This document shows positions 1-41,800 of a stretch of 41,800 bases of DNA, one piece after another. The position numbers were made by a program, and so were the translations under genes. The stretch's first letter is position 1. The number at the start of each line of letters is the position of its first letter. Source of the stretch: Candidatus Saccharimonadota bacterium (lineage in GTDB: Bacteria > Patescibacteriota > Saccharimonadia > Saccharimonadales > Saccharimonadaceae); NCBI GenBank assembly GCA_013316435.1, contig WSMR01000003.1:1-41800 (forward strand), given 5' to 3'. The notes under the pieces were generated by a model. That model did not search any database. It was given only the letters and a program-made list of their open reading frames with translations, and was not told the origin of the DNA.

Positions 1-1
1 G

Positions 2-1336
2 GATGATTCATTAACTTCGATTAACATCAAAGATTTTGATGTGGAAGTGCGCGAGACTAAGCTTGGTCCGGAGCAGGTGACGCGGGATATTCCGAATGTT
101 CCAGAACGTAGTTTGCGTCATCTTGGTGAAGACGGCATCGTGGTGGTCGGTTCAGAAGTCCAGCCTGGCGATATTCTCGTTGGTAAGATTACACCGAAGG
201 GCGAGCAAGAGCTAAGCTCTGAGGAACGGTTACTGCGAGCGATTTTTGGTGAAAAAGCCAAAGACGTACGCGATACCTCAGTGCGTATGGATGGTTCGAG
301 TACTGGAAAAGTGGTTGGCGTACGGATTTATACTCGCGAAGAAGGTCACGAACTCAAAGCTGGCGTGTTGATGCAGATCAAGATTTATGTTGCTGAAATG
401 CGCAAAATTAATGTTGGTGATAAGATTGCTGGTCGTCACGGTAATAAGGGTGTAGTTTCGAGGATTTTACCGGTTGAAGATATGCCATACATGGAAGACG
501 GTACGCCAATTGATATTTTGCTTAGCCCGATGGGTGTGCCGAGCCGTATGAACCTCGGTCAGTTATTTGAGATTCACCTTGGTATGGCAGCGCGTGCACT
601 AGGCTACAAGGTTGCAACGCCAAGCTTTAACGGTGTTCCGGATGAAAAGATTTCGGAAGAACTTGAAAAGGCTGGTTTCAATCCGGATGGACGCGTGCAA
701 CTTTATGATGGTCTAACCGGTGAGCCATTTGATGGTCGCACCTCGGTAGGGGTGATGCATATGCTGAAGCTCCATCACATGGTTGAAGACAAGATTCACG
801 CTCGTTCAACCGGTCCATATACCGCTGTCACTCAGCAGCCACTTGGTGGTAAAGCTCAGAACGGTGGTCAGCGCTTTGGTGAAATGGAGGTGTGGGCATT
901 GGAAGCTTATGGTGCGGCAACCGCCTTGCAGGAAATGCTTACAATTAAGTCGGATGATGTCTATGGGCGTGCTAAGGCCTACGAGAGTATTATTAAGCGC
1001 GAACCGATTGAAGGTCCAAAACTACCGGAAGGTTTTAACGTTTTGGTGAAGGAATTCCAAGGTTTGGCATTGAAAGTTGATCTTCTAGATCATGGCAATT
1101 CGACCGATGCCGGTGAAGTGATTGAGCGGACAACTCGCGAGATCGAGCATGCGAGCGATGACCGTTTGATTTACGCGCAGCACGGGGCAAGCGTCGAACA
1201 GGCGGAGACGCTAGTTGACCTTGACGAAGAAGAAGCTGAAAAAATGCTAGATGATGAGGGGATAGAAATAACGGAGGCAGAGGATGCAGAAGGATCAGAT
1301 GATGCTGAAGCGCTCGACCTCGGAGAGGAGTTGTAA
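2..1336 (+). CDS. rpoB: DNA-directed RNA polymerase subunit beta, C-terminal part (5' truncated by window edge)
   Basis: Frame 2 is open from the window edge ([38 protein letters not shown]...). Typical RpoB motifs [65 protein letters not shown]. Confidence 0.98.
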
Positions 1337-1337
1337 A

Positions 1338-4300
1338 ATGGCCTGGATGGATAATTTTATCAGCGCCAACGATTTTGACTCGATTAGGCTTAGCGTAGCA
1401 AGCAAGGAAGATATTCTAGGCTGGAGTTACGGTGAAGTTTTGAAGCCGGAGACGATTAACTATCGTACGCAAAAACCAGAGCGTGATGGTTTGTTCTGTG
1501 AGCGTATCTTTGGACCAACCAAGGATATTAATCCGCATGATAGTAAGCTAAAGGGTGTGCGTTCGCGCGAAGCAGCAGTCGATAAAGAGGGTAACCTCGT
1601 TACCAAGAGTATTTCTCGCCGTGAACGAATGGGGCATATTACTTTGGCGGCTCCAGTAGCACATATTTGGTTCATGCGCGGTACGCCATCGGCGCTAAGT
1701 GTGCTTTTGAACTTGACGGTCAAAAATATTGAAAAAGTAGTCTACTTTGCGTCGTATTTGATTATTGATGCTAAAGACGAAGAAATTGCTACAAAATTGC
1801 AGGATCTTGAGGCTCAGACCGTAGCTAGCCGTGAAGCGATTCGCGTGCGTTATGAACAATTAGCTGAGGATGAAAATGCCAACGTAGCGGCGCTCGCTGA
1901 CGAGCAGGCTAAAGAAGTTGAAGCACTTGAAGATGACTACAATATGCGTAAAAGTGCGCTCGAAAGTTTGCAAAAAGGTGCGGTGATTTCAGAGCAAGCC
2001 TATCGTAATCTGCCGGATGACTATGATGAATTGGTCGAAGTTGAGATGGGCGCGACTGCAATCAAGCGCCTGCTAGACGAGATTGATCTCAAAACGATGA
2101 TTTCTGAGCTGCGCGAGGAAGCTAAAGACGCTAAAGGTCAAAAAGAAAAGAAATTGATGAAGCGTCTCAAAGTGCTTGAAGGCATGGAAGCGGCTGGAAT
2201 TAAACCAATTGACTTAATCTTGACTGTCGTGCCAGTTATCCCGCCGGATCTACGCCCAATGATTCCGCTACCTGGTGGTCGTTTTGCAACTAGCGATTTG
2301 AACGATTTGTACCGCAGGGTAATTAACAGGAATAATCGTCTGAAGAAATTGGTAGAGCTCAATGCTCCAGCAGTGATTTGCCATAACGAAATGCGCATGC
2401 TTCAGGAGGCAGTCGATGCGTTGATTGATAATTCGGCCGTGCATGGTAGTCGCAGTGCAAACTCGACGAATGGTCGTCGCAAGCTCAAGAGTATTTCTGA
2501 CCTTCTGAAGGGTAAGCAGGGGCGTTTTCGCCAAAACTTGCTTGGTAAGCGCGTAGATTACTCCGGTCGTTCAGTAATTGTGGTTGGTCCGGAATTGAAA
2601 CTAAACGAATGTGGTTTGCCAAAACTGATGGCGCTGGAACTATTTAAACCATTTGTGATTTCGCAGTTGATTGCAGAGGATAAAGCGCCAAATATTCGCT
2701 CTGCTACTCGCATGATTGATGCTGGTGAAGCGGTGGTTTGGGACGCGCTAGATGAAGCGATTAAGGGTAAATATGTGCTCCTAAACCGTGCTCCATCGTT
2801 GCACCGTCTTTCGGTACAAGCATTCCAGCCTAAGCTGATTGAGGGTAAAGCAATCCAGCTCCATCCACTAGTCGCGAGCGGTTTTAACGCCGACTACGAT
2901 GGTGACCAAATGGCGGTTCACTTGCCGCTTTCGGATGCAGCACAGGCTGAAGCACGCGAATTAATGTCAGCAAGCAAGAACCTGCTCAAACCGGCCGATG
3001 GTGCTCCGGTATTGGCAATTTATCAGGACGTTGTGCTTGGCTGTTACTACCTGACTTACAATAAACCAGGAGTTAAGACGGACGAGATCAAGCCATATAG
3101 CTCAGTTTATGAAGCGGAAATGGCTTATGACCAGGGCATAATTGAGCTTCAAACTCCGATTCGGGTGTTTGCCAAGGGTGAAATCCGTAATACTACGCTT
3201 GGTCGGGTAATTTTCAACGAAATTTTGCCAAAGGATTATCCTTATGATGATTCAGTTCAAAACAGCAAGCAGCTTAAGCGTGTGATGGCAAACATTTTCG
3301 ATAATTATGGTGCCGAGACAACTGTCAAGACAGCTGATGCGATGAAAAATCTTGCTTTCGAGTATGAGACTATTGCTTCGATTTCGACTGCCAAGGGTGA
3401 TTACCCGACTTATTCGGAGATTGATGATTTCATTGCAGCAGGTGACGCCAAGACGGCTTTGATTCAAGAACAATACGACCAAGGTATGGTGACTGAGGAA
3501 GAGCGTTATAAGTTGACCGTCAATAACTGGCGCGATATTGACAAACAGATTTCGGATTTCTTGAAGAGTAAACTGGCCGAGATGGACACTGATATTGCGG
3601 TGATGGTGAACTCCGGTGCACGTGGTTCGGTCTCCAATATCAAGCTGGCGAGCGCAGAAATCGGTATCATGGTTGACATTAATAACAATGAAATCGAGCT
3701 TCCAGTTAAGAGTAGTTACAAGAAGGGTCTAAACACGCTTGAGAGCTTTATTGCGACTCGTGGTGCGCGTCAAGGTCAGGTTTCTACGGCACTCCGCACG
3801 GCCGACTCCGGGTACTTGACTCGTCGTCTCGTTGATGTGGCGCAAGATGTCTTCACTACTGATGAAGAGGCGGAGGATCCAGGCTTCGCAGTGCTACGCG
3901 AAGAATCTGATTATACCGGTATTGCCTTTTCAGCACGTTTGGCGGGGCGTTATGCTGCAGAAACTGTGCCAGGTTATGTGAATGCGGGTGATTTGATCAC
4001 TAACGAAACTGCTGCACAGATCGAAGCCGACGATCAAATTGATAGCGTAAAGATTCAGTCAGTGCTAACGACTACGGCAGTTAGTGGCGTTCCGCGCAAG
4101 AGTTATGGTGTTGACATGTCGACGCGTGAATTAGTTGAAGCTCATCAGCCAGTCGGCGTGATTGCAGCGCAGTCACTTGGCGAGCCAGGCACGCAGCTGA
4201 CACTTGACACTAAGCATGGTTCTGGCGTGGCGGGCTCTGGTGCAATCGCTCGTGGTTTGCCTCGTGTTGAAGAGTTACTTGAAGCTCGTACGCCAAAAGG

Positions 4301-5204
4301 TCAAGCCTACGTAACTCCGATTGAGGGTGTTGTAACGGTCTTTGAAGAAAATAACAAGTATATCGTAACGATTACTCCGGAGACTGGGGAAACTTTGCGC
4401 CTAGAACTAGACGGCCGCAAAGCCAAAGTCAAAGATGGCGCTAGCGTTCAGACTGGTGACGTATTAGCTGATCGCGGTCGTGGTAAGGACCCGCTGATTT
4501 GTACGGTTGATGGTGTTGCCGAATTGACCGACGACGCTATTGTGGTTGTTGCCGGTGCGGGCGCTCCAGTACGCATGGAAATTCCAGGCGATGCGGAAAT
4601 CCTTGTTCATGATGGTGATAAGCTAGCTGAGGGTGATCGTATTACCACCGGTTCGTTGAACTTACAAGACCTGTTGAAATACAAGGGCGCTGAAGCAACT
4701 GCACGCTACATTATGAACGATGTAACCGCGGTCTATGCTGCACAAGGGCATGAGATTTCTGCAAAGCACCTTGAAATCATTGTGCGACAGATGTTCAGTC
4801 GGGTCATGATCGACGAAGCGGGTGATTCGCAATTTGTGGCTGGCGATATTGTCTCTAAGGCGGCGATTCTTGCTGAAAACAAGCGTCTTGAAGAAGCTGG
4901 CAAAGAACTAGCGACTTATCAGAATTTGCTGCTTGGTATTACCAAGGTAAGTATTTGGAGCGATAGCTTCCTCTCGGCAGCAAGCTTCCAGGATACTACT
5001 CGGGTGCTTATCAACGCCGCTATTAATGGTCGCGTTGATCACTTGAACGGCTTGAAGGAAAATGTGATTATCGGGCGCAAGATTCCAGTGGGAACTGGGG
5101 TTACGCCGCTAGATGTCACTGATGCCGAAGAAGACGAATTCAAGGCAGAGACCGAAGACATGTTAAGCTCAGAGCCTTCTGCTGAAGATATCGACGAGAT
5201 GTAG
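1338..5204 (+). CDS. rpoC: DNA-directed RNA polymerase subunit beta'
   Basis: ORF with NADFDGDQMAVH-type motif (GFNADYDGDQMAVHLPLS), RRVINRNNRLKKL and GEPGTQLTLDTKHGSG. Start taken at ATG 1338 (MAWMDNFIS...), right after the rpoB stop, rather than the longer track ORF at 1284. Confidence 0.97.
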   Translation: MAWMDNFISANDFDSIRLSVASKEDILGWSYGEVLKPETINYRTQKPERDGLFCERIFGPTKDINPHDSKLKGVRSREAAVDKEGNLVTKSISRRERMGHITLAAPVAHIWFMRGTPSALSVLLNLTVKNIEKVVYFASYLIIDAKDEEIATKLQDLEAQTVASREAIRVRYEQLAEDENANVAALADEQAKEVEALEDDYNMRKSALESLQKGAVISEQAYRNLPDDYDELVEVEMGATAIKRLLDEIDLKTMISELREEAKDAKGQKEKKLMKRLKVLEGMEAAGIKPIDLILTVVPVIPPDLRPMIPLPGGRFATSDLNDLYRRVINRNNRLKKLVELNAPAVICHNEMRMLQEAVDALIDNSAVHGSRSANSTNGRRKLKSISDLLKGKQGRFRQNLLGKRVDYSGRSVIVVGPELKLNECGLPKLMALELFKPFVISQLIAEDKAPNIRSATRMIDAGEAVVWDALDEAIKGKYVLLNRAPSLHRLSVQAFQPKLIEGKAIQLHPLVASGFNADYDGDQMAVHLPLSDAAQAEARELMSASKNLLKPADGAPVLAIYQDVVLGCYYLTYNKPGVKTDEIKPYSSVYEAEMAYDQGIIELQTPIRVFAKGEIRNTTLGRVIFNEILPKDYPYDDSVQNSKQLKRVMANIFDNYGAETTVKTADAMKNLAFEYETIASISTAKGDYPTYSEIDDFIAAGDAKTALIQEQYDQGMVTEEERYKLTVNNWRDIDKQISDFLKSKLAEMDTDIAVMVNSGARGSVSNIKLASAEIGIMVDINNNEIELPVKSSYKKGLNTLESFIATRGARQGQVSTALRTADSGYLTRRLVDVAQDVFTTDEEAEDPGFAVLREESDYTGIAFSARLAGRYAAETVPGYVNAGDLITNETAAQIEADDQIDSVKIQSVLTTTAVSGVPRKSYGVDMSTRELVEAHQPVGVIAAQSLGEPGTQLTLDTKHGSGVAGSGAIARGLPRVEELLEARTPKGQAYVTPIEGVVTVFEENNKYIVTITPETGETLRLELDGRKAKVKDGASVQTGDVLADRGRGKDPLICTVDGVAELTDDAIVVVAGAGAPVRMEIPGDAEILVHDGDKLAEGDRITTGSLNLQDLLKYKGAEATARYIMNDVTAVYAAQGHEISAKHLEIIVRQMFSRVMIDEAGDSQFVAGDIVSKAAILAENKRLEEAGKELATYQNLLLGITKVSIWSDSFLSAASFQDTTRVLINAAINGRVDHLNGLKENVIIGRKIPVGTGVTPLDVTDAEEDEFKAETEDMLSSEPSAEDIDEM

Positions 5205-5214
5205 GCGCAAGCTC

Positions 5215-5252
5215 AAAAAAGACCGTATATAATTATATATGCGGTCTTTTTG
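5215..5252 (+). terminator. Rho-independent terminator downstream of rpoC
   Basis: Inverted repeat AAAAAGACCGTATA...ATATGCGGTCTTTTT with flanking A/T runs. Confidence 0.85.
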
Positions 5253-5291
5253 TATAGCTCAAGTCGCTCGAAACGTAGTATAATAGTACAC

Positions 5292-5579
5292 ATGGAAATT
5301 AACCAAGAAACTGTAGCGCACTTGGCGGAGCTATCCAATTTTTCACTGAGCGAAGAAGAGGGAAAACGCCTAGAATCCGATCTTGCCGGGATTATTGATT
5401 ATATCTCTCAGCTTGATGAACTGAATACCGAAGGAATCGAACCGACATATCAGGTTTTTGAGATGGAGAATGTTTGGCGTCCGGATCAGATTGAGCCTCA
5501 GGAAGCAGATCGGGAAGAGTTATTATCCTTGACCAAAGAGGTGCGCAATAACCAAATAAAAGTACCAAAAGTGTTGTAG
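5292..5579 (+). CDS. gatC: Aspartyl/glutamyl-tRNA(Asn/Gln) amidotransferase subunit C
   Basis: MEINQETVAHLAELSNFSLSEEEGKRLESDLAGIIDYISQLDELNTEGIEPTY is GatC-like; first gene of gatC-gatA-gatB. Start at ATG 5292, 7 nt after a TATAAT. Confidence 0.93.
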   Translation: MEINQETVAHLAELSNFSLSEEEGKRLESDLAGIIDYISQLDELNTEGIEPTYQVFEMENVWRPDQIEPQEADREELLSLTKEVRNNQIKVPKVL

Positions 5580-5586
5580 GAGGGCG

Positions 5587-7020
5587 ATGAAAACTGCGAG
5601 CAAAGATTTAACGGCGGTGAGTATGGTGAAGGCGGCGCTTGAAAAAGCCCATCACTATCAACCGGATTACCACATTTTTACCTGGATTAATGACGCTGCG
5701 ATTAAGAAAGCCGAGGAGATCGACCGACGTATTGCGGCTGGTGAAAAAGTTGGTCGGCTAGCGGGTGTTCCGTATGCGCTTAAAGATAATTTTTTAACTC
5801 CTGAAGGTGAGACTACGGCTTCGGCGCGAATCTTAGAGGGGTTTGAGAGTCCAGTCACGGCAACAGCGGTCAAAAAACTTGAGGCGGAGGGCGCAATTAT
5901 GATTGGTCGTACCAATCTTGACGCTTTTGCGCATGGCTCAAGTACCGAGAACAGCTATTATGGTCCAACTAAAAATTCCAAGGATCTCACGCGAGTTGCG
6001 GGCGGCAGCTCGGGTGGCTCGGCGGTGGCGGTGGCGCTCGGAATTGTGCCGTTTGCTACGGGCACCGATACTGGCGGGAGCATTCGCCAACCAGCTAGCT
6101 TTAATGGTGTTTTTGGCTTCAAGCCGACTTATGGTACAATTAGCCGCTATGGCGTAGTAGCGATGGCGTCGAGTTTGGATTGCGTCGGGTTCTTTGCTGA
6201 AAATACAGACGACATGGATTTATTGATGATGATTTGTGCCGGGCAGGATTCGTACGACCTTACAACTTTGCCGGATTATTATGGCAAAGAGCAAGTTTTT
6301 GACGATCCAGTAAAAAAGATTGCCGTTGTGAAAGATTTTGATAATGAGGCGATTTCGCCGGAGATTCGTGCAGCTTTGAAGGCGGAAGCTGAGGAATTGC
6401 GCGCAAACGGTCATGAAGTGATTGAGCTCGAAATGCCAGCCTTGAAGTATGCGCTTGCGGCCTACTATATTATTACGCCAGCCGAAATTGCGAGCAATCT
6501 TTCTCGGCACGACGGGATCAGATATGGCTTTAGAAGCGAAGATAGCGGAGATTTGACTGCGCTATATCAGAATACGCGCGGTGAAGGATTTATGTCGGAA
6601 AATAAGCGCCGAATTATGATTGGTAATTTCGTGCTTAGTAGTGGTTTTTATGATGCTTACTACCTGAAAGCGGCTAAAGCGCGTACGTTATTGATTCAAG
6701 AATTTGATAAAGCCTTTAGGGAGTGCGACTTTTTGCTAATGCCGGTGAGCCCAAATCCGGCTTTCCGACTAGGTGAAAAAGTTAATGACCCAGTAGCGAT
6801 GTATCTAGAAGATGTTTTGTCGGTATCGTTGAATTTGGCAGGGTTGCCTGGACTGAGCGTGCCGGTCGGTGAGACAGAAGCAGGACTACCGGTAGGTTTG
6901 CAGCTAGTCGGTCCGCGTCGTGGCGACCGTGAGCTGATCAGATTTGGGGGAGAAATTCACAAGAATAGTGCCGCTGGTAGTACAGAGCGACACGCTGATA
7001 TTATGGGAGGAAAAGATTAA
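5587..7020 (+). CDS. gatA: Asp-tRNA(Asn)/Glu-tRNA(Gln) amidotransferase subunit A
   Basis: Amidase signature: GVPYALKDNF, AGGSSGGSAVAVALG, ATGTDTGGSIRQPASFNGVFGFKPTYG. Confidence 0.96.
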   Translation: MKTASKDLTAVSMVKAALEKAHHYQPDYHIFTWINDAAIKKAEEIDRRIAAGEKVGRLAGVPYALKDNFLTPEGETTASARILEGFESPVTATAVKKLEAEGAIMIGRTNLDAFAHGSSTENSYYGPTKNSKDLTRVAGGSSGGSAVAVALGIVPFATGTDTGGSIRQPASFNGVFGFKPTYGTISRYGVVAMASSLDCVGFFAENTDDMDLLMMICAGQDSYDLTTLPDYYGKEQVFDDPVKKIAVVKDFDNEAISPEIRAALKAEAEELRANGHEVIELEMPALKYALAAYYIITPAEIASNLSRHDGIRYGFRSEDSGDLTALYQNTRGEGFMSENKRRIMIGNFVLSSGFYDAYYLKAAKARTLLIQEFDKAFRECDFLLMPVSPNPAFRLGEKVNDPVAMYLEDVLSVSLNLAGLPGLSVPVGETEAGLPVGLQLVGPRRGDRELIRFGGEIHKNSAAGSTERHADIMGGKD

Positions 7021-7436
7021 TGCCATCTGCTGTATGTTTAATTATTGCGATCGTTGCGGTGGGGCTTTTAGCGCTGATTGCGATTGTCTTGAAAGGTAAT
7101 AGCCGCCATAGTTTTGATAAAGAAGAATATCAAACGCGTTGGCTAAAAGTTGAGAATAGTCTCAAAAAGGATGAACCTAATAGTTATGCGGTGGCGGTGA
7201 TGAATGGTGATAAATTGCTTGATAAGGCAATGATCGAAATGGGAATTGCTGGCAAGACGATGGGGGAGCGCCTTAAGCGCGTCGATAGCCGGATTTCGGA
7301 CATAAATAAAGTATGGTATGCACACAAAATCCGCAATCAAATTGCCCATGAGCCGGATTTTCACTTGGACTATGCGACTGCTAGTCGGGCTCTAGCTAGT
7401 TTCAAGCGGGCACTAAAGGATTTAGGAGCAATTTAA
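7020..7436 (+). CDS. Membrane-anchored small protein with HEPN-like C-terminal helix motif
   Basis: N-terminal hydrophobic helix (CLIIAIVAVGLLALIAIVL), then KVWYAHKIRNQIAHEPDFHLDYATASRALASFKRAL. RNQIAH fits RNxxxH. Junctions overlap/abut gatA and gatB. Confidence 0.75.
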   Translation: MPSAVCLIIAIVAVGLLALIAIVLKGNSRHSFDKEEYQTRWLKVENSLKKDEPNSYAVAVMNGDKLLDKAMIEMGIAGKTMGERLKRVDSRISDINKVWYAHKIRNQIAHEPDFHLDYATASRALASFKRALKDLGAI

Positions 7437-8914
7437 TGGGTCAACCTTCTATTGTATCACAGATGAGCGAAAAAGTCAATAGCCGAAGCGGTAAGAGCTA
7501 TCTGCCGACGATTGGGATTGAATGCCATGTCCAGCTTTCGACCAAAACCAAGCTTTTTTCAGAGGTGGATAATGATGCGCGAGGGAAATCACCGAATTCG
7601 TGTGTTTCGCCGGTTGATTACGGTTTGCCAGGAATGTTGCCGAGACTAAATAAAGAGGCAGCGTACTATGCGGTGCGCGCTGGATTGGCACTGAATGCTA
7701 AAATAAATCTTGAGAGCCGGTTTGATCGTAAACACTATTTTTATCCAGATTTGCCAAAGGGCTACCAAATCACACAGATGTTCCACCCGATTATCGGGGA
7801 GGGGTTTGTGGAGTTGCCGGATGGCACGAAGATTCGGATTGAGCATGCTCATCTTGAGGAGGATGCAGGGAAATTGAGCCACGAGAACGGTTACAGCCTA
7901 GTAGATCTCAACCGGGCCGGTACGCCGTTAGTTGAGATTGTGAGCCAGCCGGATATCCACTCGGCAGAGCACGCGCGCGATTATTGCAAGGAACTTTGGC
8001 GCTTGATGACTTATGCTGAAGTGACTTTTGGCGATCTTTACAATGGGAATATGCGTTTTGACGTCAATATTAGTGTAGCCGAGGAGGGCGCGACCGAGCT
8101 TGGAACACGTGCCGAGGTGAAGAATTTGAATAGCTTCCGTAGCGTGGAACGAGCGGCGAAATACGAGATTGAGCGGCAAATTAAGTTGATTGAGAATGGT
8201 GAAGCAGTAAAGCAGGAAACTAGAGGCTGGAGTGACGCGTCCGGTGAGACTACGGCGCAGCGGAGCAAGGAGATGGCGCAGGATTATCGTTATATGCCGG
8301 AGCCGGATGTGCCGCCGGTGCGACTATCGAAAGAAGTGGTCGAGGTTGAGCGGGCGAAATTGCCAAAAATGCCGGCGGATTATCGCGAGCTGTTTGGCGG
8401 GCTGATTGCAACCGATACACTCGAAGTGCTGCTGGATTATCCGCTGCTGATGCAAAAATTAGCCGAAGTTGCCGATAACAGTGGAACTGGCGCAGTAAAG
8501 ATTGCTAATCTATTTTCGAGCGTTTTGCTGGCGGAAGAGAATGCAAGCCTGCTGAACGATGAGTTGCCAAGTCGTGAGCAGTTGTTGAAACTTGTTGAGA
8601 TGCTGGAGGAAAACCAGCTTTCAAGTACTGGCGGTAAAGAAGTATTTTTGAAATTCTTTGACCCGGAGATGCACTATAAAAACACTGAAACAATCGCGAA
8701 AGAGCTGGGCGTGGTGCAGGAAAATGATCTTGCGGCGCTGGAGGCAATCGTGGATAGTATGCTCGCGAAGCCGGAGACCAAGAAAGCGCAGGATGATTAT
8801 CGCGCTGGCCAGGAAAAAGTACTTGGGTTTTTGGTGGGGCAAGTGATGAAGGAATCGCGCGGCAAAGCGAATCCGTCAAGCGTGCAAGAGATTTTGCGAA
8901 AGAAGCTGCAATAG
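7436..8914 (+). CDS. gatB: Asp-tRNA(Asn)/Glu-tRNA(Gln) amidotransferase subunit B
   Basis: LPTIGIECHVQLSTKTKLFSEV, HYFYPDLPKGYQITQ, HLEEDAGKL, LVDLNRAGTPLVEIVSQPDI. ATG 7463 is an alternative in-frame start. Confidence 0.97.
   Translation: MGQPSIVSQMSEKVNSRSGKSYLPTIGIECHVQLSTKTKLFSEVDNDARGKSPNSCVSPVDYGLPGMLPRLNKEAAYYAVRAGLALNAKINLESRFDRKHYFYPDLPKGYQITQMFHPIIGEGFVELPDGTKIRIEHAHLEEDAGKLSHENGYSLVDLNRAGTPLVEIVSQPDIHSAEHARDYCKELWRLMTYAEVTFGDLYNGNMRFDVNISVAEEGATELGTRAEVKNLNSFRSVERAAKYEIERQIKLIENGEAVKQETRGWSDASGETTAQRSKEMAQDYRYMPEPDVPPVRLSKEVVEVERAKLPKMPADYRELFGGLIATDTLEVLLDYPLLMQKLAEVADNSGTGAVKIANLFSSVLLAEENASLLNDELPSREQLLKLVEMLEENQLSSTGGKEVFLKFFDPEMHYKNTETIAKELGVVQENDLAALEAIVDSMLAKPETKKAQDDYRAGQEKVLGFLVGQVMKESRGKANPSSVQEILRKKLQ
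7438..7482 (-). repeat. Promoter-like repeated element, copy 1 (at gatB 5' end)
   Basis: Minus strand CTATTGACTTTTTCGCTCATCTGTGATACAATAGAAGGTTGACCC; contains TTGACT-N17-TACAAT. Confidence 0.65.
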
Positions 8915-8998
8915 TGATGGATAAGAGGGGGCTAAGTAATGTGATAAGTTGGACTTTTTGCCGTGCGAAAACGTTCATACGGCTAGACGGGGCTTAGG

Positions 8999-10717
8999 TT
9001 GGTAAAGGAGTTTGACCTAGGTTCGGCTAAAGATGCACAAACGTGGTTTGCTGACCATGTCACGTTGGATGGCGAAGCTTATACTCTCGATCAAGATCAG
9101 GCCGCCGCGGTGCTCGACCGCCACAAAAATACTTTGGTAACGGCGCGGGCCGGTTCGGGCAAAACTCGGGTAATTGTCGCGAAAGTGGCTTATCTTGTGG
9201 CGGTTGAGCGAATCTCGCTTCGCGAGATTGCGATTTTCATGTTTAATCGCACCGCGGCGGCCGAGGTCAATGAGCGCATCGCCCGGGTCGAAGTTGACGG
9301 GTGTCAATTACCGGAGATCTCGGAGGGAATAAAGTCTCCATCTCTTTCTTTTCCCCCTCAGGTTGCTTCGACTTTCCATAAATTTGCGCTCGATGTTGTC
9401 AAAATGACTGGATTAAAGCCGGAAATCATTGATGAGGCCATACATGATCGGCTAGTGCGTGCGCAGTTAAAGAAAGCCGTAGTAAAAGCGCGTGCGAAAT
9501 TTTCACCGACCGACTATAGCGATCTTCTGAAACTGACTAATAGTTTTATCGCTCGCGCGGGGCAAAAATTTTGTGGCGAGGACGATCTCATGCGGCTAAA
9601 AACCGAAGTGGAAATGTATTCTACGCGTCACGCTGATGAGGAGACCTATCAAACGCGGATCAAAATTCACCAACTAGCGCTGATGACTTATTTCGGCTAT
9701 CTCGAACAGCTGAGATTGCCGAGGATTGATTTTAATTTGTTAATGCAAAAGGCAATTGAGGTTCTCGAAGCGGCGGGTAATGGGCAAATTTTTCCGGAGT
9801 TGCGCCATAAATTCCAAAATTTGCAATATATCATGGTGGACGAATATCAGGATTTTTCGTATCTTTTCTATGCAATTATTCGGACATTGAGGACGATTTG
9901 TCCCCCGGCGCATCTTTTTGCGGTGGGCGACGACTGGCAAGCAATTAATCGTTTTGCTGGCTCCGATGTGGACTATTTTTTGAATTTTGAAAAATATTTC
10001 CCGGAGGATTTCCAAAATATTCCGTTGCTCACGAATTACCGCAGTGACCGGGCGATTGTCGAAAATGCCAATGATTATATGCTAAAACACTATAGTCCGG
10101 AGGCGAAGCGCGCAGTGCCGTTTAGCCGTAAAAATGGTAAAATCTGTCGTAAAAAGCTTGCTAAAATTAAATTCGATAAAACTGATATTCTAGAGGACGG
10201 ACTAGGCGATGGACGCTATCAAAGAATTTTGCTGAGTGAAATTCGGCGAGCAAATAAGTTTACAGAACTAAGTGAAGACCCGGCTAAAGCGATTTTACCA
10301 GCAGCGAAGTTGCTAAAGGTTTGTACAAAAATTATTCAACAAAATCGCAAAAAGAGCGTCATGTTGCTGCATCGACATAATTTTACTAGTGTTGCTGGAG
10401 TGGACTTAGTGGTTTTTGAGCGCGCGTTGAGGAACTTATCTATCCAGGAGGGCATTATGACTCGGGGGGATTTTGATCGTCAAATTCGGATGATGACTAT
10501 GCATAAATCAAAGGGGTTAGAAGCGGATGTGGTGATTTTGCTGGAGTTAGATCAGGCACAGGTGCTCTCGAGTCACCCGTTTGCGACGATGTTTGAACTT
10601 TTCGATGACAATCTCGAGACTGAGAAAGCGGACCAACATCGGCTACTTTATGTAGCTTTGACGCGGGCGAGGCACAAATTATATATTCTGAGTAACGATC
10701 AAGAATTTGTCGCCTAG
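8999..10717 (+). CDS. UvrD/Rep-family (superfamily 1) ATP-dependent DNA helicase
   Basis: Walker A VTARAGSGKTRVIVAKVAYLV, Walker B MVDEYQDF, LLTNYRSDRAIVENAN, MTMHKSKGLEADVVILL, LLYVALTRARHKLYIL. TTG start is uncertain. Confidence 0.9.
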   Translation: MVKEFDLGSAKDAQTWFADHVTLDGEAYTLDQDQAAAVLDRHKNTLVTARAGSGKTRVIVAKVAYLVAVERISLREIAIFMFNRTAAAEVNERIARVEVDGCQLPEISEGIKSPSLSFPPQVASTFHKFALDVVKMTGLKPEIIDEAIHDRLVRAQLKKAVVKARAKFSPTDYSDLLKLTNSFIARAGQKFCGEDDLMRLKTEVEMYSTRHADEETYQTRIKIHQLALMTYFGYLEQLRLPRIDFNLLMQKAIEVLEAAGNGQIFPELRHKFQNLQYIMVDEYQDFSYLFYAIIRTLRTICPPAHLFAVGDDWQAINRFAGSDVDYFLNFEKYFPEDFQNIPLLTNYRSDRAIVENANDYMLKHYSPEAKRAVPFSRKNGKICRKKLAKIKFDKTDILEDGLGDGRYQRILLSEIRRANKFTELSEDPAKAILPAAKLLKVCTKIIQQNRKKSVMLLHRHNFTSVAGVDLVVFERALRNLSIQEGIMTRGDFDRQIRMMTMHKSKGLEADVVILLELDQAQVLSSHPFATMFELFDDNLETEKADQHRLLYVALTRARHKLYILSNDQEFVA

Positions 10718-10738
10718 CTAGCGACATCTCTTTATTTT
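10708..10738 (+). terminator. Putative terminator hairpin overlapping helicase stop codon
   Basis: TGTCGC-CTAGCTA-GCGACA followed by TCTCTTTATTTT. Confidence 0.55.
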
Positions 10739-11071
10739 ACATGATTTGGTCAATTTCTTTTGGGCTTTTTGCAAAAAGTCCAGTACTGATAGCAAGACCC
10801 CCTAGCGTGTTGTAGATGTCCGCTATCTGATTCATGGTATGGGTTTTGATTAGAAATACGGGCTCAATTTTTTCTTCGGTTTCTTTCGGTTTTTAAAGCC
10901 GCTCTCTTCCTTATATTCAAGTCGCGAAAGGTCATCCCAAGATGTGTCGCGCTCATGGAGGTCGTTTGCTAAGCTACCTCAAGTAATTTGTGTTTCAGTT
11001 TGTTCTGAATTAACGGCCGTCTGTTTATTGGCGCTGGTTTTTGTGTTAGGCGTCTTAATTACCTCCGACAT
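10737..11071 (-). pseudogene. Decaying minus-strand small gene (in-frame TGA plus a frameshift)
   Basis: Minus strand from 11071 reads MSEVIKTPNTKTSANKQTAVNSEQTETQIT*GSLANDLHERDTSWDDLSRLEYKEESGFKN, then after a frame change PKETEEKIEPVFLIKTHTMNQIADIYNTLGGLAISTGLFAKSPKEIDQIM*. Preceded by TTGACA-N18-TATAAT on the minus strand. Confidence 0.6.
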
Positions 11072-11229
11072 AATATGATATATTATATCATGGATAAAAT
11101 TTTTCTGTCAAAATTCGGGATTTTGTGGTAAAATTAAGTAAAGCTGTTTCTCGGAGAAGCTAGGATTAGCCACCTATAATGGCATCGGGCTCGCTGGGGG
11201 TAGCAGGATAATAACTATAAAGGATAAAC

Positions 11230-13329
11230 ATGGCAAGCGAAGTTAAAGACTTGAATAAGCTCCGCAATATTGGTATTATCGCCCATATTGATGCGGGCAA
11301 GACTACCACTTCCGAGGCGATTCTCTATCGTACCGGTTTGAAGCACAAAATTAGTTTGGTTAAAGGTGATGATGGTGGCGCTACTACCGACTGGATGGAT
11401 CAGGAGAAAGAGCGTGGTATCACTATTACCTCGGCGGCGGTGACTGCAGAATGGAAGGGGCACAAGATTAATATTATCGACACCCCGGGTCACATTGACT
11501 TTACGGCTGAAGTAGAGCGTAGCTTGCGGGTTTTGGATGGTGCGGTGGTCGTGTTCGACGGTAAGATGGGTGTTGAGGCGCAGTCTGAGACGGTATGGCG
11601 CCAGGCGACCAAATATGGTATTCCACGGATTTGCTTTGTGAATAAGATTAATCAAATTGGTGGCGATTTCTATAAGTCGCTTGATAGCATTCATAAGCGT
11701 TTGAGTAAAAATGCTGTGGCGGTGCACCTACCAATTGGTTTCGAGAAAGATGTTTGCGGAATTGTCGATCTAATCGATATGAAGGCTTATACTTACAAAG
11801 ATTACGCTGATCATGAGTTGACGGTTGGCGAGATTCCAGCTGATATGCAGGAAAAAGCCAAGAATGCACGTTCGATGTTGATTGAAGAAGCTGTGCAGGC
11901 TGATGAAGCTTTGATGGAGAAATTTTTCAATCAGGGTGAAGATGCAATTACTGAGGTAGAGCTCAAAGCCGCGCTTCGCAAGCGTGTACTGGATGGTGAT
12001 TTCTACCTTGTTACCGGTGGGGATGGTCGCGGCGTGATTGTTGAGAAGGTGCTTGATCTTGTGACGGATTTCTTGCCAAGCCCACTTGATCGCGATCAGG
12101 GAAAGACGGTTGGTATTAACCCGAAGACCGGTGAAGAAGAGATTCGCGAGGCGAAGGATTCTGAGCCACTGACGGCGTTGGCATTTAAGATTGCAACCGA
12201 TCCATTCGTTGGAAAATTGATCTTTATTCGAGTTTACGCTGGCGTGATGAAGACTGGCAGCACAATCCTCAATGCCACGACTGGCGATAAAGAGCGTGTT
12301 GGTCGCATCGTGCGAATGTTTGCGGATAAGCGTGAAGAAATCTCTGAGATTACAGCGGGCGATATTGCTGCGGTGGTCGGTCTAAAAGACGTTACGACCG
12401 GCACAACGATTTGTGATCCAGCCCATCCAATCCATCTTGAGAGTATCGAATTCCCGGATCCGCCGGTTAGTATTGCAGTTGAACCAAAGACCAAGAGCGA
12501 TCAAGAAAAAATGGCGCTCGGGCTAAGCAAAATGGCAGAGGAAGACCCAACCTTCCGCGTGCATACCGACGAAGAAACTGGCCAAACCATTATTTCGGGT
12601 ATGGGCGAGCTACACCTCGAGATTATTATTGACCGTTTGAAGCGCGAGCATAATGTTGACGCTAATACCGGCGCGCCGCAGGTGGCGTATCGCGAGACGA
12701 TTCGTGGCACTGCTGAAGCTCAGGGCAAACACGTCAAGCAGTCCGGTGGTCGTGGTCAATATGGTGATGTTTGGATTAAGTTTGAGCCGAATGAAGCCGG
12801 TAAAGGTTTTGAGTTTATCGATCAGATTAAGGGTGGCGTGGTGCCACAAGAATATCGCAAGCCAGTTCAACAGGGTGTTGAAGAGACCTTGAATGGGGGC
12901 GTGATTGCGGGTTATCCGGTGGTTGATGTCAAGGCGACGCTCTACGACGGTAGTTATCACGATGTCGACTCGAGCGAACTTGCCTTCAAGCTCGCTGGTA
13001 GCTTGGCGACCCGTGAAGGTATCAAGAAAGCACAGCCAGTATTGCTTGAGCCGATGATGAAGCTTGAAGTGACTACTCCGGAAGAATTCATGGGTGATGT
13101 GATTGGTGATGTCAATGCTCGTCGTGGTCGGGTTGATAGCATGGAAGATTTGACCGGTGGGGCAAAGCTGATCAAGGCTTTTGTACCGCTAGCAAATTTA
13201 TTTGGCTATACATCGGATCTTCGTTCAATGTCCCAAGGTCGTGCTGCAAGTAGTATGGAACTTTACGCTTATGAGGAAGTTCCGCCAAACGTTGCACAAG
13301 AGATTATCGAAAAACGAAATACGAAATAG
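11230..13329 (+). CDS. fusA: Translation elongation factor G
   Basis: [61 protein letters not shown]-terminal [21 protein letters not shown]. Confidence 0.98.
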
Positions 13330-13330
13330 G

Positions 13331-13361
13331 AAAAACCTCCCCGAAAGGGGAGGTTTTTACG
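13331..13361 (+). terminator. Rho-independent terminator downstream of fusA
   Basis: AAAAACCTCCCC-GAAA-GGGGAGGTTTTT perfect hairpin with T tail. Confidence 0.92.
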
Positions 13362-13384
13362 GGTAGTATCGCTAAGTCAAAAAG

Positions 13385-14020
13385 TTAAATTCCAGCATAT
13401 TCAGTGACGGTTATATATTGGTTCCCATCATGGAATATATTGTCGCCCTGTTTCTCTGGATCTATGAGCTTAAGCTCATTTTCAAAGGTAACATAGCCGA
13501 GATCCTCGGTAACTAAAGTCTTCTCGGAGTTGCCTTTTCCATCGACGCGTATACTAATATCATAGGTAGGTGTAAAACCCAATCTGGTACGCGGGGCTTC
13601 AAAGCGTAGGCGCAGATCATTCCCGATAATCCAGGAGAATCCATGACCTTCATCCTTCGGTCCAGTAAAGAATAATTCGATTCCACCCACGAATACTCTG
13701 AAGGCACTAATATACCAACCTGGGCGATTGCCACGCACTATTTCGGCATAGCTATCCACGAATATATGCTGAATGCTCACCCTCCCAGCGTCGTCAAACA
13801 AATCTGATTTCGAAAGGGATATAAGCCTCTCGAGCTCATTACTATAAGCGCTGAGTGGTCGTTTTGGGCAAGTCATTTTTAGCGGCAAGCATTCTTTATC
13901 GGTATTCATGTCAAAATCCCATCTTTTGTTCAGGTTTGTATCTGCCCCTATAACCATATAGCCTTCATAGCCGATTGTACTGTCGCGTTTGACATCTCTA
14001 GAATATGTTGTAATTCTCAT
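13385..14020 (-). CDS. Uncharacterised protein (211 aa, no family recognised)
   Basis: Long minus-strand ORF with its own sigma70-like promoter and structured leader upstream on the same strand; located between fusA and the RR/HK module. Confidence 0.75.
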   Translation of the reverse strand: MRITTYSRDVKRDSTIGYEGYMVIGADTNLNKRWDFDMNTDKECLPLKMTCPKRPLSAYSNELERLISLSKSDLFDDAGRVSIQHIFVDSYAEIVRGNRPGWYISAFRVFVGGIELFFTGPKDEGHGFSWIIGNDLRLRFEAPRTRLGFTPTYDISIRVDGKGNSEKTLVTEDLGYVTFENELKLIDPEKQGDNIFHDGNQYITVTEYAGI

Positions 14021-14037
14021 AGTGACTCCTCCTTCTT

Positions 14038-14091
14038 GATAATTGCATTTGTACTAATCCTATGACAGAATTAGTAATTCATGCAATTATC
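14038..14091 (-). promoter_or_regulatory. Nested inverted repeat in 5' leader of the 211-aa minus-strand gene
   Basis: Outer arms GATAATTGCAT (14038-14048)/ATGCAATTATC (14081-14091); inner arms TACTAAT (14052-14058)/ATTAGTA (14070-14076). Confidence 0.6.
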
Positions 14092-14120
14092 GGAGATATA
14101 TTGCGATACTTTCAATGTTC

Positions 14121-14144
14121 CATAAGTATCATATGGTACTTATG
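14121..14144 (-). promoter_or_regulatory. Near-perfect 24-bp palindrome at predicted transcription start of the 211-aa gene
   Basis: CATAAGTATCATATGGTACTTATG: 8-bp perfect arms, total palindrome apart from one symmetric mismatch pair. Confidence 0.6.
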
Positions 14145-14149
14145 CCTCC

Positions 14150-14178
14150 ATTATATCATACCTTTATAAAAAAGTCAA
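14150..14178 (-). promoter_or_regulatory. Sigma70-like promoter (TTGACT-N17-TATAAT) for the minus-strand 211-aa gene
   Basis: Minus strand: TTGACTTTTTTATAAAGGTATGATATAAT. Confidence 0.75.
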
Positions 14179-14395
14179 TACTACTTGTGCTAAAATCGCT
14201 AAAAACACAAGAAAATATTAAAAAATGTTGTGATTTTGACAAAGAGAGACAACAGCTCCGAAGTCGAGGCTAAAATCGTTGTAATTTTGACAACAAAATA
14301 CGCTATAGTGCAGGCGAGAACCGCTATTTCTTGCATTTTAGTAAGATTATGAGGCAAGGGTGGATATTTTTGTAGGTTTTCGTTATAATAGAATT

Positions 14396-15091
14396 ATGGC
14401 GAGGATATTATTGATTGAGGACGAAGCTGCAATTCGACGGATGCTTAGTGAAATTTTGGTGGGTGCTGGGTATGATGTTGCCGAGTTGACGGATTTTGGG
14501 AATCTTGATGACCTGAACCGTGGCGTTGAGGGCTCGGGGGCGGACTTGATTTTACTCGATCTTGGGCTGGCGGGGCTGAGTGGGCTAGAGCTGCTCAGGC
14601 GGCTTAGGCAGAATTCTGATATCCCAGTAATTATTTTGACTGGTGAAACTGCGGAGGCGAAGGAGCTTTTGGCAATGGGCTATGGGGCGGACGACTTTGT
14701 TTCGAAGCCGTATAAGCCTGAGCTCTTGCTGCTGAGGATTCGGGCAGTTCTTCGGCGGACTTTGGAGCGATCTCGCTCGGATATTTACAGCTTCGCTGGC
14801 GCCAAGATTGACCTGGCGCGCGGAGTAATTTTGCACCAAGATCATCGTACGCACTTGACAAAGAATGAGATGATTATTTTGCGACAGCTCTTAGAAGAGC
14901 GCGGGAAGATTGTTTCGCGCGAAACTTTGATGACTGAGCTTTGGAATAATCAAGAATATATCAACGATAATGCCCTGACCGTGAATGTTAGTCGTTTGCG
15001 CACAAAATTAGAAAAGATTGCCGGAAAGAACGTAATTGAAACACGCAAAGGTTTAGGTTATAGCTTGGTTGAAGCTGAACATGGGGAATAA
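14396..15091 (+). CDS. OmpR/PhoB-family response regulator
   Basis: Receiver MARILLIEDEAAIRRMLSEIL...LILLDLGLAGLSG...VIILTGE...GADDFVSKPY; winged-helix C-term LTKNEMIILRQLLEERGKIVSRETLMTELW...VNVSRLRTKLEK...RKGLGYSL. Start at ATG 14396, 6 nt after TATAAT. Confidence 0.93.
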   Translation: MARILLIEDEAAIRRMLSEILVGAGYDVAELTDFGNLDDLNRGVEGSGADLILLDLGLAGLSGLELLRRLRQNSDIPVIILTGETAEAKELLAMGYGADDFVSKPYKPELLLLRIRAVLRRTLERSRSDIYSFAGAKIDLARGVILHQDHRTHLTKNEMIILRQLLEERGKIVSRETLMTELWNNQEYINDNALTVNVSRLRTKLEKIAGKNVIETRKGLGYSLVEAEHGE

Positions 15092-16112
15092 AGTGAAGCA
15101 GTTTAGCCTGAAAAATTATTTACACGACAAGGTCACCGAATTGATCGTTTTTGCCGTTTTGCTGGTGGTCTTTGCAATTTTTTGCAGAGCTTTTGGGCTA
15201 AAAATCGAGGCGATTATCATGATTATCGCACTAATCCTAATGGCGATAATTGGTCTAGGCCTGTATGAATACTTTCGTAAAAAACAGTTTTATGAACAAT
15301 TGCAGTCAAATTTAATTAAGCTTGACCAGGCATATCTTATTACGGAAATGCTCGAACAGCCAAATTTTCTTGAAGGAGAGATTTTATATGACGTATGTTA
15401 TGAGCTAGATAAATCAATGTTGGAGAAAATTAGCGATCTAGAACAGTCGAGCCGGGATTTCCAAGAATATATTGAGCTTTGGCTGCATGAAATTAAGAGT
15501 CCACTGGTAGCACTAAATCTGCTGGCGGAGAAAAACGCCTCACCGGAGTTTGGACGCGAGCTGGGGCGCGTGAATGATTTGGCGGAGCAAGTATTATATT
15601 TTGTGCGCGCCGAAAGTTCAGCAAAAGATTATTTGCTCGGTAGTTGTGAACTTAGTGAAATTGTCAAGGCGGTTTTGCTAGATTGCCGTACACAAATTCA
15701 GCTACAGCAAGTTGAGATTATTACCGGGAATCTAACTGGAACTATTCATAGTGATGCGAAATGGCTGAAATTTATGGTCGGGCAGGTGCTGGTCAATGCC
15801 CTAAAATATGGTGCGACCAAAATTAGCTTTGAACTGGAGCACGAAGCAAAAGACAGTATCCTCAAGATCCGTGATAATGGAATCGGGATTGCACCGGAGG
15901 ATTTGCCGCGGGTGTTTGACAAGACTTTTACTGGTCAAAATGGGCACGGTAAAACCGGTGCGCGCTCGACTGGTATGGGGCTTTATCTCGTGAAAACTTT
16001 GACGGATAAGTTGGGTCATAAAGTTGAGATTGATTCAAAAACTGGTAATGATTCTTTCACAGAAGTAAAGTTTTATTTTGGCGAGCACGATTATTACAAA
16101 AATGTTTGCTAG
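15081..16112 (+). CDS. Sensor histidine kinase (two N-terminal TM helices, BceS-like)
   Basis: Two TM segments, H-box IELWLHEIKSPLVALNLL, N-box QVLVNALKYG, G-boxes LKIRDNGIGIAPEDLPRVFDKTFTGQNG, STGMGLYLVKTL. Confidence 0.92.
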   Translation: MGNKVKQFSLKNYLHDKVTELIVFAVLLVVFAIFCRAFGLKIEAIIMIIALILMAIIGLGLYEYFRKKQFYEQLQSNLIKLDQAYLITEMLEQPNFLEGEILYDVCYELDKSMLEKISDLEQSSRDFQEYIELWLHEIKSPLVALNLLAEKNASPEFGRELGRVNDLAEQVLYFVRAESSAKDYLLGSCELSEIVKAVLLDCRTQIQLQQVEIITGNLTGTIHSDAKWLKFMVGQVLVNALKYGATKISFELEHEAKDSILKIRDNGIGIAPEDLPRVFDKTFTGQNGHGKTGARSTGMGLYLVKTLTDKLGHKVEIDSKTGNDSFTEVKFYFGEHDYYKNVC

Positions 16113-16173
16113 CCGTAAGATTGAGCCGACGACAATTTCCTGCTGATTCGCTAGAATGAAGCAAAGGAGTATC

Positions 16174-16974
16174 ATGAAAAAAGCGAAGAATAAAGTAAAT
16201 AATCAAACTGTGCGACAAATTCTCAAACTTGAAAGTGTCGAGAAATATTATGGTAGCCGCTCGGCATTAACCAAGGCAGTCGATCGTATTTCGTTTACGG
16301 TCGATAGTAGTGAGTTTGTCGCTATTATGGGGGCGAGTGGTTCCGGCAAAACAACACTACTCAATTGTATTGCAACCATTGACCGGGTCACCGCGGGAAA
16401 AATTTATGTGGATGGGGAGGACATTACGCGCCTAAAGGGCGAGAAATTAAATCGTTTCCGACGCGAGGAACTAGGTTTTGTCTTTCAAGATTTCAATCTA
16501 CTCGATACGTTGACGGCGCGCGAGAACATTGCGCTCGCGCTTGCAATTCAGAAAGTCCATCCGTTGGAGATTACTGATCGAGTCGAGAAAGTAAGTAGTG
16601 AGCTAGGCATTAGCAAAGTTCTAGACAAATTCCCCTATCAGATGTCGGGTGGACAAAAGCAGCGCGTAGCTTCGGCGCGAGCGATTATCACTGACCCAAA
16701 ATTAGTGCTAGCTGATGAGCCGACTGGAGCACTAGATTCGCGCTCAGCAAGGATGTTGCTGGAGCAGCTTGAGGAGTTGAATCAGCGGTTTGATTCGACA
16801 ATTTTGATGGTGACTCATGATGCATTTGCGGCGTCTTACGCTAAGCGGGTGATTTTCCTAAAAGACGGGAAGATTTTTAATGAAATTCGGCGCGGCGATC
16901 ATTCACGCAAAGAATTCTTTGACCAAATTATTGATGTAGTAACGGCGCTTGGAGGAGATACAAATGTTCTCTAA
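16174..16974 (+). CDS. ABC transporter ATP-binding protein (BceA/MacB-like)
   Basis: Walker A GASGSGKTTLLNCIATI, signature QMSGGQKQRVASARAI, Walker B LVLADEPTGALD. SD aaaggag before ATG 16174. Confidence 0.94.
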   Translation: MKKAKNKVNNQTVRQILKLESVEKYYGSRSALTKAVDRISFTVDSSEFVAIMGASGSGKTTLLNCIATIDRVTAGKIYVDGEDITRLKGEKLNRFRREELGFVFQDFNLLDTLTARENIALALAIQKVHPLEITDRVEKVSSELGISKVLDKFPYQMSGGQKQRVASARAIITDPKLVLADEPTGALDSRSARMLLEQLEELNQRFDSTILMVTHDAFAASYAKRVIFLKDGKIFNEIRRGDHSRKEFFDQIIDVVTALGGDTNVL

Positions 16975-18964
16975 ATTGGCTTTTCGCAATCTTAAACGTA
17001 GCTTCAAAGATTATGCGATTTATTTTTTCACTTTAGCTTTGGGTGTTGCGATTTTCTATATCTTTAATGCACTCGAAACTCAAAGTGTGATGCTTAAAAT
17101 CAGTGATTATATGCTGGAAATTGTGAAATTGATGAATAGCGTGATGTCGGGCGTGAGCGTATTCGTGGCGTTAGTACTAGGATTTTTGATAATTTATGCC
17201 TCGCGGTTTTTGATTAAGCGGCGTAGTCAAGAATTTGGTACCTACATGTTGCTTGGTATGAGTAAGCGTAAGATTGCAATGATTATGCTGCTCGAGACCT
17301 TGATGATTGGGATTTTCTCACTCGTTGCCGGGTTACTTGTTGGCGTAGCACTCTCGCAATTTATGAGTGTTTTGGTTGCGAATATGTTTGAAGCTGATAT
17401 GACAAGTTTTGGCTTTGTGTTTTCAGGACCGGCTTGCGTTAAGACGCTAATTTATTTCGTGATTATTTTCTTGGTTGTAATGCTGTTAAATACTTTTATT
17501 ATCGCTCGGCAGAGATTAATCAAGCTGCTACAAGCGCGGCGTACGACTGAAACAGTCAAAGTGCGCAAGACTTGGCTCGCATCAATTGTGCTGATGGTAG
17601 GGGTATCGCTGCTAGGATGGGCTTATTGGATGGTGACTCTGAACTCTAGGCATCTAGATGATAGTAATATCATGTTTGTGCTTGCGGCTGGCGCGATTGG
17701 TACAGCATTCTTCTTTTGGTCGGTGGCAACGATTATTGTCAAGCTCTTCCAAAAGACAAAACTCTATAACCGGGGCTTAAACGCCTTTACCTTGCGGCAG
17801 TTTAGCAGTGCGATTAATACTTCGGCAGTGGCAATGACGATGATTTGTTTGATGCTTTTTGTAACTATTTGTGTATCGGCTTCGGCAATTTCATTGCACG
17901 AAAGTATGACTGCAAACTCTGATAAGGCAATGCCGGTTGATATTCAGTATCCATCAAAGCTTGCGGATCAGAGTGAGTCAGTGGAGGCATTGAAGGATTA
18001 CGGTATCGACCTTAACACGATGATGGCAGAGCAGATGCGCTACGAAATTGCTTATAGCGATAGTCCCACCTATGGAGATATTCTTGACAAAGCGATGCCG
18101 GCGGATGGAGCTGTCCTGTTTAATACTGATGCAATTCTACCAATGATGCATGTAAGTGACTATAATGCGCTTTCTGATTTCTTTCATAATCAAAAAGTAG
18201 AACTAAAGGATAATGAATATGCGATTGTGGCTGATTTTGCTACCATGGTTGAGTTGTTTGAACGGGCTTTACCAACGCAGCCAAAGATTGAGATAGCAGG
18301 AAGAAATCTCTATCCCGCTACTGATGAAGTGATTGACGGTATGTACCAACTGTCCACTGCTACTAGTACGAATACCGGCCTGGTTGTAGTGCCGGATGAT
18401 ATTAAATTTCGCGAAGATGATGCTACATGGTATACAGTCGGTAACTTCCGAGAGAATGTAGACGCGCAGGACTTAACTGACAAGATTCTAAAGATTCGCG
18501 ACCAAGAACTTAAAAATACCGCGAGATACTTTATGATTGAAACGAAGCAGATGTTGCTTAATTCAAACATCGGTATTAATGCAATTGTAACTTTCGTGGC
18601 GTTATATCTTGGGATTATCTTCCTAATTGCGAGTGCAGCGCTTTTAGCTTTGAAACAGCTCTCTGAAAGTAGTGACAATCGCGCTAAATATGCCATTTTG
18701 CAAAAATTAGGTGTTGATAATAAAATGCTGAATCATGCACTAGGTGTACAAATCGGGATTTTCTTCGCTTTGCCGCTGATCGTCGCGATTATCCATGCGA
18801 TTTGTGGGATCATTTTCTGTGATGAAGTTCTAGGGATTTTTGGTGGCATTAAAATCGATTATTCAATGGCAGGAATCGCGTTAGTATTCCTTGCTATTTA
18901 TGGCGGATACTTCCTGATCACGTACTTTAGTAGCAAGCGTATGATCAGAGAACGGAGAATTTAG
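16964..18964 (+). CDS. ABC transporter permease (FtsX-like, BceB-like)
   Basis: MFSKLAFRNLKRSFKDYAIYFFTLALGVAIFYIFNAL, multiple TM helices, large extracellular domain, C-terminal FtsX-type TM region; overlaps the ATPase gene. Confidence 0.9.
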   Translation: MFSKLAFRNLKRSFKDYAIYFFTLALGVAIFYIFNALETQSVMLKISDYMLEIVKLMNSVMSGVSVFVALVLGFLIIYASRFLIKRRSQEFGTYMLLGMSKRKIAMIMLLETLMIGIFSLVAGLLVGVALSQFMSVLVANMFEADMTSFGFVFSGPACVKTLIYFVIIFLVVMLLNTFIIARQRLIKLLQARRTTETVKVRKTWLASIVLMVGVSLLGWAYWMVTLNSRHLDDSNIMFVLAAGAIGTAFFFWSVATIIVKLFQKTKLYNRGLNAFTLRQFSSAINTSAVAMTMICLMLFVTICVSASAISLHESMTANSDKAMPVDIQYPSKLADQSESVEALKDYGIDLNTMMAEQMRYEIAYSDSPTYGDILDKAMPADGAVLFNTDAILPMMHVSDYNALSDFFHNQKVELKDNEYAIVADFATMVELFERALPTQPKIEIAGRNLYPATDEVIDGMYQLSTATSTNTGLVVVPDDIKFREDDATWYTVGNFRENVDAQDLTDKILKIRDQELKNTARYFMIETKQMLLNSNIGINAIVTFVALYLGIIFLIASAALLALKQLSESSDNRAKYAILQKLGVDNKMLNHALGVQIGIFFALPLIVAIIHAICGIIFCDEVLGIFGGIKIDYSMAGIALVFLAIYGGYFLITYFSSKRMIRERRI

Positions 18965-18983
18965 ACCAAGTTGTTATGCTGCT

Positions 18984-19027
18984 AACTTTGCGCGAGAGCC
19001 CCGTGATTGGCGTCGCGCAAAGTTTTT
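18984..19027 (+). terminator. Rho-independent terminator downstream of the Bce-like operon
   Basis: AACTTTGCGCGA...TCGCGCAAAGTT followed by TTTATT. Confidence 0.85.
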
Positions 19028-19072
19028 ATTGTAAAATCTTCAAAAACCAGCGATATCATATATAATATAATT

Positions 19073-19279
19073 ATGGTAAATTTAGATTTTGGGGAGATTA
19101 TCCTTTCAGCTATAGTTCCGATCTTCTACTTTGCGATGTGTGGGGTTGGCATTTGGTTTCTATGGCACGTGCGTGGGCGTCAGCCCGGTAATAGTCGTTA
19201 TTCAGTAATGATTTACAGCGGTATTGCGGTTTGCATCATTTTGATACTACTTGGTTTTAAGATTTTTGGGATCATGTAG
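19073..19279 (+). CDS. Small two-TM membrane protein (68 aa)
   Basis: MVNLDFGEIILSAIVPIFYFAMCGVGIWFLWHVRGRQPGNSRYSVMIYSGIAVCIILILLGFKIFGIM. TATAAT 6 nt upstream of ATG; nearly abuts rmuC. Confidence 0.7.
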   Translation: MVNLDFGEIILSAIVPIFYFAMCGVGIWFLWHVRGRQPGNSRYSVMIYSGIAVCIILILLGFKIFGIM

Positions 19280-19282
19280 GAC

Positions 19283-20431
19283 ATGGAGATTCTAACAGTT
19301 GTATTACTTTGTATTGCAATTGTGTTACTAATCGTTTTGATGTTACGACGCCCAGCGGTTGGCGGATCAAGGCAAATTGAAGAGCGCTTGATTCGGCTAG
19401 AAAGTGAAGTCGAGAAGCTTTCACCGCGGATTGAGAGCGAATTTCGGGAGAATCGACGCGAGATTTCAGAAAACTTTGGTCAAATACAAAAAACCGTTGA
19501 CACGAGAGTAAAAAGTTTGCAGGACGATAACTCTGCCCGGCTTGATCAGATGCGCCAAACCGTTGACGAAAAATTACAAGAATCAGTCGAAAAACGATTT
19601 AATGAAAGTTTTCGGCGGATTTCAAGTCAGCTTACGCAAGTCTATCAGGGTCTAGGTGAAATGAAAAATCTCGCAAACGGTGTCGGCGATCTCAAGAAAG
19701 TCATGGAAGGCGTAAAAACGCGCGGGATTTACGGCGAGGTACAGCTTGGAAATATTATTTCGGATAGTATGGCCAAAGATCAATACGTTGAAAATTTTGC
19801 GACTAGGAAGGGAAGTGCGGAGCGAGTTGAATTCGCGATTAAGATGCCAGGACAATGTGACGAGATTGTTTATTTGCCAATTGATTCAAAATTTCCAGTT
19901 GAGAATTATTCGCGGCTGGTGGCGGCTTATGACCACGGTGATAAAACAGAAATTGCTGGGTTTCGAAAGGAACTTGCCAAGGATGTCAAGACTCAGGCTA
20001 AGAAAATTTCCGAAAAATATCTTGACCCGCCAGCCACGACTGATTTTGGGATTATGTTTGTACCGACAGAAAGTTTATACGCGGAAATTTTGCGTATCCC
20101 GGGGCTATTTGATGAAGTGCGTCAAAAGATGCGCGTCACGGTCTGCTCACCTTCGACTTTGCCAATTATTCTGTCCGGTCTTACAATGGGGTTTCGTACG
20201 GTGGCAATCGAGCAGCGTAGCGCTGAAGTTTGGCGTACGCTTGGTGCAGTCAAAGCGCAATTTAGTAAATTCGGCGATCTGCTTGCGGCGACCAAGAAAA
20301 AACTTGAGGAAACTGCAAATAAAATTGGCAGCGCTGAGCACACTTCGCGGCAGATTGAGAAGAAGCTAAAAAATGTTGAGGCACTTCCGGAGAGTAGCAG
20401 TAAAGAAATTATTGGGGAGATTGAAGCCTAA
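19283..20431 (+). CDS. rmuC: DNA recombination protein RmuC homologue
   Basis: N-terminal TM helix, coiled coil, then RGIYGEVQLGNIISDSM...LPIDSKFPVENYSRL...FVPTESLYAEILR...VTVCSPSTLPIILSGLTMGFR. Confidence 0.9.
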   Translation: MEILTVVLLCIAIVLLIVLMLRRPAVGGSRQIEERLIRLESEVEKLSPRIESEFRENRREISENFGQIQKTVDTRVKSLQDDNSARLDQMRQTVDEKLQESVEKRFNESFRRISSQLTQVYQGLGEMKNLANGVGDLKKVMEGVKTRGIYGEVQLGNIISDSMAKDQYVENFATRKGSAERVEFAIKMPGQCDEIVYLPIDSKFPVENYSRLVAAYDHGDKTEIAGFRKELAKDVKTQAKKISEKYLDPPATTDFGIMFVPTESLYAEILRIPGLFDEVRQKMRVTVCSPSTLPIILSGLTMGFRTVAIEQRSAEVWRTLGAVKAQFSKFGDLLAATKKKLEETANKIGSAEHTSRQIEKKLKNVEALPESSSKEIIGEIEA

Positions 20432-21138
20432 TGGAAATTTGGCGCGAACTAGCGGCTTGGTTTATGCTCTTCATTGTCTACTCCTTTTTGGGTTGGTTCA
20501 TGGAGATGTTCATTACGATTGTATTCCATGGACGGGCTTATAATCGTGGGTTTTTGATTGGCCCGCTTTGTCCAATTTATGGAATTGCTGGCGTATTAAT
20601 TACCTTGATTGTTGGCCAACAGGAGAATATGCTGGAGATTTTCTGTGTAGTAATGATTTTTGGTGCGGTAATTGAATACACGACGAGCTATATGATGGAA
20701 AAACTTTTTCATGCTCGTTGGTGGGATTATTCGGATCAGCCGTTTAATGTTAACGGGCGCATTTGCTTGGGTGCAATATTTGGTTTTGGTGCACTGGGTG
20801 TGCTGGCAGTGAAGATTATTACGCCGTTCTTGTTCCATTTATTTTATAGTCTAGATAGTGTTTGGCTAATTTGGATTGCGGCAATCTTGGCAGTGATTCT
20901 AGTTTGTGATCTCATTATTTCGCTAAATCTAATTCTGCGTTTCAAGAAGACTACTAAAGCGGTTGATGGCGATGTTACAGAAGAGATTACCGAATACATT
21001 CGTTCGGTATTTAGTGAGCGCGGGCGATTGAATCGTCGCTTGCTAAGGGCGTTTCCGGAGATGAAGGTAAAGAAGCCTGAGCTGGGGAGAGTCTCCAAGA
21101 AAAACTCTAAAAAAGCCAAAGCCTCAGACTCGAAATAA
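20431..21138 (+). CDS. Putative ABC transporter permease-like membrane protein (PF06541/CmpB-like)
   Basis: FIVYSFLGWFMEMFITIVFHGRAYNRGFLIGPLCPIYGIAGVL, YTTSYMMEKLFHARWWDYSDQPFNVNGRICLGA. Confidence 0.8.
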   Translation: MEIWRELAAWFMLFIVYSFLGWFMEMFITIVFHGRAYNRGFLIGPLCPIYGIAGVLITLIVGQQENMLEIFCVVMIFGAVIEYTTSYMMEKLFHARWWDYSDQPFNVNGRICLGAIFGFGALGVLAVKIITPFLFHLFYSLDSVWLIWIAAILAVILVCDLIISLNLILRFKKTTKAVDGDVTEEITEYIRSVFSERGRLNRRLLRAFPEMKVKKPELGRVSKKNSKKAKASDSK

Positions 21139-21166
21139 TTATTGAAAAGTGTATAATATATTATAT

Positions 21167-22156
21167 ATGTACGATAAGTTGCAGAAGTTTTTGGTGGGCA
21201 AAAGTCGGATTTGTATTATCCAGGCGGAGAATCCCGATGGAGATTCGCTGGGGTCGGCGATTGCCTTGGATTATATTTTGGATCAAACCGAGAATTCTTT
21301 GTATTGCCCGGTTGATATTCCGGAATATTTGCACTATTTTGAGGATTGGTCGCGAGTTAGTGCGGAATTTGATTACAAAGCTGATGGCTACATCATTGTC
21401 GATACCGCGGCGAGCGTTTTGCTCTCAAAACTTCTAAGTGATCTTGCAATTAAAAATTCACTTTATAGTAAACCGGTATTAGTGATCGACCATCACGAAA
21501 CCGAAGATGACCTTGACTTTCCGCATGAGAGTGTTATTGAAACTCGCCCGGCTTGCGCAGATTTGATTTATCAGGCAGCAAAAGCATGCGAGCTAAAAAT
21601 TCCTGAACCGGCTACCACGGCGCTTTATGCTGCAATTGCCTCGGATACTTTGGGGCTGGTAAGCGCGTCAGTAACGGCTGACACGATGTATACGATGGGC
21701 GATTTGATTAGGCTCGGAGCAAGTCCGGTTGAGATTGATGAGCGGCGTCGAGAGTTCATGAAGAAAACGCCACGCATCTTGGATTATAAGGCAGATTTGA
21801 TTAAGCGGATTGAGTATTCGCTTGATGGAGCGCTGGCAACGGTGCATATTCCGTTTGAGGAAATTCAGGAGTATTCACAAGAATATAATCCGAATGTACT
21901 AATTTTAGAAGAAATGCGTATGGTGGAAGGTGTTGAAGTTGCGATTGCGGTGAAGACTTATCCGGACGGTAAGGCAACGGGTAAGATTCGTACGCAAATT
22001 CCAGTTGCCGAACAAGTCGCGGGCTATTTTGGTGGCGGTGGACATGCCTATGCAGCAGGGTTTCGGGTCTACGATATGAGTTATGAAGAAATTTTGACAG
22101 ATTTAATAAAGATTTTGCCTGAAATTATGGAGCAAGCCAGCAATGATCATTCATAA
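21167..22156 (+). CDS. DHH/DHHA1-family phosphoesterase (NrnA-like)
   Basis: NPDGDSLGSAIALDYIL, VIDHHETEDD, C-terminal GYFGGGGHAYAAGFRV. Confidence 0.88.
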   Translation: MYDKLQKFLVGKSRICIIQAENPDGDSLGSAIALDYILDQTENSLYCPVDIPEYLHYFEDWSRVSAEFDYKADGYIIVDTAASVLLSKLLSDLAIKNSLYSKPVLVIDHHETEDDLDFPHESVIETRPACADLIYQAAKACELKIPEPATTALYAAIASDTLGLVSASVTADTMYTMGDLIRLGASPVEIDERRREFMKKTPRILDYKADLIKRIEYSLDGALATVHIPFEEIQEYSQEYNPNVLILEEMRMVEGVEVAIAVKTYPDGKATGKIRTQIPVAEQVAGYFGGGGHAYAAGFRVYDMSYEEILTDLIKILPEIMEQASNDHS

Positions 22157-22994
22157 AATCTACAATTGGATGAGCTTGGTTTGGCATAAAGTTTTTCATG
22201 TGCCAGTACGAATGGCGGTTGCAGAAGATAATAATGTCCCTAACCCGCGTCTTACGGTGGTCTTGCTTCATGGCATTGCCGCGACTTCTTGTACTTGGCG
22301 TAAACTTTATAAAGATGTTTCGCGCGATCCGGAATTAAATGACGTACGCTTCATCGCATTGGATCTTTTGGGCTTTGGTAAATCTCCGAAAGCTGATTGG
22401 CTGGATTATGATTATGATGATTATAGTCGCGCTTTGACTCGGACCTTGAAGCAACTTAAATTGAAGACTCCAGTGATTTTGATGGGGCATTCAATGGGTG
22501 GATTAATTGCTGCAAAGTACATGACCGAGAGTCATTCAGGAATTGATATTGAGGCGGGGATTTTAGTTTCGCCGCCACTGCTCATGGCTTCAGAAATGTC
22601 TCGGTTACCAGACCGGGTTTATATGAGTACGTATGGTTCGCTGCAGCAGCTTGCAAAAGATGTTCCGGCAGTTGACGCAATTGCGAGAATAATTGAACGA
22701 TTTAGTAATTTCGAGAAGCATTACTTGAAGACTCAAGCTTTTGAAAAATCGATGGAGAATATTATTTTGAACCATGATAATTATCAGACCTTTCGGCGAA
22801 TCAAAATTCCGACTTTGATTTTGCATGGTCATTTTGACCCGCTAGTTATGGGGACAAATTTGCGTAAAGTGGCAAAGGTGAACCGAGCGCTTACCTACCA
22901 AAGTGTCATTGCTGATCATGATATTACCGCAACGAAGCGGGTACGAATCATCCGAGAAATTAAGAAGGTGCTAAAAGATAATGAACAAGATTAA
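22143..22994 (+). CDS. Alpha/beta hydrolase
   Basis: VLLHGIAATSCTWRKLY, ALDLLGFGKSPK, nucleophile elbow ILMGHSMGGLIA, PTLILHGHFDPLV. Confidence 0.88.
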   Translation: MIIHKIYNWMSLVWHKVFHVPVRMAVAEDNNVPNPRLTVVLLHGIAATSCTWRKLYKDVSRDPELNDVRFIALDLLGFGKSPKADWLDYDYDDYSRALTRTLKQLKLKTPVILMGHSMGGLIAAKYMTESHSGIDIEAGILVSPPLLMASEMSRLPDRVYMSTYGSLQQLAKDVPAVDAIARIIERFSNFEKHYLKTQAFEKSMENIILNHDNYQTFRRIKIPTLILHGHFDPLVMGTNLRKVAKVNRALTYQSVIADHDITATKRVRIIREIKKVLKDNEQD

Positions 22995-24345
22995 ATTATA
23001 CAACACACTAAGTCGCAAAATAGAGACTTTTAGTCCGTTTGATCCCAAAGAGGTAAAGATTTATACTTGTGGTCCAACTGTTTATAGTCGACCGCATATT
23101 GGGAATTTTGCCGCTTACGTGTACTGGGATTTGCTGGTACGTGTTTTGGAAGCTAATCAATATGGTGTGAAGCGAGTGTTGAATTTGACGGACGTGGGGC
23201 ATTTGACCTCAGATGGCGATGAAGGCGAGGACAAGCTAGAGAAAGGCGCAAGAAAATCAGGCAAGAACGTTTGGGAAGTAGCCGAGGAATATATTGGCTA
23301 TTTTCAGCGCGATTTTCGTGCGTTGAATCTACGAGAACCAGCAGTTTGGGCGCGCGCGACGGATTATATCGAAGAGGATGAGGAACTGGTTAATGCTTTA
23401 GTGGATAAAGGTGTGACCTATGAGACAAAAGATGGAATTTATTTTGATACGAGTAAATTTCCGCGCTATGCAGATTTTGCCCGAATCGATTTGAATGGTC
23501 TTAAGGCAGGGAAGCGGGTGGAGTTTTCTGCCGAGAAACGTAATCCGTCTGATTTTGCCGTTTGGAAATTTATTCAGCCTGGTGAAAAACATGAAATGCG
23601 TTGGCGATTTCTTGAGTGTGATGGTTATCCCGGTTGGCATCTAGAATGTTCAAGTATTATTCATAGTGAACTCGGCGAGACGATTGATATTCATACTGGT
23701 GGAATTGACCATATTCCAGTGCACCATAGTAATGAAATTGCTCAAAGTGAAATGGCTTTTGAGAAGCGTTTGGCAAAATATTGGCTACATTGTAATTTTT
23801 TGACGATTGACGGCGAAAAGATTTCTAAATCGCTTGGAAATGTCTATACGCTAGATGATTTAGCGGAGCGAGGGTTTTCGGCGATGGATTTCAAGATGTG
23901 GGTTTTGCAGGGGCATTATCAGTCGGAACGTAATTTTAGTTTTCGCGACCTCGAGGCGGCGCGTCAGCGACGATTGAATTGGCGAAATCTAGTTGCAAAG
24001 TGCTACCAGAATGGTAATGAAGAGAATACTAACGGTGCAGATTTCCTAGCGGCGCTAGAGGCAGTGAATCAGAATTTGAACTCATCGGAAGCGATGGTTG
24101 CGATTGAAAATGCTAAGCATAGAGATTTGATTTTTTGGCAGAAAGTTGATCGGTTGTTTGGGCTGAAGTTAGTTGCTGACGCGCCGGATATTGATGAGGG
24201 GGCAAAAGAACTGATTTCGCAGTATCAAGCTGAGCGAGCCAAGAAAAATTATCAGAAATCGGATCAGCTGCGTGATGAACTGGCTGGGCGGAATTTGCGG
24301 ATAATGGAGCAGGGCGGAAGGCAGTATTGGCAGTATATTAAGTAG
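22981..24345 (+). CDS. cysS: Cysteinyl-tRNA synthetase
   Basis: YTCGPTVYSRPHIGNFAAYV, GYPGWHLECSSI, HTGGIDHIPVHHSNEIAQSE, KISKSLGN. Confidence 0.97.
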   Translation: MNKIKLYNTLSRKIETFSPFDPKEVKIYTCGPTVYSRPHIGNFAAYVYWDLLVRVLEANQYGVKRVLNLTDVGHLTSDGDEGEDKLEKGARKSGKNVWEVAEEYIGYFQRDFRALNLREPAVWARATDYIEEDEELVNALVDKGVTYETKDGIYFDTSKFPRYADFARIDLNGLKAGKRVEFSAEKRNPSDFAVWKFIQPGEKHEMRWRFLECDGYPGWHLECSSIIHSELGETIDIHTGGIDHIPVHHSNEIAQSEMAFEKRLAKYWLHCNFLTIDGEKISKSLGNVYTLDDLAERGFSAMDFKMWVLQGHYQSERNFSFRDLEAARQRRLNWRNLVAKCYQNGNEENTNGADFLAALEAVNQNLNSSEAMVAIENAKHRDLIFWQKVDRLFGLKLVADAPDIDEGAKELISQYQAERAKKNYQKSDQLRDELAGRNLRIMEQGGRQYWQYIK

Positions 24346-24369
24346 GGCTTTCGCTTTTCCTCTCTCCTC

Positions 24370-24570
24370 TCACCCCTCCCGTACCACACAGCGAACGGCA
24401 AAACCGTGCCCGCGGTAACTGTTATTCTGAGGGTAGACATTCGTCGGGAACGTATACAAGAAGTGGCCGTTTGTAGCAGAACCAGCAGTAGTAGACCACA
24501 AGTAGCCAGTTGTGACGCGTGCGACGATGAAGCCACCCGAGCGACCGTAGTGGCCCATACGGAGAAAGTT
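24370..24570 (-). pseudogene. Cassette A: startless C-terminal fragment of a FISUMP/C-type-lectin-like surface protein
   Basis: Minus strand NFLRMGHYGRSGGFIVARVTTGYLWSTTAGSATNGHFLYTFPTNVYPQNNSYRGHGFAVRCVVREG*. No domain body, start or SD. Homologous to 37916-38116. Confidence 0.75.
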
Positions 24571-24596
24571 GAGAGGATCTGAGATATAATAGCTTT

Positions 24597-25244
24597 ATGA
24601 ATAACTCTGTAAAGAAATTTGATTATAAAAAAGAATACAAAGAATTGTATCTACCTCCCCGAAAACCTCAGATTATAAAAGTTCCAAAGATGAACTACCT
24701 AGCGGTCCGTGGCAAGGGTGATCCCAATCAAGAAGAAGGTGAATATAAGAAGTCGATTAGCTTACTCTATGCAATTATTTTTACAATCAAAATGAGTTAT
24801 AAAGGCAGCCGTCAAATTAAGGGATTTTTTGAATTTGTGGTGCCACCTCTTGAAGGATTTTGGTGGCAGAAGAGCTGCGATGGCGGTAGTTTTGACTATT
24901 CGCGCAAAGATGATATGAGCTTTATTTCCGTAATTCGTCTGCCGGATTTTGTTACTAGGTCGGAACTTGATTGGGCTGTGGCGGAAGCCACCAAAAAGAA
25001 GCAGCAGGATTTTTCGCAAGTTGAGTTTTTGGAATATGATGAGGGGCTCTCGGTTCAGTGTATGCACATTGGTCCATATGACTATGAGCCTGCGACGATT
25101 GAGCTAATGCATAACTATTTAGGAGAAAACGAATACACACTAGATATTCAAAATCCGCGCTATCATCATGAGATTTATCTTAGTGATCCTCGTCGCTGTG
25201 CTCCTACAAGCCTAAAAACAGTAATTAGGCATCCAATTAAGTAA
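24597..25244 (+). CDS. GyrI-like small-molecule-binding domain protein
   Basis: PQIIKVPKMNYLAVRGKGDPNQEEGEYKKSI... CMHIGPYDYEPATIELMHNYL...HEIYLSDPRRCAPTSLKTVIRHPI resembles GyrI-like family proteins. TATAAT 6 nt before ATG. Confidence 0.75.
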   Translation: MNNSVKKFDYKKEYKELYLPPRKPQIIKVPKMNYLAVRGKGDPNQEEGEYKKSISLLYAIIFTIKMSYKGSRQIKGFFEFVVPPLEGFWWQKSCDGGSFDYSRKDDMSFISVIRLPDFVTRSELDWAVAEATKKKQQDFSQVEFLEYDEGLSVQCMHIGPYDYEPATIELMHNYLGENEYTLDIQNPRYHHEIYLSDPRRCAPTSLKTVIRHPIK

Positions 25245-25346
25245 GTTACGCGATGAAGAGCAGGTAGTTGCGCATCGGTTATTTTTTTGTGTTTTTGGCT
25301 TCTAAATTTTACCTGCAAAAATGTATAAAATACAACGATTATGCTA

Positions 25347-25401
25347 TTGACACGCTATATATAGTGTCTTAAAATGGTTATAAGACGCTAGATATGGTGT
25401 C
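25347..25401 (+). promoter_or_regulatory. nrdDG promoter (TTGACA-N17-TAAAAT) with two NrdR-box-like palindromes
   Basis: ACACGCTATATATAGTGTC (25350-25368) and AGACGCTAGATATGGTGTC (25383-25401), 33 bp apart; first overlaps TTGACA (25347-25352), with TAAAAT at 25370-25375. Confidence 0.75.
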
Positions 25402-25459
25402 AGGTCACAATTAAGCAAAAACAAACATAACTTTGAGCACAAAGTAGGAGGTATTTTTT

Positions 25460-27808
25460 ATGTTCAAAAAAATTGTTAAAAGAGATGGAAAAGTAGCAAC
25501 TTTCAAGCCGGAAAAAATCGCCGATGCAATTGCGAGCGCCGGTCTTGCAACCGAGGAGTTTAAACAGGATCGCGCCAAAGCTTTGACCGAGAAAGTTTTG
25601 AAGCGCGCAGAAGAAACAATCCATCAGCGCACTCCAAACGTTGAACAGATTCAAGATATCGTTGAGCAGGTTTTAATGGAGTCGGCTTTCAAGCGTACGG
25701 CCAAGGAATATATTACATATCGTCAAGAGCGTAACCGTATTCGTGAAGCTAAAAGCAACCTCATGAATATCTACAAGACGATTGCCGTGGCGGATGCTAG
25801 TGAAGATTCAGATGTGAAGCGTAGCAATGCAAATGTTGATGGCGACTCAGCTATGGGCAAAATGCTCCAGTTCGGCGCGGAAGGCTCAAAAATCTTCACC
25901 AAGAGTTTGCTTATGCGGCCTGAATACGCTGCCGCACATGATAATGGCGAAATTCACGTTCACGATCTAGATTTTTATGCTACCGGGACGCTGACTTGCT
26001 GCCAAACTGATCCACTGGAATTGTTCAAAGATGGCGGCTTTAATACTGGGCACGGACATTTACGCACGCCAAATTCAATCGCCAGTTATGCAGCGCTAGC
26101 GGCGATTATCTTGCAGGCCAACCAAAATGAGCAGCACGGTGGTCAGAGTATTCCGAATTTCGACTATGCGATGGCGGATGGTGTGAACAAAAGTTTTCGC
26201 AAAGCTCTTGAGCGCAACCTAAAGAAATATAATGAATTTGCCGATAAGCCAGTAAAGGCAGAAGTCCCGGCAGATTTGACCTATGGCGACGAAAAAGCTC
26301 TCAAAAAGACCAAAATTCCTGCTAAAGTTGTGCAGGTTTCAAAAGAAGATGTTGAGCGCGAGACTTTCCAGGCAATGGAAGGATTCATCCATAACCTCAA
26401 TACTATGCATTCACGCGCGGGCGCGCAGGTGCCATTTACGAGCATTAACTTCGGCACAGATGTTTCGCCGGCGGGTCGGCTAGTAAGCGCAGCCTTGCTC
26501 GATGCGACCGAGGCGGGTCTTGGGCACGGCGAGACGCCAATCTTCCCGATCTCGATTTTCAAGGTCAAAGAAGGCGTAAACTATAATCCGGAAGATCCAA
26601 ATTACGACCTTTTCAAGCGCAGTATGGAAGTAAGTTCAAAGCGTTTGTTCCCGAACTTTGTCTTTATCGATGCACCGTTTAATCTTGAAGGTTACAAGCC
26701 GGGCGACTATCATACCGAGATTGCTACCATGGGTTGCCGCACACGGGTCTATGGTAGTATTTTCCCAGAAAGTAACCATGTCACGACCGGTCGCGGGAAT
26801 CTTAGCTTTACGACGGTTAATCTAGTACGGATTGGTATTAAGCATGGCATTTGCCTAGGTGAGCGTAAAGAAGCGGACTGGTCGGGCTTTTATAAAGAGT
26901 TGGATGAAAAAATGGATCTAGTGCGTGACGAATTGCTCGAGCGCTATGAATTCCAAGCAAACCAGCATGTACGTAATTTCCCATTCTTGATGGGGCAGGG
27001 GAACTGGTTTGGTAGCGAAAAGTTGAATTTCAACGATACTCTGCGCGACGTGATTAAACATGGTACGCTTAGTATTGGCTTTATCGGCCTAGCGGAAGCT
27101 TTAGTAGCGATGACTGGTAAACATCACGGCGAAGATGAAGAGTCGCGTGAACTAGGGCTCGACATTGTCACGCATATGCGCGAACGTTGCGATTCTTACA
27201 GCAAGAGGTACAAGCTAAACTTTACTTTGCTGGCTACGCCGGCGGAAGGTATCGCAGGACGCTTTACGCGTATTGACCGTAAGGAATACGGCGAAATCAA
27301 GGGTGTGACGGACCGAGATTACTATACTAATAGTTTCCATGTACCGGTTTATCATCCAATTTCGGCCTTCGATAAAATCGAGATTGAGGCACCGTATCAT
27401 GCGCTCTGTAATGCTGGTCACATCACCTATATTGAACTAGATGGTGACCCGTCGCAGAATATTGAAGCTTTTGAAGCCGTGATTCGCAAAATGAAAGAAT
27501 CGGGAATTGGTTACGGTAGTGTAAACCATCCAGTGGATCGTGATCCAGTTTGTGGTTTCTCGGGTATTATTGAGGGTGATCGCTGTCCAAGTTGTGGACG
27601 CAAAGAAAGTGAAGGTGATGTTGCCTTTGAGCGCCTAAGAAGGATTACTGGTTACCTAGTTGGTAGTCTTGAGCGGTGGAACGATGGTAAGAAAGCCGAA
27701 GAACATGATCGCGTAAAGCACAACGTCTGTGGCGTCTACGATAAAGAAGAAAAATCGAAACGTGAAGCCGCCAAGCGCACGCAAAAGTCGATGACTGGAA
27801 AGAAATAA
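25460..27808 (+). CDS. nrdD: Anaerobic (class III) ribonucleoside-triphosphate reductase
   Basis: N-terminal ATP-cone (KIVKRDGKVATFKPEKIADAIASA), HVHDLDFY, C-terminal Zn site CGFSGIIEGDRCPSCG, glycyl-radical-type RRITGYLVGSLERWNDGKKAEEHDRVKH. Confidence 0.95.
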   Translation: MFKKIVKRDGKVATFKPEKIADAIASAGLATEEFKQDRAKALTEKVLKRAEETIHQRTPNVEQIQDIVEQVLMESAFKRTAKEYITYRQERNRIREAKSNLMNIYKTIAVADASEDSDVKRSNANVDGDSAMGKMLQFGAEGSKIFTKSLLMRPEYAAAHDNGEIHVHDLDFYATGTLTCCQTDPLELFKDGGFNTGHGHLRTPNSIASYAALAAIILQANQNEQHGGQSIPNFDYAMADGVNKSFRKALERNLKKYNEFADKPVKAEVPADLTYGDEKALKKTKIPAKVVQVSKEDVERETFQAMEGFIHNLNTMHSRAGAQVPFTSINFGTDVSPAGRLVSAALLDATEAGLGHGETPIFPISIFKVKEGVNYNPEDPNYDLFKRSMEVSSKRLFPNFVFIDAPFNLEGYKPGDYHTEIATMGCRTRVYGSIFPESNHVTTGRGNLSFTTVNLVRIGIKHGICLGERKEADWSGFYKELDEKMDLVRDELLERYEFQANQHVRNFPFLMGQGNWFGSEKLNFNDTLRDVIKHGTLSIGFIGLAEALVAMTGKHHGEDEESRELGLDIVTHMRERCDSYSKRYKLNFTLLATPAEGIAGRFTRIDRKEYGEIKGVTDRDYYTNSFHVPVYHPISAFDKIEIEAPYHALCNAGHITYIELDGDPSQNIEAFEAVIRKMKESGIGYGSVNHPVDRDPVCGFSGIIEGDRCPSCGRKESEGDVAFERLRRITGYLVGSLERWNDGKKAEEHDRVKHNVCGVYDKEEKSKREAAKRTQKSMTGKK

Positions 27809-28416
27809 TGTCAACTGATGCAGTACCGGCAGAGGAGCTGAACTATAGTGGCAAGGATGCGCGAGCCCAGGCGGAGGCTTGGGTTGCGCGAAAAGTCCAT
27901 ATTACGGCTAACACCGATGGCAGCGGCAAGATTCGACTTTCCGGCCCGCTTGAGCACGATAACATCGTGAATGGCTATGGTTTAAGGGCGATTCTGTGGA
28001 CGCAGGGCTGCCCAAACCATTGTCCGGGCTGTCAGAATCCGGAAACCTGGGATTTTAATGCGGGGCTGCTGGTTGATATCGACGAAATAAAACAACGCCT
28101 CAGGGCACTTCGAGGACAAGCGGGATTAACTTTTTGCGGTGGCGAACCGTTTGTGCAGCCAAGGGCCTGTAAGGAAATTGCGGATTGGTGTCGTCGGGAG
28201 CTAGGTTGGAATATTTGGTCGTTTACCGGGTTTACATATGAGCTGATCAAGGCTGAAGGTGGCGATAAATGGGAATTCCTCAAGAGTTTGGATGCACTGA
28301 TTGACGGCCCGTTCGTGTTGCCTGAGCGCGATTTGACCATGAAATTTCGTGGTTCAAAAAACCAACGCTTGCTGCATCTAGAGTATGGTACAGGGAAGAT
28401 TTTAGAGATAGAATAA
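27808..28416 (+). CDS. nrdG: Anaerobic ribonucleotide reductase activase (radical SAM)
   Basis: LWTQGCPNHCPGCQNPETWDFN (CxxxCxxC), GLTFCGGEPFVQP; directly follows nrdD. Confidence 0.93.
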   Translation: MSTDAVPAEELNYSGKDARAQAEAWVARKVHITANTDGSGKIRLSGPLEHDNIVNGYGLRAILWTQGCPNHCPGCQNPETWDFNAGLLVDIDEIKQRLRALRGQAGLTFCGGEPFVQPRACKEIADWCRRELGWNIWSFTGFTYELIKAEGGDKWEFLKSLDALIDGPFVLPERDLTMKFRGSKNQRLLHLEYGTGKILEIE

Positions 28417-28462
28417 GGGTCTAACCTTCTATTGTATCACAGATAGTAAATTTTGTCAATAG
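28417..28462 (-). repeat. Promoter-like repeated element, copy 2 (between nrdG and folA)
   Basis: Minus strand CTATTGACAAAATTTACTATCTGTGATACAATAGAAGGTTAGACCC; contains TTGACA-N17-TACAAT; shares 22 contiguous nt plus ends with 7438-7482. Confidence 0.65.
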
Positions 28463-28471
28463 GGAGAGAAG

Positions 28472-28960
28472 ATGAAGGGGTTGAGTATGATTGCTTGTGT
28501 GAGTCGAGATCTCGGCTTGGGTTACCAAGGCAAGCTGCTATGGAACTTACCGGAGGATATGCAATTTTTTAAGCAGACTACGCTGGGACATCCAGTCGTA
28601 ATGGGTTCAAAAACTTTTGAGAGTATTGGGCGACCTTTGCCTGGACGCGAAAATATCGTACTGACGCGGGGAGAGCTTGACGCTGATGTGAAAATAGTAC
28701 ATAGCAAAGATGAACTTGACCGGCAACTAGAGGAGCTTGAGGGCGAAAAATTTATCATTGGTGGTGCTTCGCTTTATAAAATGTATCTAGACGATGCCGA
28801 GACGTTGTATCTTACCGAGGTAGAGGGTGAAAAGCCGGCCGATACTTTTTTCCCGAGTTTTGATCCAGCAAAATATGACCGCGAGGTGATAAAAACGTCT
28901 TCAAATCACCTTGACCAAACAGGGTTTAAAATCGTAAAATATACCAAAAGGAATGCGTGA
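28472..28960 (+). CDS. folA: Dihydrofolate reductase
   Basis: MIACVSRDLGLGYQGKLLWNLPEDMQFFKQTTLGHPVVMGSKTFESIGRPLPGRENIVLTR, FIIGGASLYKMYL. Confidence 0.95.
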   Translation: MKGLSMIACVSRDLGLGYQGKLLWNLPEDMQFFKQTTLGHPVVMGSKTFESIGRPLPGRENIVLTRGELDADVKIVHSKDELDRQLEELEGEKFIIGGASLYKMYLDDAETLYLTEVEGEKPADTFFPSFDPAKYDREVIKTSSNHLDQTGFKIVKYTKRNA

Positions 28961-29040
28961 TGAGTCGGCCTAGAAGGAGACTGATCAGAGAGCTCGATGA
29001 GGCTGTACGACTTGCGCAAATACGAGAGGAATTACGATGA
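28960..29040 (+). CDS. 26-aa Arg-rich micro-ORF coupled to folA and the cysteine desulfurase gene
   Basis: MSRPRRRLIRELDEAVRLAQIREELR*. Start overlaps the folA stop (TGATG), stop overlaps the next start (ATGA). Not in the supplied ORF track. Confidence 0.5.
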   Translation: MSRPRRRLIRELDEAVRLAQIREELR

Positions 29041-30212
29041 CGGCAAAGAAGCAAATTTATCTAGACTATGCGGCGGGTGCGCCCCTAGATCCGGAGGTGA
29101 AGGCTCAGATGGAACGCATCAGTGAGGGGCTCGTGAGCGGTGAATTTGCTAATCCATCGGCACTCTACGCGGCTGGTCAACGCAGCCGGGAGCTAATTGA
29201 CGCGGCTCGAACCGAAGTGGCGCTACTGATTAATGCTCAGCCGAGTGAGATTATTTTTACTTCTGGCGGTACTGAATCCAATAATACCGTGATTCAAGCT
29301 TTTGCGCGTCAGGTAATTTGGACTACGCCGATTGAACATCCGAGCATTCTTGAGCCACTGAGGAAATTTGCGCGCCAAAAATCGCGTTTTGTGCCTGTGG
29401 ACGCGGAAGGTCGGGTTTCGCCAAAGAATTTTTATCGTGATCCAAATCCAAAATACTGTCCGAGTTTGGTTTCGGTAATGCTAGCAAATAACGAAATCGG
29501 TACAATTGAGCCTGTACGTGAAGTGTCAATGAAGTGCCGTTCGCCTAAATATAAAACTCTGATACATACCGACGTGACCCAAGCAATTGGTAAAATCCCG
29601 GTTGACGTGAATGAGCTGAAGGTGGATTTGCTAAGTTTTTCAGCACATAAAATTGGTGGCCCGGCAGGGATTGGTGTGCTTTATGTGCGCAAAAACGCTC
29701 ATGTGCGACCACTGCTGAGCGGCGGAAATCAAGAGCGCGGACGTCGAGCAGGGACCGAGAATGTGATGTTGATTGCGGGTCTAGCTAAGGCGGCAAAGTT
29801 AGCCCGAGCAAGACTAGTGGATTGGGGCAAGGTGGCGGAGTTCAGGGATGAATTGCGAAGTGGAATTTTGAAGGAAATTCCACATGTGATTTTGAACAGT
29901 CCGAAGGAAGGTTGTTTGCCGAACATTTTGAACGTAAGCTTTGAGGCGATTGAAGGCGAAGCGTTGCAGCTAATGCTTGATGAGGTGGGAATTGCGGTCT
30001 CGACTGGGTCGGCCTGCGCATCAAGTAAGCTTGAACCGAGCCATGTCATCATGGCGACTCGGAATAACGCAGAAATTGCGCACGGCAGTGTGCGCTTTAG
30101 CTTGGGGCTGGATACGACTGCGGAGGATATTCAGTATGTGATGGAAGTTTTGCCAGGAATTGTCAAGAAGCTACGTGATATGAGCACGGTGAAAGTTGGA
30201 AAATATGCCTAA
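29037..30212 (+). CDS. Cysteine desulfurase (NifS/IscS-type)
   Basis: IYLDYAAGAPLDPEV, EIIFTSGGTESNN, SFSAHKIGGPAGIGVLYVR, STGSACASSKLEPSHV. Confidence 0.94.
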   Translation: MTAKKQIYLDYAAGAPLDPEVKAQMERISEGLVSGEFANPSALYAAGQRSRELIDAARTEVALLINAQPSEIIFTSGGTESNNTVIQAFARQVIWTTPIEHPSILEPLRKFARQKSRFVPVDAEGRVSPKNFYRDPNPKYCPSLVSVMLANNEIGTIEPVREVSMKCRSPKYKTLIHTDVTQAIGKIPVDVNELKVDLLSFSAHKIGGPAGIGVLYVRKNAHVRPLLSGGNQERGRRAGTENVMLIAGLAKAAKLARARLVDWGKVAEFRDELRSGILKEIPHVILNSPKEGCLPNILNVSFEAIEGEALQLMLDEVGIAVSTGSACASSKLEPSHVIMATRNNAEIAHGSVRFSLGLDTTAEDIQYVMEVLPGIVKKLRDMSTVKVGKYA

Positions 30213-30639
30213 AAGTTTGAACGATCAACAATGTGAGCCGAGTCCAAAACCGTTTGTGTATTCGGAGATTGTCAAAGAACATTTTTTGAATCCGCGAAAC
30301 TTTCTAATGGGTGATGAAAGTAAATATCAACGCGATGCGGAAGGCACAGTTGGGAATCCGGTTTGTGGTGATCAAATGACGATGTATCTGCAAATTGAGG
30401 ATGATAAGATTCGGGATGTGCGCTGGAAAACTTATGGCTGTGCGAGCGCAATTGCTAGCACTTCGGCGCTAAGCGAGCTGATAAAAGGTAAGACCTTGGA
30501 CGAAGCTTTGAAGATTGGCCCAAAGGAAATTACCGAATTTTTGGGCGGACTGCCGGAGCATAAATTTCACTGCTCGGTGCTTGGTCACGAGGCTTTGGCT
30601 GAGGCGATCAATAATTATCGAAGTAAATTACAGAAATAA
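30205..30639 (+). CDS. IscU/NifU-type Fe-S cluster assembly scaffold
   Basis: VGNPVCGDQMTMYL, WKTYGCASAIASTSALSEL, HKFHCSVLGHEAL (three conserved Cys). Confidence 0.9.
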   Translation: MPKSLNDQQCEPSPKPFVYSEIVKEHFLNPRNFLMGDESKYQRDAEGTVGNPVCGDQMTMYLQIEDDKIRDVRWKTYGCASAIASTSALSELIKGKTLDEALKIGPKEITEFLGGLPEHKFHCSVLGHEALAEAINNYRSKLQK

Positions 30640-30660
30640 GTTTTCTGCTATAATAATCAT

Positions 30661-31413
30661 ATGCAAATACGAAATAGCCTGGCGACAGCAATCTACCGGA
30701 TGTTAATGGCGATTCTAGCGGGCTTTGGGGCTTGGATGTATTTTGATAGCTTTGGTTTGTCGGCTTGGCGAATTTTTGCGACTTATGCGCTGCTGATGAC
30801 GGCAATTTATTTTGGTATTTTAGCAATAATCGGTTTGGCTACCAAGGAGCGCCGTAAGCAAATCGTCAGCTCGTCAATGATAGAAGGGGTTTTGATTATT
30901 AGTCTACTAACTGTGAGCGTAACGACGTTTGTTTTTATGATTCATGGGTGGCAGCAGCCGACTTTGTCGGGACCAGCGGCGGCACTAAGCTATGTCACTT
31001 TGCCGGTACTAGTGATTGCGGACTGGGCGATTTTTATGCCCAAAGGTCGCTGGCAGGGAATTTATCCATTTTACTGGCTGGCGGTGCCGACGATTTATGC
31101 TGCAGCAATCTTGTTTACGGCGGAACTTTGGTTGGATCTAGATTTGCGCTATCCGCTCGGGTTCTTGGATTATCGCGTCTATGATATTTCACGGATGATT
31201 TGGACGTTGATTTTTTACGCAGTTTGTATTTTGACCGTTGGGTATGGTTTTTATGTTATCGATGCATTGGTCAGCGGCAAAGTTGGCAAGCATATCGTGT
31301 TGCCAAAAATAAAACTGGTTGAAGTCGAATCGGAAGAAGACTTAGAAGTGGATAAAGCTAAGAAGTCTAAACCTGAAAAAGCCAAAATCAAGAAGACTAA
31401 AGCCCAGGGCTAA
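30661..31413 (+). CDS. Multi-TM membrane protein with Lys-rich C-terminus
   Basis: Five or more hydrophobic helices, C-term KAKKSKPEKAKIKKTKAQG. Extended -10 TGCTATAAT 6 nt before ATG. Confidence 0.75.
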   Translation: MQIRNSLATAIYRMLMAILAGFGAWMYFDSFGLSAWRIFATYALLMTAIYFGILAIIGLATKERRKQIVSSSMIEGVLIISLLTVSVTTFVFMIHGWQQPTLSGPAAALSYVTLPVLVIADWAIFMPKGRWQGIYPFYWLAVPTIYAAAILFTAELWLDLDLRYPLGFLDYRVYDISRMIWTLIFYAVCILTVGYGFYVIDALVSGKVGKHIVLPKIKLVEVESEEDLEVDKAKKSKPEKAKIKKTKAQG

Positions 31414-31862
31414 TCAGTCGACCCGATCCCGCCCGTGCGTTTGCCGGAAGCTTTGTCATCGTCAGTAGTAAGGAATTTCTGAAAAACAATCTGTGCAATA
31501 CGCTCGCCTTTTTTGACTATCAGTTCGTGATCGCTCACATTAAAGACAATTACACGGATATGCCCATCGTTGTCCGGATTGTTATAATAATCAGCGTCAA
31601 TTAAGCCAACGCCATTGCCTAGCACGATACCCTTACTGGCGCCTGAGCTACGATTTAGAACTAGATAACATTCATCTGGCTGACAGTAGACTTTGAGCCC
31701 AGTTGCAATCAAAACTGGTTTAATTCCAGGTTGAAAAGCCGGGATAACTGTATCCTCGGCCGCCTCAATATCGTAGCCAGCAGAATAGGCAGTGGAACGC
31801 TTCGGAAGATTGATCCCGCAATTTTCCCAACCCTTCGCAATTTCAAAACCTCGCTTTCTCAT
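31410..31862 (-). CDS. dut: dUTP diphosphatase
   Basis: AYSAGYDIEAAEDTVI, VLNRSSGASKGIVLGNGVGLIDADYY, GERIAQIVFQKF, C-term TDDDKASGKRTGGIGSTD. Start at MRKRGFE. Confidence 0.92.
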   Translation of the reverse strand: MRKRGFEIAKGWENCGINLPKRSTAYSAGYDIEAAEDTVIPAFQPGIKPVLIATGLKVYCQPDECYLVLNRSSGASKGIVLGNGVGLIDADYYNNPDNDGHIRVIVFNVSDHELIVKKGERIAQIVFQKFLTTDDDKASGKRTGGIGSTD

Positions 31863-31888
31863 GTATAATAATATAGTAAAGGAGGGCA

Positions 31889-32812
31889 ATGAAAAAGTCA
31901 AAAGTTTATTTCAGCAAAGAAATTTCTCCGCAAAGTTTGATTAGAATTTACGAAGCGCTGGGTGCGAATTTGCCGGGCAAAATTGCCGTTAAGGTTTCGA
32001 CTGGCGAGCGTGGCGCAAAAGGATATTTAAAGGCAAATTTGATTGGTCCTTTGGTACAGAAAATTGGCGGCACGATTGTGGAATGTAATACGGCTTATGA
32101 TGGAGCGAGGAATACGACCGAGGAGCATCTTGAGGTGGCGAAAGAACATGGCTTCACCGATTTTGCTGAGCTTGACATTATGGATAGCGAAGGCGAGATG
32201 AAATTGCCAGTCAAAAACGGCAAGCATCTTAAGTATGATTTAGTTGGTAAAAATTTGGCAAATTATGATTCACTCCTCAATTTGGCGCACGGTAAAGGTC
32301 ATCCAATGGGTGGGTTTGGTGCAAGTCTTAAAAATCAGGCAATCGGGATTGCCTCTAGAAATGGTAAAGCTTATATTCATATGTGTGGTGAGAGCAAGAG
32401 CCCTGAAGAGATGATCGAGCGTCTTACTTTTGAGGACGATGGGCGAATTCACGATGGTAAAACTTTGCAAAAAGATTTTATTGAATCAATGGCTGAGGCG
32501 GCGATGGCGGTAAATGATTATTTGGTAAAACAAAATATTCCGGCGGTATATATCACGGTAATGAATGCAATTTCTTTGCTCTGTGATTGCTCAGCGGAAC
32601 AGGATGATCCAGTCATGCGCGATCTTGGAATCGTGGCGAGTCTAGATCCGGTTGCGAATGACCAAGCGTTTGTTGATTTTATTTGGCAGAGCGATGAGCC
32701 AGGCGCGAAAGAATTGCAACGGGAAATTGAACGCCAGGAGGGACGCCATATTCTTGAATATGCCGAGGAGCTAGGTCTAGGCTCGCGTGAATATGAACTA
32801 ATTGAGGTGTAG
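31889..32812 (+). CDS. DUF362 domain protein
   Basis: KIAVKVSTGERGAKGYLKANLIGPLVQKIGGTIVECNTAYDGARNTTEEHLEVAKEHGF, LAHGKGHPMGGFGASLKNQAIGIASRNGK. Confidence 0.82.
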   Translation: MKKSKVYFSKEISPQSLIRIYEALGANLPGKIAVKVSTGERGAKGYLKANLIGPLVQKIGGTIVECNTAYDGARNTTEEHLEVAKEHGFTDFAELDIMDSEGEMKLPVKNGKHLKYDLVGKNLANYDSLLNLAHGKGHPMGGFGASLKNQAIGIASRNGKAYIHMCGESKSPEEMIERLTFEDDGRIHDGKTLQKDFIESMAEAAMAVNDYLVKQNIPAVYITVMNAISLLCDCSAEQDDPVMRDLGIVASLDPVANDQAFVDFIWQSDEPGAKELQREIERQEGRHILEYAEELGLGSREYELIEV

Positions 32813-32815
32813 AGA

Positions 32816-34168
32816 GTGCGATTATATTTTTATGGACTAATTGCTCTGCTACGCCACTTTGTCTTGCGGCAAAATACCGGGCAAGTGATTTGTGATTTTG
32901 CTGAAAAAATGGGCGTTGTCTATATTAAAGTCGCACAGATTTTGGCGATGCAAAATATCGGTGAGGTTTTTACCGAAACAGATCGTGAGCGGCTAGCTTC
33001 AATTTGTGATCATTGCAATCCGATTGAGTTTCAAGAAATTGCTCGAACGATCGAGCTTGAGTATGGTCAGCCAATTCATGAAATTTTTCAGTATGTCGAT
33101 CCGGAGCCGCTGGGTTCGGCCTCGATTTCGCAGGTTCACCGCGGCGTTTTGAATGATGGTCGTGTAGTTGCAATTAAAGTTAAACGGCGTGACGTGGCGC
33201 GCAAGGTGGAGCGCGATATCCGACAGATCAAACGTTTGGTCCATAGATTTGGTAAGTTTGCGAAGCTACGAAATTTTATTGGCAGTGATTATGCTTTGGA
33301 GTATTATACCGATTGGATTTATAAGGAATGCAACTTTGAAAAAGAGCAGATACATCTTGTTCGATACCGTGAGTTCGCCGAAAGCGTGAATGGTAAAGTT
33401 GAAGGCGCGCATAAAATCCTAGCGCCAAAAGTCTATCGCGAATTTTGTACCAAAAATATTATCATTATGGAATATATTGATCAGCCGACCGTAAATCAAC
33501 TTACACTGACGCCGGAAAACAAAACCAAAATCTCTGAAGCAGTTAATACTTATCTTAGGCTAAGTTTTTACGCGCTTTTAAATGGTCTGCCAGTAGTTTT
33601 TCATGGCGATCCGCACGCAGGAAATGTTTACCTTGATAGTGATGGTAATGTTGGTTTTTTGGATATGGGATTAGTTTTTGAATTTCAAGGTGAAGATTCA
33701 AAATTCGTTCAAGATCTATTTTTATATTCATATATGAATCGCCCAGAAGAGTTGCTAGATATTTTGCTTGAACGTTCAAAGTTTGAAAAAGTTGACCGTG
33801 AAACTTTGCTAATTGGAATTAAGCGCGAGCTAAAGCGTTTGCATAGTATTCCGGTTCCACAGTTTTTTATTGAGATGATTGGATTGTTTACCCAGTATGA
33901 CGTAGCGCCGCCGATGTTGCTTTATGAAATAGCAAAAGCTTTTGTTGCACTGTATGGCATGGGCAATGTAGTCGATAACAGCGTCAGTACGAATGAATTG
34001 CTAGCAGAGCAGATTACTGAATTTTATGTTCGACGTGCTGCTGATGGAATTGGGCAGGCATTGCTGAGTTGGGGTCAACTTTTTGCCGAACTTACGTCGC
34101 GATTTTGGTCAGGTGAGTTAATCTTACCGACTCTTGAACATATGGCGGAGGCGTATCAACGCACATGA
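32816..34168 (+). CDS. ABC1/UbiB (AarF)-family atypical kinase
   Basis: EPLGSASISQVHRGVLNDGRVVAIKVKRRDV, IIMEYID, VFHGDPHAGNVYLDSDGNVGFLDMGLVFEF. Confidence 0.9.
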   Translation: MRLYFYGLIALLRHFVLRQNTGQVICDFAEKMGVVYIKVAQILAMQNIGEVFTETDRERLASICDHCNPIEFQEIARTIELEYGQPIHEIFQYVDPEPLGSASISQVHRGVLNDGRVVAIKVKRRDVARKVERDIRQIKRLVHRFGKFAKLRNFIGSDYALEYYTDWIYKECNFEKEQIHLVRYREFAESVNGKVEGAHKILAPKVYREFCTKNIIIMEYIDQPTVNQLTLTPENKTKISEAVNTYLRLSFYALLNGLPVVFHGDPHAGNVYLDSDGNVGFLDMGLVFEFQGEDSKFVQDLFLYSYMNRPEELLDILLERSKFEKVDRETLLIGIKRELKRLHSIPVPQFFIEMIGLFTQYDVAPPMLLYEIAKAFVALYGMGNVVDNSVSTNELLAEQITEFYVRRAADGIGQALLSWGQLFAELTSRFWSGELILPTLEHMAEAYQRT

Positions 34169-34392
34169 TTTATACTGTAACCGTCAAGCCGGGATCAAAG
34201 AAGGGGCCACTAGTAATTGAAAAAGGCGACGAGTTGACGGTGTTTTTGCGTGAATGTCCAATTGAGGGGAAGGCTAATGTTGCTTTAATTAAACTATTAG
34301 CTGAGCATTTTGATATAGCAAAATCGCAAATTACCATTAAAACTGGCGCGCGGGGCCGTAAAAAAATAGTCGAAATCAAAACTATGATATAA
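34165..34392 (+). CDS. DUF167 (YggU-like) protein
   Basis: VTVKPGSKKGPLVIEKGDELTVFLRECPIEGKANVALIKLLAEHFDIAKSQITIKTGARGRKKIVEI. Confidence 0.88.
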   Translation: MIYTVTVKPGSKKGPLVIEKGDELTVFLRECPIEGKANVALIKLLAEHFDIAKSQITIKTGARGRKKIVEIKTMI

Positions 34393-34423
34393 TGGTTATA
34401 ATTAAAGTGAGGTAGGCAGAAGA

Positions 34424-35605
34424 ATGAAAATCAGTGAGATTTATATTGGTGGATGGTTTCAGCGAACCATGTTGCAGCTTTCGGAAATTTACGATTTCTT
34501 GCGTGATGGAACCTCACAGCTGAAATTAAATAAACACAAACTGGCGGAGCTGCATGAGGGCCTCGGCATTGGTAGCATTGAATATGGCGTGCAGGGTGAA
34601 GAGTTTATTTCAATTATGACGAGCGAGCAAATTCGGGTAAAGATTTTTGAGGATGGCTTGATTGTGCTTGGCACAGATCAGGTTACCGAAGAAACCATGT
34701 TTGCTGATATCGAAAATCTCAAAGCCTATTATGAAAATCGCCTGTCGCCAGCGATTAATTATATTTTTAGCCTTGGTGCACCAGTTCCGAAAGAGCTTGC
34801 TCATATCGAAAATATCTATCCGTATTTTGTGGTTTGTGATAATGCCAAGCGTGAAGACATCGCGGCTTTGTTGGCTCGCACGGAGCGTCAAAAATATTTT
34901 GAGTTTGATAATAAAACATATAGTGTGCTTCGCGGTGATAAATATTATTTTATCAACAACAAAAAGAGCTCGTCGGAAATGATTGAGCGCTATATCGAGG
35001 AGCAAGTCTTTATCCGTGAGTTTAAGGGGCAATTACATCGCTATCTGAATCTACACCGGATTATTTGGGAAAAGATTGATAATGTTAAGGATCGCGCAAA
35101 AGTCAAAGGTAAGGACATCGTAAAGTTTTCCAGCAAGCTCGAGAGTTATCGTAAAACCGTGACGTTGATTGGCGGGCGGATTGACCAAATGTCAACTTAT
35201 ATTTCGACTCGCGAAAAAATCGCCAAAGAAGATCAAGATTTGGCGGACTTTTTGGCAATTTCGGGCTATCGCTATGAAACATTGCGTGATACTTTGCAAT
35301 ATATTAAGGATCTTTGGAAGATGACGACGCAATACGTTGACTCGGCGCAGAAGCTGTTTGATGGTATCAAACAAGATGTGACTTCGAGTTCGATTAATAG
35401 TTTGACAATTGTGACCTCAATGTCGGCCGGTGCAGCGATCCTGAGTCTCTTTACGGAGTCGGAGCCGGAATTTACGACTTTCGGTTTTATCTATTTCTTT
35501 GTACTAGCGTTTGTGGGCTGGGCGGCCACAAAACTGCTGACTTATGTTGCGCATCGACGAAAATATGAAATTTCTGACGCAGAAATCGATAAAAATATTA
35601 AATAA
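34424..35605 (+). CDS. Uncharacterised protein with coiled-coil and C-terminal TM pair (CorA-like overall layout)
   Basis: Soluble N-domain, helical middle, TM segments INSLTIVTSMSAGAAILSLF and FTTFGFIYFFVLAFVGWAATKLL. Confidence 0.7.
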   Translation: MKISEIYIGGWFQRTMLQLSEIYDFLRDGTSQLKLNKHKLAELHEGLGIGSIEYGVQGEEFISIMTSEQIRVKIFEDGLIVLGTDQVTEETMFADIENLKAYYENRLSPAINYIFSLGAPVPKELAHIENIYPYFVVCDNAKREDIAALLARTERQKYFEFDNKTYSVLRGDKYYFINNKKSSSEMIERYIEEQVFIREFKGQLHRYLNLHRIIWEKIDNVKDRAKVKGKDIVKFSSKLESYRKTVTLIGGRIDQMSTYISTREKIAKEDQDLADFLAISGYRYETLRDTLQYIKDLWKMTTQYVDSAQKLFDGIKQDVTSSSINSLTIVTSMSAGAAILSLFTESEPEFTTFGFIYFFVLAFVGWAATKLLTYVAHRRKYEISDAEIDKNIK

Positions 35606-35614
35606 GGAGGTGGA

Positions 35615-36880
35615 ATGAGAAAAATTTTGTACGGGGCAATCGGAGGTTTAATAGCGACATGTGCTTTATGCGCCCCAGCTATGGCGATTAGCTTAGAGCC
35701 TTGCTCAGACGATGAATATAAGGCCGAGTGTGAGGAGAAGCGCGCAGAGCTTTTGCGCCGTCAAGAAGCGGGCGAGCCGATACCGCGTTCGGTTGGTGGG
35801 AATACAGGATTCGGACCAACTTTTGTTGCGGAAACCGATGAATCACGACGATCAGCAAGTCTTTGGGTTGGCAAAAGTTTGCTAATGGCTGGTAATAATT
35901 TAACGACTACAACTAGCGTCAAGAACGGTTTATTACTGGTGGCAGGTAACAGTTTGCAGCTTGAGGGTGAATCCGAGTATGGATTTGTAGCCGGGAATAT
36001 TATCAGGTTTGCTGGGGCTACGCAACGCGACTTATATGCTGCCGGGAACAGTATTACGCTTGCTGATGCAGCAAAAATTGGTCGTGATGTTTTTGTTGCC
36101 GGGAATGAACTTTATGTCGAGACTGATCTGACCGGTGATCTTAGCGTGACGGCGGAGCGCGTTGTGATCAAGAAGAGCATTGCGATTGATGGCAATGTCA
36201 ATATTGATGCTGAGAATGTTGAGATTGGTGATGATGTGACGATTGGCGGCAAGCTTATTTATAATGATAGTGCGCACATAAATGACCTAGCCAATGTTAG
36301 CTACGGCGAACTTGAAACCTATCACGTCGAAGAGATTAGTGTTGAAGCGGGGATTGTTGCTGCAGTTTACGCAAAGCTGTTTAGTATTGCCGGGCTGTTT
36401 CTCGCGATGGTGCTAATTATTGCAATTTATCCTCGTTTGCATGATAAAATGCAGCCTGAGAGTACGGCGAATCGTTTTGGAGTCAACCTTGCGATTGGTT
36501 GTGGCACGCTGGTGGTGGTACCGATGCTCGTAATTGTGGCGCTTCTGACTATTGTTGCGGCTCCGCTCGGTATTATCGCTTTGATAGCCTTACTGGTCGC
36601 TATTTATCTAGCGCAAGGTTTTGCCGGTCTTTGGCTTGGACATTTGATTCTTGAGAAGCTTTTTAAACTGAAGAGTAACGCTTTTGTCGAAGCGTTGGTA
36701 GGGATTATCGTGCTTGGTGCTCTTGCGTTGGTGCCGTTTGTTGGGGCAGTAACGGGACTGTTTGGTATGCTACTTGGTCTCGGCTTGATTATTAGTTGTA
36801 TCAAGCCTAGCAAAGACGACAAAGGGGTTAAAAAGTTGACCAAGAATACTAAGTCAACGAAGAAGGCGACTAGAAAGTAG
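35615..36880 (+). CDS. Secretory/membrane protein with bactofilin-like repeat domain and four-TM C-terminus
   Basis: Signal peptide; repeats AGNNLTTTTSVKNGLLLVAGNSLQLEGESEYGFVAGNIIRFAGATQRDLYAAGNSITLADAAKIGRDVFVAGNEL; hydrophobic C-terminal helices. Confidence 0.75.
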   Translation: MRKILYGAIGGLIATCALCAPAMAISLEPCSDDEYKAECEEKRAELLRRQEAGEPIPRSVGGNTGFGPTFVAETDESRRSASLWVGKSLLMAGNNLTTTTSVKNGLLLVAGNSLQLEGESEYGFVAGNIIRFAGATQRDLYAAGNSITLADAAKIGRDVFVAGNELYVETDLTGDLSVTAERVVIKKSIAIDGNVNIDAENVEIGDDVTIGGKLIYNDSAHINDLANVSYGELETYHVEEISVEAGIVAAVYAKLFSIAGLFLAMVLIIAIYPRLHDKMQPESTANRFGVNLAIGCGTLVVVPMLVIVALLTIVAAPLGIIALIALLVAIYLAQGFAGLWLGHLILEKLFKLKSNAFVEALVGIIVLGALALVPFVGAVTGLFGMLLGLGLIISCIKPSKDDKGVKKLTKNTKSTKKATRK

Positions 36881-36883
36881 TTT

Positions 36884-37531
36884 ATGCACGAAAGCTGGAA
36901 AGAATTCTTAGATTCTGAGTTTACAAAGCCTTATTTTCAAGAGTTGAGTAAATTTCTTCATGAGGCTTATGAAACTAAGACAATCTTTCCAGCTAAACCT
37001 CAAGTTTTTCGCGCTTTTACGACTGATCTGAATGAAGTAAAGGTAGTGATTCTTGGACAAGACCCATATCACACTCCCGGCGCTGCTCATGGTTTGGCTT
37101 TTTCGGTACCAAATTCTCAGCCGATCCCGCCATCACTAGTGAATATTTACAAGGAGATTGATGCGGAATTCGGTGGTCATGCCTTAGAGACTGGGAATTT
37201 GCGACCATGGCAAGAACAGGGTGTCTTGTTGCTGAATAATGTTTTGACGGTGGAGGCGCACCGGGCGGGTTCGCACCGTGGCAAGGGTTGGGAGCAGTTT
37301 ACTGAAGCGGTAGTGAAACACTTGAATGAACGTTGCGATCATCTTGTGTTTTTGCTTTGGGGTCGAGATGCGCGCAGTAAAAGTGGCTGGATTGATCAGG
37401 ATAAGCACTTAGTGCTTGAATCTCCACATCCGTCGCCGCTATCTGCCCATGCTGGGTTCTTTGGTAATGGGCATTTTAGGAAAGCGAATGAATTTCTGAG
37501 CCAGCACGGGATGGCGGAGATTGAGTGGTAA
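36884..37531 (+). CDS. ung: Uracil-DNA glycosylase
   Basis: VVILGQDPYHTPGAAHGLAFSVP, GVLLLNNVLTVEAHRAGSH, FLLWGRDARSK, ESPHPSPLSAHAGFFGNGHF. Confidence 0.95.
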   Translation: MHESWKEFLDSEFTKPYFQELSKFLHEAYETKTIFPAKPQVFRAFTTDLNEVKVVILGQDPYHTPGAAHGLAFSVPNSQPIPPSLVNIYKEIDAEFGGHALETGNLRPWQEQGVLLLNNVLTVEAHRAGSHRGKGWEQFTEAVVKHLNERCDHLVFLLWGRDARSKSGWIDQDKHLVLESPHPSPLSAHAGFFGNGHFRKANEFLSQHGMAEIEW

Positions 37532-37552
37532 GAGTTGGGTAGAACATTAGTC

Positions 37553-37639
37553 TAGCCCCTTTTGGACATTGAAAGACGACACTGATTTATTCTAATGGCT
37601 AGAATCATATATACCGTCGGCGCATGTCCAAAGGGGCTA
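37553..37639. repeat. 87-bp inverted-repeat unit (MITE-like or long hairpin)
   Basis: TAGCCCCTTTTGGACAT (37553-37569) versus ATGTCCAAAGGGGCTA (37624-37639), complementary apart from one bulged base; inner ATTCTA...TAGAAT. Confidence 0.65.
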
Positions 37640-37659
37640 ATTGGGATACTCCTCTCCTC

Positions 37660-37914
37660 TCATCTCCCGACGCAGCGAAGAGCGAAACCGTAGCCACGAT
37701 AGTCGTTACTCTGAGGGTTGACAAGGGAGCTATTGAAGTACAGGTAGTACGCACGCAACCCGGAGTATGCTGTACGAGACCAGTAGCGGCCGTACGACCC
37801 CTCATGGTTCAGCGAGCCTGCATTGTAGTAGTAGCCAGTGTAGACAAAATCAAGAGGAGACTGTCTGAGCTTAGTAGAACCAGTAGAGTTATTTGTAATG
37901 TTGTAGGTGGTGAA
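37660..37914 (-). pseudogene. Cassette C: startless C-terminal FISUMP/C-type-lectin-like fragment (~85 aa)
   Basis: Minus strand FTTYNITNNSTGSTKLRQSPLDFVYTGYYYNAGSLNHEGSYGRYWSRTAYSGLRAYYLYFNSSLVNPQSNDYRGYGFALRCVGR*. Confidence 0.75.
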
Positions 37915-37915
37915 A

Positions 37916-38116
37916 AACTTTCTCCGTACGGGCTACTACGACCGCTCGAGTGGCTTCATCAACGGACGCATCGCAAATGGCCACTGGTGGTCTACCACTG
38001 CTGGTTCTGCTACTTACGGTCACTACTTGGCTACGGATCCGACGGTTGTCTACCCTCAGAATAACTATTACCGCGGAAACGGTTTTGCCGTTCGCTGTGT
38101 GGTACGGGAGGGGTGA
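37916..38116 (+). pseudogene. Cassette B: startless C-terminal FISUMP/C-type-lectin-like fragment
   Basis: NFLRTGYYDRSSGFINGRIANGHWWSTTAGSATYGHYLATDPTVVYPQNNYYRGNGFAVRCVVREG*; same length (201 nt) as cassette A. Confidence 0.75.
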
Positions 38117-38191
38117 GATGACTCATAAGTCTCATTCAGAATATGATTACGAAATCTCAGAGTAGGGTATTATAGTGATAAGGTATAATTT

Positions 38192-38557
38192 ATGGCAAGA
38201 GTGGTCAAGGGTAAAGAGCTAATAAATACTAGGCTAGCGGCAAATTATGGCGGCTGGATATATTGTGACGGCTGCCAAGAGAATATAGGCTATCTATGCT
38301 ATTCAACTTATGACAGTATAAAAATACGATATAAGTGTAATTGTGGTAGTAGTGGCTTCATTTCCTTGGATTTTGCGGACGGTAAAATAGGGCATAAGTG
38401 CGCCAATGAGCTAATCACTATAAAGAATCGGCTTTGTTGTCCAAGCGACAATGAACCGCTGATTACTTTGCTTAACAAAAAGCTAAAAAGTTATGAATTA
38501 GAAATTACTTGTAAATTTTGTGGCGGGAAATATAAAAAGCGAACGGTCACTAGCTAG
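38192..38557 (+). CDS. Small Cys-rich (zinc-ribbon-like) protein, 121 aa
   Basis: Cys pairs: CDGC, YKCNC, CC, CKFCGGKYKKR. TATAAT immediately upstream. Confidence 0.6.
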   Translation: MARVVKGKELINTRLAANYGGWIYCDGCQENIGYLCYSTYDSIKIRYKCNCGSSGFISLDFADGKIGHKCANELITIKNRLCCPSDNEPLITLLNKKLKSYELEITCKFCGGKYKKRTVTS

Positions 38558-38596
38558 CCTCCTAGCGGTCTAAAGTTCCTGCGAATATACTGCCCC

Positions 38597-38791
38597 TCAC
38601 CTCCCGACGCAGCGAAGAGCAAAACCATTCCCGCGGTAGTCTTTATACTAGAGGTAGATACGTGTTGGGTTCGTGTCCAGGATATAGCTGAGGCCATCAG
38701 AACCAGCGGCAAACAACCACCAGGACCCATCCGTGACGCGTCTAGTTATTTGACTGCCTGAGCGAGAGTAAAAGCCTGTACGGAGAAAGTT
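38597..38791 (-). pseudogene. Cassette D: startless C-terminal FISUMP-like fragment with internal TAG
   Basis: Minus strand NFLRTGFYSRSGSQITRRVTDGSWWLFAAGSDGLSYILDTNPTRIYL*YKDYRGNGFALRCVGR*. Confidence 0.7.
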
Positions 38792-38969
38792 GAAATTGTT
38801 GTGAAAATTACATCAGAATCTATGCGGATTATTTTTTTTGATGCCAAACAGGGGTGAAGAGCTTCTACATTTTGATTTTATTAAGCCTCTGCTTGTAGTT
38901 TTTTAACAGAGCGTATTATACTAGGGAGGGGGACCGATATTATCTTGCCGTAACAAGGGTGAAAAGTGC

Positions 38970-38998
38970 TTGAAATTCTAAAAAATTTGCTCTACAAT
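38970..38998 (+). promoter_or_regulatory. Sigma70-like promoter for the cutinase-like gene
   Basis: TTGAAA-N17-TACAAT upstream of SD ggagg and ATG 39028. Confidence 0.6.
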
Positions 38999-39027
38999 AG
39001 CCTCATATCAGTCAATATGGAGGTAAA

Positions 39028-40866
39028 ATGCGAATTGCTAAACCGTCGCAGTCAAGTCCGGTTCAAAAACCGAAGAAAATTTTAAAAAGAATATTATATT
39101 ATTTTCTCGCAGTAGTTTATATCGTAGGGTCTAATGCGATAACATTTTTTCCAGTTTCGGCAGCAGAGTGCGCTGCGGTGGAGTTTGTCTTTGCTAGGGG
39201 GTCCGGCGAGAGTATTAATGGATCTAGCTATCAAAGTTGGCATACTACCGTTGAGCAAAGAATGCAAAGTTCACCCCTGAGCTATCATTTTTATGAACTG
39301 GGCAGTAGCAGCCAAGATGGTTATCAATATCCCGCTACGTCTGTCTCCGGTGATTCCTCAGGAGTAATTAATTTGATTGGTGCAGCGATTAGCGGTGGGG
39401 AATTATTTGATTTTGGTAAAAGCGTGGACGAAGGTGAAGCAGAACTGAAGGCCTATATTTCCTCAGTATTAACACAGTGCCCAAATACAAAGTTTGTTTT
39501 AGGTGGATATTCTCAGGGAGCGATGCTGGTTGCGCGAGCGCTGTCGGATCTTGATGCTTCTAAAATTATTTACGTTGCAACTTTTGGAGACCCGAAGTTA
39601 TATTTACCGGAAGGCAAAAGGCATCTGCTAAAAAAGCCCGATGCGTGCTATGGGCGCAACTTGTCGGACTATCGTATAAATGTGGGTGATTGCTATGCTT
39701 ATGAAGGTGTGCTAGGCAGCTATCGACCATACCAACCCGAAGATTATAGCGGCAAAATTGGCGTTTGGTGTAATAAGAATGATATTATGTGTAGCTCGAG
39801 GCTTAGTGTCGATAATCATACTTCTTATGTGACAGATAATCTTTATGATGAAGCCGCCTCAATGATTGCGAATAAGATTTCCGAATTCTTTGGAGTTTAT
39901 GCAACTACTGCTCCTAAGGCTTTACATGAAGTGGCATTTCTCGTTGATAATACAATATCAATGAAGCAAGAGCAAAAGAAGTATAAAAATGCTATCGGCG
40001 CTTTTGCGGAGCGTGTCATTAAAAGTGGTGGGCGAATTGCGCTATATGAGTTTGGTGATTTAGCTCAAAATGTAAAAACTTTGGAACGTTGCGGCTTTGG
40101 TTGTGAAGTCGATGAGTTTAAACGTGAGTATAATTATATTGACGCTAATCGAGGAGGGGATGATCCTGAATCGGCTCTGTCGGGTCTGATGACAACTATG
40201 AATTCGCTAAAATGGACTAACGGTGCCACTAAATCAATTGTCCTATTAACGGATGCAGGTTATCATGACCCGGATTTTGACGGTGTTACGCTTGATAATG
40301 TTGTGGAGAGAAGCCTGCAAATTGATCCAGTTAATGTGTATATTATTGATACGAGCTCAGAAACTGACGTATATAGTGAACTGGTAGAACGCACGAATGG
40401 CGGCTTTATTAAAACGAATTGTAGCGCGGATGATTTATGGGGGCAAATTGTGTCGCGTCCAGTCGCCAAGTTAAAGTTAATGGAATATCAGGCAGAAGTT
40501 GGTAGTGCGCTGGAGTTTGACGCTTCGGACTCGTATGCAGAAGATGGTAGCGATTTGCATTTTGAGTGGGATTTGGATGGTGATGGGAAGTTTGAACGGC
40601 TAAATGCTAGTTCTGTGGTTTCGCAGACTTATAGCCAGGATTTCGATGGTTATGCACAGGTAAAAGTTACGGATGGCAATAATAACTCGGCTACAATGTC
40701 GGCGCATGTCAAAATTTCAGATGATAAGACTAGCGAAGAACTAGCAAGAATCACCAATTTTTCTAGCCAGCAAGGTGAGCAAAACGAAATTAGTTTTTCT
40801 ACCACTGGACAGAAAGTCTTGCTCACTAGCGAAGATGCGGCGCTCGGTTGGATTGAGCTTTCTTAG
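39028..40866 (+). CDS. Secreted cutinase-like serine esterase fused to vWA-like and PKD-like domains (ends at in-frame TAG)
   Basis: Signal peptide; AAECAAVEFVFARGSGE, GGYSQGAMLVARAL, VWCNKNDIMCS...NHTSYV (Ser/Asp/His layout); vWA-like EVAFLVDNTISM...SIVLLTDAGYHD; PKD-like FEWDLDGDGKFER...YAQVKVTDGNNNSATMSA. Confidence 0.8.
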   Translation: MRIAKPSQSSPVQKPKKILKRILYYFLAVVYIVGSNAITFFPVSAAECAAVEFVFARGSGESINGSSYQSWHTTVEQRMQSSPLSYHFYELGSSSQDGYQYPATSVSGDSSGVINLIGAAISGGELFDFGKSVDEGEAELKAYISSVLTQCPNTKFVLGGYSQGAMLVARALSDLDASKIIYVATFGDPKLYLPEGKRHLLKKPDACYGRNLSDYRINVGDCYAYEGVLGSYRPYQPEDYSGKIGVWCNKNDIMCSSRLSVDNHTSYVTDNLYDEAASMIANKISEFFGVYATTAPKALHEVAFLVDNTISMKQEQKKYKNAIGAFAERVIKSGGRIALYEFGDLAQNVKTLERCGFGCEVDEFKREYNYIDANRGGDDPESALSGLMTTMNSLKWTNGATKSIVLLTDAGYHDPDFDGVTLDNVVERSLQIDPVNVYIIDTSSETDVYSELVERTNGGFIKTNCSADDLWGQIVSRPVAKLKLMEYQAEVGSALEFDASDSYAEDGSDLHFEWDLDGDGKFERLNASSVVSQTYSQDFDGYAQVKVTDGNNNSATMSAHVKISDDKTSEELARITNFSSQQGEQNEISFSTTGQKVLLTSEDAALGWIELS

Positions 40867-41100
40867 GGGAATGGCGAGATTAGTATAGGGCAATTAAAAG
40901 AAGATACCAAATTCTCTTTGGTGCCTTATTCTAAGGCTGGCTTGCGTGGAGAGAGGTATGATTTTATCTTGACAGCGAGTCAGCCCTCGATCCAGGATAC
41001 AATTACTCAACAAAAAGTTCTGTTAACGGATTCAGCTAAGTTGATAGTACCAAAATTGCCAAAAGTCCCCAATGCCGGAGTATATTCTAATGATCGTTAA
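40867..41100 (+). pseudogene. In-frame C-terminal continuation of the cutinase-vWA-PKD gene beyond TAG 40864-40866
   Basis: Same frame reads GNGEISIGQLKEDTKFSLVPYSKAGLRGERYDFILTASQPSIQDTITQQKVLLTDSAKLIVPKLPKVPNAGVYSNDR*. Confidence 0.65.
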
Positions 41101-41158
41101 AACTACGAGTAGTGCTGTCAATGAGGAGCGTGCTTCATCTATATCAGTGACTGGAACT

Positions 41159-41362
41159 TCATATCCGGCGCCTCCGTTCAGAGCTCAAATGCCAATGATC
41201 TCCGTATTCACACTTATACACACTCAGACTAGGCGCTCCATAATCGTGCTGAGCGACCAGTGCTGCCGCCTCAGCTTCCTCGCGCGTTGCATAGCAATTT
41301 TTCTGCTGGTTTCCCACCCAGCAACGTGGCGGGATAGATTCATGATAACGGGATTGCGTCAT
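41159..41362 (-). CDS. Small Cys/His-containing protein (67 aa)
   Basis: MTQSRYHESIPPRCWVGNQQKNCYATREEAEAAALVAQHDYGAPSLSVYKCEYGDHWHLSSERRRRI; minus-strand promoter TTGACT-N17-TAATAT at 41450-41478. Confidence 0.7.
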   Translation of the reverse strand: MTQSRYHESIPPRCWVGNQQKNCYATREEAEAAALVAQHDYGAPSLSVYKCEYGDHWHLSSERRRRI

Positions 41363-41449
41363 TTTAGCCTCACTTATGGTTGAGATAATTATAAAGGGTA
41401 TTTTCTCCAAAACCCCTAGAATGATACCTAAAATACAGGCTATACTTCT

Positions 41450-41478
41450 ATATTACCACACATTTGATAAAAAGTCAA
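41450..41478 (-). promoter_or_regulatory. Sigma70-like promoter for the 67-aa minus-strand gene
   Basis: Minus strand TTGACTTTTTATCAAATGTGTGGTAATAT, 17-bp spacer. Confidence 0.65.
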
Positions 41479-41533
41479 GAGTTTTCCGGGATTTTTGCTT
41501 ATGTTATAATACAAGCTATATGAGGGTGGGTAG

Positions 41534-41800
41534 GTGAGCAGATTATCTGAGTATTTGAATAGACATATTGTCGGTAATGTTTTTGATCGGCCGTCAATTT
41601 GCAATGCTTATAGTACGGATTCGTCAATTCTTACTTACACGCCAAAGCTAGTTGCAATTCCGGAGACTCAAGACGACGTGCGTAGGCTCTTGCGATTTGC
41701 AAACCAGTTGGCAGCTCGCGAGTTGCGCCTGCCAATCACGATGCACGGTAGTGGCTTAGATAAAACTGGTGCAAGTATTGGTCCAGGGATGATAGTTTCA
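41534..41800 (+). CDS. FAD-binding oxidoreductase (GlcD-like), 5' part; runs off window
   Basis: GTG start; VSRLSEYLNRHIVGNVFDRPSICNAYSTDSSILTYTPKLVAIPETQDDVRRLLRFANQLAARELRLPITMHGSGLDKTGASIGPGMIVS; upstream extended -10 TGTTATAAT. Confidence 0.8.
   Translation, partial: MSRLSEYLNRHIVGNVFDRPSICNAYSTDSSILTYTPKLVAIPETQDDVRRLLRFANQLAARELRLPITMHGSGLDKTGASIGPGMIVS

Follow-up and report, generated by a model that had tools for sequence, protein, structure and literature searches.

The window, a stretch of 41,800 nucleotides, represents one contig of a draft genome (G000; contigs are given C-numbers) that comprises 692,579 bases in 63 contigs, is 81.6% complete, and contains 40 matches to a cassette in the window designated A (Table 1). 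In the frame of cassette A, a stop lies 10 codons before CTC-CGT, and this frame lacks an ATG, GTG or TTG start and ends in ...GFAVRCVVREG*; the corresponding frame of a second cassette, B, comprises 69 aa. The CCTCTC edge of A corresponds to the P-L codons that precede the variable repeat (VR) in a long gene on contig C1, and is seen again at several other cassettes. A cassette of a second type lies head to head with B, and the window also includes a decayed hybrid of the two types. An Rfam scan of the window yielded no match.

Table 1. Features of the window and components of the associated diversity-generating retroelement (DGR) elsewhere in the genome (coordinates without a contig name refer to the window)
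Feature	Position	Strand	Description
Cassette A	24370..24570	minus	free-standing type-1 VR cassette
CCTCTC edge	24571..24576	minus	directly 5' of cassette A
Type-2 cassette	37640..37905	minus	DFVYTGYYYNAGSLNHEGSYGRYWSRTA..GFALRCVGR*; FISUMP gene 3' fragment; VR core 37663-37851
Cassette B	37916..38116	plus	free-standing type-1 VR cassette
Decayed hybrid cassette	38594..38791	minus	type-1 5' part (NFLRTG) and type-2 3' part (GFALRCVGR); in-frame stop inside VR
Template repeat (TR)	G000:C60:8336-8523		reads NYNRSNGNINERVTNGNWWSTTAGSATNGHNLNTNPTNVNPQNNNYRGNGFAVRCVV; AAY at every hypervariable codon
DGR-like reverse transcriptase (RT)	G000:C60:36043-37332		430-aa ORF; RVT_1 match at C60:36235-36933

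The first-pass annotation had described A and B as copies of 201 nt each with identical ends and a variable, mainly nonsynonymous interior, and comparison of the two reproduced this description in every detail: they align without gaps, they agree in the first 4 and in the last 12 codons, the differing codons span 5 to 55 of 67, and the 29 differences fall into 22 codons, 18 of which are nonsynonymous, with 12, 11 and 6 differences at codon positions 1, 2 and 3, respectively. Because A and B align with a BLAST E-value of 1e-62 and the genome contains 40 matches, this similarity is far beyond chance. The adenine bias that had been proposed is evident as well, given that 21 of the 29 differences are located at adenines of the genome's own TR, and this TR supplies the AAY template codons that had been postulated from the A/B codon pairs.

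The surroundings of the TR are apparently non-coding and include a TATAAT-like box some 220 bases before it, and VR and TR part sharply after GTGTGGT. Genome-wide alignment to the TR revealed substitutions relative to it at 545 of 1234 adenines (44.2%) versus 96 of 3099 other bases (3.1%) across 25 distinct copies, and in the same copies, 57% of the adenines inside the 17 AAY codons differ from the TR. The differences are therefore neither evenly spread nor devoid of a TR-like counterpart, but adenine-specific and centered on AAY codons, and the assignment of A and B as VRs of a DGR is firm. The additional suggestion that the repeats have since drifted holds only mildly, with non-adenine divergence at 3%, and part of this divergence, at TR positions 89 and 161, resembles an older version of the TR. 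At these positions, the TR has C and G, respectively; among the 23 full-length VRs, T occurs at position 89 in 16, and all four bases occur at position 161. This pattern looks as if an older or second TR had read GGT...GGA AAC, and the cassettes may thus record TR history. Two points are missing from the earlier reading, namely, that A and B lie outside genes, and that several cassettes have blocks in common.

The TR and the RT reside on the same contig, C60, at a distance of 27.5 kb. The RVT_1 match in the RT ORF (PF00078, 50 bits) is the only one in G000; the best PDB sequence match of the RT is 8ub7 (E 4e-26), which we take to be the RT of the BPP-1 DGR, and the protein contains the motifs RYVDDF (YVDD) and IVIGNLTSQ (GNLTSQ). 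The RT is preceded by a 452-aa ORF that matched no family. Also upstream of the RT, C60 ends in a partial VR that fits as the absent 3' end of the FISUMP-domain gene on C1. We infer that C1 and C60 are joined, in which case the gene order would be target gene, accessory ORF and RT. By its RT, the Patescibacteria group bacterium UBA5124 is a relative, and an RT search of viral contigs retrieved no relative. Among the relatives with an RT, the TR is located directly beside the RT in most cases, usually on the opposite strand, and most have a compact locus consisting of a target gene, RT and TR. In G022, the TR and RT are on different contigs (C2 and C8), and in G024, no TR was found next to the RT. 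For the genomes with unlinked TR and RT, the counts are 50 matches in G000, 54 in G022 and 85 in G024, which exceed those of most linked genomes (Mann-Whitney p 0.013, with only 3 unlinked genomes); nevertheless, G013, where the TR is linked to the RT, contains 67.

Cassettes A and B belong to a set of about 40 dispersed, mostly intergenic and mostly start-less cassettes that match the 3' end of a gene for a FISUMP-domain protein. In G000, ORFs of at least 150 aa account for 76% of the DNA, yet 40 of the 44 cassettes fall outside them, and among 30 cassette frames, 27 have no upstream ATG, and 24 have no ATG, GTG or TTG. In contrast to A and B, the C1 gene and the target genes of the relatives contain the VR within the gene: the C1 match forms the 3' portion of a long gene with a FISUMP domain (TIGR02145, 44 bits) and a 585-aa open frame, where the CCTCTC-AAC cassette edge is read in frame as P-L-N. 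The ends of the cassettes are sharp and their flanks unrelated; most copies in G000 align gap-free over 201 nt, the 5' edge in this genome falls where homology to the TR begins, and TACTTTC opens two of the copies, as it does the TR. A MITE-like terminal inverted repeat (CCTCTC/GAGAGG) was considered and set aside because CCTCTC belongs to the reading frame of the target gene and the 5' edges of the G000 copies differ in position by several bases. The type-2 cassettes appear to be NNY-variable, and no TR for them was found in the 82%-complete assembly of G000; two of them (C37:32-223 and C37:12716-12910) have identical protein sequences except for the last residues. A subset of type-1 cassettes (L025-L029; contigs C24, C15, C37, C17 and C5) departs from the common sequence after GGTTTTGCCGTTC, and most of these have another tail in common (LVTSLSLSGTAASSKRSA*).

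We compared 40 genomes of the genus, 39 of which contained matches; all are apparently draft assemblies, and the evidence throughout consists of E-values, open frames and draft contigs. Mainly free cassettes were found in G030 (109 matches), G013 (67), G022 (54) and G011 (28); in G030, neither an RT nor a TR was detected. When the free cassettes were compared with the TR of their own genome, adenine sites differed far more often than other bases in G011 (50% versus 2.6%), G013 (42% versus 9%) and G022 (41% versus 12%). The start point of the cassettes is the same almost to the base among 24 copies in G022 and among 31 in G030, and the G022 cassettes possess a leader of about 30 nt. Because the cassettes of G013, G022 and G030 mostly end before the stop codon, and often lack a start as well, they cannot encode a complete protein. 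In G030, the first two positions of the hypervariable codons vary widely and the third is mostly C or T, and in-frame stops were found in 0 of 62 copies. In G003, G026 and G033, almost all matches are long-frame FISUMP genes. These three genomes, with no RT detected, each have 15-20 mostly long-frame FISUMP matches with hypervariable-looking, VR-like C-terminal ends. Relatives in which a DGR is present, such as G027, contain no free cassettes apart from TRs. In G022, over 20 cassettes alternate in orientation within a 10-kb island (C7:16863-26712; L203 1364-11213). Many of them lie tail to tail across short spacers, an arrangement that turns their VR ends into inverted repeats, and similar pairs are also seen in G030. 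The target domain of the relatives was modeled with low confidence (mean pLDDT 37), and the model supports no fold claim.

Copies at different places in G000 have identical runs of 17, 17, 14, 13 and 10 of the 17 hypervariable codons, compared with a maximum run of 7 in 300 trials of a shuffled-column null. In particular, B and the copy at G000:C32:3121-3321 have 14 consecutive hypervariable codons in common and differ at the second and the last hypervariable codon. Copies have blocks in common beyond chance in G000, G013, G022 and G030, and no blocks in common were found among the free cassettes of G011. Because cassette pairs have such long hypervariable blocks in common, sequence evidently passes between VRs; TR-to-VR retrohoming alone cannot yield these pairs, whereas duplication or recombination between VRs can.

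The VR of a 786-aa protein of G030, probably expressed, judging by its intact long frame, shares 99.4% identity across 156 nt with a free cassette of contig C12; the next best match is 65.5%. The G030 copy lies at a contig end, and identity alone carries no direction of copying. Upstream of this VR, about 60 nt align with the leaders of several further cassettes (91-98%). In G000, where the FISUMP gene is cut at a contig end, no transfer from a cassette to the expressed gene was seen.

On balance, we favor the reading in which the DGR writes variants and expressed surface proteins draw on the free cassettes as a reserve that recombines; the reserve function is what we infer from the above. Under this scheme, the RT would copy TR RNA with adenine-specific errors, and the resulting cDNA would recombine into TR-like sequences. 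These would be the free cassettes as well as the expressed FISUMP gene, whose 5' part is on C1 and whose 3' end probably lies on C60. Blocks would then pass between cassettes and into the expressed gene through homologous recombination at the conserved ends, such that the cassettes would constitute a heritable store of binding-surface variants, in the manner of the silent pilS or MgPar copies. More tentatively, and with slightly less than even confidence, we propose a two-layer system, in which the DGR, with its TR acting in trans, writes random variants, and start-less VR cassettes throughout the genome store and shuffle these variants and return them to expressed surface proteins, a reserve that could outlive the DGR, as may be the case in G030. 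Against the reserve reading stand the decayed cassette in the window, the free cassettes of G011 without block sharing, and relatives such as G027 that have a DGR without free cassettes; moreover, this reading gives no account of how cassettes arrive at new sites.

An alternative that we regard as unlikely, although deserving of consideration, is that a multi-target DGR has left fossils, so that the cassettes would be 3' remnants of genes that once were targets, unused but still hit by DGR cDNA through their match to the TR. Nanoarchaeota are known to carry DGR fragments that lack an RT, for which the authors proposed either fossils or remote diversification (PMC4372165), and the decay of one cassette in the window is in line with this possibility. 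However, fossils should show ragged ends and indels, whereas the 5' ends in G022 and G030 are sharp and most copies in G000 are free of gaps; the blocks common to different copies also argue against this origin, as do the uninterrupted frames of the G030 copies, an argument weakened by the fact that AAY codons cannot become stops at adenine sites. Less probable still is that the DGR behaves as a retrotransposon, with RT-made cDNA inserted at new intergenic sites and the cassettes being insertion products without an archive role. Insertion of cDNA at many positions has been proposed (Yan et al. 2019, PMC6642488), and the sharp ends, unrelated flanks and 5' edges at the start of TR homology in G000, including the two TACTTTC copies, are in line with this account, but TR cDNA alone cannot be the source of the cassettes because most of them carry sequence outside the TR homology (in G000, ACGGGAGGGGTGA at the 3' end; in G022, the leader). 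Furthermore, inspection by eye revealed no target-site duplication at cassette A, and the genome with the most cassettes, G030, is one with no RT detected. We consider it highly improbable that strain mixture or repeat collapse during assembly or binning generated false copies and false mosaics: the assemblies are drafts, so false mosaics inside repeats are possible, and several contigs of G000 end within VRs, but the copies lie inside contigs with different flanks, the same picture emerges from assemblies of 98% (G022) and 97% (G030) completeness, and assembly error cannot produce an adenine-specific spectrum.

Silent-cassette gene conversion, as in Neisseria (pilE/pilS), Mycoplasma genitalium (MgPar) and Anaplasma (msp2), involves copies that cover only the variable part of a surface gene and have no start. 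The cassettes described here are likewise scattered over a small genome, have conserved ends and blocks in common, and are partial copies without expression signals, as judged on start and stop codons; unlike those systems, new variation here comes from a DGR, and putative transfer involving an expressed copy is limited to one case in one relative, the near-identical pair in G030. Unlike the same-direction arrays of integron cassettes, the copies occur in both orientations, dispersed or tail to tail, and the alternating orientation in G022 and G030 is suggestive of a shufflon. With the BPP-1-type DGR of the Bordetella phage (mtd/TR/RT), the system has in common the RT type, adenine-specific TR-to-VR substitution at AAY codons, and location of the VR at the C-terminus of the target, but differs in having one TR for dozens of VRs, most VRs outside genes, a TR remote from the RT, and blocks common to VRs. 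The DGRs of CPR/Patescibacteria (clade 2, Roux et al. 2021, PMC8144416) occur in the same host group and probably represent the same RT clade; by that survey's own statement, VRs away from the RT were beyond its detection, and in the sections consulted, free cassettes are not described. In Thiohalocapsa PB-PSB1, an RT and/or TR located elsewhere in the genome apparently acts in trans to diversify the targets, but the 15 targets are reported as genes (PMC10907252), whereas here there are dozens of start-less cassettes. DGRs with multiple VRs and remote targets are known (PMC3521204, PMC6642488, PMC10907252), and the DiGReF study includes one VR outside any identifiable coding region. In a limited literature search, drawing partly on excerpts, we found no description of dozens of free-standing VR cassettes or of a DGR joined to a silent archive.

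DGRs are usually viewed as one-way writers, from the TR to the gene, with each new variant overwriting the previous one; if the proposed reading is correct, a recombining stock of VRs would endow a DGR with memory and shuffling, and two textbook mechanisms, the DGR and silent-cassette gene conversion, would be joined in very small, probably host-dependent bacteria. In these genomes, a search that stays close to the RT fails to find most of the VRs.

A type-1 cassette at L263 5001-5198 (IMGVR_UViG_2600255148_000013) differs from the TR of G000 at 8 of 137 non-adenine bases and 22 of 51 adenines, and sits in a stretch of lower GC; the same contig encodes a tape-measure-like protein, OLD/UvrD (Gabija-like) genes, a Fic protein and two large serine recombinases, and the cassette may reflect horizontal transfer or contamination. 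A second type-1-like cassette (L264 50-247, IMGVR_UViG_3300035428_000264) lies at one end of a contig with a viral classification.
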